From contig WQVF01000007.1 in assembly GCA_009781725.1 (NCBI GenBank), positions 1 to 64,000 of the forward strand: a DNA stretch of 64,000 nucleotides, in the 5' to 3' direction. Under the pieces are notes generated by a model. That model saw only the letters and a program-made list of their open reading frames with translations, was not told where the DNA came from and did not search any database. Below are positions 1 to 64,000 of the stretch, in pieces. Positions within the stretch are counted from its first letter, which is position 1. Each line of letters opens with the position of its first letter. The position numbers and the translations under genes were made by a program. The stretch is from Defluviitaleaceae bacterium. GTDB taxonomy: Bacteria; Bacillota; Clostridia; Lachnospirales; WQUN01.

Positions 1-126
1 CTGTCATTGCGAGCAAAGCGAAGCAATCCAGAAGGTTTGATTTGCTGGATTGCTTCGTCGCTTCGCTCCTCGCAACGACGAGGCAAGTGCATAATTATTC
101 ATAAAAATGCTTAATGAGACAGCTCC
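1..126. repeat. M1 element, right part (left end outside window)
   Basis: A REP-like palindrome (about 5-85), in which a cattgcgag/gaagcaatcc arm faces a ggattgcttcg/cgcaacgacg arm, is followed by an AT-rich tail. It ends in tgcttaatgagacagctcc, the right terminal inverted repeat shared with the copies at 27229, 42342 and 47065. The left terminus lies before the window. Confidence 0.8.
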
Positions 127-182
127 AATGAACAATGGCCTGGTCGAGGGTATAAGTACGACAGGTTTAAAGGGATGATAAT

Positions 183-2264
183 ATGAATTTTACTCTGCCC
201 GGTGAAACGGGATATGAAAAGCTGACCTTGGATTTGGCAAAGCGTTGGGGGGCGGATGTAATCCGGGACAGTGATGGTACAGCCCTGTCCAAGGAAATAC
301 TTGAGGCGGGATATCAGATTTACTCCACCATATGCCCGATACGTGAGCATAATCCCTGGATACGGGAGAATATGAATGCCCGGCAGCAGAACTTCCTATC
401 CACGGCACCTGTAACAGCTACAGGCGATGAGCTTAAAATCCGGCTGCTGGACGGGTTCTTTCAAGATCAGTTTAGCGTCAATGATAGTGAGAATGCATTA
501 CCCTATTGGCAGGTCTATGACCGTACCGCCGATGTGCCTGTTTCTGATTGGAGCTATGCCGATGGGGTTGTGACTATAAAGACCACCCCCTTTAGGCAAT
601 ATACCGTAAGCTTCCTGGCCTGGCGGGACTGGGAAGAGATTTCTATGTACAACCATACCACCAATAACTGGGATAAGGAAAAGCTGATGCAGCTTAATCC
701 CTACGCGCCGGGGTGTATGGATTATCTTAAGGGCTGGTTTGTAACTTGGTGTAAGGAGCATCCCCACTCAGATGTGGTGCGCTTTACCGCGTTGTTTTAT
801 AACTTTGCGTGGATTTGGGGCTCAGACCCAAGAAATCGTCATCTCTTTGTAGATTGGGCCAGTTATGACTTTACCGTATGCCCCGAGGCTTTGGATGATT
901 TCGCAATCGAATACGGTTATCGCCTTACAGCGGAGGACTTTGTACGGCAAGGCAAGTATTGCGCGACCCATCGACTTCCAAGTCAAAAAAAGCGCGATTG
1001 GATGGAGTTTATCGGTTCATTTGTGCGCCGTGCCACTCGAGAGCTGGTGGATATAATCCACACCGCAGGTAAAAAGGCCTATGTTTTTTACGATGATTCC
1101 TGGGTTGGTATGGAGCCCTATAGCGGAAAATTCCATGAAATGGCCTTTGACGGAATTATCAAATGTGTATTTTCCGGATATGAAGTGCGCCTTTGTGCCG
1201 ATGTGCCAGCCCCGGTACATGAAATCCGTTTTCATCCATATCTCTTTCCCGTGGGGCTTGGAGGCGCGCCTACTTTTTCCCCTGGAGGACAGCCCGGCAG
1301 GGATGCCATGGGCTACTGGGTGAATACCCGCAGGGCCTTGCTTCGTAAGAAAATCGAGCGTTGCGGCCTTGGTGGGTATTTGAGTTTAACAGAAGGCTAT
1401 CCGGATTTCATAAAGGCAATGGACCAGATTCTTATGGAGTTTGACAAGATTTCTACCCTCCATGAAACAGGTACTCCTGCTGTGCTAAAGCCCAAGATAG
1501 GGATACTCCATGCCTGGGGCAAACTGCGTTCGTGGACTCTTTCTGGTCATTTTCATGAGACAGACAATTTTGTGCTTATTCATGTGTTAGAGGCACTTTC
1601 TGGGCTGCCCTACGATGTGGAGTTTTTCTCCTTTGATGACGAGATACCCGAAGGACTTGACGTTATTATCAATGCCGGTGAAGCGGGTACTGCCTGGAGC
1701 GGTGGCGCCTGCTGGGAAGATGAAAGCATTGTGGAGACCCTAACCCAGTGGGTATATGACGGAGGAATGTTTATAGGAATAAAGGAACCCAGTGCCATCC
1801 CAGGCTATGCGACCTATCTGCGAATGGCCCATGTACTAGGTGTCGACATTGATAATGGAGAAAAAGCCTGTCATGGGCGATGGAAATTTGAATCGGAGAA
1901 TTCAGTTTCCTCTATGTATAAAACCCGCAAGGATGTAATCTTGACAGATGGCAAAGCTCGAGTGCTTTCCGCGGATGGTGATATTCCCACTGTTGTGGTA
2001 AATGATTTCGGCAAGGGTAGGGGGATATATCTGGCGGACTTTAAATACAGTCCCGCTGCCACTCGGGATTTGATGAATCTAATTAATTTTATCACTTTGG
2101 CAGAAGGCGTTTCCGACAATCCAAATGTGGAATGCACAGTGTTCCCAGGGAAAATAATTATGATTAATAACATAGATGCTCCTCAGGCTGCCTCATGCAG
2201 ATGGAATGAGCAGGAGTATTCGGCTCAATTGAAACCATATGAAATGAGGGAAATCGAAATATGA
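183..2264 (+). CDS. GH112 phosphorylase, probable D-galactosyl-1,4-L-rhamnose phosphorylase
   Basis: This 693-residue protein has the length and layout of the GH112 family (galacto-N-biose/lacto-N-biose phosphorylase and galactosyl-rhamnose phosphorylase): an N-terminal TIM barrel followed by a glutaminase-like and a C-terminal beta domain. The segment YDDSWVGMEPY near residues 303-313 matches the family catalytic-acid region, with Asp305 the likely acid. There is no signal peptide, so it acts in the cytoplasm and would split Gal-beta-1,4-Rha with phosphate into galactose 1-phosphate and rhamnose. The rhamnose-type specificity is inferred from the adjoining rhamnogalacturonan genes. An AAGGG ribosome site lies 8 bases before the ATG. 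The stop overlaps the next start by 4 bases, indicating translational coupling. A lacto-N-biose phosphorylase remains possible. Confidence 0.85.
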   Translation: MNFTLPGETGYEKLTLDLAKRWGADVIRDSDGTALSKEILEAGYQIYSTICPIREHNPWIRENMNARQQNFLSTAPVTATGDELKIRLLDGFFQDQFSVNDSENALPYWQVYDRTADVPVSDWSYADGVVTIKTTPFRQYTVSFLAWRDWEEISMYNHTTNNWDKEKLMQLNPYAPGCMDYLKGWFVTWCKEHPHSDVVRFTALFYNFAWIWGSDPRNRHLFVDWASYDFTVCPEALDDFAIEYGYRLTAEDFVRQGKYCATHRLPSQKKRDWMEFIGSFVRRATRELVDIIHTAGKKAYVFYDDSWVGMEPYSGKFHEMAFDGIIKCVFSGYEVRLCADVPAPVHEIRFHPYLFPVGLGGAPTFSPGGQPGRDAMGYWVNTRRALLRKKIERCGLGGYLSLTEGYPDFIKAMDQILMEFDKISTLHETGTPAVLKPKIGILHAWGKLRSWTLSGHFHETDNFVLIHVLEALSGLPYDVEFFSFDDEIPEGLDVIINAGEAGTAWSGGACWEDESIVETLTQWVYDGGMFIGIKEPSAIPGYATYLRMAHVLGVDIDNGEKACHGRWKFESENSVSSMYKTRKDVILTDGKARVLSADGDIPTVVVNDFGKGRGIYLADFKYSPAATRDLMNLINFITLAEGVSDNPNVECTVFPGKIIMINNIDAPQAASCRWNEQEYSAQLKPYEMREIEI

Positions 2265-3292
2265 ACCAGCTACTACCCATAATTGAAAAAGTCGTGGACC
2301 GCACCATGAGAATGGACCTAACCTGGGATTGGCCCTGTGGTGTGGCTTATTATGGCATTTGCGAGGCATACAAAGCGACAGGGGAGAAAAAATATCTCGA
2401 CCTGCTAAAAGCTCGCATAGATGAATACCGTGAGCTAGGCCTACCCCCGGTTTCCACAGTAAATACCTGCGCCATGGGTCATTCCATGATTACCCTATTC
2501 GAAGAAACAGAAGATGAGGTTTACTGGGAAATCGCACTCAAAAAATTGGACTATCTCCGTAACAAGGCCCCACGCTTTGGCGACGGTGTAATCCAACATA
2601 CCGTAAGCGCGAAAAACGACTTCCCAGAACAGGCCTGGGCTGATACCCTGTTTATGGCGGCACTATTTATGCTGCGTATGGGTGTAAAAATGCAAGACGA
2701 AGACCTGAAAAACGACGCCCTCAATCAGTATTACTGGCATATCAAGTACCTACAAGACCCGACAATGGGGCTCTGGTATCACGGATATAATAATATTACC
2801 CAGAATCATATGAGTGGTTTTTTCTGGGGCCGTGCCAACGCGTGGGCTGCATATACAATGAGCCAGGTTGGGCATTACTTACCTGAAGCATATTTGTATC
2901 CAAGATTTATGGATGTAGCCGGGTCTGTTAACGAGCAGCTAGCCGCTCTCAAACTACTGCAAACGGAAAACGGCCTATGGCGCACCTTACTTGATGACCC
3001 AGACAGCTACGAAGAAATCTCCGCATCCTGCGGCATAGCCGCCGCAATGACAGCGCGAGGCAACCCCCTCCATCGCAAATATGTGCAAGCCGCTTTACAA
3101 GGGGTGCTTGATAATATATCCTCAGACGGACGAGTCCAAAATGTGTCTGGTGGCACCGCCATCATGAAAGACCGAGAAGGATATAGAAATATCAGCCGGG
3201 ATTGGATACAAGGCTGGGGCCAGGGGCTGGCACTTACGTTCCTGTCAGCTGCCGTAATGGCAGAGCAATTCCGCAGTGACGGAGCACTGTAA
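2261..3292 (+). CDS. GH105 unsaturated rhamnogalacturonyl hydrolase
   Basis: This 343-residue cytoplasmic glycosidase is YteR/YesR-like. It removes the 4,5-unsaturated galacturonic acid left at the non-reducing end of rhamnogalacturonan I fragments by lyases, giving 5-keto-4-deoxyuronate and a rhamnose-ended product. The motif AWADTLFMA, with Asp128, corresponds to the catalytic Asp143 of YteR, and the FWGRANAWA block is the other family signature. The (alpha/alpha)6-barrel length is normal. The start overlaps the stop of the GH112 gene (ATGA), so the two are co-translated. The product is the substrate of the KduI encoded just downstream. Confidence 0.9.
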   Translation: MNQLLPIIEKVVDRTMRMDLTWDWPCGVAYYGICEAYKATGEKKYLDLLKARIDEYRELGLPPVSTVNTCAMGHSMITLFEETEDEVYWEIALKKLDYLRNKAPRFGDGVIQHTVSAKNDFPEQAWADTLFMAALFMLRMGVKMQDEDLKNDALNQYYWHIKYLQDPTMGLWYHGYNNITQNHMSGFFWGRANAWAAYTMSQVGHYLPEAYLYPRFMDVAGSVNEQLAALKLLQTENGLWRTLLDDPDSYEEISASCGIAAAMTARGNPLHRKYVQAALQGVLDNISSDGRVQNVSGGTAIMKDREGYRNISRDWIQGWGQGLALTFLSAAVMAEQFRSDGAL

Positions 3293-3323
3293 ACCGTAGG
3301 GGGGCGTCCTCGACATCCCCCAA

Positions 3324-3449
3324 TCGGTTTTGATGATAGGGCCAAAGGCGTTTTTCTTCCGGCTAAATTACATGTCGGTTGACAGGGCAATTCGCTAATA
3401 TAAGGACTTGTTCGGTTTTGATGATATCGATAAAGGCGTTTTTCTTCCG
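3324..3449 (+). repeat. Pair of 38-bp direct repeats upstream of kduI
   Basis: Two near-identical blocks (3324-3361 and 3412-3449) share tcggttttgatgata and aaaggcgtttttcttccg, differing only in a few central bases. They lie in the 193-bp gap between the GH105 gene and kduI. They could be a regulator binding site pair or a duplicated remnant. No terminator separates the two genes convincingly. Confidence 0.6.
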
Positions 3450-3485
3450 ATTTTAATTAATTTTTTTATATGAAGGGAGTACAAA

Positions 3486-4322
3486 ATGAAACTAGAAACC
3501 CGTTATTCAAATCACCCAGATGATGTAATGCACTATTCTACAACGGAATTGCGCGAGCATTTCCTTATTGAGCCGGTTTTCGTCCCTGGAGAGGTCAACC
3601 TGGTCTATTCCCATATAGACAGGATAATCGTGGGGGGAATCATGCCCACAGACAAGCCTTTGGAGCTTACCGCTGGCAAGGAAATGGGTGTGGATTCCTT
3701 CTTCGAGCGTCGCGAGGGGGGCATCATTAATATCGGTGGCAAGGGCAAGGTTGTCCTTGATGGCAAGGAGTTCCCTATGGGATTCCAGGATGGCCTATAC
3801 ATCGGCAAGGGCGTAAAAACCGCAAAGTTTACCGCTGATGACCCCGCTACGCCTCCAAAATTCTATTTCAATTCTGCACCAGCTCATCACCCCTATCCCT
3901 CCACTCTTATTACCTTGGAAGGTGCAAAAAAAGTGCATCTGGGGAGCCATGAGACTTCCAACAAGCGCACAATCAATCAATATCTCCACCCAGATGTAGT
4001 GGAAACCTGCCAATTGGTAATGGGTATGACCATCCTTGAGGCAGGCAGCGTATGGAACACAATGCCCTGCCATACCCACGAACGGCGTATGGAGGCGTAC
4101 TTCTATTTTGATATGGCACCAGATGCCAGGGTAGTCCACCTGATGGGCCAACCGGACGAAACCAGACATATTATCGTTGCCAATGAAGAAGCGGTGCTTT
4201 CCCCAAGTTGGTCTATCCACGCGGGAGCGGGGACCGGGAGCTATACATTTATATGGGGAATGTGTGGCGAGAATATTACATTTACCGATATGGATGTTGT
4301 GGCTATGGAGAATTTAAAATAA
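3486..4322 (+). CDS. kduI: 5-keto-4-deoxyuronate isomerase KduI
   Basis: This 278-residue cupin-fold zinc isomerase converts 5-keto-4-deoxyuronate into 3-deoxy-D-glycero-2,5-hexodiulosonate in the pectin pathway. The zinc ligands fall at exactly the E. coli KduI positions: His196, His198, Glu203 and His245. The length matches the family. A GAAGGGAG ribosome site sits 6 bases before the ATG. It lies between the GH105 gene that makes its substrate and the kduD gene that uses its product. Confidence 0.96.
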   Translation: MKLETRYSNHPDDVMHYSTTELREHFLIEPVFVPGEVNLVYSHIDRIIVGGIMPTDKPLELTAGKEMGVDSFFERREGGIINIGGKGKVVLDGKEFPMGFQDGLYIGKGVKTAKFTADDPATPPKFYFNSAPAHHPYPSTLITLEGAKKVHLGSHETSNKRTINQYLHPDVVETCQLVMGMTILEAGSVWNTMPCHTHERRMEAYFYFDMAPDARVVHLMGQPDETRHIIVANEEAVLSPSWSIHAGAGTGSYTFIWGMCGENITFTDMDVVAMENLK

Positions 4323-4324
4323 AA

Positions 4325-4407
4325 GCCCGTCACCCTGGCCTCGAGCCGGGGTCCCATTAGACTTTTAACAAAGGTCGGGGGATTCCGGGTCAAGCCCGGG
4401 ATGACAG
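4325..4407. repeat. REP-like palindrome, cccggg type
   Basis: An imperfect inverted repeat runs from cccgtcaccctggcc to caagcccgggatgac. It is related to the copies at 41140-41222 and inside 56178-56323. It occupies most of the gap between kduI and kduD. Confidence 0.75.
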
Positions 4408-4419
4408 AGGGTTTGGTTT

Positions 4420-5235
4420 TTGGAGGTGGTTCAAATCTTTGACACGAATATTTTCCGACTAGACGGCAAAATCGCCTTAGTAACCGGTGGTGCCCATGGG
4501 ATAGGCCAGGCAATGGCCTCGGCCCTTGCCCGTGCTGGTGCTACGATTGTCTTTAACGAAATCAACCAAGAAAATATGGAAAAAGGCCTACGAGCATACG
4601 AAGCGGAAGGAATCACCGCCAAAGGCTATGTATGCGACGTAACCGACGAGAAGGCCGTAGCAAACATGGTCGCGCAAATCCGCAAAGATGTAGGCATAAT
4701 TGATATCTTGGTAAACAACGCCGGGATAATAAAACGCATTCCAATGCTGGATATGACAGCAGATGACTTCCGCCAGGTAGTGGATATCAATCTCAATGGG
4801 CCATTTATAATGGCAAAGGCCGTTATCCCAGGGATGATAGAAAAAGGCCATGGCAAGATAATCAACATCTGCTCTATGATGAGCGAGCTGGGTCGGGAGA
4901 CTGTTTCTGGCTATGCAGCATCCAAGGGCGGTCTTAAGATGCTTACAAGGAATATCTGCTCAGAGTTCGGCCATGCCAATATCCAATGCAACGGTATAGG
5001 CCCGGGGTATATCGCAACGCCACAGACCGCACCGCTACGCGAACCCCAGGCAGACGGCAGTCCACACCCCTTCGACAGCTTTATAGTAGCCAAAACCCCG
5101 GCAAACCGCTGGGGTACCCCAGGGGATTTGCAAGGGCCGGTAGTTTTCCTGGCGTCCCAGGCGTCGGATTTTGTAAACGGTCATATCCTTTATGTAGATG
5201 GCGGGATTTTGGCATATATCGGGAAGCAGCCGTAG
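4420..5235 (+). CDS. kduD: 2-deoxy-D-gluconate 3-dehydrogenase KduD (SDR family)
   Basis: This short-chain dehydrogenase has the N-terminal TGGAHGIG nucleotide-binding loop, the NNAG motif and a Ser...YAASK catalytic triad. It reduces 3-deoxy-D-glycero-2,5-hexodiulosonate to 2-keto-3-deoxygluconate, the step after KduI. At most 271 residues are encoded from a TTG at 4420. The start is uncertain because the strong GGAGGTGG ribosome site (4422-4429) lies inside this extension. The family usually begins about where FDTNIF is read (4438), yet no ATG, GTG or TTG occurs in frame there. The other in-frame choice is GTG 4426. A terminator hairpin follows at 5320. Confidence 0.92.
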   Translation: MEVVQIFDTNIFRLDGKIALVTGGAHGIGQAMASALARAGATIVFNEINQENMEKGLRAYEAEGITAKGYVCDVTDEKAVANMVAQIRKDVGIIDILVNNAGIIKRIPMLDMTADDFRQVVDINLNGPFIMAKAVIPGMIEKGHGKIINICSMMSELGRETVSGYAASKGGLKMLTRNICSEFGHANIQCNGIGPGYIATPQTAPLREPQADGSPHPFDSFIVAKTPANRWGTPGDLQGPVVFLASQASDFVNGHILYVDGGILAYIGKQP

Positions 5236-5263
5236 GGCTGACATAGTAATTACATTAAACATA

Positions 5264-5291
5264 AGGGGGTTGTCTTCGATAAGACAATCCC
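5264..5291 (+). other. Hairpin after kduD
   Basis: A perfect short stem, GGGTTGTCTT paired with AAGACAATCC around a cgat loop, lies 30 bases after the kduD stop. It has no T-run, so it may stabilise the 3' end rather than terminate. Confidence 0.5.
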
Positions 5292-5319
5292 GGTTGGATG
5301 TTAGCTTTAAAATAATTGT

Positions 5320-5356
5320 AAAAGTCTATGAAATTACCAGTTTCTTAGACTTTTTT
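5320..5356 (+). terminator. Rho-independent terminator of the pectin cluster
   Basis: The stem AAAAGTCTA...GAAA pairs with TTTC...TAGACTTTT and runs into a T-run. It lies between kduD and the convergent gene at 5432 and could serve both. Confidence 0.75.
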
Positions 5357-5431
5357 GCTTGCGACGCATTTTATAAGTAAGCAGAGAAGGGTTCACTGAA
5401 TAGTTAAAGGGATAGTCCAAGTTTTAAGGTA

Positions 5432-6430
5432 CTATGCAAGCAGATGCTCCGTTAATTGTTCTGAAAATAAATCTAACTCAGAGTAAATCGCTGTTTTTAT
5501 CTCAGTGTACGACATATCTAAAAGTTGATTTGAAAGTCCAAAAAACATATCACTCTCAATGATATCCGTTTCTTTAAGGGCTACACCGAGTCCATAATGA
5601 GCCATACAATTTCTAAACTTATCATTTTTGTATTGAAGATTGATTGTAAAATTGGTTGCGAGTTTTTGGTTCATCTGTGGAATTAAGGTAGTTAGGTAAT
5701 AATATTGTAGATATGCAAAACGTAATTTTGTAGGAAATTCGTCAACAAAATATTGATTTATGAAGACTCTTATAAAATTTACGCTACACAATATAGAGAA
5801 TAATATAAAATCGTCATAACTGTTAATATCGCGAGGACATGCACTAAAAAAATGATAATCCTCATATCTAAATGTTAAATTGCCATTAACATGGTAAGGC
5901 AGAGTGCTATTACCACCATACACTGCCGCCAACTTGCCCGCAACTATACTTGTATCCTTTATGTAAGTACCATATTGCTCATCGCTGAACTTGTAAAAAG
6001 GCGTGTAAAGTGAACACAAAATAGTATTGCCACAAAAAGTGTTGCCCTGCAAATCTACTCCAGCATTATAATATAATCCACTCAATTTAGACCTAAGAGT
6101 ACGAGTATCATAAAAATATTTGTCACTTTCATTAAGGGCGTTTCTTAATTTGTTGAATAACTCATCATAGTTCATATCAAACAATTTTATCGAGTTACGC
6201 ATTTCCGTATAATGGTTTTTCTCTTTTTCCGTAAAAACTGGCGTGTCTATTCCGACTTTCCGCCCCCATTGTTCTGAACCATCAGCAAAGAGCCCGATAA
6301 AAGGTTGTAGCATCATAATGTAATTGCTTTTGGGGGCATTAGGACTTCTAAGTATTCTTGTAAGCGTATATACAAATCGTGCATCTGCCTGAATTAATTT
6401 ATATGATTTTTCTTGGACTTTATTCAGCAT
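5432..6430 (-). CDS. Uncharacterised protein with a C-terminal HEPN-like R-x4-H motif
   Basis: This 332-residue soluble protein matches nothing I can name with confidence. It is rich in aromatic and helix-forming residues. Near residues 273-278 it carries RNCMAH in a helical context followed by YGLG, which fits the R-x4-6-H motif of HEPN ribonuclease domains (for example Cthe_2314-like HEPN proteins). It is a lone gene between a metabolic cluster and element-rich DNA, as is common for defence or stress genes. Signal peptide and membrane segments are absent. The HEPN assignment is inference. Confidence 0.6.
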   Translation of the reverse strand: MLNKVQEKSYKLIQADARFVYTLTRILRSPNAPKSNYIMMLQPFIGLFADGSEQWGRKVGIDTPVFTEKEKNHYTEMRNSIKLFDMNYDELFNKLRNALNESDKYFYDTRTLRSKLSGLYYNAGVDLQGNTFCGNTILCSLYTPFYKFSDEQYGTYIKDTSIVAGKLAAVYGGNSTLPYHVNGNLTFRYEDYHFFSACPRDINSYDDFILFSILCSVNFIRVFINQYFVDEFPTKLRFAYLQYYYLTTLIPQMNQKLATNFTINLQYKNDKFRNCMAHYGLGVALKETDIIESDMFFGLSNQLLDMSYTEIKTAIYSELDLFSEQLTEHLLA

Positions 6431-6862
6431 AATTAAGCACTCTCCTTCAGGGTGAATATTTCAATTAAATCAACAAATGGCTTTTGTTATATAAACCATA
6501 ATTGCTTCTCAACTCTGAACCACAACTATAACATATCTACATGCAATATGCATCTAATACGAAAGGCATTTGGAAATTGTGTGATTATATCAACTCAAAA
6601 ACCCAAACATCCCCTCTATATTATCGTCAATACAATCGTAGGAAGCCTTGAAAACAGATTTTCTGATTTTCTAAATATAGACAGTTGATTTTGCCTGTTT
6701 AGGCGATGGCACAAGGCAATGACTTAAAGCTAATCCCATTTTGAATGCACCCTCAATTACACCTGAACACGCAGTCGTACTTTTACATAGTTTATGGAAA
6801 CGAGTATCCTCTCTTTTATGAGCACAAAAAAGAGAGGATAAATTATTTTGAGCAAATTATAC
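6431..6862. other. Non-coding stretch with one palindrome
   Basis: No convincing gene was found. A perfect-looking stem at 6806-6842 (ATCCTCTCTTTT pairing with AAAAAGAGAGGAT) precedes the M2 element. Nothing else stands out. Confidence 0.5.
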
Positions 6863-6965
6863 TAAAGCGAATTAATTCGAAATCATCCAGCCTGTTGCCG
6901 AAAACGTATAGAAGCGTTCGTGACTTTCGGCTCGGCCTGGACTGTTTCTCATTTAATTCGCTATA
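6863..6965. repeat. M2 palindromic element, copy 1
   Basis: About 103 bp bounded by agcgaattaa and ttaattcgcta, with inner arms ccagcctg/ccgaaaa and cggctcgg/cctggac forming a long imperfect hairpin. Close copies lie at 37147-37248 and 43890-43993. Size and terminal symmetry resemble a MITE. Confidence 0.8.
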
Positions 6966-6983
6966 ACACCAGGAGTTGAGATA

Positions 6984-7421
6984 ATGGACTGGATTCAGCA
7001 TCTAAACAAGGCTATTACTTATATGGAAGAACATATGAGGTCGGAAATTGACTATGTGCAGGTGGCAAAAGTTGCCTGCTGTTCCTCATATCACTTCCAG
7101 CGAATGTTTTCCTACATTGCCGGTGTGCCGTTGCCTGAATACATTAGGCGCAGAAAAATGTCCCTTGCGGCGGTTGACTTGCAAAGTGGAGAAAAAATTA
7201 TTGATGTAGCCCTCAAATATGGTTATTCGTCCCCTACGGCCTTTAACCGTGCGTTTCAAAGCATACACGGCATTGCGCCATCAAAGGCAAAAGAGGCGGG
7301 TGCTTTGCTGAAATCCTATCCTGTCATCAGCTTCAAACTAATTGCAAAAGGTGCGAACTTAAACTACATTTTAGCGCAAAAGTTCTGCGAAGGTTCAACG
7401 CAGAATTTTGCGCTCTTTTGA
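6984..7421 (+). CDS. AraC-family DNA-binding half of a split AraC/GyrI regulator
   Basis: The first 110 residues form a complete AraC double helix-turn-helix (MDWIQHLNKAITYMEEH, then CCSSYHFQRMFSYIAG and YSSPTAFNRAFQSIHG). In homologues this is followed without a break by a GyrI-like effector domain. Here the frame enters an 86-bp hairpin (7351-7436) and stops after about 20 foreign residues. A GGAG-type ribosome site precedes the ATG. The protein may still bind DNA but has lost its fused sensor half, which is encoded next door in another frame. Confidence 0.85.
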   Translation: MDWIQHLNKAITYMEEHMRSEIDYVQVAKVACCSSYHFQRMFSYIAGVPLPEYIRRRKMSLAAVDLQSGEKIIDVALKYGYSSPTAFNRAFQSIHGIAPSKAKEAGALLKSYPVISFKLIAKGANLNYILAQKFCEGSTQNFALF

Positions 7422-7436
7422 AGTTTAAGTTCGCAC
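7351..7436. repeat. 86-bp hairpin inserted in the AraC/GyrI gene
   Basis: The ends gtgcgaacttaaac and gtttaagttcgcac are perfect 14-bp inverted repeats. A second inner palindrome (gcaaaagttctgcg against cgcagaattttgc) fills most of the middle. Removing about 89 bp here restores the family sequence LIAKGVEEMEFRIEKK across the junction, so this is an insertion. I did not find another copy in the window. Confidence 0.8.
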
Positions 7437-7450
7437 TTGGAGTTGAAGAA

Positions 7451-8014
7451 ATGGAATTTAGAATTGAAAAGAAAGACCCAATCCGTGTTTTGGGTGTGTC
7501 CGCACCAATTAGTAGCGACATAACAGAAGCTTACGAAGAGGGTGAGGCCCTATGGATGAAAGTATTGTTTGAGGGTGCGCCAAAGGACGCAGATGGCGAC
7601 TATGTAGACATCGGCCCATTATGCAAAGAACTAAATGCCGCTGCCAATGCTCAGCATCCACCCATATACAATGGCTTTTTTGCTATTGAGATTGAACGAG
7701 GGAATGACAATAGCTGCGAATATATGATTGCCGCTGCAAGTACATTGCCTGAAGGTGGCAACTTGAAGGAGTATATTATTCCGGCACATACATGGGCGGT
7801 GTTTCCCGGCAAAAATTTTTTTGCAGATGAACATTCAACTATAGAATCCGCCATAAAACATGAAGAACGAATTTACACAGAATGGCTGCCAACCTCGGGT
7901 TATGAAATCGCTGATAGATTGGATGTGAGTTTCACATTTGCGACTGAAGACTTAGCAAATATGCCTTTTGAACGGTGGTTGCCTGTCAGGAAAGTGGACA
8001 ATATGCTTATATAG
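7451..8014 (+). CDS. GyrI-like effector-binding half of the split regulator
   Basis: From ATG 7451 (MEFRIEKK) the product is a complete GyrI-like small-molecule-binding domain of about 187 residues, with the typical WAVFPGK and YTEWLPTSGYE blocks. An open frame extends back to a TTG at 7418 inside the hairpin, but GGAG at 7439-7442 and the conserved junction favour 7451. It was presumably fused to the AraC domain before the hairpin inserted, and could now be a free ligand-binding protein. Confidence 0.82.
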   Translation: MEFRIEKKDPIRVLGVSAPISSDITEAYEEGEALWMKVLFEGAPKDADGDYVDIGPLCKELNAAANAQHPPIYNGFFAIEIERGNDNSCEYMIAAASTLPEGGNLKEYIIPAHTWAVFPGKNFFADEHSTIESAIKHEERIYTEWLPTSGYEIADRLDVSFTFATEDLANMPFERWLPVRKVDNMLI

Positions 8015-8065
8015 GTATGCTGCTATATAACAATGCTCATTGAAATGAGGTCTGTCCCTTTACAG

Positions 8066-8137
8066 GACAGACATCATGCCGCCCGCGGCACCCAAAGCAA
8101 TGTAATTCTTTGGTGCCGTGGGTTCATGATGTCTGTC
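8066..8137. repeat. 72-bp palindrome
   Basis: gacagacatcatg...cggcacccaaag pairs with ctttggtgccg...catgatgtctgtc to form one long hairpin with a short AT loop. It lies between the GyrI-like gene (plus) and the convergent kinase gene (minus) and may act as a two-way terminator or be a small mobile palindrome. Confidence 0.7.
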
Positions 8138-8187
8138 ATTTTCAGGACAGTACAAGCTTGCGTATAGTATGATTATCCAGGCCTTTT

Positions 8188-8961
8188 TTATATCTCAAAG
8201 CATTCCCGTAGCCCCTGCTTGGCATCCTCCCAATTATCACCGTCGATATGGCAAATCAAGTGTTCAATATTTTGAAGGAGCTCTAACTCTAATTCAAAAC
8301 GATGCCGAAACAAATCTTCACATCCAGCCTGCCTTAGCAGTGTATCAACCCTATCTGCCCAGCCCTTACCTTTTGTCATTTTGGCGAAGGCGATTGCCTC
8401 CTCGGCATTATCACGCCGCAAATAAATGCAAACTGGATTTAACGGTTTTAATATATCAGTGATGGCATTAATAAATCCTCTGACTTCATTATCCGTTCCT
8501 TGACGAAACAGTAATTCGTTAATAGGATTTTGAAAATAGCCGCCGTCGATAACAATCGTTTCGGATGTGTTTATATGAGAATTAACCCAATAAACAAGCC
8601 GCTCTAAGGCACAGGGGATATAATCTGCTACTGTTATAAATTGATTGCTTTCATCCCCCATATCCCATTGTTTGATTTTTTCGGCAACATAGTCAGGGCA
8701 TTTATCTAAGCGTAGGTAGATATAATTGTCGGTGGACAATGCATTTATTAGTAGATTTTCTCGTTCTTGCGAATCATAGAGTGATTCGAATTCGTTTTTC
8801 GGTATCCCGGCGGTGATATAAAAATCGCAAGGGCTTCTTTCGTCACCCTCACTCAATAGAGTTGTGTTCTCTCCCTGTGAAATCAATAAATCTGACAACC
8901 ACTTAGCGATGGTTGTTTTGCCTGTTCCCGGAAGTCCCTCGACTAATATTAACTTTTTCAT
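8188..8961 (-). CDS. P-loop kinase-like protein
   Basis: The protein is 257 residues from the ATG at 8961, which has GGAGAG just upstream. An open frame 24 codons longer exists but has no ribosome site. A Walker A loop, GLPGTGKT, lies at residues 9-16, followed by an AAA/zeta-toxin-like nucleoside or amino-sugar kinase fold with a conserved VIDGGYFQNP segment near the middle. The substrate cannot be named. It is a single gene, soluble and of intact appearance. Confidence 0.75.
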   Translation of the reverse strand: MKKLILVEGLPGTGKTTIAKWLSDLLISQGENTTLLSEGDERSPCDFYITAGIPKNEFESLYDSQERENLLINALSTDNYIYLRLDKCPDYVAEKIKQWDMGDESNQFITVADYIPCALERLVYWVNSHINTSETIVIDGGYFQNPINELLFRQGTDNEVRGFINAITDILKPLNPVCIYLRRDNAEEAIAFAKMTKGKGWADRVDTLLRQAGCEDLFRHRFELELELLQNIEHLICHIDGDNWEDAKQGLRECFEI

Positions 8962-9127
8962 AAGCTCTCCTATCCGCCCATTACGGGTATTTTCCGTCAC
9001 CAACCGAGCATGAATAATCACCACGAACGACATAAAAATATTTAGTGGTTTTCGTGGTTCATGCAGTTGTTTCGTATTATCTGTTTATTTAAGGAATATT
9101 TGTCATCAACCAAGCATGAAAGCAGCG
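8962..9127. other. Intergenic stretch with a weak hairpin
   Basis: accacgaa (about 9010) and ttcgtggt (about 9050) form an inverted repeat around an AT-rich loop. No gene is visible. Confidence 0.4.
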
Positions 9128-9220
9128 TGTCATTGCGAGGAGCAAAGCGACGAAGCAATCCAGTAAACTTACGTATTCTTCCGCTCTTGGATTGCTTCGG
9201 CTTCGCCTCGCAATGACGAT
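9128..9220. repeat. REP-like palindrome (core of M1)
   Basis: gtcattgcgaggagcaaagcg...gaagcaatcc faces ggattgcttcgg...cctcgcaatgac. It is the same core as in the M1 elements but lacks their terminal gggctgtct/agacagccc repeats. Confidence 0.8.
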
Positions 9221-9385
9221 ATAGAGGTATTTTCGCACTACGGCTTTCGTTGTTTCGGGACAAAGTTTATCTACATTACCGTTTTGTCGTTTTTGGTAAA
9301 GGTTTAATTTTCATTTTTGGCTAATTTCGAGTGATTATGCTGATATTTAGAGATATATTCGTTGTTTTACATGCGCGTGTTATTA
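9221..9385. other. Non-coding, no feature seen
   Basis: AT-rich sequence between the REP copy and the methyltransferase remnant. No gene or clear structure was found. Confidence 0.4.
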
Positions 9386-9556
9386 CTATTTTCTTGCAAC
9401 AAGAATAAGCGTATGCCCCTCCCGCCACACTTCTTGCACATCTGAAAATCCAGCAGCAAGGAGCATTTGCTTTTGATTGGACAGGGTGTATGGCACTTCG
9501 TTATAGCTCACGGCGCGGCTGTCAAAGAATGCACTCATTTCTTCCAGGTTAGGCAT
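9386..9556 (-). pseudogene. Internally deleted SAM-dependent methyltransferase
   Basis: The 56 codons join the extreme N-terminus typical of one class I methyltransferase family (MPNLEEMSAFFDSRAVSYNE) directly to its extreme C-terminus (the AAGFSDVQEVW block ending LILVARK). The whole SAM-binding Rossmann core is missing. A GGAGGGG ribosome site is still present. This reads as an in-frame deletion derivative rather than a functional small protein. Confidence 0.7.
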
Positions 9557-9631
9557 AATCCCCTCCAATAGAATGTGTCATTTTAGCGTGAGAATAATAT
9601 AGCATTGAAAAGATGTTGTGGTGTATATTTT

Positions 9632-9870
9632 TCAACTATAATTCTTCTTCCGAATAGCCAACCAAATCTCCACATATCCCATCTCATCATCCAAGTTTTC
9701 CTCTACATAAGCAACAGTAACAAAATGGGACAGCATCTCATAGTATGTACCAGGAGCATCCAGAGCGGCTTCGTGCTCGGGTCTCTTTATATAGATTAGG
9801 CGCTTGGCGGGTTGTGGAACTCGGGGCAGATGTTATTGGCGGACTATATAGCTCCCTTCATGTTCATTCT
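9632..9870 (-). pseudogene. 3' fragment of an unrecognised gene
   Basis: Reading the minus strand, an open stretch encodes protein-like sequence (RLIYIKRPEHEAALDAPG, YYEMLSHFVTVAYVEEN, GYVEIWLAIRKK) up to a stop at 9632. It has no start codon. The reading continues upstream only after a frame change (ICPEFHNPPSA in another frame). I cannot name the family. It lies directly upstream of the methyltransferase remnant, so the two may be debris of one locus. Confidence 0.45.
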
Positions 9871-9949
9871 TCGCTGTTCATCTGTTTTTGCCACACCCGC
9901 TTTGCGTCAATGAATGCTGGTTCACACCGGCATAGAAAGGAGAATTACC

Positions 9950-10342
9950 ATGGGCGAATTTTTGCTTGAAAGCTTAGGACGTCATATCGGCCAAACCGTT
10001 ACTATTTTCACCACTAGCGGTGGTTTGTCTGGCAATGGCTTTACAGGTGTGCTTGCCGGGATTTGCGGCTGCACCATTAAGTTAATCACCGACATCGGCG
10101 CACCTCCTGCTTGCCCAATCGGCAGTGCATGTTGCGGCGGTTTCTTTGGCGGTGAAGGTTTTGAGGAAATGGGCGGCGGATGCGAAGGCATCGGAATGCA
10201 TCCCCATATGTGCGGCGTCATCGGTCGTTGTCGTGGCGAAAGACGTTGCTGTGGCGGTCGCAGGCGCGGCTGGAGAGGCGGCTGGAACTGGCTCGGCTCT
10301 GTAAGCTATCAGAAAAGCGGGTGGAGCTTTTTTCTTCAGTAA
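9950..10342 (+). CDS. Small Cys/Gly-rich protein with FTTSGG motif, paralogue 1
   Basis: The start is ATG 9950, with AAGGAG 8 bases upstream (130 residues). Residues 10-60 contain RHIGQTVTIFTTSGG...GFTGVL and DIGAPPACPIGSACC, nearly identical to the protein at 46545. The rest is rich in Gly, Cys and Arg. The N-terminal part looks like a small beta-barrel of an uncharacterised clostridial family; a spore or surface role is only a guess. The 3' end reads through a GAAAAGC/GCTTTTTTC hairpin, and the Arg/Trp-rich tail has no counterpart in the paralogue. It is followed directly by the mobile island, so the tail may be altered by that insertion. Confidence 0.7.
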   Translation: MGEFLLESLGRHIGQTVTIFTTSGGLSGNGFTGVLAGICGCTIKLITDIGAPPACPIGSACCGGFFGGEGFEEMGGGCEGIGMHPHMCGVIGRCRGERRCCGGRRRGWRGGWNWLGSVSYQKSGWSFFLQ

Positions 10343-10428
10343 AATCAAGGCTTTTTCACATAATGAATTAGGACAAAACTCCTGTGCGTATATTTTAGTA
10401 CATATATGTGACCCAGGAGTTTTTCTTT

Positions 10429-10596
10429 ATGAATAAATCTAACAAAGAGGACAGGCAAAAAATTGTTCTCTCTGATGAGTTGCAAAAGGAAATGATGAGC
10501 TTTTTTATGAAGACATCTATCCCAAGGATAGCAAAAGAAAAGCGCAAAAATAAAAATAAAACTTTGTCCGAACCTGCAAAGGAGGACAGGAAATAA
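10429..10596 (+). CDS. Small basic protein preceding recombinase
   Basis: This 55-residue Lys-rich protein starts at ATG 10429, with CAGGAG 11 bases upstream. It ends one base before the recombinase ATG, whose GGAGGACAGG ribosome site lies inside it, so the two are coupled. Its function is unknown; it may be an accessory factor of the recombinase. Confidence 0.6.
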   Translation: MNKSNKEDRQKIVLSDELQKEMMSFFMKTSIPRIAKEKRKNKNKTLSEPAKEDRK

Positions 10597-10597
10597 A

Positions 10598-12073
10598 ATG
10601 TTAAACACGGCTATATACGTCAGGGTATCAACAGACGAACAAGCCAAAGAAGGGTACTCAATCCGCGCCCAGATAGACAAGCTAAAAAATTACATAGAAA
10701 TAAAAGACTGGGGATTATATAAAGTCTATGCTGATGAAGGCATCAGCGGTAAAAACATAAGTGATAGACCCGCAATCAATGAGCTGATAGATGATATAAA
10801 ATCAGGCAAAGTCAATAATGTGCTAGTCTATAAAATAGACCGGCTAACGAGAAGTACAAAAGATTTAATCGAATTAACCGAGCTTTTTAATAACGCAAAA
10901 TGCGGCTTTAATTCGCTAATGGAGAGCATAGACACCCAAACCGCATCCGGTAGGATGTTTCTCAAAATAATCGGCATCTTTGCCGAGTTTGAGAGGGAGA
11001 ATACAATCGAAAGGGTAAAACTAGCTTGTGAGAAAAAAGTTAAAGAAGGTTTTACCCTTGCAGGTTCAACAATGTCATATGGCTATGACCGTGAAAACGG
11101 CGAAAAAGTCCAAACCATCAATCACGAGGAAGCAAAAATTGTCAGAGAGGTTTACAGCATGTATCTTGACGGTAATATGTCATATGCGGGCATAGCGAGA
11201 AACCTAAACCATCGGGGGATAAAGCCTAAACGGGGTGAGGCATGGCATCACGCAAGTATAAGGGGAATACTAACAAACTCTACATACATTGGTAAGGTTA
11301 GATATGCGCTTGATGATGAAGAGCGTTATTTTGAAGCCGACGGTAAACATGAGCCGATTATCAGTGAAGAGATATTTTATAGTGCCCAAAAGAAGATGGG
11401 TAATCTAAAACGTGTAGCATATACGAAAAGACCCAAAGAAGATAATTACTTTTGCGGGGTGCTTTACTGTGCCGAGTGTGGAGCAAGGATGCAGACCAAT
11501 GGCGAGTACAAAGTAAATAGCAAAGGCGAGAAAATAGTAAGCCGTGGTTATCGTTGCCCGAATATATCCAAAGGCTTATGTAAAACATCAAGATTCAGTC
11601 ATGCAAAAATCGAAAACGCATTTGAAGAGTATATGGATGATATCGAGGATTTTACAGTTACTCCTGAAATCTTGCCCGAAGAACAAAGCAAACGAGAAAA
11701 TATAAATGCCTTGCTTCGCGAAGAATATGAAAACGCCATAGTCAAACTGATGAAGCGTGAAAAGGAACTGATGAATCTTTATATTGGAGAGCGAATATCC
11801 TTTGAAGATTATGAGCAAATGATAACCATTACAAGGAATGAAAAGAATACATATGCTGACCAAATTATCAATCTCCCACTTGATGAGGAAGCAGACGAAA
11901 TAGAGTTGCTAGTGGATGATATAGTCACCAATTTTCGTGATAATTGGCAAGCCCTAACGAATAGCGAAAAAATGCAGTTTTTGCATAACTACATAGAACA
12001 GATAATGGCATCTTCTAAAAAGGAAGAAGGCTATCAAGTCAAGGTGTTAAATGTAAAATTTCAAGGTGGCTAG
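10598..12073 (+). CDS. Large serine recombinase (SpoIVCA-like) 1
   Basis: This 491-residue site-specific integrase begins with a resolvase catalytic domain. AIYVRVSTDEQ carries the nucleophilic Ser near residue 10, and DRLTRS supplies the arginine. A recombinase domain (about 165-270), a zinc ribbon with CAEC and a later Cys pair (about 290-330), and a C-terminal coiled coil (about 375-440) follow. Such enzymes insert and excise phages, ICEs and IMEs. Its position at the left edge of the AT-rich island makes it the likely integrase of this element. Domain order and length are complete. Confidence 0.93.
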   Translation: MLNTAIYVRVSTDEQAKEGYSIRAQIDKLKNYIEIKDWGLYKVYADEGISGKNISDRPAINELIDDIKSGKVNNVLVYKIDRLTRSTKDLIELTELFNNAKCGFNSLMESIDTQTASGRMFLKIIGIFAEFERENTIERVKLACEKKVKEGFTLAGSTMSYGYDRENGEKVQTINHEEAKIVREVYSMYLDGNMSYAGIARNLNHRGIKPKRGEAWHHASIRGILTNSTYIGKVRYALDDEERYFEADGKHEPIISEEIFYSAQKKMGNLKRVAYTKRPKEDNYFCGVLYCAECGARMQTNGEYKVNSKGEKIVSRGYRCPNISKGLCKTSRFSHAKIENAFEEYMDDIEDFTVTPEILPEEQSKRENINALLREEYENAIVKLMKREKELMNLYIGERISFEDYEQMITITRNEKNTYADQIINLPLDEEADEIELLVDDIVTNFRDNWQALTNSEKMQFLHNYIEQIMASSKKEEGYQVKVLNVKFQGG

Positions 12074-12594
12074 TACATAGTATTAGAGCCAGAAAAACCT
12101 CGCAGCTATTTTATTTCCCAAGTGCATCATCAAGTTTGGGAAATAATTTGAGGAATGCATATATAAGGCGAAAAAGCCCATTACAAAGTCATTCTAATCA
12201 TATAAGACACAAGAATGTATATGTAAAACTCCCTTCACGCGCTGCATCCGCGCCTTCTCATCACTACATAAGAAATGGGTCTCGGCTGAAAAACACACCC
12301 GAGACCCATCTCTTACTACGTGAGCATTACATTTGAGAAGGCTGAGCGCGTGGGAGAGTTTGGGAAATAATTTTGAACGCTTTGGGGAAGAGGGAAATAA
12401 TAGAGGGAGTTGGGGGGAGTGTGTGAAGTATTACTTTTATTGTTTCCGTCAAGAAAAGTTGATAAAAGAAACGTCTTAGAGGGCAAGCCCCCTAAGAATC
12501 CCCAATCCCCCACGAAGGTTGTGTTTTTTCTCTGTTGCGGTGTTGGGACTTTTCAAAAGGTATAGATATAATAAAATGTAGATAGGGGAATGTA
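12074..12594. other. Iteron-like repeats and 136-bp imperfect hairpin (candidate oriT/ori)
   Basis: This 520-bp gene-free stretch has GGGAAATAAT at 12138, 12362 and 12392 and its inverted form TTATTTCCCA at 12111. A long imperfect hairpin runs from 12226 to 12361, with outer arms aactcccttcacgcgct/agcgcgtgggagagtt. Its tip stem ATGGGTCTCGG/CCGAGACCCAT is at 12275-12309. The 12111-12150 pair could also serve as a recombinase terminator. The location just before Replic_Relax and coupling-protein genes suggests a transfer or replication origin. Confidence 0.55.
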
Positions 12595-13212
12595 ATGGTA
12601 ATAGTAGAAAGAGATTTGGAGATTTTAAGACTGGTATACAGGTTTAAATTTTGTTTTGGAAGACATGTTAGTAAGCTAATCGGCTTCACCGGGATGAGAG
12701 CTTGTGACCGAAGACTAAAGGCACTAACTGATGGTGGATACCTAGCAAGAAAAAAATATCTGTACGGATTACCATATCTTTATACCTTGACCCATAAGGG
12801 ACGGATTTTAATTGGAGCAAACAAGCGTGAAAATAAAATCCGCTTAGAGCAGATTAACCACGATGCACAGGTTTTAGACATACTGATACATCTAAAGGCA
12901 ATCTATGGCTTTTCTTTGAATGATATAAAGAGCGAAAGAGAGTTACATATCAAAGATGGCTTTGGAACAAGAAAGCACCATCCTGATTTTTTGTTTGAGC
13001 ACCACGGCAAAAAATATGCGGTAGAAGTTGAGCTTACCTTAAAGGCTAAAACTAACTTAGAAAAGAATGTACGGGATAATTACCTAAACTATGACCAGCA
13101 AATATGGGTTACAGGCGATAACAAAATTTTTGGACTTCTTAAAAATTTTGCAGAAGAGTATGCCAACATGGAAATAATTTCTATAGAAAAATTGGAGGAA
13201 ATCAAATGCTAG
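12595..13212 (+). CDS. Replic_Relax (replication-relaxation) family protein
   Basis: This 205-residue protein has an N-terminal winged-helix-like part (residues 1-75) and a C-terminal part containing HPDFLFEHHGKKYAVEVELTLK (approximately 142-163). That segment has the PD...ExE...K spacing of a PD-(D/E)xK-like nuclease fold. Members of PF13814 occur on conjugative plasmids and integrative elements of Firmicutes and actinobacteria and are thought to act in DNA processing or plasmid replication. It overlaps the coupling-protein gene by 7 bases. AGGGGAATGTA precedes the ATG. Confidence 0.8.
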   Translation: MVIVERDLEILRLVYRFKFCFGRHVSKLIGFTGMRACDRRLKALTDGGYLARKKYLYGLPYLYTLTHKGRILIGANKRENKIRLEQINHDAQVLDILIHLKAIYGFSLNDIKSERELHIKDGFGTRKHHPDFLFEHHGKKYAVEVELTLKAKTNLEKNVRDNYLNYDQQIWVTGDNKIFGLLKNFAEEYANMEIISIEKLEEIKC

Positions 13213-14126
13213 GCATGGATATCGCGGGGGTATTAGTGATTGTAATAATTGCCGGGCTTTTTTACGGGCTATATAAAGTTATTCAGGGCTTTACCTCGAA
13301 AAATGATGTTTTCGATTATGAGCGCGATTATAAACGAGCGATTACCAAAACAACCTATAGAAGTGGAAAAGAAGAAGAAGGGGTTTATATAGGTACATCA
13401 ACAAATAAAAAATGCGTATGCATCCCAAGTAATGCAAAGCATGTTTTTATATGCGGTACAACAGGAAGCGGAAAAACCGTAGCCATATCCAATTTTATCA
13501 AGGCAGGCGTACAGTATGATTATCCCATGCTGATAGTTGACGGCAAAGGGGACACGGGTGTCGGTTCTCTTTTAGATATCGTAGAAAAAATTTGTCCAGA
13601 GCGTAAAACCTATGTCATTAATTTTAATGAGCCAGATGCAAGTGATAGGTACAACCCATTTAAAAACACTAGCACCGATGTTATAAAAGATATGTTAATC
13701 AACATGACCAACTGGAGCGAAGAACATTATAAATATAACACGGAGCGGTATATCCAAAGATTATTAAAACTATTGGCAATGGAGGGGGTTGAGTTATCCC
13801 TAGAGAGCTTGACCCGCTACTTGCCTGTAGACAATTTTAATAAACTTAGTAAGGATTTAAGCGTTAAAGAACTCATTACCAAAGTCGAGCGAATCGAAGA
13901 TAGTGAACTTGCTAAAATCAGCGGAAAAATAGCCGAAGCTGCTGCGGCTAGATTTGCTACAATAAAAGAAAGCAGTCTAGGGCAAGTTTTTGAGGCTTCC
14001 GGCATTGATATCTATACAGCATTAGAAGAAAATGCAGTAATATTGTTTATTCTAAACCCTTTGCTATATCCTGAAATGTCACCGCTTATTGGAAATTTAA
14101 TTGTTATTCATAAAAAAAGGCAGTAA
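13206..14126 (+). CDS. VirD4/TraG-type coupling protein, N-terminal part (frameshifted)
   Basis: This 306-codon frame has an N-terminal membrane segment (residues 5-27) and a Walker A loop GTTGSGKT at 84-91, followed by DGKGDTG and the rest of a type IV coupling ATPase up to the sequence LIGNLIVIHKK. It then stops after AGG CAG TAA. The remaining third, including Walker B, continues in the -1 frame (KKAVSKFYEHKKER, then the next feature). The junction is a run of seven A (14113-14119). Either programmed -1 slippage or a one-base loss in the homopolymer fits. GGAGG lies 7 bases before the ATG. Confidence 0.85.
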   Translation: MLGMDIAGVLVIVIIAGLFYGLYKVIQGFTSKNDVFDYERDYKRAITKTTYRSGKEEEGVYIGTSTNKKCVCIPSNAKHVFICGTTGSGKTVAISNFIKAGVQYDYPMLIVDGKGDTGVGSLLDIVEKICPERKTYVINFNEPDASDRYNPFKNTSTDVIKDMLINMTNWSEEHYKYNTERYIQRLLKLLAMEGVELSLESLTRYLPVDNFNKLSKDLSVKELITKVERIEDSELAKISGKIAEAAAARFATIKESSLGQVFEASGIDIYTALEENAVILFILNPLLYPEMSPLIGNLIVIHKKRQ

Positions 14127-14575
14127 GTAAATTTTATGAACATAAAAAAGAGCGCATCTTCTATATCCTAGATGAGATAAATGTCTATGCATCGGTATCT
14201 TTGCTTGACCTAGTTAATAAGTCACGCTCAGCGAATATTACTTGCATACTAGCGACCCAAAGTTTATCCGATCTCGATACAGTATCGGAGCAGTTCAAAG
14301 AGCAGATAATCGAGAACTGTAACAATTATATAGCACTTAGGCAAAATAGTTCGGTTAATGCAGAAGCGTGGGCGAGGGTTTTCGGTACGAGGGAAACTAT
14401 GCAAGCTACATACCAGATAAAAGAGGGTGAAAGTACCGAACTTGGCTCACTACGAAAAACCCGGGAATTTATCTATCACCCAGACGATATAAAACTACTT
14501 AAAGCAGGGACAGCGATTTTCCTCTCAAGGGATAAAATGGTACACGCCAAGATTAATGTAAACAAGCCATTTTAG
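14127..14575 (+). CDS. VirD4/TraG-type coupling protein, C-terminal part
   Basis: In the -1 frame relative to the upstream part this encodes FYILDEINVYAS (Walker B), ILATQSLSDL (the sensor-like ATQS typical of TraG/VirD4) and the C-terminal domain. It has no start codon with a ribosome site (ATG 14201 is internal to the conserved fold). It is therefore the second half of the ATPase at 13206 and not a separate gene. Alone it would be inactive. Confidence 0.82.
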
Positions 14576-14624
14576 GTGAATATATCTTGCACACACCCAA
14601 TTGCTAATTTTTGGGGCAATTTTC

Positions 14625-14653
14625 TTGAAAAGAATAGTAAAATCAAGTAGAAT
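14625..14653 (+). promoter_or_regulatory. Promoter of the HEPN/MNT pair
   Basis: TTGAAA and TAGAAT separated by 17 bases lie just upstream of the AGAGG ribosome site of the HEPN gene. Confidence 0.6.
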
Positions 14654-14672
14654 ATAATAAAGAGGTGTATGA

Positions 14673-15074
14673 ATGACCAATCAAGAAAAATATGAATATT
14701 GGCTTGAGATTGCCGAATATGACTTGGAAACTGCTGGTGCAATGCTTAACAGTGGTAGGTGGTTGTATGTTGTATTTATGTGCCAACAAGCTATTGAAAA
14801 GCTTGCAAAAGGCTTATATGTTCTCTATATAGACGATAATGTGCCACGCACCCATAATATACGTTTCCTTGTTGGAAAATTTGAAAACCAACTGCCCGAA
14901 AAAGTTTCAGACGATTACAAGGAATTTTTTGAAGATTTAACAGCATTCTACATTAGTGGACGATATACTGACTACAAAGAAAAGCAAGGTCAAAAGCTAA
15001 ACGAAGATGCAGCAAAAAGGTATCATCAAAAGGCAAAGGAGGTTTTTGCATGGTTGCTGACAATGAAGCCATAA
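14673..15074 (+). CDS. HEPN domain protein (toxin partner of HEPN/MNT module)
   Basis: This 133-residue all-helical protein is of the PF05168 type: the start WLEIAEYDLETAGAML, the CQQAIEKLAKGLYV helix and the SGRYTDY segment are family marks. HEPN/MNT pairs act as toxin-antitoxin or defence modules, in which the HEPN protein is an RNase held inactive by nucleotidyltransferase-catalysed modification. It overlaps the MNT gene by 25 bases and has its own promoter. The classical R-x4-H-x-Y motif is not evident, so RNase activity is not assured. Confidence 0.85.
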   Translation: MTNQEKYEYWLEIAEYDLETAGAMLNSGRWLYVVFMCQQAIEKLAKGLYVLYIDDNVPRTHNIRFLVGKFENQLPEKVSDDYKEFFEDLTAFYISGRYTDYKEKQGQKLNEDAAKRYHQKAKEVFAWLLTMKP

Positions 15075-15367
15075 GTAATGTAATAGAAGATTATGTAAAC
15101 GATGTAAAAAACGCAATGCCGATTGATAAAGTATTTTTGTTTGGCTCATTTGCGAAAGGCAATGCCAACATGCATAGCGATATTGATTTATGCTTTTTTT
15201 CCAGCAGTTTCGAAAATCAAGATACATTTACTATAGTAAGGGAATTGTTCCGGCTATCAAGAAAGTATGGGGATTTCGATATTGAACCTCACGCTTTTTG
15301 TGCATCTGATTTAGAAACTGATAACCCATTTGTGAAAGAGATATTGCGAACAGGCAAAGAGTTATAA
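15050..15367 (+). CDS. MNT-type minimal nucleotidyltransferase (antitoxin partner)
   Basis: This 105-residue nucleotidyltransferase has the GSFAKG and SDIDLCFF motifs (residues 32-49) that bind metal and nucleotide, plus the third acidic residue in FDIEPH. It is expected to modify and neutralise the HEPN partner encoded just upstream with a 25-base overlap. AAAGGAGG in the HEPN coding end is its ribosome site. Confidence 0.87.
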   Translation: MVADNEAISNVIEDYVNDVKNAMPIDKVFLFGSFAKGNANMHSDIDLCFFSSSFENQDTFTIVRELFRLSRKYGDFDIEPHAFCASDLETDNPFVKEILRTGKEL

Positions 15368-15421
15368 AAATCATAAGCACAAGAAAAGCAAAAAATCCCA
15401 TGCGGGATTTTTTAATAACCA

Positions 15422-16039
15422 TCATTTTTCCAACTCATGCACCAATTTGTAGAACGACGATTTTTTTCTTCCCAATTTTTTCATAGCCTCATCCAGTGAG
15501 AGCATACCGCATTTCCAATCTTTGACTACCCTAATTTCATATTCAGAGTATGAGGCTTTAGGGCGACCCATGTGTTTACCGTTTTCTTTAGCAATAGCAA
15601 TGCCTGCTCTTTGGTGAGCTTTGATGTTGTGCCATTCTTGTTCTGCTTGGTAAGCCAGGGTTAATAAAACAATATCTGATACGAATTTATCAATCAAGGC
15701 GGTGCTTTGCCTATCGGTGTTTAAGAGTGGCATATTTAGGACTTTGACGATTATCCGTTTTTCCTTAGTTAGGTTGCTCCATTCACTGATAATACCGTCA
15801 TAGTCCCTGCCAAGGCGGTCAATACTTCCGATATAAAGAGTATCACCACTTTTGAGCCGTTTTGCAAGTTCGTGATATTTGCCACGATTAAAATTTTTGC
15901 CGGTGGCTTTTTCGATGATGATATTTCGTTTGGGTACTCCTTGCTTATAGATTTCCTTGAGTTGCCTGGCTTCGTTTTGCCCGTCACTTGACACCCTTAC
16001 ATAAGCATATTTCTCTTGGTTTCCGTACATTTCTTTCAT
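15422..16039 (-). CDS. Small serine resolvase/invertase
   Basis: This 205-residue protein starts at ATG 16039 with GGAGG 10 bases upstream; a 28-codon extension exists but lacks a ribosome site. The catalytic domain begins YAYVRVSSDGQNEARQ with the Ser nucleophile at about residue 16. A DRLGRDYD block and a C-terminal helix-turn-helix (GRPKASYSE, DEAMKKLGRKKSSFYKLV) follow. It resembles Tn3-type resolvases and DNA invertases. Two near-identical palindromes lie just upstream and may be its binding sites. Confidence 0.9.
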   Translation of the reverse strand: MKEMYGNQEKYAYVRVSSDGQNEARQLKEIYKQGVPKRNIIIEKATGKNFNRGKYHELAKRLKSGDTLYIGSIDRLGRDYDGIISEWSNLTKEKRIIVKVLNMPLLNTDRQSTALIDKFVSDIVLLTLAYQAEQEWHNIKAHQRAGIAIAKENGKHMGRPKASYSEYEIRVVKDWKCGMLSLDEAMKKLGRKKSSFYKLVHELEK

Positions 16040-16054
16040 ATAAAAAGCCTCCGT

Positions 16055-16086
16055 CATTCCGTAAAAGGTGTACCTTTTGCGGAATG
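16055..16086. promoter_or_regulatory. Palindromic candidate resolvase site I
   Basis: CATTCCG...AAAAGGTGTACCTTTT...CGGAATG is a perfect-centred palindrome just upstream of the resolvase start. Confidence 0.5.
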
Positions 16087-16203
16087 ACGTTTTTATATTA
16101 TCAGTCACATTAAATAGTGTCAATATCTGCTAAAAAGCTATTTCAAACCGTTATTTAGCTTGTTTTACAGTGCCACAAACATAAGAATACCGTTAAAAAT
16201 AAG

Positions 16204-16234
16204 TCCATAAAAGGTACACCTTTTGCGGAAAATG
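16204..16234. promoter_or_regulatory. Palindromic candidate resolvase site II
   Basis: AAAAGGTACACCTTTTGCGGAA repeats the core of the 16055 palindrome 150 bp away. Two spaced copies fit a res or inversion site. Confidence 0.5.
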
Positions 16235-16393
16235 GATACTAATGGCAATTTTCAAGCCCCGAAACAAAAGCGGGTTTTTATTTGTGCGGTCAGAAAGGAA
16301 GGAGGTTTTTTCTGTATTCCGCACTTTTTATCAATATGTATACGTTTGGGTAGCACATCCCTTATGTGCATGATTTAATTATAGGAGGTCACT

Positions 16394-17668
16394 ATGAAGC
16401 GCAAAGCATCACTAAAGAAATGGCTTAGCTTAGTTCTGGTATTAGTAATTTTACTAGCCTTGCCTGTCATGGTTCACTCTATGAGTGGAGAACGGCATTT
16501 TATTGGTCAAGTATCTGGAACGCGATTTTATTTTGATTCAACTCCGATAGACATTTCTATTCCAGGACACGAATGGAGAGATACGGCGATATTTACTGTC
16601 CAAGTTGGAACTTCCTTATTTTTAGAACGCAACGAATCAATTAATTGGGATTGGGTCAATACTGCCCCCTTTGACCGTTATTGGAGAGTTTTTGAAGGTA
16701 ATAGAGAGGGGGTTGTTATACCTTGGATTCCACTAAGCAATTATTCTGGTAGGGTGATATTTGAAACAGTGGGGTTATTTGTAGTATGCGGTGAAAAGAG
16801 TGGTGATTTCCATGTGCAAGTAGTTGGCAATGTAGCAACACCTTCGCCTACACCAGCAGCAGCACCAAGCCCAACACCGATGGCAACGGCTACACCGCCA
16901 CCAGCAAATAATTCTATCCCACAGTTTGTAAACCCACCATCGGGAGTAGATACAGGCGTTTGGATGGAGTTTACTACTGTACCGGGTAATAGATTTGGTT
17001 ATCGGGTATTTCGAGCTACATCCGCAACCGGGGATGGTATCTCAATTACTGATTTTCCAATCATGGTAAATCCGGCTCATAGCTTAAACCGGATTATCAC
17101 ATTTGATGCAAATGTAAGACCAAACCGGGATTATTGGTATTACATCAGAGAAGTTTTAGAGGAAGCTCACTTTTGCATTGATACAACAACCCTGACCCCG
17201 GAAGTGCTTGGACTTCCAAGTGCCAGGGTACATGTACGTACATCTAGTGCCATAACCGAGCCAGTGCAAGAGCGTGGTTTTATTATGATGTTTATTGGTA
17301 ATCCATTTATGAATGTCAACAATGTTTGGGAGGGCATAGACCCACCAAATAATAATACCGCTCCAGTTATAACCGCTGGGCGCACTATGGTTCCAGTGCG
17401 TGCTATTGTTGAGGCAATGGGAGGAACGGCAGACTGGAACAGTAGTGACAGGCGAGCCGATTTAAGGTCACACGGAAACCATGTACAGATGTGGCTAGGT
17501 CAAAGAAATGTAAGGGTTAATGGTGTTCAAAATGAAATGGACGTTGTACCCCAAGTGGTAAATGGCAGAACTTTAATACCCTTGCGTTTTGTAGCTGAAT
17601 TCTTAGGTCAACAAGCCGAGTGGATAGGCTCACAGCGTATGGTTGTTATCGTGTACGAGCTTCAGTAA
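16394..17668 (+). CDS. Secreted protein with copper amine oxidase N-terminal-like domain
   Basis: This 424-residue protein has a signal peptide (Lys-rich start, hydrophobic 11-28, cleavage after VHS). An N-terminal beta domain, a Thr/Pro/Ser linker (approximately 152-178), a fibronectin-like segment and a C-terminal pair of PF07833 repeats (RTMVPVRAIVEAMGG and RTLIPLRFVAEFLG) follow. PF07833 domains occur in many clostridial exported proteins and probably bind cell wall or substrate. There is no sortase signal. AGGAGG precedes the ATG and a terminator follows. It is cargo of the mobile island. Confidence 0.85.
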   Translation: MKRKASLKKWLSLVLVLVILLALPVMVHSMSGERHFIGQVSGTRFYFDSTPIDISIPGHEWRDTAIFTVQVGTSLFLERNESINWDWVNTAPFDRYWRVFEGNREGVVIPWIPLSNYSGRVIFETVGLFVVCGEKSGDFHVQVVGNVATPSPTPAAAPSPTPMATATPPPANNSIPQFVNPPSGVDTGVWMEFTTVPGNRFGYRVFRATSATGDGISITDFPIMVNPAHSLNRIITFDANVRPNRDYWYYIREVLEEAHFCIDTTTLTPEVLGLPSARVHVRTSSAITEPVQERGFIMMFIGNPFMNVNNVWEGIDPPNNNTAPVITAGRTMVPVRAIVEAMGGTADWNSSDRRADLRSHGNHVQMWLGQRNVRVNGVQNEMDVVPQVVNGRTLIPLRFVAEFLGQQAEWIGSQRMVVIVYELQ

Positions 17669-17700
17669 GCGAGTTTTATAGCAAGCCTTTATACGATAAA

Positions 17701-17738
17701 ATATGCCCTTCACATTGTTGTATGCGAAGGGCATATTT
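17701..17738 (+). terminator. Terminator after the secreted protein gene
   Basis: The stem ATATGCCCTTC/GAAGGGCATAT is followed by a short T-run. Confidence 0.7.
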
Positions 17739-17829
17739 AACCTGGATGCTAGAGAGACAAAGTTCTAGCCAGATAGCGGTAAGAATATACTAAGCCCACC
17801 TTATAAATCTATCAGGGGGGGCAGTATTT

Positions 17830-18615
17830 ATGCTAAGGAGCATCTTTGGCTCAGTCTCATATCCTATTTGGTATTTGTTTTATTTGGCTCTCTTTGGAAT
17901 ATTAACTGCCGGGGCTATCATTCCAGTTTATATACTGTTCTTTTTCATTGCTTTTCATCCCGATTCCGAACGCTTGTGGCGGTGGGTATCAGGAATAAGA
18001 CCATTACGGATAAAAGCAGAAAAAGAACGATTAACACCATTATTGGCGGAAGTTTGTAGCGCATATGCAAAAATAGACGGGGAAAGTACGTATTCCAGAA
18101 ACGTAAAACTGTACATCCAAGAGAGTATGAACATAAATGCCTTCGCATTTGGGCGCGAAACGCTTGTACTAACCAAAGGCAGTATAGATTTACTCAGTGA
18201 TGAAGCATTAAAAGGATTAATTGCTCACGAATTAGCACATTTCCATCACAGTGACACCGGAAGGGCTTTATTTGCTTATGTTGCAAACTTTCCTTTAACC
18301 GTGTTGATGAAAAAGCTACGCCAAATTAATAGCTCCTTAGATACAGGGCTTATAAAATTTTTGTTTAATGTTGTTTTTTATCTCTTCGTGCTAATAGAGT
18401 TTTTGGGCGACATAATTATGATGCAGCATAACAGAGAGCAGGAATATGAAGCAGATAAACGGGCTTTGAGATGGGGTTTCGGTGAAGAATTAGCAGGGGT
18501 ATTAATTCAGATATATCAAATATCAATGGAGAAGCCTAAAAGCATTGGAGAAATGATTAAAGCGACTCATCCACCCATCACCAAGCGGATTGAGCGACTG
18601 GAAGATTTATCTTGA
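17830..18615 (+). CDS. M48-family (HtpX-like) membrane metalloprotease
   Basis: This 261-residue protein has N-terminal membrane segments (about 10-42) and the zinc motif HELAH at 133-137. A further hydrophobic segment lies near 185-205, with the third-ligand region EQEYEAD soon after. HtpX-like proteases degrade damaged membrane proteins. It is shorter than E. coli HtpX but keeps all catalytic parts. The convergent gene at 18607 overlaps its 3' end by 9 bases. Confidence 0.87.
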   Translation: MLRSIFGSVSYPIWYLFYLALFGILTAGAIIPVYILFFFIAFHPDSERLWRWVSGIRPLRIKAEKERLTPLLAEVCSAYAKIDGESTYSRNVKLYIQESMNINAFAFGRETLVLTKGSIDLLSDEALKGLIAHELAHFHHSDTGRALFAYVANFPLTVLMKKLRQINSSLDTGLIKFLFNVVFYLFVLIEFLGDIIMMQHNREQEYEADKRALRWGFGEELAGVLIQIYQISMEKPKSIGEMIKATHPPITKRIERLEDLS

Positions 18616-19098
18616 TGGGTCAAATAACATTTGCGGATAGAATCTTAACTCAGCATTTTCAGTCAAAACTCCAACATATATCTCCATTCGATAGCCAAGA
18701 GGGTAAATTCTATTATTAGAGTTATTATCACGCAGCCAGCCTGCAAACCGAAGGGCTTTCCCGGTAGGTTCATTTGAGGAAAGATTAAAGCGTATATATC
18801 CATCACTATATCTATTTGCATAATAAGTGGCTGAAAACGGGAAATAATAATTGTCTGTAATGTACCGTATCCTAGCAGTGCCAATATGTGTTACCGCAGG
18901 TTGTGGTGTTTGTGTTGGTTCGTTTGACGATGTATCAGGCGTCGGAGCAGGAGTAGCAGCAGGTCTATTCATATTGTTATCGCCAGAAAAAAAATTTCTA
19001 AGTCTTTCTGCAAAATCAAGCGAATCATTAAGCAAGCCGAATATTGCAGCTAAAAGAATTATTACGCCGCCAATTGTTAACTTATCCTTGCTTGCCAT
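18607..19098 (-). CDS. Membrane-anchored protein of unknown function
   Basis: This 163-residue protein has one N-terminal hydrophobic helix (residues 8-24), a Pro/Thr/Ser linker (about 46-68) and a C-terminal extracytoplasmic beta-rich domain with many Tyr and Asn. AGGAGGGTTAAC lies just before the ATG. No family is recognised. The linker resembles that of the secreted protein at 16394. Confidence 0.7.
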   Translation of the reverse strand: MASKDKLTIGGVIILLAAIFGLLNDSLDFAERLRNFFSGDNNMNRPAATPAPTPDTSSNEPTQTPQPAVTHIGTARIRYITDNYYFPFSATYYANRYSDGYIRFNLSSNEPTGKALRFAGWLRDNNSNNRIYPLGYRMEIYVGVLTENAELRFYPQMLFDPSR

Positions 19099-19194
19099 AT
19101 GTTAACCCTCCTTGAATAATCCAGCGTGAACACCACCTCATGCATTGTATTACACAAAAAATCCATATGCAAGCCCGAGTGGTTATTACATATT

Positions 19195-19223
19195 TTGACA
19201 GCAAAATACCTTTGTGTTATTAT
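19195..19223 (+). promoter_or_regulatory. Strong sigma-A-type promoter
   Basis: TTGACA and TATTAT are separated by 17 bases. Transcription would begin almost at the GGAGG of the next gene, which rules out starts further upstream. Confidence 0.7.
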
Positions 19224-19242
19224 ACTTATAGGAGGAAATATA

Positions 19243-19620
19243 GTGGTTAAAGAAATAGATGATACAACAAAAGAATTTTACATTGAAACAGTAGAAAAAT
19301 ATAACACCATAAAGGATATACAAACTAAAAGAGTTATAATCAATAAGTGGGCTCTTGGAGTATGTGTTGGGGCTATTGTGTTGTCGATAATAAATGGGCG
19401 TTTGTCACCAGGAATACAATATATGGATGTCGGCGAGCTGATGCGGAGCCTTCTTGCACCAGCAGGTGGTGGTATTGGATTAGTATATTTTTTATTTAAA
19501 CTAGTAGATAGCTATGCAAAGAAAATAGGCGTTGAAATTAGAATAGATGAAATTAAAGCTTTTTTTGCACATCATGGATTAGTTTTAGAGGATGAAATAG
19601 CAAAAGGGAAAAGTGTATAA
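19243..19620 (+). CDS. Small membrane protein of unknown function
   Basis: This 125-residue protein begins at GTG 19243, chosen because GGAGG lies 7 bases upstream and a promoter ends just before it. It has two hydrophobic segments (about 35-52 and 70-92) with charged ends. No family is recognised. The next gene starts 3 bases after its stop, so they form an operon. Confidence 0.65.
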   Translation: MVKEIDDTTKEFYIETVEKYNTIKDIQTKRVIINKWALGVCVGAIVLSIINGRLSPGIQYMDVGELMRSLLAPAGGGIGLVYFLFKLVDSYAKKIGVEIRIDEIKAFFAHHGLVLEDEIAKGKSV

Positions 19621-19622
19621 TT

Positions 19623-19895
19623 ATGGATATAGATATTAAAGATGTAATTGGCTTGAGTGATGGCAGAAAGTACGTTGTTGCCAGTAAAGCAATCTTTCAA
19701 AATAATACATACTATCACTTGATAGACCAAAGCGATGATACTAATTTCAAATTTTGCATAGAAAAATCAGAAAACAAATCCATACTAGAAGTCGAGGATA
19801 AAGTTCTAATACAACAGCTACTACCGCTATTCGTGGAAGCTTCGACAAATGCTATCACCAAAGAGGATTTAGAGCTGTTAGAAGAGCATCAGTAG
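19623..19895 (+). CDS. Small DUF1292-like hypothetical protein
   Basis: This 90-residue acidic protein has the pattern DGRKYVVASK...YYHLIDQSD...NKSILEVED, recalling DUF1292/YrzB-type beta proteins. The resemblance is weak. It is co-transcribed with the small membrane protein upstream and followed by a terminator. Confidence 0.6.
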   Translation: MDIDIKDVIGLSDGRKYVVASKAIFQNNTYYHLIDQSDDTNFKFCIEKSENKSILEVEDKVLIQQLLPLFVEASTNAITKEDLELLEEHQ

Positions 19896-19925
19896 TTTTA
19901 GTGCTACACACATGTTGTTATAAAA

Positions 19926-19957
19926 TAAATGTCAGAATAATCTGGCATTTTTTGTTG
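19926..19957 (+). terminator. Terminator of the 19243-19895 operon
   Basis: The stem ATGTCAGA/TCTGGCAT is followed by TTTTTTG. Confidence 0.7.
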
Positions 19958-19996
19958 TCCAAATAAATAATTTTAAACAAAAGGGGGTTAAAAAAT

Positions 19997-20128
19997 TTGG
20001 ATATTAAATTTAACGTAAGCAGTAATTTTAAACCAGATGCTAGTAATCAAGCAACTTTTATAGAGCTATTCAACTACAAGCTATTAAAAATAATAATGTA
20101 TTTAGAATCTCTTGGTGACACAGAATGA
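19997..20128 (+). CDS. Possible small protein upstream of second recombinase
   Basis: A 43-codon frame runs from TTG 19997, with AAGGGGG 11 bases upstream, to TGA 20128 (DIKFNVSS...YLESLGDTE). It resembles nothing known. It is supported only by the ribosome site and its position 73 bp before the recombinase. Confidence 0.35.
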   Translation: MDIKFNVSSNFKPDASNQATFIELFNYKLLKIIMYLESLGDTE

Positions 20129-20201
20129 ACAGGTCTGATATAATAAATATGTATTTTGAGAATATTGTGGTTTTTCCGATAATAGGTTTGGAGGATAAAC
20201 T

Positions 20202-21800
20202 ATGATAGTAAAAGTAGGTGTATATTGTAGATTATCTGATGAGGATAGAGATAAGAAAAATGTAAATGATGATAGTGATAGCATACAAAATCAAAAGAGT
20301 ATGCTTCTAAAGTACGCTATACAAAATGACTGGGATGTTATAGATATCTATAGTGATGATGATTATTCCGGGGCTGGTGCATATCGCCCAGACTTTGAAA
20401 GAATGATTAACGATTGCGAGAGCGGCAGAATCAACCTCGTGTTATGTAAAACCCAATCGAGATTTTCAAGAGACATGGAAGTAATCGAAAAATACATACA
20501 TAATAAGTTTGCCTTATGGGGGGTTAGGTTCGTCAGTATAGTAGATAATGCTGACACAGAAGTCAAAGGCAATAAAAAGGCAAGGCAGATAAACGGGCTT
20601 ATTAATGAATGGTTCCTTGAGGATTTATCAGACAATATCAAAAAATCACTAAGCAACAAACGGGACGATGGTCTATTTATGGGGAGCTTCGCTCCGTATG
20701 GGTATATTAAAGACCCCGAAAACAAACATAAACTGATTATTGATGAAATTCCTGCTGAGGTTGTGAGAAAAATATTCGAGCACTATAAAAATGGTTACAG
20801 TTACTATAAAATATGCCAAATATTGAACAGAGAAAAAATAGACACACCATCAATTTACAAACGGAATAATGGTAGTAAATTTGTATGTTGTGGACTAGAC
20901 TATTCAAAAGCCCAGTGGAATGTTGATACAATAGCGAGGATGCTTAGAAATCATGCTTATGTTGGTAATCTAGTACAGGGAAAGAGAACATCAATTAGCT
21001 ATAAGATACATAAATCAAGAGCGGTGGAAAAAGAAAAGTGGAGCATAACTGAAAATGCCCATGAGCCAATTATTGATATCGACACATGGCTTACTGTGCA
21101 AGAAAGATTAGGTAAACATGAATCTCCAACAAGGACGGGGGAGATACATTTCTTTAGCCAGAAAGTTTATTGTAATGAATGCCGTAAAATATTCATGCGA
21201 AATGTATATAAAGTAAAAGGCGGAAAACGGTCATACATGCAATGCAAAGGCGCAAAGAAGTATCACAATTGTGACAATAGAAAAGCCGTTAGAATTGATT
21301 TGTTAGAGAATGCCGTTATTAAAGAAATGAATTTACAATTTAGTAAGTTCTATAATCAACCCTCATTAGAAAGACAATATCCTAAAGTAAATAATAAAGC
21401 CAAATATCCTGATAGAATAAGCGCATGTGGATTAGAGAAGGCAAAAATTGAAAGACAAATACATGAAAAAAACAGCTACTATAAAGGCTTGTATGAAGAC
21501 AAAGTAAAAAAGATTATATCAGAAGATGAATTCATTATGTTAAGAGACACTTATTTACAAGACATAGAAGTTGGTAAAAAACGGATTAAAGCCTTAGACG
21601 AAGAAATAAAGTTAGTTCAAGCAAAAGCAGACAGGAAGGATAATATCATTAGTATCATCGAGAAATATAAACAAATCGACAGGCTAAACAAGATAATACT
21701 TGATGAATTTGTTAGTAAAATTTATATTGGTGATGTCAATGAAGAAACAAAGGAGAGGGATATTATCATCGAATGGAATTTTGCGGAGCTAGCAATGTAA
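20202..21800 (+). CDS. Large serine recombinase (TndX/TnpX-like) 2
   Basis: This 532-residue integrase has a resolvase domain starting VGVYCRLSDED (Ser near residue 11), with the SRFSRD block at about residues 86-91. A recombinase domain (about 170-300), a zinc ribbon with two Cys pairs (about 326-366) and a long coiled coil (about 415-495) follow. It is closer to the TndX/TnpX group than to the recombinase at 10598 and shares little sequence with it, so the island probably combines two elements. Length is normal and the frame intact. Confidence 0.93.
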   Translation: MIVKVGVYCRLSDEDRDKKNVNDDSDSIQNQKSMLLKYAIQNDWDVIDIYSDDDYSGAGAYRPDFERMINDCESGRINLVLCKTQSRFSRDMEVIEKYIHNKFALWGVRFVSIVDNADTEVKGNKKARQINGLINEWFLEDLSDNIKKSLSNKRDDGLFMGSFAPYGYIKDPENKHKLIIDEIPAEVVRKIFEHYKNGYSYYKICQILNREKIDTPSIYKRNNGSKFVCCGLDYSKAQWNVDTIARMLRNHAYVGNLVQGKRTSISYKIHKSRAVEKEKWSITENAHEPIIDIDTWLTVQERLGKHESPTRTGEIHFFSQKVYCNECRKIFMRNVYKVKGGKRSYMQCKGAKKYHNCDNRKAVRIDLLENAVIKEMNLQFSKFYNQPSLERQYPKVNNKAKYPDRISACGLEKAKIERQIHEKNSYYKGLYEDKVKKIISEDEFIMLRDTYLQDIEVGKKRIKALDEEIKLVQAKADRKDNIISIIEKYKQIDRLNKIILDEFVSKIYIGDVNEETKERDIIIEWNFAELAM

Positions 21801-22168
21801 AGAAAATTGTAAAGTTTGGGGTACTCCAATGCTAAACACGGCAGTAATGAAGTAACCCAAAGCTGGAAAAGCCATAATATTCAAGGAATACAGGAAGGTG
21901 CAGACAATGTATCTTTTTTTTATGTATAACAAATTAGGCAAAAAGCGAAAAAAGGAGGTTAAAGGGGCATATTTGAAAAGGCGCAAATATGCCAATCTCT
22001 ATGATTGCTATTCAAATTCTCCGTTCCGTCAAGGTCGGGTAGTATTTTTTTGCGGGAAGGTCACCCACAAAAAAATCTCCACCCTATCCTTGACCTCACT
22101 CTTATATGTGAATAGACGATATAAACTGCAAAAAACAACGATAAACATCTAAATAATCGTTAAGGATG
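21801..22168. other. Gene-free stretch with imperfect hairpin
   Basis: A hairpin at about 22029-22096 pairs tcaaggtcgggtag...ttttttgcggg with cccacaaaaaa...accctatccttga. This may be recombinase-associated attachment DNA or a remnant. No credible coding sequence was found. Confidence 0.4.
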
Positions 22169-22198
22169 TTGTTTTGTATTGTAATTTGTGCGTATAAT
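22169..22198 (+). promoter_or_regulatory. Promoter of the AbrB remnant
   Basis: TTGTTT and TATAAT are separated by 18 bases, about 34 bp before the AbrB ATG. Confidence 0.55.
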
Positions 22199-22231
22199 AA
22201 AGTAAGGAATTCAAGGAAAGGATATGTACTT

Positions 22232-22490
22232 ATGGAGTTAGCAAAAATTACGTCTAAAGGTCAAATAACCAATTATGATTAGGCGACTACTAAAGTTAGG
22301 TGATGGGGATAAAGTGGCTTTTATTGAGCAAGATGGAAAGTTTTTGCTTGTTAATCCCGTATCACTAGCAATTGACGAAGCAAGAAAGGGATTTGCTGGA
22401 GAAGCAGAGAGATTAGAGCTTAAATTGGAACAAGATGTAGCCGATATGGTAAATGAAATTAGAAAAGCGAGAAATAATGAATGCAACTAG
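22232..22490 (+). pseudogene. AbrB/MazE-type antitoxin, frameshifted
   Basis: ATG 22232 opens the classic SpoVT-AbrB start MELAKITSKGQIT, but the frame ends after about 16 codons (N-Y-D-stop). The rest of the protein (IRRLLKLGDGDKVAFIEQDGKFLLVNP and a helical tail) continues in another frame from 22275. A few bases appear lost where the conserved IPxxIR should be. At the 3' end, an ATG overlapping the stop region begins a 12-codon peptide (MNATRFLELYSK), which looks like the first residues of a deleted partner gene. Confidence 0.8.
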
Positions 22491-22768
22491 ATTTTTAGAA
22501 TTATATAGTAAATAACGCTAAGTTACCCCTTAAATGACGCTAAAACCCAGTTAGGTCACAGCTAAACTACAGCACTTTGCCGGAAGTTACCCCTTCCATT
22601 ATGAAATGCATGTGCTAAAATGTGTATAATGAGATAAATTCTCAGGAGCAGAGGAATCCGCATAAAAACGGGTTCTTTTTTGCGTAGAAAGTCGGTGAAA
22701 GAAATGAAATGTCATAAAAAGTCGCTTTATACTACAAATAGTGATAAATAACGACATGAAATTATTCT
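22491..22768 (+). other. Short untranslated transcription unit or leader
   Basis: A TATAAT at 22625-22630 (extended context gtgTATAAT) is followed 25 bases later by the hairpin GAATCCG/CGGGTTC with a T-run (22653-22684). This would give an RNA of about 45-50 nt, either a small RNA or an attenuated leader. The two gaagttacccctt/aagttacccctta motifs at 22511 and 22584 look like IS debris. Confidence 0.4.
22653..22684 (+). terminator. Terminator downstream of promoter at 22625
   Basis: GAATCCG...CGGGTTC stem followed by TTTTTT. Confidence 0.6.
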
Positions 22769-22795
22769 ATGATGAAGGTAAGGGGGAATTTAAAA

Positions 22796-23278
22796 ATGAA
22801 TATGTATAAGAATAGAACACTATCAAGCCAAAACCTAGAAGGGTTTAATTTTGAAGAAACAAAGAAGAATGTACACAATTATTTTGTAAACTTAGAAACA
22901 CTAGAATGGGAATGGGGGAAGTTAAACGCGCAAAAAGGATTGACTGCTAATTATGATTTATCGGAGGAATACAGAAAACAGCCATATATCGCAATTGGAG
23001 CGGATATCTTTAATTTATCAGCCAAAGAACTTACAGAAGAAAAGCTAAGAGAGTATATATCAAATTATTATTGGGCAAGAAGCATTTTATCTGATGAGGA
23101 ACAGCTATATATAATGGAATATTTCATCAACGAAAAATATGAAAAGGAGATAGTTGACCTATTAGGGTTTAATAATAGCGATAGCAACGAATTTAAAAGA
23201 CTAAAACGTAGTGCAATTTATAAGTTTGCCGATTTTTTAAGCATACTTGTAGAAAAGAAGAAGGGGAAAGAAAGCTGA
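22796..23278 (+). CDS. ArpU/sigma-like transcriptional regulator
   Basis: This protein is 160 residues from ATG 22796, chosen because AAGGTAAGGGGG lies 9 bases upstream; earlier ATGs at 22769 and 22772 have no ribosome site. The C-terminal half (LSDEEQLYIMEYFINEKYEKEIVDLLGF, then RLKRSAIYKFADFL) has the shape of a sigma region 4-like helix-turn-helix, as in the ArpU/RinA family of phage late-gene activators. It probably controls element genes. It is 2 bases from the next gene. Confidence 0.65.
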   Translation: MNMYKNRTLSSQNLEGFNFEETKKNVHNYFVNLETLEWEWGKLNAQKGLTANYDLSEEYRKQPYIAIGADIFNLSAKELTEEKLREYISNYYWARSILSDEEQLYIMEYFINEKYEKEIVDLLGFNNSDSNEFKRLKRSAIYKFADFLSILVEKKKGKES

Positions 23279-23280
23279 AA

Positions 23281-23541
23281 ATGGAAAGAAATGTTTTAAT
23301 AGCAAGAATCATTAATTTTTGTTTTACCTATAATGTAGTTAATGATGAATCAATCGAAGTAAGCGAGCTTACAAATGTAATAGAAAAGATGTTAGAAGAA
23401 GCCTATTTTTTAGAGAGCCTAATAAACACGATTATAATTGCTTCGAAGAAACACAGTGGTATAGATATCGAGGAAGTTAAAACGCTCTTGATTGAACTTG
23501 AAAAAATCCGACTTGAATTAGAATACAGTCATGTAAGCTAG
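23281..23541 (+). CDS. Small helical protein of unknown function
   Basis: This 86-residue acidic, fully helical protein is read immediately after the ArpU-like gene (2-base gap). No family is recognised; it may be a partner of the regulator. A large palindromic terminator lies downstream. Confidence 0.55.
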   Translation: MERNVLIARIINFCFTYNVVNDESIEVSELTNVIEKMLEEAYFLESLINTIIIASKKHSGIDIEEVKTLLIELEKIRLELEYSHVS

Positions 23542-23694
23542 TAATAACAAGGTTTTTTATGGGTGGGCAGAGTTTTATTTTAGACCTGTTTATCTGATAT
23601 CTCACTTCTGTAACAGAGATACCCATAGATAAAATCGCAAGCTTCACACACAACGCTATTTAATAAATCCACATTAGATAAATAAAACGACTAT

Positions 23695-23742
23695 AAAAAC
23701 GCGCATATCATCTTGTGTATGGAGATGTTATGCGCGTTTTAT
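23695..23742. terminator. Long palindromic terminator at right edge of island
   Basis: AAAAACGCGCATA...CATCT pairs with AGATG...ATGCGCGTTTTAT. It is long, nearly perfect and AT-ended, so it can work on both strands. Confidence 0.7.
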
Positions 23743-23786
23743 GTTATAGTCACTCCACTCACAATCCACAAATCGGAGTGAAGCCA

Positions 23787-24770
23787 ATGCCATCTAACGC
23801 CCATGAAAACACATACACAGCCCCACTGCCCTTTATACCCACAATTATCGAACACGCCGCTTTCCTAATCGGGCAGACACCCAGTGCCGCTGCACGGGAT
23901 GCTTCTATTTTGGCTAGGGCGCATATTGCTGTATTTGAGCAATATCGCCCCGATGGGGTAACCGTTGGTATGGATATCTATAATATCGAGGCGGAGGCTC
24001 TGGGATGTCAGGTATGCTTCTATGACGACGAGTCCATTCCCGGGATTATGACCCATCCCATAACTTTGGATTCACCTCCCGGTGGTATTGCTTTTTCTCC
24101 AAACTTGGGGCGCATTCAGCTGCTTCTTTGCGCCGCCGAAAAAGTAAAGGCCGTTATCGGCAATGATGCAAAGGTCAGCGTTGGCATATGTGGGCCTTTT
24201 TCTATTCTTATTGAACTGTTGGGGTTTGAAACAGCAATACATGCCTTTATTGATGAAGATAAACGGGTAAGGCTCTTACTTGCAGCAGTCTTGGAATTTC
24301 AAAAGGCATATTCCAGGGAAATTGTCAGCCGCGGACTTGGGGTAACGGTTTTTGAGTCATGGGCTTCGCCTCCTCTTATTACACCTGATATTTACCGGCA
24401 ATATGCGTTGCCTTATGAGCAGGCATTGTTGGCTCATATTGGGGCACGGCCCTTGGTGATAGGCGGCGATACCCGTCCGATTCTTGATGATATAGTAAAA
24501 AGCGGCACCGCTTTGCTTTTATCCGACTATAATACACCTCTGCCCTTATATATAGAAAAAGCCCGTGCAGCAGGGTTAGTACTGCGAGCCAATATTGATC
24601 CCAAACTGGTGCGTCAGGGAGACTTTGAGAAAATTAAAGAGCGAATCAAAGAAATTTATGCCCAGAAGAAAAACTACCCAAAAATAATTATAGGAACAGG
24701 TGTTGTACCCTACGACACTCCGCTAGAGAACCTGCAACGGGTAAAAAAAATCATTGCCTTGTTACATTAG
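23787..24770 (+). CDS. Uroporphyrinogen decarboxylase (UroD) family protein
   Basis: This protein is 327 residues from ATG 23787, preceded by GGAGTGAAG; a longer open frame from 23715 overlaps a terminator hairpin. The fold is the UroD/MtaA/CmuA TIM barrel, with DGVTVGMDIYNIEAEALG and GICGPFSI blocks. It lacks the N-terminal Arg-rich heme-substrate motif, so it is more likely a corrinoid-type methyltransferase relative than a heme enzyme. The substrate is unknown and no corrinoid protein is nearby. Its 3' end overlaps the convergent MATE gene by 20 bases. Confidence 0.82.
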   Translation: MPSNAHENTYTAPLPFIPTIIEHAAFLIGQTPSAAARDASILARAHIAVFEQYRPDGVTVGMDIYNIEAEALGCQVCFYDDESIPGIMTHPITLDSPPGGIAFSPNLGRIQLLLCAAEKVKAVIGNDAKVSVGICGPFSILIELLGFETAIHAFIDEDKRVRLLLAAVLEFQKAYSREIVSRGLGVTVFESWASPPLITPDIYRQYALPYEQALLAHIGARPLVIGGDTRPILDDIVKSGTALLLSDYNTPLPLYIEKARAAGLVLRANIDPKLVRQGDFEKIKERIKEIYAQKKNYPKIIIGTGVVPYDTPLENLQRVKKIIALLH

Positions 24771-26127
24771 TCAGCCATTTTCTTTGCTTAACTCGCCATA
24801 TTCCAAAGAAAGTCTTTATAAACTCCTCCATGCAAACTAGCAAATATACAATAGGGGCTGGTGCCCCAAGGAATAACCCTGCAAGTGCCGAAAGAGGAAG
24901 TGCCACAAGAAAAAGCGCACCCATATCTAAGGCAACCGCTCCACGGATATCGCCGCCGCTTCGTAAAGTGCCAATAACGATACATAGATTTACTACCTTA
25001 AAAGGCAGGCATATCGCCATGATTACAAGCATCGTTGAGCCATAGGCGAGAGTATAGCCGGAAGCACCAAAAAGGGGAAACACCCATGGCAGCAATATTA
25101 TATTACGCAAAAGAAGAGCGAGAAGCCCCATAAACAATCCAAGTCCTGCTGTTAGAGCTATCATCGTAACCCCAACAGACAGGGCTTTTTTCTGTTGTCC
25201 TGCTCCGATTTCTTTGCCAACTAAGACACTACAGGCATGACCGAAGCCATAACACATAGCCCCCAGTATTCTCTCGATATTGAGGACAATGCTAAAGGCG
25301 GCCACAGCGGCAACGGCATTAGTCATATGCCCGAAAATAATGGCATACATAGAAACACCGATGCCCCAAAGGGATTCACTGATTACCACCGGCGAGGCGT
25401 ATTTTACAAAATCTCTGAAAATGACCTTCCCTGGGCGAAGCAATGCCGAAAATTGCAGCTTAAATTGTTTGGTTGCAAAGGCATAACCAAAGGTCAGGGC
25501 AAACTCCACCCCTCGGGCAATCAATAAGGCTATGGCTGCGCCTTGCACACCCATAGGGACAAAACCCAGGTTGCCGAATATAAGCACCCAATTAAGAAAA
25601 ACACAGGTCACCAAGGTTATGCTCTGGACAATCATAGCAAGGCGAGGATTTTCCATACTGCGTTGGGCAACTATATAGACGCTGGATAATGCGTTAAGCA
25701 CCAAGGCAAAAGCGGCGATACGCCCAAACTCTGCGGCAATGACTATCAGAACAGGGTCATTGGAGGTAAGGATAAAAATCCCGGTAGGAAAAAGGCTGAT
25801 GCTTATGGCGATAGTCATACTTACAAGAAAACTTAAGCCCAGGGCGATACCAATAATACGATTAATACTGATTTTATCACCCTTACCATGGTATTGAGCA
25901 ATAAGCACGGCACTGCCACTGCACAGTCCAAAGACAACAAGCTCCGCCATAAAAAAAATAGCAGTAGCCAGTGCCACTCCCGCCAGGTAGCTTTCGCCAA
26001 GTATACCAATCATAAAAGTGCTCATGATGACCATGCCGTTGATTACAAGGTTTTGGATACCCAAAGGCAATGCCATTTTGGCGGCGTGGGGGTAAAATGA
26101 TTTTTCTCTTGAAATATATCGAAACAT
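24751..26127 (-). CDS. MATE family multidrug/Na+ efflux transporter
   Basis: This 458-residue integral membrane protein has twelve hydrophobic segments in two homologous halves, the normal MATE length. It exports cationic drugs or metabolites against an Na+ or H+ gradient. GVQGAAIA in the middle is the typical MATE loop signature. It is convergent with the UroD-like gene, with overlapping 3' ends. Confidence 0.9.
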   Translation of the reverse strand: MFRYISREKSFYPHAAKMALPLGIQNLVINGMVIMSTFMIGILGESYLAGVALATAIFFMAELVVFGLCSGSAVLIAQYHGKGDKISINRIIGIALGLSFLVSMTIAISISLFPTGIFILTSNDPVLIVIAAEFGRIAAFALVLNALSSVYIVAQRSMENPRLAMIVQSITLVTCVFLNWVLIFGNLGFVPMGVQGAAIALLIARGVEFALTFGYAFATKQFKLQFSALLRPGKVIFRDFVKYASPVVISESLWGIGVSMYAIIFGHMTNAVAAVAAFSIVLNIERILGAMCYGFGHACSVLVGKEIGAGQQKKALSVGVTMIALTAGLGLFMGLLALLLRNIILLPWVFPLFGASGYTLAYGSTMLVIMAICLPFKVVNLCIVIGTLRSGGDIRGAVALDMGALFLVALPLSALAGLFLGAPAPIVYLLVCMEEFIKTFFGIWRVKQRKWLTNVTRQ

Positions 26128-26269
26128 ATGTAAACGATAAATGGGACGAAGTTTTGTGTCAATTTAAATTTTGTGGGATTGGTATAAAAAAGCCCATATT
26201 TAGGGCATTTTGGCTATACATCCCGTGAGTCATGAACTATACTTTGGATAAAAAGGAGGGAGCATATAT

Positions 26270-27190
26270 ATGCGAAAATGTAATGTTATAACCACTTGCT
26301 TGCCGGAGGTCCCCGGCGATACCACCCCCGAACATAATATGGCGAGGGCTGTTACTTTGCTGGACAGCTTTGCAAGCCTAAAACCGGACTTGGTAATCCT
26401 GCCGGAGGTTTTTCAGAAAATCAGTGTCAACATCCCAATGGATGACGCAAAGCTAACGGAAGACTGTCGTGTAATCCTAGGTGAAAAGGCCCGGATGCTT
26501 AATAGCTATATAGTTGTAGGTCTTCACGAGCATATAAACGGAAAAAAATGCAATGTGGCATGGCTTTTGGACCGGCAGGGCAACCTAGCCGGGCGATATA
26601 TAAAATACCGCCCAACGGATTACGAAATGGACGAAGAAAAAGGAAAAAGCGTATGGGCAGGAAGTGATATCCCGGTATTTGAAACAGACTTCGGCAAGCT
26701 GGGCATCCTTATATGTTTTGATATAGACTGGCCACATCTTTGGACAGAAATCGGCAATAGTGGCGCAGAAATTGTGGCCTGGATTTCTGCATATGAGGGT
26801 GGATACCCCTTAAACGCCTTTGCTGCGGTAAATATGTACTATGTGGTGTCCTCAGTACGGGAGTTCCAGTCAAAAATAATTGACATTACAGGAAAAGAGC
26901 TGGAAACCTCCTCCCGGTGGGCAAACTGGGCATATAAGCAAATCGGTCTGGATAAAACCATGTTCCATATAGACAGCCAGATTCCTAAGATAATCAAAAT
27001 TCAAGGAGCTCTTGGGAACAAAATTAATCTGGAAACATATGACGAAGAAGGACGGTTTACCATAGAATCAAACGACCCAGACTGGCCAATAGCGCGGATT
27101 ATAAAGGAGTTTGACCTAGAGACATTTGAGGCATATCATAAAAGAGTTGAGGTATTGAATGATAAGAAAAGGATGCCGACTGGTACCTGA
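26270..27190 (+). CDS. Carbon-nitrogen hydrolase (nitrilase superfamily)
   Basis: This 306-residue amidase of the nitrilase fold has the Glu-Lys-Cys triad at Glu46 (VILPEVF), Lys112 (GRYIKYRPT) and Cys149 (GILICFDIDW). It would hydrolyse an amide or carbamoyl substrate in the cytoplasm. The exact specificity cannot be read. AAAGGAGGG precedes the ATG. The 3' end abuts the nested repeat element at 27190. Confidence 0.9.
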   Translation: MRKCNVITTCLPEVPGDTTPEHNMARAVTLLDSFASLKPDLVILPEVFQKISVNIPMDDAKLTEDCRVILGEKARMLNSYIVVGLHEHINGKKCNVAWLLDRQGNLAGRYIKYRPTDYEMDEEKGKSVWAGSDIPVFETDFGKLGILICFDIDWPHLWTEIGNSGAEIVAWISAYEGGYPLNAFAAVNMYYVVSSVREFQSKIIDITGKELETSSRWANWAYKQIGLDKTMFHIDSQIPKIIKIQGALGNKINLETYDEEGRFTIESNDPDWPIARIIKEFDLETFEAYHKRVEVLNDKKRMPTGT

Positions 27191-27454
27191 TACCGATTCC
27201 AAATTAAAACCTGTCTGACAGAGCGGCTGGGGCTGTCTTGCTAAGCAGAAACCATGAATGTTTATGCAGGTGTCCGTCATTGCGAGCGAAGCGAAGCAAT
27301 CCAAGAATGCCGAAATGCGTATGCTTCCGGGATTGCTTCGTCGCTTCGCTCCTCGCAATGACAGATGGAATGCATAATTATTTACAAAAATGCTTAGTGA
27401 GACACCCCTGGTTTTGCCGCGATAGGCAGATAGGATTTTAATTGGAGTCGGTAT
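27190..27454. repeat. M3 element interrupted by an M1 element
   Basis: The M3 ends (ataccgattccaaattaaaac at 27190 and ggattttaattggagtcggtat to 27454) match the unbroken copy at 37281-37393. The central hairpin of M3 (cttgaaacgc...gcgtttcaag in the other copy) is replaced by the M1 element at 27229-27408. Confidence 0.8.
27229..27408. mobile_element. M1 MITE-like element, complete copy
   Basis: It is bounded by GGGGCTGTCTTGCTAAGCA and TGCTTAGTGAGACACCCC. The core is the cattgcgag.../...gcaatgaca palindrome. The size of about 180 bp and the inverted termini are those of a non-autonomous transposable element. Confidence 0.8.
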
Positions 27455-27480
27455 GATGCGTAGAAAAGAGGAATCGTACC

Positions 27481-28155
27481 GTGGAAATGAAAATAACTCT
27501 GTTGATTGCTATACTTTTTCTTGCTGGCCTAGCATTGGCTGCCTGTAGGGAAGTCCCCCCGCCCCTCCTTACACCGATAGAAGCAGGGGGTGTCGAAGAG
27601 GCCGTGCCGATATATTTAGCTGCCTGTGGGGATGACCCTCCGTCCCCCCTTACACCGATAGAAGCAGAGGTCGTCGAAGAGGTCGAGCCGATATATTGTG
27701 AAGTTGAAGAGGCAACTCGTTACGAAGATGGAGAACCGACGTATTACGAAAAAGAGGAGGCTCCGTATTGTGACGTGGATGTACCAACATACGAGCCAAC
27801 ATTGCCACAAGCTGAGCTTGAATCGATATTCACCATCGAGCAGCTTGAGCAGGCAATGTATCCCCAATGGAATTTAGGCGAACCAGATATGCTTGGACAT
27901 CATATTATCTCAATTCAGCGGGTGGAAAGAGAGTCGGATTACATCTGGTTCGAACCCGCTGGAGAATATGTTGATGCTTCAGATGCCGCGCGATACAGAA
28001 TGGAGGTCAGGCATAGGAATTTTCGATGGGAAAGCCGTGAGCCGGGTGATGAACAATCCCCCCTTGTTGTCGAAGATTACTATGTTATTTCAATCATGTA
28101 TAACCATTTCCTCACGGTTGACGGAGAGCCGGTTTTATTATTTGTAGTTTGCTAG
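27481..28155 (+). CDS. Lipoprotein with tandem internal duplication
   Basis: The protein is up to 224 residues from GTG 27481 (ATG 27487 is the alternative; AAGAGG lies 10 bases before the GTG). A lipobox LALAAC at residues 16-21 marks a type II signal peptide. Two imperfect copies of a segment of about 28 residues follow (PPPLLTPIEA...VPIY and PPSPLTPIEA...EPIY), the second repeating even an LAAC, then a Glu/Tyr-rich acidic stretch and a folded C-terminal domain. The function is unknown; it is probably anchored on the outer face of the membrane. Confidence 0.75.
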   Translation: MEMKITLLIAILFLAGLALAACREVPPPLLTPIEAGGVEEAVPIYLAACGDDPPSPLTPIEAEVVEEVEPIYCEVEEATRYEDGEPTYYEKEEAPYCDVDVPTYEPTLPQAELESIFTIEQLEQAMYPQWNLGEPDMLGHHIISIQRVERESDYIWFEPAGEYVDASDAARYRMEVRHRNFRWESREPGDEQSPLVVEDYYVISIMYNHFLTVDGEPVLLFVVC

Positions 28156-28171
28156 GTTTATGTAATTCCAT

Positions 28172-28203
28172 GAAAAAGCGGTATGGTGTCATACCGCTTT
28201 TTC
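28172..28203. terminator. Bidirectional terminator between lipoprotein and isomerase genes
   Basis: GAAAAAGCGGTATG pairs perfectly with CATACCGCTTTTTC. Convergent genes end on both sides. Confidence 0.85.
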
Positions 28204-28974
28204 GTGCATAATCTTTTTCATGTAATCCATATACTCAGGCAACACAATCTCCGGCTCAGCCAGTTCCGGAATCCATGTTTTTTCCCATTCGAAGGATAAA
28301 AAGCCCTTGAATCCTTTTTCCTTCAGCAGTTTTACGATTTCTGGTATTGGCAGCACACCTTCTCCCATCAAGCATGGCTTATGAGCAGAGTCTCCGTCTT
28401 TTATATGGAGGTGGTGAATGTGTTTTCCTACTGCCTGCCAGGTATCCTCCGGTGTTTCATTGTCGGTTATGCTGTGATGGATATCCCACAGGATTGCTAG
28501 GCCGTCGCTGTTTACATCCCTAAGCAGCTTGGCGGCTTGTTTGCCGGTTTTCATGGAATCATGGGTTTCCATTAGTACCGTTACCCCTAGGGGCTTTACC
28601 TTTTCGCAGTAGCGGTGCAAGGCATCTATACCCCAGTTGGTAATCCCTCGTCCTCCAGGAAATGAACGAAGATATGGTACTTCCATGTCAGATGCCAGTT
28701 GGGCATTTTTCAACAACATTTCACCATTTGAGTTGAGCTCCGCTGTATCATCACCGCAGAATACGGTGTATCCGGCAAGTGCGGGTATTTCTACGCCTTT
28801 TGATGAAAACATCTCCCGTACGGCCTTGCGTTCACTTATGCTCATTTTGGAATCAACATGGCGGTCATCTTTTATGCGTAATTCCACCCCGTCGAAGCCG
28901 TATTCCGCCGCTTTTTCCGCTACTTGGGTAATATCCCAATCCGGACATCCTAATGTGCTAAAGGCTAATTTCAT
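28189..28974 (-). CDS. Xylose isomerase-like sugar phosphate isomerase/epimerase
   Basis: This 261-residue TIM barrel of the AP_endonuc_2/IolE-IolI class has metal-binding residues in the VLMETHDS, ILWDIHHS, HHLHIKDGD and FLSFEWEK strands. These enzymes isomerise or epimerise keto-sugars, inosose or similar compounds. Last gene of the operon; its start overlaps the dehydrogenase stop by 4 bases (ATGA). Confidence 0.87.
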   Translation of the reverse strand: MKLAFSTLGCPDWDITQVAEKAAEYGFDGVELRIKDDRHVDSKMSISERKAVREMFSSKGVEIPALAGYTVFCGDDTAELNSNGEMLLKNAQLASDMEVPYLRSFPGGRGITNWGIDALHRYCEKVKPLGVTVLMETHDSMKTGKQAAKLLRDVNSDGLAILWDIHHSITDNETPEDTWQAVGKHIHHLHIKDGDSAHKPCLMGEGVLPIPEIVKLLKEKGFKGFLSFEWEKTWIPELAEPEIVLPEYMDYMKKIMHEKAV

Positions 28975-29999
28975 TTTGAGCCTCCCTGTATTAATCTATC
29001 GTTTGTCATTTTGACCGCATAGTCCCTGGGGATTTCCCAAATTAAGGGCTGGTTATTCATCATGCGTTGGGTATCTTCGGCCAGGGCCAAGCCTACATTT
29101 TCCCAGCGGTCCAAAGTGGGGCCGCCCATATGGGGCATAAGTATTACATTGTCCAAGTTTCGTAATTTGCTGGTCATTGGTAGGGGCTCGGTTTCGAATA
29201 CATCCAGCGCAGCACTTATATGCCCTGATGCAAGGATTTCTTCCAATGCAGATTCATCCACAGTACCGCCTCTGCCTGTATTGACAAAAAGCGCGCCCTT
29301 GTTCATTCGGCTCAGCAGCTTGGCGTTTACTATGCGATGGGTTTCATTTGTTAAAGGTAGATGATTACTGATAATATCATTTTGTGAAAACAGCTCCTCC
29401 AAAGATGTGGCTTGGGAGACGCCATATTCATCAAATATAGAATCCTGCACAAAGGGGTCATATGCGCTTATTTCCACTCGAAAGGGCCTTAACATCGGCA
29501 CAAGATACCTGGGTATCGCTCCAAAACCCACTAGTCCGACTTTTCTATCAAACAATCCTGTATTTTTATGTGAATATGAATTCCAGCCACCATTCTCCAC
29601 CATTTGACTGTAAAAGGGAATCCGCCGGAGAGCAGCCAGGATATAGGCTAAAGTCCCTTCTGCTACTGACTCGGCATAAATCCCGTTGCCGCTGACTACC
29701 CTTATTCCTCTGTCGTACATATGCTCTGATACCAAGCTTGCAACAGAGCCTCCTGTGTGGGCTACAAGGCGTAGGTTTTGGGCTGTTGCCAATAGGTTTT
29801 CGTCGAGAGCCGGGCAGCCCCATCCTGTAATGCATACATGGCAATCAGCGAGGAGCTTTTTAATGGATGTTGACTCGTATACAGTATTATCGTTGAACTT
29901 AACATTCCCCAATGCGCTAAAAGCTTGCACTATCACTGGGTTTACAAACAAATCCCGCAGCTCGCCAACGGGCATTAGTACGGCGATGTTGACACTCAT
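28971..29999 (-). CDS. NAD-dependent D-2-hydroxyacid dehydrogenase
   Basis: The protein is 342 residues from ATG 29999, preceded by GGAGGAG. It has the nucleotide loop VGFGAIPR and the catalytic Arg in VNTGRGGTVDE, with the Glu and His supplied in LDVFETEPLP and LMPHMGG. It reduces or oxidises a 2-keto/2-hydroxy acid. Both ends overlap neighbours by 4 bases, so expression is coupled within the operon. Confidence 0.9.
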   Translation of the reverse strand: MSVNIAVLMPVGELRDLFVNPVIVQAFSALGNVKFNDNTVYESTSIKKLLADCHVCITGWGCPALDENLLATAQNLRLVAHTGGSVASLVSEHMYDRGIRVVSGNGIYAESVAEGTLAYILAALRRIPFYSQMVENGGWNSYSHKNTGLFDRKVGLVGFGAIPRYLVPMLRPFRVEISAYDPFVQDSIFDEYGVSQATSLEELFSQNDIISNHLPLTNETHRIVNAKLLSRMNKGALFVNTGRGGTVDESALEEILASGHISAALDVFETEPLPMTSKLRNLDNVILMPHMGGPTLDRWENVGLALAEDTQRMMNNQPLIWEIPRDYAVKMTNDRLIQGGSK

Positions 30000-31849
30000 A
30001 TCTGCTCCTCCTGATTCCACACCTTCTCAAACCAATCATCACAGTTTGGCAATGGTCTTACAGGTTCAAAAAATGATTTACCATCTGCGGTTGTAACCAC
30101 TTGGTCAAAGCATAATGCCCTAGGCGATTTTCCATCCACCAATGCCCCCCCATGGCTACCCCAATGCTCTGCCGAGAAAATCATTGCAGAAAGCACCGCA
30201 ATCTGGGTTATGAGAATGTCATAACTCTTGTAGAGATAGGGTATTTCCGAATCGCTGACTATGGTATTTTCCTTAAAAAACAGTTCTTTCCCAGTGGATA
30301 ACTCTTGATACAATTTGCGCATTTCATCAATATTTCGGTTGTAAGCCGCATATTTGCTCATGGCTTCTTGCCCTGCAGCGCGGTTGACTGTGGGAGTTGT
30401 GGAATAAATAATCGGTGGATTTTCACTTGTTGACTTTGATGCGGGTGGTAGAATGTTGCTCCTGCTTATATGCTCTGCGGCACGCATGGAGCCTACTTGG
30501 GCTGAGTTAAGGGCACTCCCTCCTGGGCGGTATACCCCGAAGGTTCCTGCCGCCTCCCCAACTACATAAAGACTTTTTATACTACTCTCCCAGTTGGCAT
30601 CAACAGCTATTCCGCCATTGCAATGCTGGGCGCATACTGCGATTCTTAAGGGCTCGTTATACAAGTCGATTCCGTTATCTTTGTAAAGCTTGATAGCCTT
30701 GGGGTTCATCTTTGCAAGTCTATCGATGGGTGTGCCAAAAAGAGCATCCGATTTTGCCAAGTAATCATATGCTTCCTCAGATAACTCTTCGAACTTCAGC
30801 CCTGTGGGGTTTCGCCTAAAGTCCATATAAACCCTGCGGCCTTTTTCATTTATTTCTGCGGCTACTAGTATGTCGATTTGAGATGACCCTGGGATTTTTC
30901 TTGTATCAAAAGGCCATTGGTACCCCTTTAAGAACACTCGATTATGATATTCAGCAGGTAAAAACTCATATTCATTGCCTTGGCTGTCTACGGAAATATA
31001 CCTGGGTAAAACCTGCTGGTATGTGCCGGAAACATTCCATCTGAAATCGGTACTGGCAAGACCATACTGCCACTCTTGCAAGTTACATGCCTTTGCTCCT
31101 GCGGATAGAGCCAGTCCTGTGCCCCCGGTTTGGCTTATGGGATAGACTGTGTCCGAATATACTCCCGCGGGCCCGCCGGTGGCTAGAATTATATTTTGAG
31201 CGTACAAGATTTTTAAACCGTCATTGTATATTTGAATGCCGTAAATCCGATTGTCTTCAACTAATAGTTTTATTACATGGCAATTATCCAATATGGGGAT
31301 GCCTTTGGCCCTTACGGACTTTTCTAAGGCTTCTGTCATTAGCTTGGATGTAAGGGGGCCGCAGGAAGTTGCCCTTTGGCGAGGGTCATGGTCAGTTTTG
31401 TAGCCCACATGAGCACCGTATGGGTTAGTGGGAAAGGGTAGCCCCAAGTTGACCAGCTTCATAAAGGACTTGACTGAGGCCGCAGCCTCCACCATGGCTG
31501 TGTCCCCATGGACGCATCCACCTTCAAACAAAGTGGTTGCCATTTCATAAATGCTGTCCGGCTCGTCTCCGGCTAGTGTCAGCTTGTAGTATGTCTGCTT
31601 ATCGCTACCGGTGTTTCGGGATGTGCCCATGTTTATGCCTTCGGTTACAATAGCAATATCTGCAACACCTAAACCATAAAGCCAATCTGCGGCATTATAC
31701 CCGGCGCAACCACTACCGACTACTATGGTGTGATATAGCGATTTCAACTGAGAGTGACGGTTTTTGTCACTCTTAGTTGAAACGCTTTCTGAAACCATAG
31801 CAATTTCAATCCCGCATTTTGGATTGAAATTGTTATATTTGTCCTTCAT
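29996..31849 (-). CDS. FAD-dependent oxidoreductase (fumarate reductase/succinate dehydrogenase flavoprotein fold)
   Basis: In this 617-residue protein, a Rossmann FAD site (VVGSGCAGYNAA, about residues 43-54) opens the flavoprotein fold. A TSCGPLTSKLM stretch and the C-terminal VVGEAAGTFGVYRPGGSAL FAD loop follow. Length and layout match the flavoprotein subunits of the FrdA/SdhA/AprA group. No iron-sulfur or membrane subunit lies nearby, so the electron partner may be the Old Yellow Enzyme-type protein of the same operon. AAGGAGG precedes the ATG. Its start touches the SDR stop (TAATG). Confidence 0.87.
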   Translation of the reverse strand: MKDKYNNFNPKCGIEIAMVSESVSTKSDKNRHSQLKSLYHTIVVGSGCAGYNAADWLYGLGVADIAIVTEGINMGTSRNTGSDKQTYYKLTLAGDEPDSIYEMATTLFEGGCVHGDTAMVEAAASVKSFMKLVNLGLPFPTNPYGAHVGYKTDHDPRQRATSCGPLTSKLMTEALEKSVRAKGIPILDNCHVIKLLVEDNRIYGIQIYNDGLKILYAQNIILATGGPAGVYSDTVYPISQTGGTGLALSAGAKACNLQEWQYGLASTDFRWNVSGTYQQVLPRYISVDSQGNEYEFLPAEYHNRVFLKGYQWPFDTRKIPGSSQIDILVAAEINEKGRRVYMDFRRNPTGLKFEELSEEAYDYLAKSDALFGTPIDRLAKMNPKAIKLYKDNGIDLYNEPLRIAVCAQHCNGGIAVDANWESSIKSLYVVGEAAGTFGVYRPGGSALNSAQVGSMRAAEHISRSNILPPASKSTSENPPIIYSTTPTVNRAAGQEAMSKYAAYNRNIDEMRKLYQELSTGKELFFKENTIVSDSEIPYLYKSYDILITQIAVLSAMIFSAEHWGSHGGALVDGKSPRALCFDQVVTTADGKSFFEPVRPLPNCDDWFEKVWNQEEQI

Positions 31850-32550
31850 TACAGCCTCCTTATATGAAAGCCGCCGTCTATGTTGAATATTTGTCCTGTG
31901 GCAAAATCGAAATGGCCGCCTGTTATTGCAAGTACGGCGTCAGCAATATCTTGAGGTTGGCCAAAGCGTTTGATGGGGGTGAGGCCTTCTTCGATTAGCT
32001 TAGAATATTTATCCTTTACCTTTTCCGTCATATCCGTAAGGATAATCCCGGGCCTTATTTCAAATACACCGACACCATGTTCTGCCAGTCTATCTGCAAA
32101 AAGGCTGGTTACCATGCTTAGGCCTGCTTTTGATATACAATACTCGCCGCGATTTATAGAGGATGTGTAGCTGGAAATTGATGCAATATTGATAATGCGG
32201 CAGGGATGCTCTCTTGGCTGGCTTATCATTTGCCTGGCAAAAAGCTGGCACATAAAAAATGTGGCTTCCAGATTAATGCCTACTACCCGTCTGAAGCTTT
32301 CTTCAGTGGTTTCCAGGAGGTCCAGTCTAGTAGTAGGGGCAACGCCGGCGTTGTTTACCAGTAAGTCCACTCTGCCATATTGGGTGATGGTATCTGCAAG
32401 TAATCGCTCCCGGTCTTCCTTCTTAGAGATATCGCAGCCCAGTGATTGTGATGCTCGAACTACGTTGTATCCGGCGTTTTCTAGGTTGTCCGCAATGGAT
32501 AGCCCGATGCCTCTGGTGGCACCGGTTATTATGGCGGTTGGTTTTTTCAT
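31849..32550 (-). CDS. Short-chain dehydrogenase/reductase
   Basis: The protein is 233 residues from ATG 32550, with AAGGAG 8 bases upstream; TTG 32556 is a poorer choice. It has TGATRGIG, the NNAG motif, catalytic Ser and YCISK. A classical SDR acting on an alcohol or keto group of the operon substrate. The start overlaps the stop of the upstream gene by 4 bases. Confidence 0.9.
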   Translation of the reverse strand: MKKPTAIITGATRGIGLSIADNLENAGYNVVRASQSLGCDISKKEDRERLLADTITQYGRVDLLVNNAGVAPTTRLDLLETTEESFRRVVGINLEATFFMCQLFARQMISQPREHPCRIINIASISSYTSSINRGEYCISKAGLSMVTSLFADRLAEHGVGVFEIRPGIILTDMTEKVKDKYSKLIEEGLTPIKRFGQPQDIADAVLAITGGHFDFATGQIFNIDGGFHIRRL

Positions 32551-33764
32551 TTGCAATGCTCCTTAAACAGTCGATTATATACTTCATCACGTATTGCACA
32601 ACCTGTGGATTGACCGGCTCGCATGAGCTTTGTGCACCCGGCGCAACATACGCAGGTCTGCTTTTTATCAAAGTTATCAGACATAAAGTCGTGGGCAAAA
32701 TTCGGATATGCGAAGCTCATCCTGCCCCAGCCGACAATTTTGCATACACCTGTTTCTATATATCCTGCCGCAAGCTCTCCTGAGCGTTCTTTTAAGAAGC
32801 TAACGCCGGAACCCACCACGGCCATATCCGGAAATGCAGACTGTATCTCCTTGGTAAGGGCATACATACGCTCTACGCCTTCCATGTCTCCGGGACGATT
32901 TACATGGGAGTTTTGATAAGGATTTCCCATTGTGATATTTATTAATTCGGGCTTAAGTATTTCCAGCAATTTTATGGACTCAGACACATCCGGCTCAATA
33001 TCATGCCCTAGTATGGAACCGAAGCCGTATGGATAGGGATATGCGTCATATATATTCATCCGAGAGGTTACCAAAAAATCCTTGGAAACCATTGCTCTGG
33101 CGGCTTCAAATGTATTGCGCAAAAAGCGTGTCCGGTTTTCGAAGCTACCGCCATATAATCCGGGCCGGTTATGGGAAGCCAGTAACTCACTTATTAAATA
33201 TCCATGGCAGGCCTTAATATCTACTCCGTCAAAGCCGGCCTTTTGTGTTAAAGCTGACGCCTGGGCAAATTTTTCTTCCAGTGCCTTTAGTTCGTCATCA
33301 GAAATGATGCGCTCAGTAGGCAAGGGTGTGTCCCCTTCAAAGATAGGATTGTTGCGGGCTATAACAGGGATACGCTCTGTCCCATGGGGCTTGCTGTATC
33401 GTCCGGCATGGGTTGCCTGTAGAATAAGTACCGGATTTATGCCCTGTACCCGCATTGCAGTTTCTCTGATATCGGATACCAGACGGGCAAAAACATTCAC
33501 GTTGCTTTCATTGATATACAAATGTCGGGGGTTGGCTCTGCCTTCGTTTACAACGGCAACGGCTTCAATCCAGATAAGTCCTGCTCCGCCCTCGGCAAAG
33601 CGGCGATAGCGGCGAAAGGTAAGCTCGTCTGGGGTACCATCCAAGGTCCCGTCTGCACCTTCCATTGGTTGGATGGCCAGTCTGTTTGAGAAGGTGTGGG
33701 AGCCGACGGTTAGCGGCTGTCTCAATACACTCATGTCTGTACTAAATGGCAGTGAACTTGTCAT
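32547..33764 (-). CDS. NADH:flavin oxidoreductase, Old Yellow Enzyme domain with Fe-S cysteines
   Basis: This 405-residue protein has an FMN-binding TIM barrel with HAGRYS and GFDGVDIKACHGYL (the typical OYE His pair region). It ends in CVCCAGC...STGC, the [4Fe-4S] cysteine pattern of trimethylamine dehydrogenase and 2,4-dienoyl-CoA reductase. The C-terminal FAD/NADPH half of those enzymes (about 250-300 residues) is absent. The protein stops right after the cluster and may draw electrons from the FAD protein at 29996. The start overlaps the UroD-like gene by 4 bases. Confidence 0.88.
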   Translation of the reverse strand: MTSSLPFSTDMSVLRQPLTVGSHTFSNRLAIQPMEGADGTLDGTPDELTFRRYRRFAEGGAGLIWIEAVAVVNEGRANPRHLYINESNVNVFARLVSDIRETAMRVQGINPVLILQATHAGRYSKPHGTERIPVIARNNPIFEGDTPLPTERIISDDELKALEEKFAQASALTQKAGFDGVDIKACHGYLISELLASHNRPGLYGGSFENRTRFLRNTFEAARAMVSKDFLVTSRMNIYDAYPYPYGFGSILGHDIEPDVSESIKLLEILKPELINITMGNPYQNSHVNRPGDMEGVERMYALTKEIQSAFPDMAVVGSGVSFLKERSGELAAGYIETGVCKIVGWGRMSFAYPNFAHDFMSDNFDKKQTCVCCAGCTKLMRAGQSTGCAIRDEVYNRLFKEHCK

Positions 33765-34801
33765 ACGTAAATCCTCCTGTGTTCTTCGAGTGGGGCGGCT
33801 ATGCCGCCCCCAGGCACTCCTTGAGAACGCCCGTACTTATGTCTTGCATCAACCATCACCTGATAGTTCTCCGCACTAATCCCCTTAAATATAGCATTAC
33901 ATCCGCCAAAAACAAAGCCAATCCCATCTCCGGCACTTTCGATTACATTTTTACAAAGGGCATCAATTTCCTGAGGGGTGCCCATATGCAGTACTGCGCA
34001 GTCCACATTGCCGATTAGTGCCAGCTTCCCGTTTACAATATTTTTGCATTCTCCCATTTCCATACCGGCGATTGGGTCTATGCATTGTAATGCAGATATC
34101 CCGCTTTCCAGCATCCGGTCCATTACAGGATAAAGATTACCGTCAGAATGCAAAATCGACAGCAAGCCATCTTTCTTACATTCATCTGCCCAGCGGGTCA
34201 GATATGGGAAAAAAATCTCATCCAGCAATCCAGGGGGCAGGAATGTACCGGAGTTAAAGGCTATATCACTGGCACTTAGCACCCCATCAACACCAATTTC
34301 CCCAAAAGCCCTTTGTTTTGTCAATATATTTTGCAGGAAGCTTTCCGCATCTTTGAGGACTTCTTCTGGTTCGTCATATATTCTCATTACATACTCGTTA
34401 ATGTAAGCACCGTCGGGGATTGTCCCCGCAAAGCTGCCCACAGATGCTACAATGGCAAACTCGTTGCCTGCTTCCTTTTTTATAGCTTTGATTTGTGCAA
34501 GCCTATCCTCTTGCTCTGGTAGCCAAAGGAGTGTCGGCATCCCTGGGGCGACTTCCCAATATCCGCCTATGTCTCGTATTGCGTCATGCCCTGCTTTGGC
34601 TGCGGCCTTTACCATCAGCTCGGCATTTCTACCAAGGGTAACTTCTTTTTCAAGCATTGAGAGTTTAGCATATTCATATCCGACAACAGGGTCTTCCCCT
34701 ACATATTCACTGTAAATCTGAAACCCAAGCTCAAACATTGCCACTTTGTCATCAGGCTGGATAAAGTTCATAGCAGCAAGAAACCGTTCTTTATGTGTCA
34801 T
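33761..34801 (-). CDS. UroD-family protein (probable methyltransferase relative)
   Basis: The protein is 346 residues from ATG 34801 (MTHKERFLAAMNF, the typical start of this family). An open frame reaches 34900, but it overlaps the AraC gene and lacks a ribosome site. The UroD/CmuA TIM barrel is complete, with VASVGSFAGTI, ILHSDGNLYP and FGGCNAIFKGI blocks. Such proteins are common in clostridial sugar and plant-aromatic loci, where some act as corrinoid-dependent O-demethylases. It is the first enzyme gene of the operon, 11 bases after the AraC regulator gene. Confidence 0.85.
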   Translation of the reverse strand: MTHKERFLAAMNFIQPDDKVAMFELGFQIYSEYVGEDPVVGYEYAKLSMLEKEVTLGRNAELMVKAAAKAGHDAIRDIGGYWEVAPGMPTLLWLPEQEDRLAQIKAIKKEAGNEFAIVASVGSFAGTIPDGAYINEYVMRIYDEPEEVLKDAESFLQNILTKQRAFGEIGVDGVLSASDIAFNSGTFLPPGLLDEIFFPYLTRWADECKKDGLLSILHSDGNLYPVMDRMLESGISALQCIDPIAGMEMGECKNIVNGKLALIGNVDCAVLHMGTPQEIDALCKNVIESAGDGIGFVFGGCNAIFKGISAENYQVMVDARHKYGRSQGVPGGGIAAPLEEHRRIYV

Positions 34802-34811
34802 TTTGACACCC

Positions 34812-37067
34812 CTATCTATACTTCGCCGGTGTAACTCCGGTATATTTTTTAAAGCATGTAATAAAATACGATGCGCTGTTAAAGCCCACCAGCCTTGCAA
34901 TATGATTAACGCTTTCGCTGGTATTAACCAACAGCTCCTTGGCGGCCTCCAATCGAAGTCGGCTTACATATTCCGGAAAGTGCAGGCCCATTCTCTCGTA
35001 AAAAATACTGCCTAGATACGATGGGCTAAGCTTGGCGTAATCAGCCACATACTCCAGTGATAAGCTGGGGTTTCTATAATCATTTCTGATAAAATCTAAG
35101 ATATGTTTGATGCCTCTGTCTGACTCTTCCTCTTTTTCCTCGATAAGGGCCCGCTTGAAATCACTGATTACTCCCGTCAAAAAGATAAAGAGCTTTTCCT
35201 CAAGCTCCTGCAAGGATTTATACTCCGTCAGCATTTCGTAATTATAAAAGAAATCCCTGTTACTAAGCACATCTCTGCCTTTTATCATGCCCTGTAGCGC
35301 AAATAAAACCTTGTACAGGATATGGTCCAAGGACTGGATTATATCGTTCATGTTATACCGATAGAATTTTTGGATTATATTCTTTACAGCTTCCGTAGAG
35401 CCTTCTACAGAAAGCCCTTTTAGCTCTGCCAGCAATTGATTACACTCCATTTCCGGGAACTGGTTACTTCCATCTATGTCTTCCAGGATTGTCTCCAAGG
35501 TAAGGAATGCATTACTGCCGTATTTGATTTTATACATCAGCAGTTCGGCGGCGTTTTTATTGGACTCCTGGACTTTATTTCTTATTACATATCCAATTGC
35601 AATTGTTATATTTTTTGCTCGCACTTGTAGCTGTCTAAGCCGTTTTTCGAGCTCATTTTTATCGATGTCATGGGTTCTATGGTTAAGAATTAGGGCAAAA
35701 TTATCATCCACTGTATTCCATACTGCTTCGCATGTACAGAAATCACATAGCAGCTCCTGAGCCAGCTCGCCTATTTCCCGTTTGACAGGCAACAGGCAAT
35801 CATCTTTGGCATTGTCCACGCTTATAATCACTACCTGGAAATATTCATGGGCAAACGCTATGCCGATATCCTTCAATGCCTTATGGGCAAAATCCTGGCC
35901 CAGCCTAATCTGGCCTTCCAACAATTTTTTTAAATGGTCCTGTCTTACGATGGGGATATTTTCGTCTATGAAGCTGTCCAGGGATACAAACTTGGTAAAA
36001 TTATCTTCGAAGAATTTATCGATTAACTCATATTCATTGCTGTACTGAGAATCTATCCATTCACGCTGTTGGGGATTATTAAGTATATGTTTTTCCACAA
36101 GCCGCCTAAGAGGCCCATAGAAATGACGCGCTAATAGTAAAGCACCGAGTATCCCAACAAAAAGCACCGCAACACTTACCAAGATGCTTCTGCCTCTTAG
36201 GGCGTTTGCTGCACTGCGTACAGTTGAGTATGGTGTGCTTACGATAAAAGTATAACCCGTAACGGAGGATTTTACATATGTAATTAGATGGCGTTCCTCA
36301 CCTATAGACGCAAGAAATGCCCCATATTGTCCTTGCATTGTGATTTGTGTAAGGACATATTCGTATCCAAAATGGCTGTAGAGCCTGTCTAAATCCTGAG
36401 AAAACACAATGATGCCGTTTTCATCAAGAACGACCAGCTCGCCACGGTCTATGGTATCCATTGTGTTTAGGATATCCCCAAAAACTGAATGCTGAACATT
36501 AATCATAAGAAATGAATCCATTAGATGGGGGGAGCGGCTTAAGTAAAACACATATGTTACAACATCCATTTCCCTGCCGCCGATAACAGTCCTGTAGGTA
36601 TTGATCCGCGCAATTGCGTTTCCCCCCTGGACTTTGTAGTTAACCAGGTCTATATATACATCAATCTGTTGTACATCGGGAAAGGGTGTGCCAATTATCC
36701 AATCTGCGCGGGGATTTACTAAAACCGCCGAGCTAATGGAGGAATTGATAAGCCTGAAATGATTAAGTCTGTTTTGCATTTCCAGATGGTGTACCATATC
36801 AATGCTGCTTGCGGTCATCATGCGCCGATATTCGGCATCATTTACGGCAAGAAATCCTACGTTCATGATGGAAGTTTCGAAGGCTTCGAAGGCACTGGAT
36901 ACGTTTTGCAGTGCGACTTGAGTTGTTTCGCTGTAGAGCTCGATATTACTGCGCTCGTACCAGTAAAATAGCGAAATAGAAGTGCCTGCAATAGTCACGG
37001 ATAAAAGCAAAGTGAGAAAGACGCTCCATTTTATTATCGATGATTTATAGAATCGGTTTACGTTCAT
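34812..37067 (-). CDS. Membrane-bound AraC-family sensor regulator (YtdP-like)
   Basis: In this 751-residue protein, an N-terminal membrane segment (about 15-35), an extracytoplasmic sensor domain of Cache type (about 36-285) and a second membrane segment (about 290-312) are followed by a long cytoplasmic linker. A C-terminal AraC helix-turn-helix pair (about 650-751, ending ITCFKKYTGVTPAKYR) completes the protein. Regulators of this plan control adjacent LplA/LplB/YtcP-type sugar importers. It lies between the importer genes and the catabolic operon in the same direction and presumably activates both. Confidence 0.9.
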   Translation of the reverse strand: MNVNRFYKSSIIKWSVFLTLLLSVTIAGTSISLFYWYERSNIELYSETTQVALQNVSSAFEAFETSIMNVGFLAVNDAEYRRMMTASSIDMVHHLEMQNRLNHFRLINSSISSAVLVNPRADWIIGTPFPDVQQIDVYIDLVNYKVQGGNAIARINTYRTVIGGREMDVVTYVFYLSRSPHLMDSFLMINVQHSVFGDILNTMDTIDRGELVVLDENGIIVFSQDLDRLYSHFGYEYVLTQITMQGQYGAFLASIGEERHLITYVKSSVTGYTFIVSTPYSTVRSAANALRGRSILVSVAVLFVGILGALLLARHFYGPLRRLVEKHILNNPQQREWIDSQYSNEYELIDKFFEDNFTKFVSLDSFIDENIPIVRQDHLKKLLEGQIRLGQDFAHKALKDIGIAFAHEYFQVVIISVDNAKDDCLLPVKREIGELAQELLCDFCTCEAVWNTVDDNFALILNHRTHDIDKNELEKRLRQLQVRAKNITIAIGYVIRNKVQESNKNAAELLMYKIKYGSNAFLTLETILEDIDGSNQFPEMECNQLLAELKGLSVEGSTEAVKNIIQKFYRYNMNDIIQSLDHILYKVLFALQGMIKGRDVLSNRDFFYNYEMLTEYKSLQELEEKLFIFLTGVISDFKRALIEEKEEESDRGIKHILDFIRNDYRNPSLSLEYVADYAKLSPSYLGSIFYERMGLHFPEYVSRLRLEAAKELLVNTSESVNHIARLVGFNSASYFITCFKKYTGVTPAKYR

Positions 37068-37146
37068 GGCAGTTTTCTCCCTTCAGTTTTATCACGAAAG
37101 AGAGGCTGTTTAACAAAACAACCCCTCTGAATGAAACAACGAACTA

Positions 37147-37248
37147 TATAGCGAATTAATTCGAAATCAGTCCAGCCTGTCGCCGAAAAAGCGTTGATGC
37201 GTCCGCTATTTTCGGCTCGGTCTGGACTGTTTCTCATTTAATTCGCTA
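37147..37248. repeat. M2 palindromic element, copy 2
   Basis: tatagcgaattaattcg...tttaattcgcta with the same inner arms as the copies at 6863 and 43890. Confidence 0.8.
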
Positions 37249-37280
37249 CAACCGTCATAAGACTTGTATCGAAACACATC

Positions 37281-37393
37281 ATACCGACTCCAATTAAAAT
37301 CCTATCTGCCTATCGCGACAAAACCGCTTGAAACGCTTACTTCGCGTTTCAAGCAGCCGCTCTGTCAGACAGGTTTTAATTTGGAATCGGTAT
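37281..37393. repeat. M3 element, uninterrupted copy
   Basis: The ends ataccgactccaattaaaat and attttggaatcggtat-type are inverted repeats. An inner 10-bp hairpin cttgaaacgc/gcgtttcaag sits at the centre. It is inverted relative to the broken copy at 27190. Confidence 0.8.
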
Positions 37394-37399
37394 CAACTA

Positions 37400-37481
37400 G
37401 TCATTGCGAGGCGAAGCCGAAGCAATCCAGAGCTCGCGTAGATGATGGATTGCTTCGTCGCTTCGCTCCTCGCAATGACGG
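37400..37481. repeat. REP-like palindrome (M1 core without termini)
   Basis: tcattgcgaggcgaagccg...gcaatcc faces ggattgcttcg...cctcgcaatgacg. It directly follows M3 and lacks the gggctgtct ends. Confidence 0.8.
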
Positions 37482-37523
37482 AGAGGAGAATAACTTCGTT
37501 ATGCTCACAATGACGAGTATATA

Positions 37524-39086
37524 CTAATTCCTTGCAGCCAAGAACTCTTCAATCTGCCTACGGGCTTCTTCTACTATTCTCTCTTGCCCGGCTGCAGTGG
37601 CCTCGGCGATAAAGGTTGGAAGAAGTACATCCGTGTCTACGGCTCCGGCGTTAAACGCAGGTGAGAAACCACCCCATACCCCACCAAATGCCGCAAGCTC
37701 TGTAGAAACTTCGGAGGCATCAAATGTAAATCCTGCTAATGGACTTTCTATTGCGCCATCATCCCATGTTCTTACCGCCTGGATATACTCATCAGAAACA
37801 GCTTCATTGAAGCGCAAGAAGTTATTGTTACGGAACATCCAGCCTGGGAATCTAGCGGCATAGTCTGTAAGGAAGGAAACCCTGTCCCCAACAAGTTCGA
37901 AGTCCACACCTTCGATACCATAGGTAAAGATATCAAAGTTTTGTTGGTTGGTAAGAATCCAACCCCAGAATTGAATAACCCTATCTCCATGCTCGGATAG
38001 AGGTGTCAGATACACGGCATTACCACCAACGCCTCCAAGCCATTTTGGACCATCACCATGGAAGGGCTGATCCGCAAGGACTGCATTTGGCACATTGGCA
38101 GAAATTTCGCCCTGTCTTTCTGATGCAAACATGGCTGAGCCATTGGATACCGCGCCCATGCCTTGCATAAACATGCCGCCTGCTTCCATGTTAAGGATAT
38201 CTGTGGGGATAAAGCCTCTTTCATTCCACTCCCACATTTTGCGTACACTTTCAATCCAGGAAGTGGCTTCTTGGATAGGCATTACATCAACGCTAAAATC
38301 ATCATTGATGCGGAATGCCGTGGAGCCGCCAGTGCCCCCAAGGAATCTCTCGGTGCCAAAGGCAAACATCATAGAAAATTGGAAATTATTTGAGAGCAGG
38401 GGATACATACCTGGCTCATTTTCCTGAACTGCTTCGAAGAATAATTCCAGGTTTTCGATTGTATTAATCGGGGGTAAGCCCCATGCAAGTCTCAAATCTT
38501 CCCGGTAAACGGCAGCATTGTGTACATTAACCGTCGGGGTATTGGCAGTACTTGGGATACCAAGCAATTGCCCGTCGATACGCATTGCGTCAAAGAAAAA
38601 CGGTGCAATGTTATCACGAAGGGGCTGCCCATATGCTTCAACATAATAGTCGATTGGTACGATTATGCGACTGGCATAGAAGATAGGCATATCGGAAGAA
38701 CCGCTCCAAATCCAGTCGATTTGCTCTCCAGCGGCGATGCCCAGCTCTATACGGGTACGATAATCAGACCATGGGGACCAAGTCAATTCTAGATTTATCT
38801 GGAGGTCTTCCTCAAGCCTGTTGTTCATTTCCGCAAGCACATCGTCGATGCGGGTAGGTGCTTCACCTGGGAAAATGGAACGGATAGTTACCAATTCCCG
38901 TACTGCGTCACCATAATCAGGTTCGTCATCATCGTCATCGGGCACTACCGCAGGGGATGGCTCTGGGGTTGCTTGCTCTTGGACAGCAGGTTCCGGTTCT
39001 TCGTCTCTGCTACATGCTGTAAGCAGCACCATCCCAAGGGAAGCGATAATTACAAGGGTGAGCAGTGTAAAAATCCTTTTCTTCAT
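37524..39086 (-). CDS. Extracellular solute-binding lipoprotein (LplA-like)
   Basis: The protein is 520 residues from ATG 39086, preceded by AAGGAGG. The signal peptide ends in a lipobox LLTAC near residue 25. An acidic Asp/Pro/Glu linker and then a family 1-type sugar-binding fold follow. It captures an oligosaccharide at the cell surface and delivers it to the two permeases encoded just upstream. Last gene of the importer set; the 456-bp gap after it is filled with small repeats. Confidence 0.9.
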   Translation of the reverse strand: MKKRIFTLLTLVIIASLGMVLLTACSRDEEPEPAVQEQATPEPSPAVVPDDDDDEPDYGDAVRELVTIRSIFPGEAPTRIDDVLAEMNNRLEEDLQINLELTWSPWSDYRTRIELGIAAGEQIDWIWSGSSDMPIFYASRIIVPIDYYVEAYGQPLRDNIAPFFFDAMRIDGQLLGIPSTANTPTVNVHNAAVYREDLRLAWGLPPINTIENLELFFEAVQENEPGMYPLLSNNFQFSMMFAFGTERFLGGTGGSTAFRINDDFSVDVMPIQEATSWIESVRKMWEWNERGFIPTDILNMEAGGMFMQGMGAVSNGSAMFASERQGEISANVPNAVLADQPFHGDGPKWLGGVGGNAVYLTPLSEHGDRVIQFWGWILTNQQNFDIFTYGIEGVDFELVGDRVSFLTDYAARFPGWMFRNNNFLRFNEAVSDEYIQAVRTWDDGAIESPLAGFTFDASEVSTELAAFGGVWGGFSPAFNAGAVDTDVLLPTFIAEATAAGQERIVEEARRQIEEFLAARN

Positions 39087-39134
39087 TGATTTCCTCCTTA
39101 TTCTGGGGCTTATGCCCCTTAACACATAAAACTT

Positions 39135-40013
39135 CTATCCTTTAACAGCCCCGATGGTAATCCCCTTTACAAAATGCTTTTGCAAGAAGGGATATACAAA
39201 CACAATAGGGCCGATTGTTAGGACCACAGTTGCCATCCGCACACTTTCGGTAGGGAGGGTTACATGTTGCGCTGCCGTCCGGGCAATTTCATCCGAGGAT
39301 GATAAAAACGCCAGGTTCGAGACTATCCGGTATAGATTAAATTGCAGGGGCACAAGATTTCTATCATCTATAAAAAATAGAGCATGGAACCAGTCGTTCC
39401 AATAATTAAGCATGTAGAATAGTGTAATCGTTGCAATGATAGGCTTAGAAACGGGTAGGATGATTTTGTAAAGTATCTTGAACTCAGAAGCTCCGTCAAT
39501 AATTGCAGACTCCCGCAGGGACTCCGGCAGACTAGCCAATGATGTACGCATAACCATGACAAAAAACGCACTCATTGCCATGGGCAAAATCAAGACCCAA
39601 ATCGAATCCCTAAGCTGTAAATGCCGTACAATCCATATAAACCACGGCACAATACCGCCGTTGAATAGCATCGTAAAATATACAAAAAACGCGATGGGGT
39701 TTCTAAGCTTTACAGATTTTATCGAGATTACATATGCCAAGGATGTGGTCAGATATATGCTCAGTGCAGTACCGATAACAGTAACCGTAAGGGTCACACG
39801 ATATCCGGTAACGATGCTTGCCCTGTTGGCCATCAAAAAGCGATAAGCATCCGTTGTAAAATTCCTGGGGAATAGGCTCGCGCCATATACCACCAAGTCT
39901 CTTTCTGCTGAAAACGACCCGGATACCACAACTACAAAGGGAATCAGTGTAAACAAGGCCACTATGGTGATGACCAAGTACAGTACCACTGTTGAAATTT
40001 TAAGTTTGCGCAT
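39135..40013 (-). CDS. Carbohydrate ABC transporter permease (YtcP-like)
   Basis: The protein is 292 residues from ATG 40013 (a GTG at 40025 lies inside the GGAGGTGG ribosome site). It has six membrane segments and the EAA-like loop ESLRESAIIDGASEFKILYKIILP that contacts the ATPase. It pairs with the LplB-like permease encoded 17 bases upstream. Confidence 0.92.
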   Translation of the reverse strand: MRKLKISTVVLYLVITIVALFTLIPFVVVVSGSFSAERDLVVYGASLFPRNFTTDAYRFLMANRASIVTGYRVTLTVTVIGTALSIYLTTSLAYVISIKSVKLRNPIAFFVYFTMLFNGGIVPWFIWIVRHLQLRDSIWVLILPMAMSAFFVMVMRTSLASLPESLRESAIIDGASEFKILYKIILPVSKPIIATITLFYMLNYWNDWFHALFFIDDRNLVPLQFNLYRIVSNLAFLSSSDEIARTAAQHVTLPTESVRMATVVLTIGPIVFVYPFLQKHFVKGITIGAVKG

Positions 40014-40030
40014 TTTTATGACCACCTCCT

Positions 40031-41008
40031 TTAGAACAGGGCGTTGTCCTTGTTAAACTTACTGACGATTTTGTTTGCGATTAGGACTGTAATAAAGCCC
40101 ATTGTAGATTGCACAAATCCAGCCGCACCGGCCATGGCAAACTGCCCTCCGCCGCCGCCTCCGCGCAAGGCTCTGAAAACATATGTGTCGATAATATCTG
40201 TTGTGGGAAAGAGCAGGATATTCTGCCGCACCATGTTGTAAATCATGCCGAAGTTCCCATAGAAAATCTGGCCGATGGCAAGGAGCATCATTATAGAAAT
40301 GGTGGGGGTGATGCATGGAAGGGTTATATAACGGATTTGTTTGATTTTATTGCAGCCATCCAACTGAGCAGACTCGTAAATCTCCTGATCCACACTTACA
40401 ATGGCCGCAAGATAAATGATACTGCCCCAGCCGATGCTCTTCCAAATATGTGAGATAGTAAGAATTGCCGGCCAGTATTGGGGGCTCTGGTACCAGTTGA
40501 TTGGATCTAAGCCAAAAACACCTCGTACAGTATTAAGAAAACCCACATTGGTACCAAACAAATAAAGAGAAATTGTGCCAACAATGACCCATGAAATAAA
40601 GAAAGGCAGCAATAGCACACCTTGTGAGACCCGTTTAAAATATTTATTCCGGACTTCGTTAATAAGAAGGGCTATACCAACCTGGGCTATAAGGCCAAAG
40701 ACAAGAAACAGGGCATTAAGAAACAGGGTATTAAGGGTAACTCGTCGTAAAATCCCAGACCTAATAAGAAATTCAAAATTACGAAGACCGGCCCATGGGC
40801 TGCCAAAGATACCGTCGATTACATTGTAATCTTTGAATGCAATTATAATCCCTGTCATGGGTATATAATGAAAGATGATAAACCAGGCAATAGCAGGTAA
40901 AGCCAGCAGATACAACGCCCGATTCCTAGAAAGGTCCCGGAGCATCTCACGCCAAAACCCCTGACCTTTTTTTGATTTCTTTTCTTTGCCGACAGATATG
41001 GCATTCAT
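40031..41008 (-). CDS. lplB: Carbohydrate ABC transporter permease (LplB-like)
   Basis: This 325-residue protein has six membrane segments and the EAA loop YESAQLDGCNKIKQIRYITLP. Its N-terminus is Lys-rich and cytoplasmic. GAGGGGAG precedes the ATG. It is the first gene of the importer. No ATPase gene is present in the locus, so a shared MsmX-type ATPase encoded elsewhere would be needed. Confidence 0.92.
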   Translation of the reverse strand: MNAISVGKEKKSKKGQGFWREMLRDLSRNRALYLLALPAIAWFIIFHYIPMTGIIIAFKDYNVIDGIFGSPWAGLRNFEFLIRSGILRRVTLNTLFLNALFLVFGLIAQVGIALLINEVRNKYFKRVSQGVLLLPFFISWVIVGTISLYLFGTNVGFLNTVRGVFGLDPINWYQSPQYWPAILTISHIWKSIGWGSIIYLAAIVSVDQEIYESAQLDGCNKIKQIRYITLPCITPTISIMMLLAIGQIFYGNFGMIYNMVRQNILLFPTTDIIDTYVFRALRGGGGGGQFAMAGAAGFVQSTMGFITVLIANKIVSKFNKDNALF

Positions 41009-41139
41009 AGATTAATCTCCCCTCACGGGTCAATGAACTGCTGATAAAAGTATATGTCACTTATTTTTAATGTAAATCACAAAAAAACCGGAGTGCATAT
41101 AAAAAAAGCGATATGGAACGTATCCTAGGCCCGTGTAAA

Positions 41140-41222
41140 GCCCGTCATCCCGGGCTTGCACTGGGATCCCTTTAGAGTCATCCGACAAAGGACAGGGGGC
41201 CCGTGTCAAGCGCGGTATGACG
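41140..41222. repeat. REP-like palindrome, cccggg type
   Basis: gcccgtcatcccgggcttg...tgtcaagcgcggtatgacg; related to 4325-4407. It lies between the divergent lplB-like and M42 peptidase genes. Confidence 0.75.
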
Positions 41223-41292
41223 AAACAAATAAGGGTTTCTTATTTCCTAGCAAAAGGATATATTGTATGTACTAAAAAACGGAGGTGCATAT

Positions 41293-42321
41293 ATGAACTT
41301 ACCAAGCGCGTACATGAAAGATGTTTTGCTGGAAATTATAGGCATAGACAGCCCATCAGGATTCACGGCAAAGGTTGTGGAAAAGCTCAAGTCCTATGTA
41401 GATGAAATGGGATATGAAAATTTCCTGACCAACAAAGGCAATCTTGTGGTCAAGGTGCTGGGGAAGAGCGAAAAGAACATAGGTATATCTGCCCATGTGG
41501 ACACGTTGGGATTAGTAGTGCGAGGCTATAAATCCGATGGAACCCTGAGCCTATCTACAGTAGGTGGCCCCATTATGCCAACCTTGGACGGAGAATATTG
41601 CAAGCTCTATACCAGATGTGGCAAGGTATACACTGGCACAATTCTATCCAATGCCCCAGCATCCCATGTCTACAAAGACTCAAGCGACATGAAAAGAGAA
41701 GTAAGCAATATGCATGTAAAGTTGGATGAAGAGGTAAAATCGGCCGCTGATACAAAGAAACTCGGGATTTTACCAGGTGACTTCATATGTTATGACCCAA
41801 AATCCGTAATCACGGACAATGGCTTTATCAAAAGCCGCTTCTTAGATGATAAGCTATCCGTCGCAATAATTCTTTCGGCTTTGAGATACCTCAAGGATAA
41901 CAACATCACACCCCCTCACAATGTATGTGTTGTATTTTCCACATCGGAAGAGGTGGGGCATGGTTTATCCCACTTGCCATGGGAGGTAAGTGAATTCCTT
42001 GCGGTGGACATGGGCTGTATCGGCGATGATTTAAGCTGTACAGAGTATGATGTGTCTATTTGTGCAAAAGATTCCAGCGGCCCATATGATTATGAGCTTA
42101 CTACGAGACTGATTAATCTGGCAAAGGAAGCAAATCTGTCTTATGCTGTAGATATCTATCCTATGTATGGTTCGGATGTTTCCGCTGCCAGGTATGCCGG
42201 CCATGATATAAAAGGAGCCCTAATAGGTCCGGGAGTTGCGGCAAGCCATGGTATGGAGCGTAGCCATATGAAGGCTGTGGAGAATGCTTGGAAGTTGTTG
42301 TGTTTGTACCTCATGCAATAA
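41293..42321 (+). CDS. M42-family aminopeptidase/endoglucanase-like metallopeptidase
   Basis: The protein is 342 residues from ATG 41293, which has GGAGGTG 6 bases upstream; the open frame reaches back to 41263. Metal ligands appear in order: ISAHVDTLG (His), SRFLDDK (Asp), STSEEVGHG (Glu pair), AVDMG (Asp) and the C-terminal SHGMERSH (His). M42 enzymes are large cytoplasmic dodecameric aminopeptidases that finish peptide degradation. It is a single gene, followed by an M1 element. Confidence 0.9.
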   Translation: MNLPSAYMKDVLLEIIGIDSPSGFTAKVVEKLKSYVDEMGYENFLTNKGNLVVKVLGKSEKNIGISAHVDTLGLVVRGYKSDGTLSLSTVGGPIMPTLDGEYCKLYTRCGKVYTGTILSNAPASHVYKDSSDMKREVSNMHVKLDEEVKSAADTKKLGILPGDFICYDPKSVITDNGFIKSRFLDDKLSVAIILSALRYLKDNNITPPHNVCVVFSTSEEVGHGLSHLPWEVSEFLAVDMGCIGDDLSCTEYDVSICAKDSSGPYDYELTTRLINLAKEANLSYAVDIYPMYGSDVSAARYAGHDIKGALIGPGVAASHGMERSHMKAVENAWKLLCLYLMQ

Positions 42322-42341
42322 TTATACAATATGCATAGAAA

Positions 42342-42511
42342 GGGGCTGTCTCGCTAAGCAAAAACCATGAATATCTATGCAAAGCCTGTCATTGCGAGCA
42401 AAGCGAAGCAATCCACAAGGTTTGATTTGCTGGATTGCTTCGTCGCTTCGCTCCTCGCAATGACGAGGCAAGTGCATAATTATTCATAAAAATGCTTAAT
42501 AAGGCAGCCCT
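42342..42511. mobile_element. M1 MITE-like element, complete copy
   Basis: GGGGCTGTCTCGCTAAGCA at the left and TGCTTAATAAGGCAGCCC at the right enclose the cattgcgag/gcaatgac palindrome and the AT-rich tail. It shares long stretches with the copy at the start of the window. Confidence 0.85.
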
Positions 42512-42569
42512 TTTATTGGAAATGCACAAATGATAAAGCATGGGTTTAGTGTACAACCCCTTTATCTTG

Positions 42570-43316
42570 CTATCTTTCCCACACAAGAACAGCATTTCTT
42601 TTTGCTCTATCAAGTGCGATTCTCGCATCCTCAGCTGTGGCGTCGTCAGACGCAAGTCTAAAAAGTCTATTATAGTTAGCATGCATATAGTATATCCTGT
42701 TAATGTCCTCTCCGATTTCATACCGATGACAACTATCGTTTGGAAACCCTATAAATGCCAATGATATCAAATTAGGGTCTCCAGTTGTAAACCAACGCCC
42801 AGAACCGCTTTGCCTGAGGAAACGTGTATAAAATGTGCCTTCAATCCTTACAAAAAGTTCGTCATCTATTTGCATAAAACCAACGCTAGAGTAATTATTG
42901 CGTATGTCAAGTATTGGGAAACTGTTCATAGACTCGTACTCATCAATGACAATACTCATTGAAGCAGATGGTTGTATCGTGTTTACGGGATGAACTGTTA
43001 TGTTGTCAGCGTCAAAAGGTATCGAAATTCGCCATGTGAACACTATCCATATAAGAATAGCTGTGCAAACTGCCGCAGAAAACCCTATCACAGTAATTTT
43101 CTTTAGTATTTTCCGTTTTATTTTTCTCAATGCGTTAATCTCAATGTTGTCTGTGCCAAAAATCGCCGTCTCGTTGTTATCGTTGGATGCGGTCAATATT
43201 TCCGCACATACAGTGCAAGATTTGAGATGCTCATCAACCAATGCGCGACTGCCATCGCTTGCGACTGCGTCAGAATAAAGGGGTATCAAGTCTTGAATTA
43301 CGTCACATTTTATCAT
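42570..43316 (-). CDS. Putative anti-sigma factor with zinc-binding N-terminus
   Basis: This 248-residue protein begins with a zf-HC2-like zinc-binding anti-sigma domain (DEHLKSCTVCAEIL near residues 28-41). One membrane segment lies at about 73-92 and an extracytoplasmic domain of about 150 residues follows. It overlaps the ECF sigma gene by 14 bases, the usual arrangement for a sigma/anti-sigma pair. The signal sensed is unknown. Confidence 0.82.
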   Translation of the reverse strand: MIKCDVIQDLIPLYSDAVASDGSRALVDEHLKSCTVCAEILTASNDNNETAIFGTDNIEINALRKIKRKILKKITVIGFSAAVCTAILIWIVFTWRISIPFDADNITVHPVNTIQPSASMSIVIDEYESMNSFPILDIRNNYSSVGFMQIDDELFVRIEGTFYTRFLRQSGSGRWFTTGDPNLISLAFIGFPNDSCHRYEIGEDINRIYYMHANYNRLFRLASDDATAEDARIALDRAKRNAVLVWER

Positions 43317-43791
43317 TTTGAGTGCTCTCCCTTAATTTTATTTTGGCACGATGAAAAGTTACCCTTGCCCAGCTTTCAGACTTGGAAAAAATCTTTCCGA
43401 TATCTAAAAACGGCAACTCTGCAAATAACCGCAGCATGAATACCTCTTTGTAAGGGTCATCAAGCTTATGCAAACATTTGTGGATTCTAAAGGCTTCGTC
43501 TTTATCAAGGAACTCATACACAAAATCACTATCACTTTGCATATCATTGGTAAGCCCGGTAATCCTTGAATGCTTGCGAAGATAATCATAATAAGTATTC
43601 TTTGCAATTTGACAAAGCCACACTTTTATAGAGCATTGACCTCTAAAGCTGTTACTTGATTTGATTGCTTTTAAGAATGCTTCACTAGTTATGTCCTCCG
43701 CTACCGCGTGATTGCGGCAAAGTGAAAGACAAAACTTGAAAACATCTTTTGAGTATCTATGATAGACCTCATCAAAATCCACGGGGTTCAC
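43303..43791 (-). CDS. ECF-type RNA polymerase sigma factor
   Basis: In this 162-residue protein, region 2 (YHRYSKDVFKFCLSLCRNHAVAEDITSEAFLKA) and region 4 (EVFMLRLFAELPFLDIGKIFSKSESWARVTFHRAKIKL) are both complete. The start is a GTG at 43791; GTG 43782 is the alternative, better spaced from GGCAGGTG. It would direct a small regulon under control of the anti-sigma factor encoded next to it. Confidence 0.9.
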   Translation of the reverse strand: MNPVDFDEVYHRYSKDVFKFCLSLCRNHAVAEDITSEAFLKAIKSSNSFRGQCSIKVWLCQIAKNTYYDYLRKHSRITGLTNDMQSDSDFVYEFLDKDEAFRIHKCLHKLDDPYKEVFMLRLFAELPFLDIGKIFSKSESWARVTFHRAKIKLRESTQNDKM

Positions 43792-43889
43792 CTGCCTCTA
43801 CTCATATGACGATTAGGATTGCGATTCGTTACAGGTTTTACGAAAATGCGGAGTAATGGCAAAACTTCTCAAAATACAACAATGCAAGG

Positions 43890-43993
43890 TATAGCGAATT
43901 AAATGAGAAACAGTCCAGACCGAGCCGAAAATAGCGGACGCCTCAACGCTTTTTCGGCGACAGGCTGGACTGATTTCGAATTAATTCGCTATA
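43890..43993. repeat. M2 palindromic element, copy 3
   Basis: tatagcgaattaaatgag...ttaattcgctata. It is inverted relative to copies 1 and 2. Confidence 0.8.
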
Positions 43994-43999
43994 ACTACA

Positions 44000-44043
44000 A
44001 AAAGAAAACCGGCCCCTTAGTAGTGGACAGCCGGTTATCTTTA
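44000..44043 (-). terminator. Terminator downstream of htpG
   Basis: On the minus strand AAGATAACCGGCTG pairs with GGCCGGTTTTCTT and runs into TTTT. Confidence 0.65.
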
Positions 44044-44062
44044 CAGTTTATCAATAACAGTG

Positions 44063-45955
44063 TTATTTCTTTGCCGCCATCTCCATAATTTTATTACTCC
44101 GCTCAATAAACCCTTTCATCTGTTCGTTTTCTAGTGGCTTATGGCTTAGCATTGCCAGGTCGTAGAGCTGCTTGGCAATGAGCTCTACATCAGGGCTGTC
44201 GGCGTTTTCTTTGTGTAGGTCTTGGAATAGCTTTACCAGGCTATGGCTGCTGTTAAGCACTAGGGTTAGCTCTTCTTCAAACATCCCCGGGGGCAGGCCT
44301 TCACCGCCGCCGAACATCTTGGACATTTCCTGCATACGGCGGGACTGTTCGCTTAGTAGAATTACCGCAGATACACCTTCGGATTTAAGGGACTGTAGCT
44401 TAACGCCTAACTTCTCCTTGGTCAGTACTTTTCGGAAATAAGCTTGCAGGTCCTCGCTGGTTTCGTCCTCGCCTTCGCCTTTGAGGGCGTCAGTGAGGTC
44501 TGAGTCTATGCGAAGGAATTTCACTTCGTTTTCATACATTTCAAGATACGAAATAAATGGGTTGTCCAGGCGGGTTGTGAGCTCTATTGCCGTCAGACCC
44601 TGCTCGTTAAACATGTTGACATATTGAGATTGGAGCTTGGCGTCGGTTACATAGTATACGGTTTTGCCTGTTTTTTCGGTCAGTTCTTCTAGGGTCAGGT
44701 ATTCTCCGCTGATGGTTTTGTATAGGATGCTGGCTTTGAGTTTATCATAGAAATCCCGTTCCTTAATGCAGCCGTACTTGATAAAGGGGGAAATATCGTC
44801 CCAGTAGCCGTTGTAAGCTTCCCGGTCTTTTTTGCATAGGCCATTGAGCTTGTCGGCAACTTTGCGAGAGATATAGCCTGCCATTTTCTTTACGGTGCTG
44901 TCGTTTTGTAGGAAACTGCGGGATACATTAAGGGGTAAATCCGGGCAATCCATTACTCCTTTGAGGAGTAGCAGATATTCAGGAATTACTTCTTTTATAT
45001 TGTCGGCTACATAGACTTGGTTATTGAAAAGTTTGACCTGGCCTTCCATATATTCCGGGTCATGCTTAAGGGATGGGAAATAGAGTATGCCCTTGAGCCT
45101 AAAGGGATAATCCATATTGAGATGTATCCAGAATAAGGGGGGCTTGAAGTCCATAAAGACCTTTTGGTAAAAGGCCCGGTAGTCTTCGTCGGTGCATTCG
45201 CTAGCTGGTTTTAGCCATAGTGGGTGGGTATCATTGATTGGGGTTGGAACTGGTGGTGGAGTGGGTTCTTCATCGGCGTCGATTATATCAGTATCATCAG
45301 GCTCTTCTTCTTTTGCCAGGTTTTCCAGATAAATAGGAACAGGCATAAATCCACAATGCTTTGCGATTATCCCGCGGAGCTTGAACTCGTCTAGGAATTC
45401 CTCGCCTTCATCCCCTACATGTAGGGTAATAATTGTACCACGGGTTGTTTTGCCACTTGGGGACATGGTGTACTCTATGCCACCTTCGCAATCCCAGCGC
45501 ACAGCCTCGGCCCCCTCTCGGAAGGATAGGGTGTCGATTTGGACTTTTTCCGCTACCATGAAGGATGAATAAAAGCCTAGGCCAAAGTGGCCGATTATTT
45601 CGCTTTTTGATTCAGTATTTTCAGCGGTATCAATTCTATATTTCTCCATGAAGGCACTGGCCCCGGAAAAGGCTATCTGATTGATGTATTCTTCTACTTC
45701 GGCGGCGGTCATGCCTATGCCATTATCCTCTATGGTAATTTCCTTGTTTTCTTTGTCTACACCTACACGGATGGTGTATTCCTCATCCTCTGGGATTTCG
45801 GCTTCCCCCATATCCCGGAGTTTTTTGAGTTTGGTGATAGCGTCAACGCCGTTTGAGATTAGCTCCCGCACAAAGATATCCTGGTCGGAATAGAGCCATT
45901 TTTTGATGATGGGTAGGATGTTTTCGCTGTGGATTGATAGATTACCTGTTTGCAT
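44063..45955 (-). CDS. htpG: Chaperone protein HtpG (Hsp90)
   Basis: This 630-residue cytoplasmic ATP-dependent chaperone is full length. GHKL ATPase motifs are clear: ELISNGVDAITK, DNGIGMT and GHFGLGFYSSFMVAEKV. The middle domain contains an acidic and proline-rich insertion (about 219-242) common in clostridial HtpG. It is preceded by the DUF5721-like gene in the same direction with an 11-base gap. Confidence 0.97.
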   Translation of the reverse strand: MQTGNLSIHSENILPIIKKWLYSDQDIFVRELISNGVDAITKLKKLRDMGEAEIPEDEEYTIRVGVDKENKEITIEDNGIGMTAAEVEEYINQIAFSGASAFMEKYRIDTAENTESKSEIIGHFGLGFYSSFMVAEKVQIDTLSFREGAEAVRWDCEGGIEYTMSPSGKTTRGTIITLHVGDEGEEFLDEFKLRGIIAKHCGFMPVPIYLENLAKEEEPDDTDIIDADEEPTPPPVPTPINDTHPLWLKPASECTDEDYRAFYQKVFMDFKPPLFWIHLNMDYPFRLKGILYFPSLKHDPEYMEGQVKLFNNQVYVADNIKEVIPEYLLLLKGVMDCPDLPLNVSRSFLQNDSTVKKMAGYISRKVADKLNGLCKKDREAYNGYWDDISPFIKYGCIKERDFYDKLKASILYKTISGEYLTLEELTEKTGKTVYYVTDAKLQSQYVNMFNEQGLTAIELTTRLDNPFISYLEMYENEVKFLRIDSDLTDALKGEGEDETSEDLQAYFRKVLTKEKLGVKLQSLKSEGVSAVILLSEQSRRMQEMSKMFGGGEGLPPGMFEEELTLVLNSSHSLVKLFQDLHKENADSPDVELIAKQLYDLAMLSHKPLENEQMKGFIERSNKIMEMAAKK

Positions 45956-45966
45956 TTTTTTCTCCT

Positions 45967-46437
45967 TTACTCTCGGTCTGTAACCGTAATATTTTTCTCA
46001 TTAAAAAGAACACGCACCCATTCATCCCATGAGTCATCCAGGGATTTCTCCAAGGAAAACTCCTTTTGGGCGGTGGCGGTGGTGAAGTTTACTATGTCAT
46101 TTTCATATACCATGTTTAAGAATAGGGCGGCGGCATTGGGGTGTATTTCTTTTGCTCCGTCGGCCTTGTATGAGAATATTATTTTGATTTGCTTCGGCTT
46201 TGCGCCGGTTTTTATTATTGCGAATAACAAAGGACGCAAAGCTTCCCACGTGGTATAACCTTGGGGTTTCTCTTGATTTTCGTCTTCCGATTGGGTGACT
46301 AGGTTGCCATCAATGGAAATACGGGTGCCGATAGTCATCTCTACGCCCCGCACTTCGAAACTATCCAATATATCTTCCCGCAACAGGCGGTTCATAAAAT
46401 CCTTTACCCCTGCCGGGTCCATTTGTACTGCAATCAT
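45967..46437 (-). CDS. DUF5721-like protein
   Basis: The protein is 156 residues from ATG 46437 (MIAVQMDPAGVKDFMNRLL); an open frame extends 5 codons further. The start, the VEMTIGTRISIDGN strand, WEALRPLLFAIIKTG and the ending DDSWDEWVRVLF follow the pattern of DUF5721, a family of unknown function seen mainly in Lachnospiraceae. It is likely co-transcribed with htpG. Confidence 0.75.
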   Translation of the reverse strand: MIAVQMDPAGVKDFMNRLLREDILDSFEVRGVEMTIGTRISIDGNLVTQSEDENQEKPQGYTTWEALRPLLFAIIKTGAKPKQIKIIFSYKADGAKEIHPNAAALFLNMVYENDIVNFTTATAQKEFSLEKSLDDSWDEWVRVLFNEKNITVTDRE

Positions 46438-46544
46438 TAAACTCCACCCCATGCACTTTTTTTTACAAGCCTCATATTATACAAATAGAAATGTACAATC
46501 CTATTGGGTTGCTGCAACTTCTAACTTATATAAGGAGGTATACC

Positions 46545-46859
46545 ATGGTAGACCATACAAAGTATCTTGTTGAGAGCATGTTTAGGCATATTGGCCAAAC
46601 TGTGACTATCTTTACCACCAGTGGCGGGCTCTCCGGCAATGGATTTACGGGAGTATTGCTGTCCGCGGATTGCCACTGTGTAAGGCTTCTTGCCGACATT
46701 GGCGCACCACCGGCATGTCCTGTAGGCTCAGCCTGCACCGATGTAATGACCCCACACGGCATGGATAACGACGAAGGCTTCTTCTGGGGCAACCCACTTG
46801 GGGCCGTCTGTGTCATCCCGACCTGTGCGATAGCTGTATTTACACACTCTGCGATATAG
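46545..46859 (+). CDS. Small protein with FTTSGG motif, paralogue 2
   Basis: This 104-residue protein starts at ATG 46545, with AAGGAGG 8 bases upstream. Residues 14-65 (RHIGQTVTIFTTSGG...GFTGVL, LLADIGAPPACPVGSAC) repeat those of the protein at 9950 almost exactly. The C-terminal 35 residues are hydrophobic and unrelated to the paralogue. The family is uncharacterised and probably a small beta-barrel. It is a single gene divergent from htpG. Confidence 0.75.
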   Translation: MVDHTKYLVESMFRHIGQTVTIFTTSGGLSGNGFTGVLLSADCHCVRLLADIGAPPACPVGSACTDVMTPHGMDNDEGFFWGNPLGAVCVIPTCAIAVFTHSAI

Positions 46860-46973
46860 AGTATCAAAAGTACTAATGATGTGCAAGAGAACAAAACGGC
46901 TCCGCCGCTTTTGTTTCCTGCAGGCTGCAGCGAAATTGCGAATGCAATTTCCTAGCATAAAATAAATCTACAC

Positions 46974-47005
46974 AAAAAATCCGTATGGTGTCATACGGAT
47001 TTTTT
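46974..47005. terminator. Bidirectional terminator
   Basis: AAAAAATCCGTATG pairs perfectly with CATACGGATTTTTT. Confidence 0.85.
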
Positions 47006-47064
47006 ATGTAGATTGCATATATTACTATGGCTAGTCTATCTATTACCGGCATTATGCCTACTGC

Positions 47065-47202
47065 AAAGTCTGTCATTGAGAGCAAAGCGAAGCAATCCAA
47101 AAGGCTTGAGTTGCTGGATTGCTTTGTCGCTTCGCTCCTCAACGTTTTACGTTGACGAGGCACGTGTATAATTATTCATAAAATGCTTAACGAGACGGCT
47201 CC
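47065..47202. repeat. M1 element, left end degenerate
   Basis: The cattgagag.../...ggattgcttt palindrome and the tail ending tgcttaacgagacggctcc are present. The left gggctgtct terminus is not recognisable. Confidence 0.75.
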
Positions 47203-47217
47203 ATGTACCGTTACTAT

Positions 47218-47252
47218 AAAAAAACGAGAGAAGGCCGACTCTCGTTTTTTTG
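47218..47252. terminator. Bidirectional terminator
   Basis: AAAAAACGAGAG pairs with CTCTCGTTTTTTT. It lies downstream of the Gfo/Idh/MocA gene. Confidence 0.85.
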
Positions 47253-47302
47253 ATGTATGACACTCAGTTATTTTGATTAGCTGCTAATTCATTAAAGTGG
47301 GC

Positions 47303-48529
47303 TTATAATTCTACCACTTTGCCATCATTAAGCCTTGACTCCTCTGCCGCAAAGCAGGCCTGGTGGCTTTGTACCGATACATTTATGTCTGATATTCCCG
47401 GCACATCCTCACCTCTTACATAGGCGCAGAAGGCATGCATTATTCCGCTGTCGCCGCCTCCGTGGCCTCCAGTTGCGATGGTGTCGATTTCTCGTGCTTC
47501 TCCTGTTGTGAAGTTGGTTACGATTAGCTTATTGGGGATGGTATGGCCTTTTAATTCTCCGTTGGTGCCCATGATTTTTATGCTGCGGCTAGTATCCGGT
47601 GTAAACGCCGTCATCGAAAAGAGCGCGGTTATGCCGTCTTCGTATTCCATGTTTATGGTTTGATGGTCCACTACATTATTGTCGCATTGGTATACGCATC
47701 TGCCATAGGGACCGGTTTCTAATGCTGTCATGACTTCCTCGTCTGTTGAGTCGAACTTGCCGGTGGCAACAGATCTGAACCAATCATGTTGATTATTGTG
47801 ATAAAGCTTACGGCTGTCGTAAGGGCAATCCACTGTGCAACCGTCGGTACAGCGTGGGGGCGCATCCGTTGGACGGTTTTCCATATTAAAATAGGAAAGA
47901 TGGCCAAAGGATGATACCCGCAGGCATTTTTTGTCTATAAACCATTGCAGCATATCCATATCATGGCATGACTTTGCCAAAATCATGGGACTACTTTCAT
48001 ATGAATTGCGCCAGTTGCCTCTTACGAAGCTATGGGAATAATGTATATTGCCTACGTTTTCGTTGTGTACGATGGTCATGATTTTGCCCAGTTCTCCGCT
48101 GTCCAGGACTTTTTTGATTTCTTTGCAGAATGGGGTATAACGCATAACATGGCATACCACGACTTTTACGCCTTTTTCGGCGGTGGCATGGGCTATTTCC
48201 TCGCATTCGGCTTGGCTTGGAGATACGGGTTTTTCCAATAAAATATCGTAGCCTGCTTCTATTGCTGCCATAGTTGGAGAATAGTGTAAATCATCTGGTG
48301 TGCAGATTAATACGACGTCAGCCCATTTTTCCCGAGTGAATACATCCTCCCAGGTGTAGAGGCTGTTTTCTTCTGGGATGTTGTACTTGGTTGTAAATTG
48401 CTCTCTTCTGGCTTCATGAGGTTCAGCGACTCCCACTATGGTTATGTCTTGGGGGAAATCCTTTGAGTGCTCGGCATATGCGTTGCCCCGCTGCCCTGCG
48501 CCGATAAGTATGGCCTTCAATGGCTTCAT
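47303..48529 (-). CDS. Gfo/Idh/MocA family NAD(P)-dependent sugar dehydrogenase
   Basis: The protein is 408 residues from ATG 48529, preceded by GAGGGAG. The open frame reaches 48583 without a ribosome site. The Rossmann loop ILIGAGQRG opens the protein, with EKPVS near residue 100 and the C-terminal alpha/beta domain. Four cysteines in CTDGCTVDCPYD are typical of one subgroup. The substrate is probably a sugar or inositol derivative. Confidence 0.88.
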   Translation of the reverse strand: MKPLKAILIGAGQRGNAYAEHSKDFPQDITIVGVAEPHEARREQFTTKYNIPEENSLYTWEDVFTREKWADVVLICTPDDLHYSPTMAAIEAGYDILLEKPVSPSQAECEEIAHATAEKGVKVVVCHVMRYTPFCKEIKKVLDSGELGKIMTIVHNENVGNIHYSHSFVRGNWRNSYESSPMILAKSCHDMDMLQWFIDKKCLRVSSFGHLSYFNMENRPTDAPPRCTDGCTVDCPYDSRKLYHNNQHDWFRSVATGKFDSTDEEVMTALETGPYGRCVYQCDNNVVDHQTINMEYEDGITALFSMTAFTPDTSRSIKIMGTNGELKGHTIPNKLIVTNFTTGEAREIDTIATGGHGGGDSGIMHAFCAYVRGEDVPGISDINVSVQSHQACFAAEESRLNDGKVVEL

Positions 48530-48662
48530 GTGCTCCCTCTTTTCATTTTTATTGCATTGTAGCATTGGTTTCGCCTGTGTCAAACATTAATTTTATTGCG
48601 ATTTTTACTATTTTGCGGTAAAGTTAGTACATATTTTTACTAAAGCCAAAAGGGGCAGCCAA

Positions 48663-49658
48663 ATGCATCATATAATCGTAAACCCAATAGCCGGGCGAGG
48701 ACGGACCCTTAGTAAGGTGCCCCTTCTTACCCGGCTTTTTGATGCCGCGAGCCTGCCTTACGAGGTGCTTGTGACGGAGTTTGCGATGGATGCATATGAG
48801 AAGGCTAAGGCTATTTGCCAGGCCGGAAGCTCTGGAATCATAGGAATCGGCGGTGACGGCACCATGCAGGAAATTGTGGCGGGAATGGCAGATGCCTTTG
48901 ACGGCCCAATTCCTGTACCTCTTGGGATATTTCCCGGTGGTAGCGGTAATGATTTTGTTATGACCCTTGCGGGGGGCAAGAAAAAGGCTTTAGCCCGATA
49001 CAAAAAAAGGAACGAGGAGGCCTCCGCCCGGGATTTCTTTGAAGCTGTTACTACCAACCGGACCGTGGCAACGGATTTTATGAAAGTTGGCGGGATGGCC
49101 TATCTTAATATCGGAAATATTGGCCTGGATGCCCGGGTGGTGCGCAATGCCATTGCATACAAACAGCGTTTAGGGCGATATGCCTATGTTGCCGCCGTTT
49201 ATAAGAGCATCGCACAGCATACCAATATGCCTCTGGAAATCGCAATTGACGGAGTAGTACATGAGGGGGAATACACCCTAGTTGCAGTTTGCAACGGGCA
49301 GTACTATGGGGGCGGGCTGCATATATGCCCTCAGGCGCAATTAGATGACGGCAAGATTACCATATGCCTGGTGGAAAGGCTGAGTAGGCCAAAGACCATG
49401 CTTATTTTTCCGTCTCTGATGATAGGACAGCATCACCGGCTCAAGGCGGTGAGCTTTGCCCAAGGGGAGGATGTACGGATTAGGCTCAAGAGTGGGGTAG
49501 AGTATATAAGCCTTGATGGCAATTTGCATGAAGTGAAAAACGGGGAGGGCTACACAGCTGAAGAGAAATGCATTATATCCCCCTACCAATTGCCTGGTGC
49601 CGAGGTCGGGGAGTTGCACTTTCAAATTATTTCCCGGGGAATTAATATTTTCCTATGA
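48663..49658 (+). CDS. YegS/DgkB-like lipid kinase
   Basis: In this 331-residue protein, the nucleotide-binding GGDGTMQEIVAG (about residues 61-72) and FPGGSGNDF (about 91-99) motifs define the diacylglycerol kinase catalytic family. It phosphorylates diacylglycerol or a related lipid at the membrane. AAAAGGGGCAG precedes the ATG. The stop overlaps the next start by 4 bases. Confidence 0.9.
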   Translation: MHHIIVNPIAGRGRTLSKVPLLTRLFDAASLPYEVLVTEFAMDAYEKAKAICQAGSSGIIGIGGDGTMQEIVAGMADAFDGPIPVPLGIFPGGSGNDFVMTLAGGKKKALARYKKRNEEASARDFFEAVTTNRTVATDFMKVGGMAYLNIGNIGLDARVVRNAIAYKQRLGRYAYVAAVYKSIAQHTNMPLEIAIDGVVHEGEYTLVAVCNGQYYGGGLHICPQAQLDDGKITICLVERLSRPKTMLIFPSLMIGQHHRLKAVSFAQGEDVRIRLKSGVEYISLDGNLHEVKNGEGYTAEEKCIISPYQLPGAEVGELHFQIISRGINIFL

Positions 49659-50242
49659 GTCAATATTTCACGGAGAATCACGCCGTTTTGACCCGGGAGC
49701 GGTTGCTCAAGCTTCATATCTTTGGCAGAGACTTTGAGTTCCTGGCAAACAATGGCCTTTTTTCTTGCGACAAAGTAGATACAGCTTCTATTCTTCTTAT
49801 GGAAAATTTGCCCTCGCTGACTGGTGCTACCCTGGACTTAGGTTGCGGCTATGGCCCAATCGGGATTGTCCTTGGGGTGGTCTATCCGGTTCAAATTACA
49901 ATGAGCGATGTTAATCCCATCGCTGTGGAATATGCCGCGAGGAATGCCGCCCGCAACAGGGTAGAGGCACAGTGCATCTATTCTGATGGCTTTGCATCTC
50001 TTCCATTTATATATGATAATATTGTCCTCAACCCGCCGATACATGCGGGCAAGGATGTTATGTATCGCCTGTATCGGGATGCGGCACGGCATCTTGCTCC
50101 CGGCGGAGCCTTGTACATTGTTATACAAAAAAAGCACGGCGCAGAGAGCGCAATAGCTGTCCTGAGTGAAATCTTCCACGAATGCCGTACTTTGTACAAA
50201 AAGAAGGGGTTATATGTATTGCAATGCGTTACCCCGGAATGA
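49655..50242 (+). CDS. RsmC-like class I SAM-dependent methyltransferase
   Basis: This 195-residue protein has the SAM-binding motif LDLGCGYGPIGI (about residues 57-68) and the catalytic NPPIHAGK (about 124-131), the signature of RsmC/RlmG rRNA guanine N2-methyltransferases. It is the single-domain form common in Firmicutes. Coupled to the lipid kinase by a 4-base overlap. Confidence 0.9.
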   Translation: MSQYFTENHAVLTRERLLKLHIFGRDFEFLANNGLFSCDKVDTASILLMENLPSLTGATLDLGCGYGPIGIVLGVVYPVQITMSDVNPIAVEYAARNAARNRVEAQCIYSDGFASLPFIYDNIVLNPPIHAGKDVMYRLYRDAARHLAPGGALYIVIQKKHGAESAIAVLSEIFHECRTLYKKKGLYVLQCVTPE

Positions 50243-50274
50243 TTTAATATACGTACCACGAGAGGAGAAATAAA

Positions 50275-52278
50275 ATGTCTAATCTACCACCAATCGCAAA
50301 CCAAACTACAGTCAACACCCTACGCTTCCTAAGCGTCGAGGCTATCCAAAAGGCCAAAAGCGGCCATCCTGGTCTGCCCATGGGTGCTGCCCCAATGGCC
50401 TTAGCCCTTTGGTCCACCATGAAGCATAACCCTGCCAATCCTGATTGGAAGGACAGAGACAGGTTTATATTATCTGCCGGGCATGGCTCCGCCTTGCTTT
50501 ACAGTATGCTTCATGTCTTTGGCTATGACATGACCATCGAAGACCTTAAGGCCTTCCGCCAATATAATTCCAAAACAGCAGGCCACCCGGAATATGACCA
50601 CACTCCTGGTGTGGAAATTACCACCGGCCCTCTGGGGCAGGGGATTGCCAATGCCGTAGGTATGGCCTGGGCGGAGAATTATCTTGCCGCCCGCTTCAAT
50701 AAGCCAGAGGTTAAGCTAGTAGACCATTACACATATGCCCTATGTGGCGACGGCTGTTTGCAAGAAGGGGTTGCCCTTGAGGCTATATCCCTCGCAGGGA
50801 CGTTAAAGCTGGGCAAACTGGTTCTGCTGTACGACTCCAATAATATCACCATTGAAGGGAACACGGAGATATCCTTTACTGAGGATGTCCGGGGTAAGTT
50901 TGTCGCCTGTGATTGGCATGTGCAATATGTGGAAGACGGCAATGACATGGAAGCCATAGCAAAGGCTCTGGAAGCCGCAAAAGCTGTCACCGACAAGCCA
51001 TCATTAATCGAAATTAAGACAGTCATCGGCTTTGGTGCCCCAAAACAAGGCACAGCGGCGGTTCATGGCTCACCCCTTGGGGACGAGGGAATAGCAGAAG
51101 CCAAGGCGACCCTGGGCTGGCCCCATGGAGAGTCCTTCTATGTTCCACAAGAGGTAAAAGATGCCGCTGCCAAATGGCAGGCTGCCGCAAAAGAATCGGA
51201 AACCGCCTGGCAGGGAAAAGCGGCTCAATACAAAAATATCTTCCCTGCGGATTGGCAGGCTTGGGAAGACTGGCATTCAAATAAATTACCGGAAAACTTC
51301 TGTAACCTGGAAGCCAACTTTGGTGAGTTGTTCGAGGGGGCAATCGCTACCCGGGCATCTTCAGAGAAGGTATTACAAATTCTTTCTAAAAAAGTGCCTC
51401 AGCTAATCGGTGGTTCCGCCGATCTTGCACCCTCCACCCTTTCTCTGATGAAAGACAGGGGAAGCTATAGTGCAGCCACTCCCACTGGCTCCAACCTCCA
51501 CTTCGGCATACGGGAACATGCAATGACTGCTATTGCTAACGGCTTTGCCGCTCATGGGGGTTTGCGGCCCTATGTGGCAGGGTTCTTTGTCTTCTGTGAC
51601 TATATGAAGCCCGCAATGCGACTGGCAGCCCTTATGGGCCTGCCTGCAATTTATATTATGACCCATGATTCCATTGGGGTAGGGGAAGACGGCCCGACTC
51701 ACCAGCCCATTGAGCAGCTTGCGGCCTTGCGCTCCATCCCCGGTTTTTGGGTATATCGTCCTGCAGACACCCGGGAAACCGCTGCATCATGGATTATGGC
51801 ACTGTCCAGAAACGACGGCCCCACCGCGTTGGTGCTTTCCCGTCAAAACCTGCCCCTGCTCCCAGGCTCGGGAGAAGGAGCTTACAAAGGCGCATATGTC
51901 CTTGTTGACGGAGTCAACCCCGCAACTGGGGAACCTGATGTTCTGCTGATGGCTAGCGGCTCGGAAGTTGAGTTAATCTACAATGCTCAAGCCGTACTCA
52001 AGGAGCAAGGAGTCCACGCAAGGGTTATCAGCGTACCTAGTATGGAGGTCTTTGAATCTCAGTGCTGCGAATATAAAGAGTCCGTTATGCCCAAGGCCGT
52101 AAGAGCCCGCCTGGCAGTAGAAGCAGCCTCTCCCTTCGGTTGGCATAAGTACACCGGCCTTGACGGTGCAGTAATAAGCGTAGAAGGCTTTGGCGCGTCT
52201 GCACCGGCAGGTGAGCTGTTTAAGGCATATGGGTTTACGGTAGACAATGTGGTAGCCAAGACAAAGGAGCTGCTATAA
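50275..52278 (+). CDS. tkt: Transketolase
   Basis: This 667-residue protein has the length of full transketolases. It carries the substrate-site GHPGLPMG and GHGSALLY motifs, the thiamine-diphosphate motif GDGCLQEG...NN and the central pyrimidine domain with the FGIREHAM catalytic Glu. It interconverts pentose and triose/hexose phosphates. AGAGGAG precedes the ATG. The ferredoxin-type reductase gene follows within 50 bases. Confidence 0.97.
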
Positions 52279-52326
52279 TCCACAACAATGAGAGCGGAGT
52301 CGGCAAAAATGACAAAAGGAGGTCCC

Positions 52327-53427
52327 ATGACTCACAAAGATATCCTAGCCCCAGGTACCCCCAGCCTGGGCTTTGGGGCAATGCGTATGCCGGATATATC
52401 CAAAGCCACCAAAATGGTAGATACCTATATGGAAAGCGGCTACAACTATTTTGATACGGCTCATGCCTATGCCGGCTCAGAAGAGCTATTAAATAAAACC
52501 TTGGTCAGCCGCCATTCTCGGGATAGCTATATGATTGCAAACAAGCTGCCCCCCTGGAGCATCACAAAACCCAAGGACTGCGAAGACCTCCTTCAAGAAT
52601 CCCTGAAACGCTGCGGACTGGACTATTTCGATTTCTACCTGGTGCATTCCATAACAGATGCCCGTGAGCAGCATATTGAGGACATAGGGATGTTTGAGTT
52701 TGTGCTGGAGGCCAAAAAGCGAGGCCTGGTAAAACACGCGGGCTTTTCCTTCCACGGCTCTACCCAGTACCTGGAGCGGATACTAAACCGCCATCCAGCC
52801 ATGGAGTTTGTTCAACTTCAGCTAAATTATGTAGATATACTTCGTGGGCCTGCCGGGGAGTGGCAGGCCCTGGCCCTTAGACACAATAAGCCTATAATTG
52901 TTATGGAGCCCATAAAAGGTGGTACGTTGGCCAGCCTTCCCTCTGCTGCTGAGGCACTGCTCAAAGCCCACGACCCCAATCGCTCCATCGCTTCCTGGGC
53001 AATGCAGTACGCCGCTACGTTAGAGGGAGTAACGAGCATACTAAGCGGAATGACCTCCTTGGATGAGGTACAGGATAACCTGAAAACCTTCAGAAACGTC
53101 AAGCCCCTAACCCCTGAAGAAAATGCCCTACTTGAAAATATACTTGAAGAAATGGGTAAAATATCCGATATAGCCTGCACAGGATGCAAGTATTGCCACG
53201 AGCACTGCCCTCAAGGGATAGATATCGCTACATGCTTCGCTCTATACAACGAAATAAAACGAGGGGACAATAAGTATGACTGGAACCGGAAAATGATGTA
53301 CGCCACCATGGCTCCAGAAAAAAAGGCCGATAAATGTATAGACTGTTGTATCTGTATAGAGCATTGCCCTCAGAATATTAATATCCCAGCAGGATTGCAG
53401 GATGTGGATGAAGTGCTGAAAGGTTGA
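52327..53427 (+). CDS. Aldo/keto reductase with C-terminal 4Fe-4S domain
   Basis: The protein is 366 residues from ATG 52327, with AAAGGAGG 5 bases upstream; the open frame starts at 52288. The aldo/keto reductase barrel has DTAHAY, NKLPPW and LVHS active-site strands. The C-terminus carries CTGCKYCHEHCP and CIDCCICIEHCP ferredoxin-type clusters. It reduces an aldehyde or ketone, possibly with reduced ferredoxin. Common in Clostridia. Confidence 0.93.
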   Translation: MTHKDILAPGTPSLGFGAMRMPDISKATKMVDTYMESGYNYFDTAHAYAGSEELLNKTLVSRHSRDSYMIANKLPPWSITKPKDCEDLLQESLKRCGLDYFDFYLVHSITDAREQHIEDIGMFEFVLEAKKRGLVKHAGFSFHGSTQYLERILNRHPAMEFVQLQLNYVDILRGPAGEWQALALRHNKPIIVMEPIKGGTLASLPSAAEALLKAHDPNRSIASWAMQYAATLEGVTSILSGMTSLDEVQDNLKTFRNVKPLTPEENALLENILEEMGKISDIACTGCKYCHEHCPQGIDIATCFALYNEIKRGDNKYDWNRKMMYATMAPEKKADKCIDCCICIEHCPQNINIPAGLQDVDEVLKG

Positions 53428-53432
53428 GGCGA

Positions 53433-53944
53433 ATGATTAAATTAATCAACTTTGATGAAGCCAAAACAGCAAGAGGTGTGTTCTATGGTGGAGACGCAGG
53501 CGCAAAAGATGCAATCGTTGTTGATGATGAAATCTGGATGATAAAATGAGCCTCGCGCCTGTATACGACAACGGCAATGCCTTTTTCAACAAGCGAAGCC
53601 TTACACAAATGGATAAGCGGTTAGGTGACGTCGAGGCCATGAAAGAAGATGCATACAAAACCCCACGTTGCGTATACAAGTACACTGGACTTGACAATGA
53701 GGGACATAGAATCAACCCCTTTGACTTTATCAAGGGCGGCGAGAATATTGACTGCAATGCAGCCCTTTCGCGTTTCGTAGATAAATTCGAAATGAGTGTG
53801 ATTGTAAATATTGTTGACGATATACCAGAGGCGATAGGTGCATTGGCTGTAATGCCAAAGATTCAAAAGGAGTTTTACTTGGAACTAATGCGTATAAGGT
53901 ATAATCTTCTGCATGAGATTGCAATTAGCAGAAAAACTAAATAA
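53433..53944 (+). pseudogene. HipA/CtkA-like kinase, internally deleted
   Basis: A 38-codon frame (53433-53549) has the N-terminus of HipA-like kinases: INFDEAK...VFYGGDAGAKDAIV...EIWMIK. It overlaps by ATGA a 132-codon frame (53546-53944) beginning at the family C-terminal domain, SLAPVYDNGNAFFNK. The middle, with the ATP-binding and catalytic loop (roughly 150 residues), is missing. The two parts are therefore the ends of one gene after a large deletion. The 132-residue part could be stable alone but has no kinase core. Confidence 0.65.
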
Positions 53945-54042
53945 TATCCTGTAAATACCTATCCGAAAGAGAAATCTTTATGTTCTCGGCTAAAACTAAG
54001 CAAATTCGGGCTAAAATCATGCATAACTGGCAATAATTGCAT

Positions 54043-54071
54043 TTGCATAAACTTATTGGCAATACTAAACT
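54043..54071 (+). promoter_or_regulatory. groESL promoter
   Basis: TTGCAT and TAAACT are separated by 17 bases. The predicted start of transcription falls at the first base of the CIRCE element. Confidence 0.65.
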
Positions 54072-54078
54072 AACGATG

Positions 54079-54105
54079 TTAGCACTCGCCTTGCAAGAGT
54101 GCTAA
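54079..54105 (+). promoter_or_regulatory. CIRCE operator (HrcA binding site)
   Basis: A perfect TTAGCACTC, nine bases, then GAGTGCTAA. HrcA bound here represses groESL until heat shock. Confidence 0.98.
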
Positions 54106-54213
54106 CAGCTCAAACCACGCAAGGCGTGGCCCCGAAGGAAGCGTAGCTGGGCTTTGCCCAGCGGAGCGGCGGGATTTGGGGCAGAGCCCCATTTAAATAA
54201 AAGGAGGTACGTT
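54106..54213 (+). other. groESL leader with small GC-rich stems
   Basis: Between CIRCE and groES, three short stems can form (acgc/gcgt near 54117; ctgggc/gcccag near 54148; ggggc/gcccc near 54178). They may shape the 5' leader. No coding sequence is present. Confidence 0.4.
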
Positions 54214-54498
54214 ATGAATCTCAAACCACTAGGCGATCGCGTAGTCATCAAGCAATTGGAAGCAGAAGAAACAACCAAATCCGGCATTGTGCTCCCAAGC
54301 CAAGCCAAGGAAAAGCCCCAACAGGCCCAAGTTGTAGCAGTAGGCCCAGGGGGAGTTGTTGACGGTAAGGAAGTCGTAATGGAAGTAAAACCCGGCGACA
54401 AGGTAATCTATTCCAAGTACGCGGGTACAGAAGTAAAAATCGGCGAAGATGAGCATATCATCGTAAGACAAAGCGATATTCTCGCGATAGTCCAGTAA
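54214..54498 (+). CDS. groES: Co-chaperonin GroES
   Basis: This 94-residue protein starts at ATG 54214, with AAAGGAGG 6 bases upstream ([14 protein letters not shown]). It forms the seven-membered lid of GroEL. It contains the mobile loop TTKSGIVLP. First gene of the heat-shock operon under CIRCE control. Confidence 0.98.
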
Positions 54499-54502
54499 TT
54501 AA

Positions 54503-56149
<1,647 letters not shown>

Positions 56150-56177
56150 TCGAACATCCCATTACTCCAATAGAAAA

Positions 56178-56323
56178 GGGCTGTCTCGTTAAGAAGCATA
56201 CAAAAGCCCGTCACCCCAGGCTTGACCCGGGGTCCTCATAGTCTTTCGATTAAGGATAGGGGATTCCGGCTCAAGGCCGGGATGACGAGGCTGATGTTTA
56301 CTGATTTCTTAACGTGACAGGCC
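56178..56323. mobile_element. M1-type element with alternative cccggg core
   Basis: GGGCTGTCTCGTTAAGAA at the left and TTCTTAACGTGACAGGCC at the right are the M1 terminal repeats. The inside is the cgtcaccccaggcttgacc/ggccgggatgacg palindrome of the 4325 and 41140 repeats, not the cattgcgag one. Confidence 0.75.
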
Positions 56324-56337
56324 TTTTTTTGATGGGG

Positions 56338-56621
56338 TTAAAAATCCAACTCGCTATGGGAAGCCAAGCGTACCAATAGCAGTATAAGCCCGTTATCCCT
56401 CATCTTCCGATAAACCACAGCCAATCAGGGGTTAAATGGCATTCCCTATGGCCTTTCCATTTGCCTTTGAGAGCATGGTCACGGTACTTTGGGGATAATG
56501 GTTCATCATTTGCCAATTGACCTATCACATCGCGCAAGAGTGTCAAATCTTTGTCTTGCTTCTTTGCTTTTTCATAATCGCGCTTATATTGCGACGATAA
56601 CTTTACTTCACGCTTATACAT
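56338..56621 (-). pseudogene. YafQ/RelE-type mRNA interferase toxin, frameshifted
   Basis: The frame from ATG 56621 gives a normal YafQ start and body (DHALKGKWKGHRECHLTPDW) but stops at residue 73 after LWFIGR. The missing end (VVYRKMRDNGLILLLVRLASHSELDF) is in the next frame up to a stop at 56338. One base is therefore missing near 56424. The shifted part contains the conserved catalytic-site end of the family, so the product made should be inactive. It overlaps the antitoxin gene by 8 bases. Confidence 0.82.
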
Positions 56622-56925
56622 CTTCGTTACTCTCTGAGTCTAAGAATGCAAAAAGCTCCTCAGCACTCCTAAAGCTCTTGTATGCACTTGGGTTGGATGC
56701 GATTTCTTTGCACTCTTCTAGAGCGGCCAGAGAAACTGGATCATGCCAGCGTTTCTTGCTTCGTAGCTCGAAGGGAAAGCCTCCTGCGTGGCGGGCGTGG
56801 TTTAGAAATACTGTGATTGCCTCGGGTAAGGTTAGGCCGTGGTATGCAAATATGGTTTCGGCTTCTTCCTTGAGCTCGGGGTATAGGCGTACATTTACGC
56901 TTGCGGATTTGGTTTTGGCTGCCAT
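56614..56925 (-). CDS. RelB/DinJ-family antitoxin
   Basis: The protein is 103 residues from ATG 56925, with GGAGGTGATATA just upstream. A ribbon-helix-helix DNA-binding start (SASVNVRLYPELKEEAETIFAYHGLTLPEAITVFL) is followed by a toxin-binding tail rich in acidic residues. It would repress its own operon and neutralise the YafQ toxin, whose gene is broken. Confidence 0.9.
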   Translation of the reverse strand: MAAKTKSASVNVRLYPELKEEAETIFAYHGLTLPEAITVFLNHARHAGGFPFELRSKKRWHDPVSLAALEECKEIASNPSAYKSFRSAEELFAFLDSESNEDV

Positions 56926-57021
56926 TATATCACCTCCTGGTACTATAATATCAATATATAGTTGCACATGCAACCGTGTGGAATCATTGGTGTCATTGTC
57001 AATTCTTTATTCAAGTATGGC

Positions 57022-57065
57022 AAAACCCCCACGAGCCCTATCTTTACAGAGGCTTGCGGGGGTTT
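57022..57065. terminator. Terminator downstream of the pilus locus
   Basis: AAACCCCC...AGCC pairs with GGCT...GGGGGTTT, with AT-rich flanks on both sides. It can serve the minus-strand pilus genes. Confidence 0.7.
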
Positions 57066-57101
57066 CTGTTTTGCTTATATTCGTATTTCCCTTACATATT
57101 A

Positions 57102-58907
57102 TTACTTATCGTCGGAGTTGAGTTTGTCATCCAAGCGTTTTTCGCGGTTGTAGCGTGCTTCGTTGGCTTTGTATTCTCCTGCGGCTGCGGCCTGCTTCTT
57201 GGTTATGGTTACTATGCCGTAGGCCGCTATTCCTAGGCCAATCATGGACCCGAATATTGCGAAGGATATGGTTAGCGGGCTGGTGGGTGGGTTGGGTCTA
57301 TAGCCGGGTTGGTTGGAGGGTCGTGGTGTAGCCGACGGGCATGGCGCGCCAGTGGGTGTGGGTGAGGGCCTTGGTGTCGCCGATGGTGAAGGTCTTGGTG
57401 TGGCGGAAGGTGATGGTGAAGGCGATGCTGTAGGCCCTGGTGATGGAGAGGGGGTAGGTGAAGCTGTAGGCCCAGGTGAAGGTGAGGGGGATGGAGAAGG
57501 TGATGGTGAGGGGGATGGAGAAGGCGATGGTGAGGGGGATGGAGAAGGCGATGGCGAGGGGGATGGAGAAGGCGATGGCGATGGAGAAGGCGAGGGCGTT
57601 GGAGTAGCTATTGGGAAGTTACCAACATGCAACTGCTCGTCAGTTTGCCCTGTAGGAATGTGTAGCACAAATTGAGGGTTTCCGGCATGTGCTGTGATTT
57701 GAGTAGTCATTTGTCCGGCTGCGTCCGTGGAAAATTGCCAATGGCCGCCAGGAAGTATCCAGCCAGCTGGTACTTGGGTTTCTCTTATACGATAGGTTGC
57801 GCTTGAAGTAAACTCTGCTTCAAAATTGACCCATCCATTTGCATCGGATGTAGCAGTTTCTACAGGAGTCCACAGGCCATTTGTACCATTACCGTTGCCG
57901 TTATTACGCCGCTCGAGTGCAAATGTTGCGCCAGGCAATCCCTCTATAACGCGAGGAGTGTCATACAATGTATGAGTCGCTTTTCTGAAATAAAGAGTGC
58001 CTCCAGGGGGTGGCGGGACTGGCGTGGGTGTTGCTTCAGGTTCCCAACGGGCAACAAATATAGCATCAGCCACTACAGTATGAGTATCACCGGTTACCCG
58101 TTCGCCGTTATATGTCCAGTAAAGGAAGACATAACCAGGGCGAGTAGGTGTTGGGAAATCCAATACTGTACCGTATTCGTGGTGTGATACTTGCTCTACA
58201 TCGTCAGGAAGAGTACCGCCGTCAGGGTCGAACTCGATACGGTATAGGTGTGGTGGTGGGGTGGGTGTTTCAATAAGAATAACAGGCTTGAATGCAGCGA
58301 AGAATATCCTGCCGTGAGTTATTGTGGTAGGTGTAGGGTTGATGGCAAAAGGATGGTCATCACTGATTGGCGGGTGTGAACCCAAAGTTTCCTGCATTGC
58401 ATACAAAACCCAACCAACATTTCCGTTTGCTAATAACTCTGCCCAACCGATAAATAGATATCCTGGTTTTGTCGGATGTGGAGGCAGATAGTTTTCATAA
58501 TTTGCACTATTTATAACCCCACCAGGAACATGGACAATTTGATATTGAGAGCCATTAATTACTCCAGGGTCGGCGATAAATATAACGGAGGGGCTTTCGG
58601 CATCGCTATAGTCGACCTCAATATTACTACCGATTGTGGGATCGACAGGGGCAGGGCTGGGGAGGGTTATTTCTCCATTCCCATTACCGTTTCCGTTCCC
58701 ATTACCGTTTCCATTACCATTTCCGTTCCCATTAGGATCGCTTACTTCGCCGTTTTCATATCCATTGCCATTTTCATCGGCAACCATGTTCCTTGAGGGT
58801 GCTAGTACCCCTAGGGCCATTGCAATTACCGCTACTAGAGCAATCATTAACACTCTTGATAATGTCTTTTTCTGTAATTGCTCACTGTTTACTATTGGTG
58901 TATTCAT
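57102..58907 (-). CDS. SpaA/InlB-repeat surface adhesin (putative pilus-associated)
   Basis: In this 601-residue protein a signal-anchor segment (about 18-38) is followed by Gly/Asn repeats (about 63-80), an InlB-type beta repeat region (about 225-290), a Cna-B/SpaA domain with the E-box [12 protein letters not shown] (about 310-400) and a Pro/Ser repeat stalk (about 425-520). A hydrophobic segment (about 545-565) and a charged tail of about 35 residues close it. No LPXTG-like signal is seen before the last membrane segment (PNPPTSPL is the nearest), so it may be held by the membrane rather than by sortase. It is the third gene of the pilus locus and a plausible tip or base subunit. Confidence 0.82.
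57400..57600 (-). repeat. Pro-Ser-encoding minisatellite
   Basis: Tandem copies of a 12-18 base unit of the form ggtgatggagaggg, encoding (Pro-Ser)n on the minus strand. Likely to vary in length by slippage. Confidence 0.8.
58676..58742 (-). repeat. Gly-Asn-encoding tandem repeat
   Basis: Repeats of the unit ccattaccgttt encode (Gly-Asn)n within the adhesin. Confidence 0.75.
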
Positions 58908-58973
58908 TTATATTTCTCCTCCCGTGAGGTGTATATATTAACTGGAACCCTTCTTTTAGCCGTTTGTTCCCGG

Positions 58974-61271
58974 CTAATCTGGTACTCGTTCAGCAAATAT
59001 CAGTAATCTCTGATTGTTTACCCTGAAAGGGTGACAGGTTAATAGCGTTATCATGTCCCTGCCTTCTTGCACCATGATGTAGCCTCTTTCCTCGAAGGCG
59101 AGGCGGTCAGGGATAATTGTGTAACCAAAAACTTGGTATCTTAGGGTCTGGTACGGGTTACGGATATAGATTATTGCGTCGGTGTTTTTTAGTTGGTCCA
59201 GGTCGCAAAACATTCTTGCGATTGTAAGGCCACGGTGGGCGGTTATTACGGAGTTGGTGTTGATACCGCCTACGGGTAAAGATGTTTGGGTCATATGGCC
59301 TGCCCCGCGCAGTAGGTTAAAGTGGTTGGAGCCTGCGAATATGGGCAGCCGGACATTAATATCCGGTATTTCTATAATGCCGAGCATTTCTTCGGTAAAG
59401 CCAGCCAGCTCTTGGACGCTAAAGTCTACTTCTTCCGTTGACTCAAGGGATGTGAGCTGGGATTGCTCGTCTTCGTGTAGGTCGTAGTTGTAGTTGCCCA
59501 TCTGATTGGTGAGCCAATACATTGGGTCGGTTTCCAAGCAGAAGTTAAAGATAAAATCTAGGTCGAAATCCTCATCGTAGTCGAAGCCCTGGGTGATTAC
59601 TTCATTGATAGGAGCATCTCCGATATACAGACCGCCGCTGGGGCCGATGGAGAGATTGCTCAAAGAAACATTGCCGCCGTTGTTGGTGATAAAGATTCCG
59701 CCGCCGATATTGATATATAGATAGCCATTGTTATCTATATATAGGCCGACTTCTTCCGGGTGGGGTTGAATATTGCCGCTTACAAGCGCACCATTGGTGG
59801 CGATAAAGAGGTCACCTACGGTGAGGTTGCCGTTTTCCCCTAGAGGCACTCCCCCAAGGGTGAGATATCCGTCAGTGTTTACGGCCAGTTGGCTTACATT
59901 CTCAAAGGTAAGATTACCGATGGTGACATATACTCTGTCTTCTTCCCCGTAGTAATAGTTGCCTGGTACGGTATGATGCATAATTTGGCCGCCGTTGACA
60001 TAGCCTACGGGCAAGTCGCTTACTGTGGTGAGAAAAGCAGCCCGCATGTTAATCCAGCGGCGTTGGATATAGTGCCGGGAGTCATCAAGACTGTCTTCCC
60101 AGTCACGAATATAGGCTTGAGCGGCTCTGTCGGTTACAACGCGTCTTACTTGTGGGTAGAGTAGTACTCCTGCGCCGCCAAGCATAATACATAAGGCAAG
60201 GCCAATCATTACATAACGACGAACAAATCTATGGGAGCTGCGGCGAGGCGCATTGGCGCGTTCCAAAACTTCCAAGGGAGTGACACGCTCATATACATAG
60301 GTATGAGAAACCCTTTGGACAGTTTGGACAGACTCGCCTTTTCTGTTGACTTTGGGAGCACCGGGAATAGAGACATAATCGTCTTCTTCCTCGTCGTCAT
60401 CAACTGTAATATTGGTAACAGTGGTAGAGACCAGTCTCTTTTTCCAACGGGTACGGACAATACGCACGGTTTGGTATAGAGCAAAGATAACAACAAAGCC
60501 CAAGAATGCACCCATGGCAGTAGCAAGACGCCAGTTGGCTTCTACAACAGAGATAACCGGCTCAATAGCCAGTGCCATGTCTTGTACATAAGGTACACGA
60601 GTACCCCGTACCAGTAATCGATGACTATTGATGGTAAGGGGTGTACAAGTAATTAACGTAACAAAATCCTCTCCGTAGTAGAGGGTAAGCAAGTCCACTT
60701 CATGAGGTTCGACGACATCAAACTGGATTACTTCATAAGCCAGGCGTTGGCCCAGTACATTGATAAAAAAGAGCTCGCCATACCCGAATCGCTCGTCCAG
60801 GAGGTCAGTAAACATACGAGCATTAGATAGCCCAGAGTGAGCGGTAATAACAGAGTGAGTACCGGGTCCCCCAACAGGGAAAGATGTACCCGCCAAGTGA
60901 CCGGCACCAATGTCAAGGACATGAGAACTGGTACCATGGCGTATAGGCATGCTGACATTTATGACAGGTATTTCTACTGTTGCCATAATACCGCTAACAT
61001 TGAGGGTGCTCATGTACTCCTCTGGCAGAGCGTCGATTTCTGCAAAGGGGTCGTTGATATTGATTGCGGTGATCGATTCGTTAAAGTCGATGGCACGTTG
61101 GAGGGCGGCGTCTATAAGATCTTCTTGAATGTTGGCAACTTCGGCTTGATATGTATCAATAATACCGGACTGGATACGACCGTTCCACCAACTGGCAACG
61201 TCTGGGTAAATAAAGAACCCAACCCCGACGAGCATGAGTATTATCAACATGATGGTAGAGAATACTCTCAT
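58974..61271 (-). CDS. Tandem double class C-like sortase fusion
   Basis: This 765-residue membrane protein carries two sortase domains. The first (about 90-225) has a lid-like DPF at 74-76, His145 (ITAHSGL), Cys209 (LITCTPL) and Arg218 or 222. The second (about 630-765) has His679 (ITAHRGL), Cys746 (LLTCHPF) and Arg755. Membrane segments lie at about 5-22, 250-270 and 352-372. Between them sits a Gly/Asn-rich beta-repeat segment (about 448-555). Class C sortases polymerise pilins; single enzymes are about 250-300 residues. It lies between the backbone pilin gene and the adhesin gene. There is no stop or frameshift between the domains. Confidence 0.9.
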   Translation of the reverse strand: MRVFSTIMLIILMLVGVGFFIYPDVASWWNGRIQSGIIDTYQAEVANIQEDLIDAALQRAIDFNESITAININDPFAEIDALPEEYMSTLNVSGIMATVEIPVINVSMPIRHGTSSHVLDIGAGHLAGTSFPVGGPGTHSVITAHSGLSNARMFTDLLDERFGYGELFFINVLGQRLAYEVIQFDVVEPHEVDLLTLYYGEDFVTLITCTPLTINSHRLLVRGTRVPYVQDMALAIEPVISVVEANWRLATAMGAFLGFVVIFALYQTVRIVRTRWKKRLVSTTVTNITVDDDEEEDDYVSIPGAPKVNRKGESVQTVQRVSHTYVYERVTPLEVLERANAPRRSSHRFVRRYVMIGLALCIMLGGAGVLLYPQVRRVVTDRAAQAYIRDWEDSLDDSRHYIQRRWINMRAAFLTTVSDLPVGYVNGGQIMHHTVPGNYYYGEEDRVYVTIGNLTFENVSQLAVNTDGYLTLGGVPLGENGNLTVGDLFIATNGALVSGNIQPHPEEVGLYIDNNGYLYINIGGGIFITNNGGNVSLSNLSIGPSGGLYIGDAPINEVITQGFDYDEDFDLDFIFNFCLETDPMYWLTNQMGNYNYDLHEDEQSQLTSLESTEEVDFSVQELAGFTEEMLGIIEIPDINVRLPIFAGSNHFNLLRGAGHMTQTSLPVGGINTNSVITAHRGLTIARMFCDLDQLKNTDAIIYIRNPYQTLRYQVFGYTIIPDRLAFEERGYIMVQEGRDMITLLTCHPFRVNNQRLLIFAERVPD

Positions 61272-61397
61272 AACGCGACCTCCCTTCGTAAGACTTTATG
61301 TACAGACACTTTTTATCAACTTTTATAACTGTAAAAGATGGGGCAGGGGATAACCCTGCCCCATCTTAGGCCCAGCGTATATTAGCTAGGGTAGATA

Positions 61398-63821
61398 CTA
61401 TTGGATGGTACGTACGACTTTGGCTTTATCTTTCTTGCGAGCAAGGAAGAGGAAGAGGCCTGCAATACCCATGAGAGATACGCCAGCAGCGGTAAACATG
61501 ATTGTGCCAGCACCACCAGTCATTGGTAGTGTAAAGTCGCGGGTGTTGGTGAAGCGGAATGAGTGGGTAACGTTACTGTATACGCAGTCACCAGGATTTG
61601 ATAAACAGGTTTCTGATCCCGGGTGAGTAAAAGTACAAATCAGAGCTGGGAATATTACACGCTCGAAACCTACTACACGATTGTATCCGCCATGAGGTGC
61701 TAATGCTTCGAACAGATACCAGTTGGTAGCTGGGGGAGTTGGCAAAGAATCAACCAAGTTAACGAAGCGAGCGATACCGCTTTCGTGAAGAGTAGATATA
61801 GCAAGGTTAGCATATACTACTGCCCATTGGTTATGCCTGAAAGTTTGCTCTGCGCCAGCAGGTGTTGCATGCGTGGCACCATTAGATGCTACGAAGTCAA
61901 CTGGAGGAGTAGTAGCATTAATGGTTTCAGTACGTTGGCTGTTAATCCAAGTACCTGTTCTACCACCAGAAATAGCAATTCTGGTTGGTACTTCACCAGC
62001 AAGTGGTGTACGGATTGCATCGGCAGAGGTGCCAGACATTTGATCGTCGCGGAACAAGAAGAATACTGCACCGTCAAGGGCTTGGTCGTTGGGGTTGGTT
62101 TTGAAAACATCTAGGTCACGGATAACCGTTCTGGTATCTGTGTCATCTGGCCCACCGGTTGTGCTGGTAGGACGATTGCCGAAGTTGATATACGCTTCGT
62201 TGTAGATAGCACCAGAATGAACTTCTGTAAGGTCATTCATGACAGTTCTGAAGCGGATTTCAACACCCCAGGACGTTGCACCTGATGGAAGAGTTGCTGG
62301 ACGGGCAGCGTGAAGGGCGTCTCTACCTACTTGAGTAATGTTGAGCCAGAAGGTTTGCTGGCCGCGAGCACCCGCAGGGGTAGTTTGATTTGGATATGGC
62401 AACATAGCTGCGGCAGCTGTTTCTGCTAAAATAACTTCCCAATTTGTTGTTGCGGCACCAGCAGCTCCTCTAGGGAATGGTACTGGAGCACCAACAACGA
62501 CACCGGCATCATTTCTGGCTACAGTGTAGAGTGAGAACCATGAACCACCAACAGCTGGAACTAGAGGATTAGCGAGTGTATGAGAATTAGGTGCAAGGCC
62601 GGTAAGAGGGCCGGTTGGAGCATTGTGTTGCCAGTCATATGTCGCGGGTAACAAACGAAGCCTGTGATCCAATGTATCCTGAACTAGGATATGTGGTCTG
62701 GCTGTCCACGGGGCGACGGTGGCAGGTGGTGCGGGCATTGGAGAAGCATGAGGTGCACCTGGTGCACCAAACTCATTCAGTCTTGAATTTGGTACTGCCG
62801 CTAACATTTGAATATCTTCCGAAATTTCCAAATAAATTGCCCAGTCGATAATTGCATATTCGGTAGCGATAGAGTTTCCAACGAGTCCTGGGGCTCCGCC
62901 TACACCGATATTAATATCGACTATTCCCTTGCCTTCCTCACTATCGGCAGGTTGTTTTGGGAATACGTGTACACGATAAAGCCATTGGCCAGGTTGATCT
63001 GGTGCGGGAGCAGGGTCTGGTCCATCACCTGGGAAATGCCTGAAGTGTGGCATGTTGACTAGGAATGGAGGAATAATACCATAGTCAGGGGTTCTGACTT
63101 GGTCTCTTCCGTTGATTTGAGGAAGTGGATCGGCTACGGTATTGTATACTTCCCATACCAGCCAAAGGCCATGACCAGCATCATCAGAACTGACTCGCAT
63201 CTCAGCAGGAGTAAAGAGTGCTATGCGGTCTCTTTCTGCTGGAGTTACTAAACCATTAGAGCCTGTTATTGCTTGGAGTACACCGTCAATTGCAACTCCA
63301 GATGCAACACCAGCAGGGGCACTGCCAGCATTGGCAACAGCAGGTGCTGAACCAGAACTTGTTACATACCAACCAGCATGACCTGTAACAGGGCGTCTTG
63401 CTGGCAATGGAGATGGCTGTATTCCGCCGAGCTGACCAGCTATGATAGCGTCACTTACAGCTTGAGGAATTCTTGCTGCGCCCTGTACAGATGGGGGATC
63501 CATAGGATCGTCATAAGTCAGGTGCTCGAAGTGGGCTGGCGGAAGTATACGTGCTGCACGCCAGATTGTGCCGGTTGCAGGGTCGCGGTTCTCAGTTATC
63601 GTTGGTGGGTTGCCTGGCAACCATTCACCGGGGTTGGGTACTGGTTGACCCAGTGTTCCTATTGTATGGTGTACATACAATGAAATGTCTTGATTTGGGT
63701 TCCGCACTGGCACTGGCAGTGGGGTTGGGGTTGCGGGAGCTGCAAACACCGGCAAAGCTCCTGCCAGCATCGCAAACGCGAGTACTGCTGCAATGAATTT
63801 CTTAATCATTGCTTTTCTCAT
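61398..63821 (-). CDS. Major pilus backbone pilin, LPMTG anchored
   Basis: This 807-residue protein has a signal peptide (residues 1-28, cleavage after VFAA). It has a classical pilin motif W-x3-VHVFPK at 280-289, with Lys289 as the likely polymerisation lysine. An E-box-like YLFEALAPHGGY lies near residues 710-721. The C-terminal sorting signal is LPMTG at 765-769 with a hydrophobic segment and an Arg/Lys tail. Together these define a sortase-polymerised backbone subunit. AAGGAGAG precedes the ATG. First gene of the locus, upstream of the double sortase. Confidence 0.92.
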   Translation of the reverse strand: MRKAMIKKFIAAVLAFAMLAGALPVFAAPATPTPLPVPVRNPNQDISLYVHHTIGTLGQPVPNPGEWLPGNPPTITENRDPATGTIWRAARILPPAHFEHLTYDDPMDPPSVQGAARIPQAVSDAIIAGQLGGIQPSPLPARRPVTGHAGWYVTSSGSAPAVANAGSAPAGVASGVAIDGVLQAITGSNGLVTPAERDRIALFTPAEMRVSSDDAGHGLWLVWEVYNTVADPLPQINGRDQVRTPDYGIIPPFLVNMPHFRHFPGDGPDPAPAPDQPGQWLYRVHVFPKQPADSEEGKGIVDINIGVGGAPGLVGNSIATEYAIIDWAIYLEISEDIQMLAAVPNSRLNEFGAPGAPHASPMPAPPATVAPWTARPHILVQDTLDHRLRLLPATYDWQHNAPTGPLTGLAPNSHTLANPLVPAVGGSWFSLYTVARNDAGVVVGAPVPFPRGAAGAATTNWEVILAETAAAAMLPYPNQTTPAGARGQQTFWLNITQVGRDALHAARPATLPSGATSWGVEIRFRTVMNDLTEVHSGAIYNEAYINFGNRPTSTTGGPDDTDTRTVIRDLDVFKTNPNDQALDGAVFFLFRDDQMSGTSADAIRTPLAGEVPTRIAISGGRTGTWINSQRTETINATTPPVDFVASNGATHATPAGAEQTFRHNQWAVVYANLAISTLHESGIARFVNLVDSLPTPPATNWYLFEALAPHGGYNRVVGFERVIFPALICTFTHPGSETCLSNPGDCVYSNVTHSFRFTNTRDFTLPMTGGAGTIMFTAAGVSLMGIAGLFLFLARKKDKAKVVRTIQ

Positions 63822-64000
63822 GTTTCATCTCTCCTTCTGAGATATTTTTTTGTTGTTATCAAGATGTTCTAACATCCTGACGAATATGTTAACCTCCCAT
63901 TCATGGCATTCCCGCTGTTGTATGTACTCAGTTGCTTAAGTCTTTGAGTGTGAAGTAGGGGTTGCGTGGCCTGCCATGGCCGGGGGTAAACAGCAATTGT
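63822..64000. other. Upstream region of the pilus locus
   Basis: AT-rich in its first 60 bases, then mixed sequence; it presumably contains the pilus promoter. No element or gene is recognised before the window ends. Confidence 0.4.

Follow-up and report, generated by a model that had tools for sequence, protein, structure and literature searches.

A two-sortase fusion protein encoded beside a pilin-like gene in a Defluviitaleaceae bacterium

The window, meaning the whole 64,000-nucleotide stretch of contig WQVF01000007.1 that was analysed, contains a putative pilus locus in which one gene encodes two sortase domains in a single reading frame (Table 1). An LPMTGG-anchored candidate pilin is encoded upstream of it. 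This matches a feature of Spa-type loci, wherein the gene for an LPxTG major pilin adjoins that for a pilus sortase. The predicted pilin includes a pilin-motif-like sequence, WLYRVHVFPKQ, and the strict WxxxVxVYPK pattern is not found in the orthologous pilin of a second genome (G032). A GC-rich hairpin is located between the pilin and sortase genes. It is nearly identical in the orthologous G032 locus, where the gene order is also kept, and plausibly acts as an attenuator or terminator, or as a stabiliser of the mRNA. Downstream of the double sortase is a gene for a repeat-containing surface protein with a signal-like C-terminus, and no tip adhesin is encoded within the double-sortase operon.

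Table 1. Locations of the features under discussion (window positions, unless a locus is named)
Feature	Position	Strand	Basis or remark
Major-pilin-like gene, 807 aa; LPMTGG anchor at 61515-61529	61398..63821	(-)	Upstream of double sortase
Perfect GC-rich hairpin, 14 bp, between pilin and double sortase	61335..61367	(-)	-32 kcal/mol, z -5.4
Double-sortase ORF, 765 aa	58974..61271	(-)	Open throughout; two Sortase domains; full-length orthologue
TM1, residues 3-21	61209..61265	(-)	Hydropathy 2.73
Class C lid motif D74-P75-F76, domain 1	61044..61052	(-)	Alignment
Sortase domain 1, residues ~93-232, H145/C209/R218	60576..60995	(-)	Profile, PDB matches, alignment
TM2, residues ~249-272, basic cytoplasmic flank RTRWKKR	60456..60527	(-)	Hydropathy/flanks
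Predicted cytoplasmic linker, residues 273-352	60216..60455	(-)	45% identity to orthologue across 276-345
TM3, residues 353-371, N-terminal anchor of second sortase	60159..60215	(-)	Hydropathy/flanks
Gly/Asn-rich beta-repeat segment, residues ~426-565, type I doubles only	59577..59996	(-)	Alignment; low-confidence predicted strands
Sortase domain 2, residues ~627-765, H679/C746/R755, lid replaced by LES[TS]EEVDFSV	58977..59393	(-)	Profile, PDB matches, alignment
SpaA/List_Bact-repeat surface protein, long Pro/Ser stalk, NPPTSP-TM-conserved tail	57102..58907	(-)	Downstream of double sortase
Signal-like module NPxT[N/S]P-TM-~33-aa tail (RYxREKR)	57105-57293, motif 57276-57293	(-)	Also L046-L062
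Type II paralogous doubles	L011:7581-9584, L016:4977-7031, L017:6413-8266		Tyr at Cys of second domain

The double-sortase reading frame starts with an ATG that is preceded by a strong Shine-Dalgarno sequence (AAGGGAGGT). Pfam model PF04203 is matched twice within the continuous 765-residue frame (E 5.8e-41), which upholds the claim of the earlier note that one polypeptide carries two complete sortase domains. There are only two named orthologues among the genome contigs scanned with the double sortase, WRAN01000017.1 and WQVY01000024.1, and both are from a Defluviitaleaceae bacterium. The former is colinear with residues 1-765 at 62% identity, and the latter, from another metagenome-assembled genome (MAG), consists of the second half only of a third double sortase. 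The isolate codes of both orthologue MAGs match those of samples from Labiotermes and Embiratermes in a study of termite-gut MAGs (PMC7024585). When the window gene is compared with its orthologue by the Nei-Gojobori method, dN/dS is ~0.145 for domain 1 (0.219/1.51) and ~0.156 for domain 2 (0.236/1.51), ratios that are rough with dS near saturation; dN for the predicted cytoplasmic linker is 0.60. By this measure, purifying selection is similar on both sortase domains.

Sortase genes often adjoin or overlap each other, and one other genome (G364, described below) has a doubtful joined frame with a Shine-Dalgarno-like AAGGTG ahead of an internal ATG. Perhaps, then, an assembly error, a frameshift or read-through has fused two genes on paper. 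We regard this as very improbable, given that the colinear full-length orthologue resides in a separate MAG, that dN/dS is near 0.15 for each sortase domain and that the three-membrane-segment topology fits a joined protein. In addition, no Shine-Dalgarno sequence precedes the candidate internal starts near TM3 in either species, and separate translation of the second half is therefore unlikely.

A domain search of each half, as proposed in the earlier note, finds both above the 160-bit cut-off of the NCBIfam class C model NF033745 and with intact triads. The separately scanned N-terminal half scores 231.8 bits, while the C-terminal half scores 163.7 bits and thus exceeds the cut-off only marginally. 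The class B profile TIGR03064 matches neither half, and the nearest solved structures of both are class C pilus sortases. Foldseek also recovers a class C fold from a low-confidence model of the C-terminal half (pLDDT 46, 13 sequences), and a full-chain AlphaFold2 model built from three sequences was set aside for its pLDDT of 36. When the protein is aligned with some 50 further sortase sequences, the catalytic residues are identified as His145/Cys209/Arg218 and His679/Cys746/Arg755, with Cys209 residing in a TLxTC-type motif (TLITC). These are the residues named previously, except that Arg222 had been kept as an option for domain 1; Arg218 is of the catalytic type and residue 222 is not.

The two domains differ in their lids, as had been noted. 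The DPF of domain 1 is kept in G032 and provides the DP[WFY] that is expected before strand 1. In domain 2 the DPFxY position reads LESTEEVDFSV, and DP[WFY] is absent from all three type I orthologues (defined below). With every class C feature examined in place, domain 1 is classified as a class C sortase. For domain 2, descent points to class C, as does the profile by a small margin, but the missing lid sets it apart from canonical members and we call it class C-derived.

Basic residues flank each predicted membrane segment (MR before TM1, RTRWKKR after TM2 and RRSSHRFVRR before TM3). These flanks predict an N-in arrangement in which both catalytic domains are outside and residues 273-352 are cytoplasmic. 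The worry that both domains would face outward only if the central region folded accordingly is largely settled by this positive-inside pattern. Domain 1 is flanked by membrane segments on both sides, as is typical of class C, and domain 2 lacks a C-terminal one. Such a three-segment layout would be expected if a class C sortase bearing a membrane segment at each end were followed, in one chain, by a sortase anchored at its N-terminus alone. The linker, together with TM3, is the least conserved part of the protein.

The segment between TM3 and domain 2 that was suggested to form a short beta-solenoid does contain conserved Gly/Asn-rich strand repeats. However, its strands are predicted at low confidence (pLDDT 26-42 in the C-half model), which neither supports nor refutes a solenoid fold. 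Pfam and PDB searches with this segment return no match.

The origin of the double sortase can be read from its relatives. Pilus operons in other Clostridia are arranged as adhesin, LPxTG pilin, srt1 and srt2, and in six genomes (G301, G372, G326, G382, G349 and G702) the pilin-srt1-srt2 order is found with sortase genes that are adjacent and sometimes overlapping. This agrees with the earlier statement that usual pilus loci have separate single-domain sortases. On a maximum-likelihood tree built from 50 sortase rows, the N-terminal domains of the genus group together as a single clade (100/99) among the class C first sortases, and all of its C-terminal domains group with separate second sortases (99/93). 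This placement, combined with the adjacency of srt1 and srt2 elsewhere, indicates that the double sortase arose when SrtC1 and SrtC2, neighbours in a Spa-type pilus operon, were fused. The earlier note had taken homologues consistently encoded by two genes as evidence against a true fusion. Outside the genus there are indeed two adjacent genes, but within it they are fused, and so the fusion is real yet lineage-specific.

Among 38 genomes of the family, double sortases turn up in the three that represent the genus and in no other. No further examples are found in a 391-genome sample of the class or a 299-genome sample of the phylum. The 392-genome sample of the order, wherein two candidates were scored per genome and a strongly diverged double could be missed, yields a single additional joined srt1-srt2 frame. 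This frame (G364, L034:4025-5437) encodes 470 amino acids, retains both catalytic Cys residues and adjoins an LPLTGG pilin. It has only two membrane segments, which together with the Shine-Dalgarno-like sequence mentioned above suggests that two proteins may be made. Thus the proposed recurrence of the architecture beside pilins in other Clostridia is seen in one further genome only, and there the topology is doubtful. Across roughly 1,000 sampled genomes, then, the fusion is restricted to the genus, apart from this compact and topologically doubtful case. A tblastn search of plasmids gives no record in which a single place covers at least 80% of the double-sortase query. In three scans of viral contigs, two of the queries give 13 class C matches, judged by match spans only, and the remaining query gives no match. 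We found no description of a two-domain, tandem, fused or pseudo-sortase protein in the open-access literature searched.

There are two types of double sortase in the genus. Type I comprises the window protein, G032 C17 and G033 C24, and is characterised by a lidded domain 1 and a domain 2 with LES[TS]EEVDFSV in place of DP[FW]. Only domain 2 is readable in G033, where the contig ends within the gene; the triads are intact there and in both domains of the window and G032 proteins. Type II comprises G000 C10, G032 C14 and G033 C4, and is a second double in each genome of the genus. Its domain 1 has an intact triad and no lid. Its domain 2 keeps the lid and has Tyr for the catalytic Cys in all three species, with the His also lost in G033. 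The type II genes adjoin ppdK in two of three species, and an additional single sortase gene is located upstream in all three. Moreover, the genus contains four stand-alone relatives of domain 2 in which Thr or Pro replaces the Cys. As second active sites are easily lost in this lineage, their retention in type I argues that they are used. Type II indicates that a fused second domain can persist non-catalytically. Here a domain is called active when its triad is intact.

Several other sortase-related genes were encountered. The four singles with Thr or Pro for Cys are located at L012:4620-5360, L021:3909-4652, L019:6987-7769 and L020:1322-2041, and two of them adjoin LPLTGG pilin-like frames. 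Two proteins, at L013:4265-5278(+) and L019:1701-2801(-), join an XRE-type helix-turn-helix via a membrane segment to a class C sortase domain, such that the DNA-binding part would be cytoplasmic and the sortase outside; in the G033 protein, Tyr takes the place of the catalytic His. A class C sortase at L031:2260-4878 has a charged C-terminal extension of ~600 residues past its second membrane segment. Two long frames that resembled doubles were rejected: the 880-residue frame of G675 is one sortase with a long charged tail, and the 769-residue frame of G245 corresponds to three separate adjacent sortase genes.

The C-terminus of the downstream surface protein belongs to a signal-like family. 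Strong matches are found on 9, 9 and 7 open reading frames in the three genomes of the genus, some of them giant, and a single-sequence search of the 392-genome order sample detects no case outside them. A family profile search outside the genus adds one weak match (G035, E 0.0023, 46/68 positions). The pattern N-P-x-T-x-P is present in 23 of 23 aligned copies, mostly as NPQT[NS]P, and a gene with this ending is located directly 3' of the double sortase in six of six cases. One NPQTNP-tailed protein (L058:4114-6394) is encoded beside mreB and mreC-, mreD- and penicillin-binding protein-like genes. The genus genomes also encode LPxTG proteins, and each has two class B-like sortases.

Which enzyme might read this signal? 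One possibility is that the double sortases, through one or both domains, are dedicated to it and so serve 7-9 proteins per genome. The signal is matched strongly only in the three genomes that have double sortases, and the gene order just described is consistent with such a role. However, these genomes are a single clade, so the co-distribution amounts to one evolutionary event, and the type II doubles retain the signal gene though their second domain lacks its Cys. The presence in every genome of class B-like sortases, a class known for NPQTN, also speaks against this explanation, and we consider it unlikely. A somewhat better prospect, though still a doubtful one, is that the NPxTNP proteins, the pilus base among them, are anchored by the class B-like pair (C12), leaving only LPxTG pilins to the double sortase. 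NPQTN is the motif of Staphylococcus aureus SrtB (PMC3297441), and the pair is found in all three genomes. Yet the class B-like sortases match TIGR03064 only below its cut-off, show no gene adjacency and, judging from the shape of the matches, are apparently family-wide, which the signal is not. These explanations can hold together with one another and with the others discussed here, and their likelihoods need not add up to certainty.

The fused architecture by itself is highly likely to be correct, and we consider it probable that the protein is a pilus enzyme in which both domains are active. Three membrane crossings would leave both sortase domains facing the wall and physically coupled. 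Domain 1, with its class C lid, would most likely build the polymer from the adjacent LPMTGG pilin by forming pilin-pilin bonds. Domain 2, tethered nearby, would most likely perform a second, coupled transfer, in which the downstream SpaA/NPxT[N/S]P protein is attached in an ancillary or basal position, some other subunit is added, or the polymer is ended. The growing pilus might thereby be handed between active sites inside one molecule. This particular division of labour, with domain 1 as pilin polymerase and domain 2 as the second transferase, is a tentative proposal.

Several observations weigh against a pilus enzyme that is active in both domains. Domain 2 is marginal against the class C cut-off and lacks the lid, the operon has no tip adhesin, the strict pilin motif is not matched in the G032 pilin, and NPxTNP resembles a class B motif in a genome with two class B-like sortases. 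Perhaps domain 2 is mainly structural or regulatory, as a substrate holder or membrane spacer on the way to becoming a pseudo-sortase, leaving domain 1 as the sole catalyst. The loss of Cys from the second domain of every paralogous double, with His also gone in one, and the four singles with Thr or Pro for Cys speak for this view. In type I, however, domain 2 keeps its His, Cys and Arg in all three species, and its dN/dS equals that of domain 1. We therefore find this alternative improbable, and favour the reading with two active domains. A broader proposal places the double sortases at the centre of a surface-display system specific to the genus. In it, a two-site enzyme that spans the membrane would link the polymerisation of LPxTG pilins to another transpeptidation on a novel three-part signal (NPxT[N/S]P-TM-33-residue tail), with a conserved pseudo-sortase as second domain of the paralogues. 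This would be the most far-reaching reading, and it is speculative and rather unlikely.

The double sortase has a triad, an N-terminal membrane segment and a pilus operon in common with class C sortases such as group B Streptococcus (GBS) SrtC1/SrtC2, S. pneumoniae SrtC1-3 and C. perfringens SrtC, and its domain 1 also resembles them in the DPF lid and its own downstream membrane segment. The known class C enzymes are single-domain, whereas here two are fused, and the second has neither lid nor C-terminal membrane segment and is preceded by a beta-repeat insert. The tandem srtC1-srtC2 pairs of clostridial pilus operons, such as those of G372, G301 and G702, have the same gene order, and each half of the double sortase groups with its counterpart in the tree. 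Unlike the double sortase, these pairs are two genes, lack the beta insert and have a mostly lidded srt2. For the class B system of S. aureus (SrtB-IsdC), the likeness is between NPQTN and the NPxT[N/S]P of the downstream protein. The tail here, with ~33 conserved residues, differs from short basic tails, and no class B profile matches the double sortase. The GBS PI-1 pilus offers a precedent for two pilus sortases with different minor pilins: SrtC1 and SrtC2 each polymerise the backbone, but the minor pilin that requires SrtC1 is not the one that requires SrtC2 (PMC3166054).

Where a pilus operon encodes two or three class C sortases, as is often the case, their separate roles are difficult to tell apart, since the enzymes stand in for one another. 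A natural fusion of a SrtC1-SrtC2 pair in which both sites are kept argues that both act on the same growing pilus. The double sortase would be a tethered two-site enzyme with a fixed ratio of its activities, from which either Cys could be removed singly, and the paralogue with a dead second domain provides a built-in comparison. For this termite-gut bacterium, the fusion could tie two steps of pilus assembly together at a single cell-surface site.
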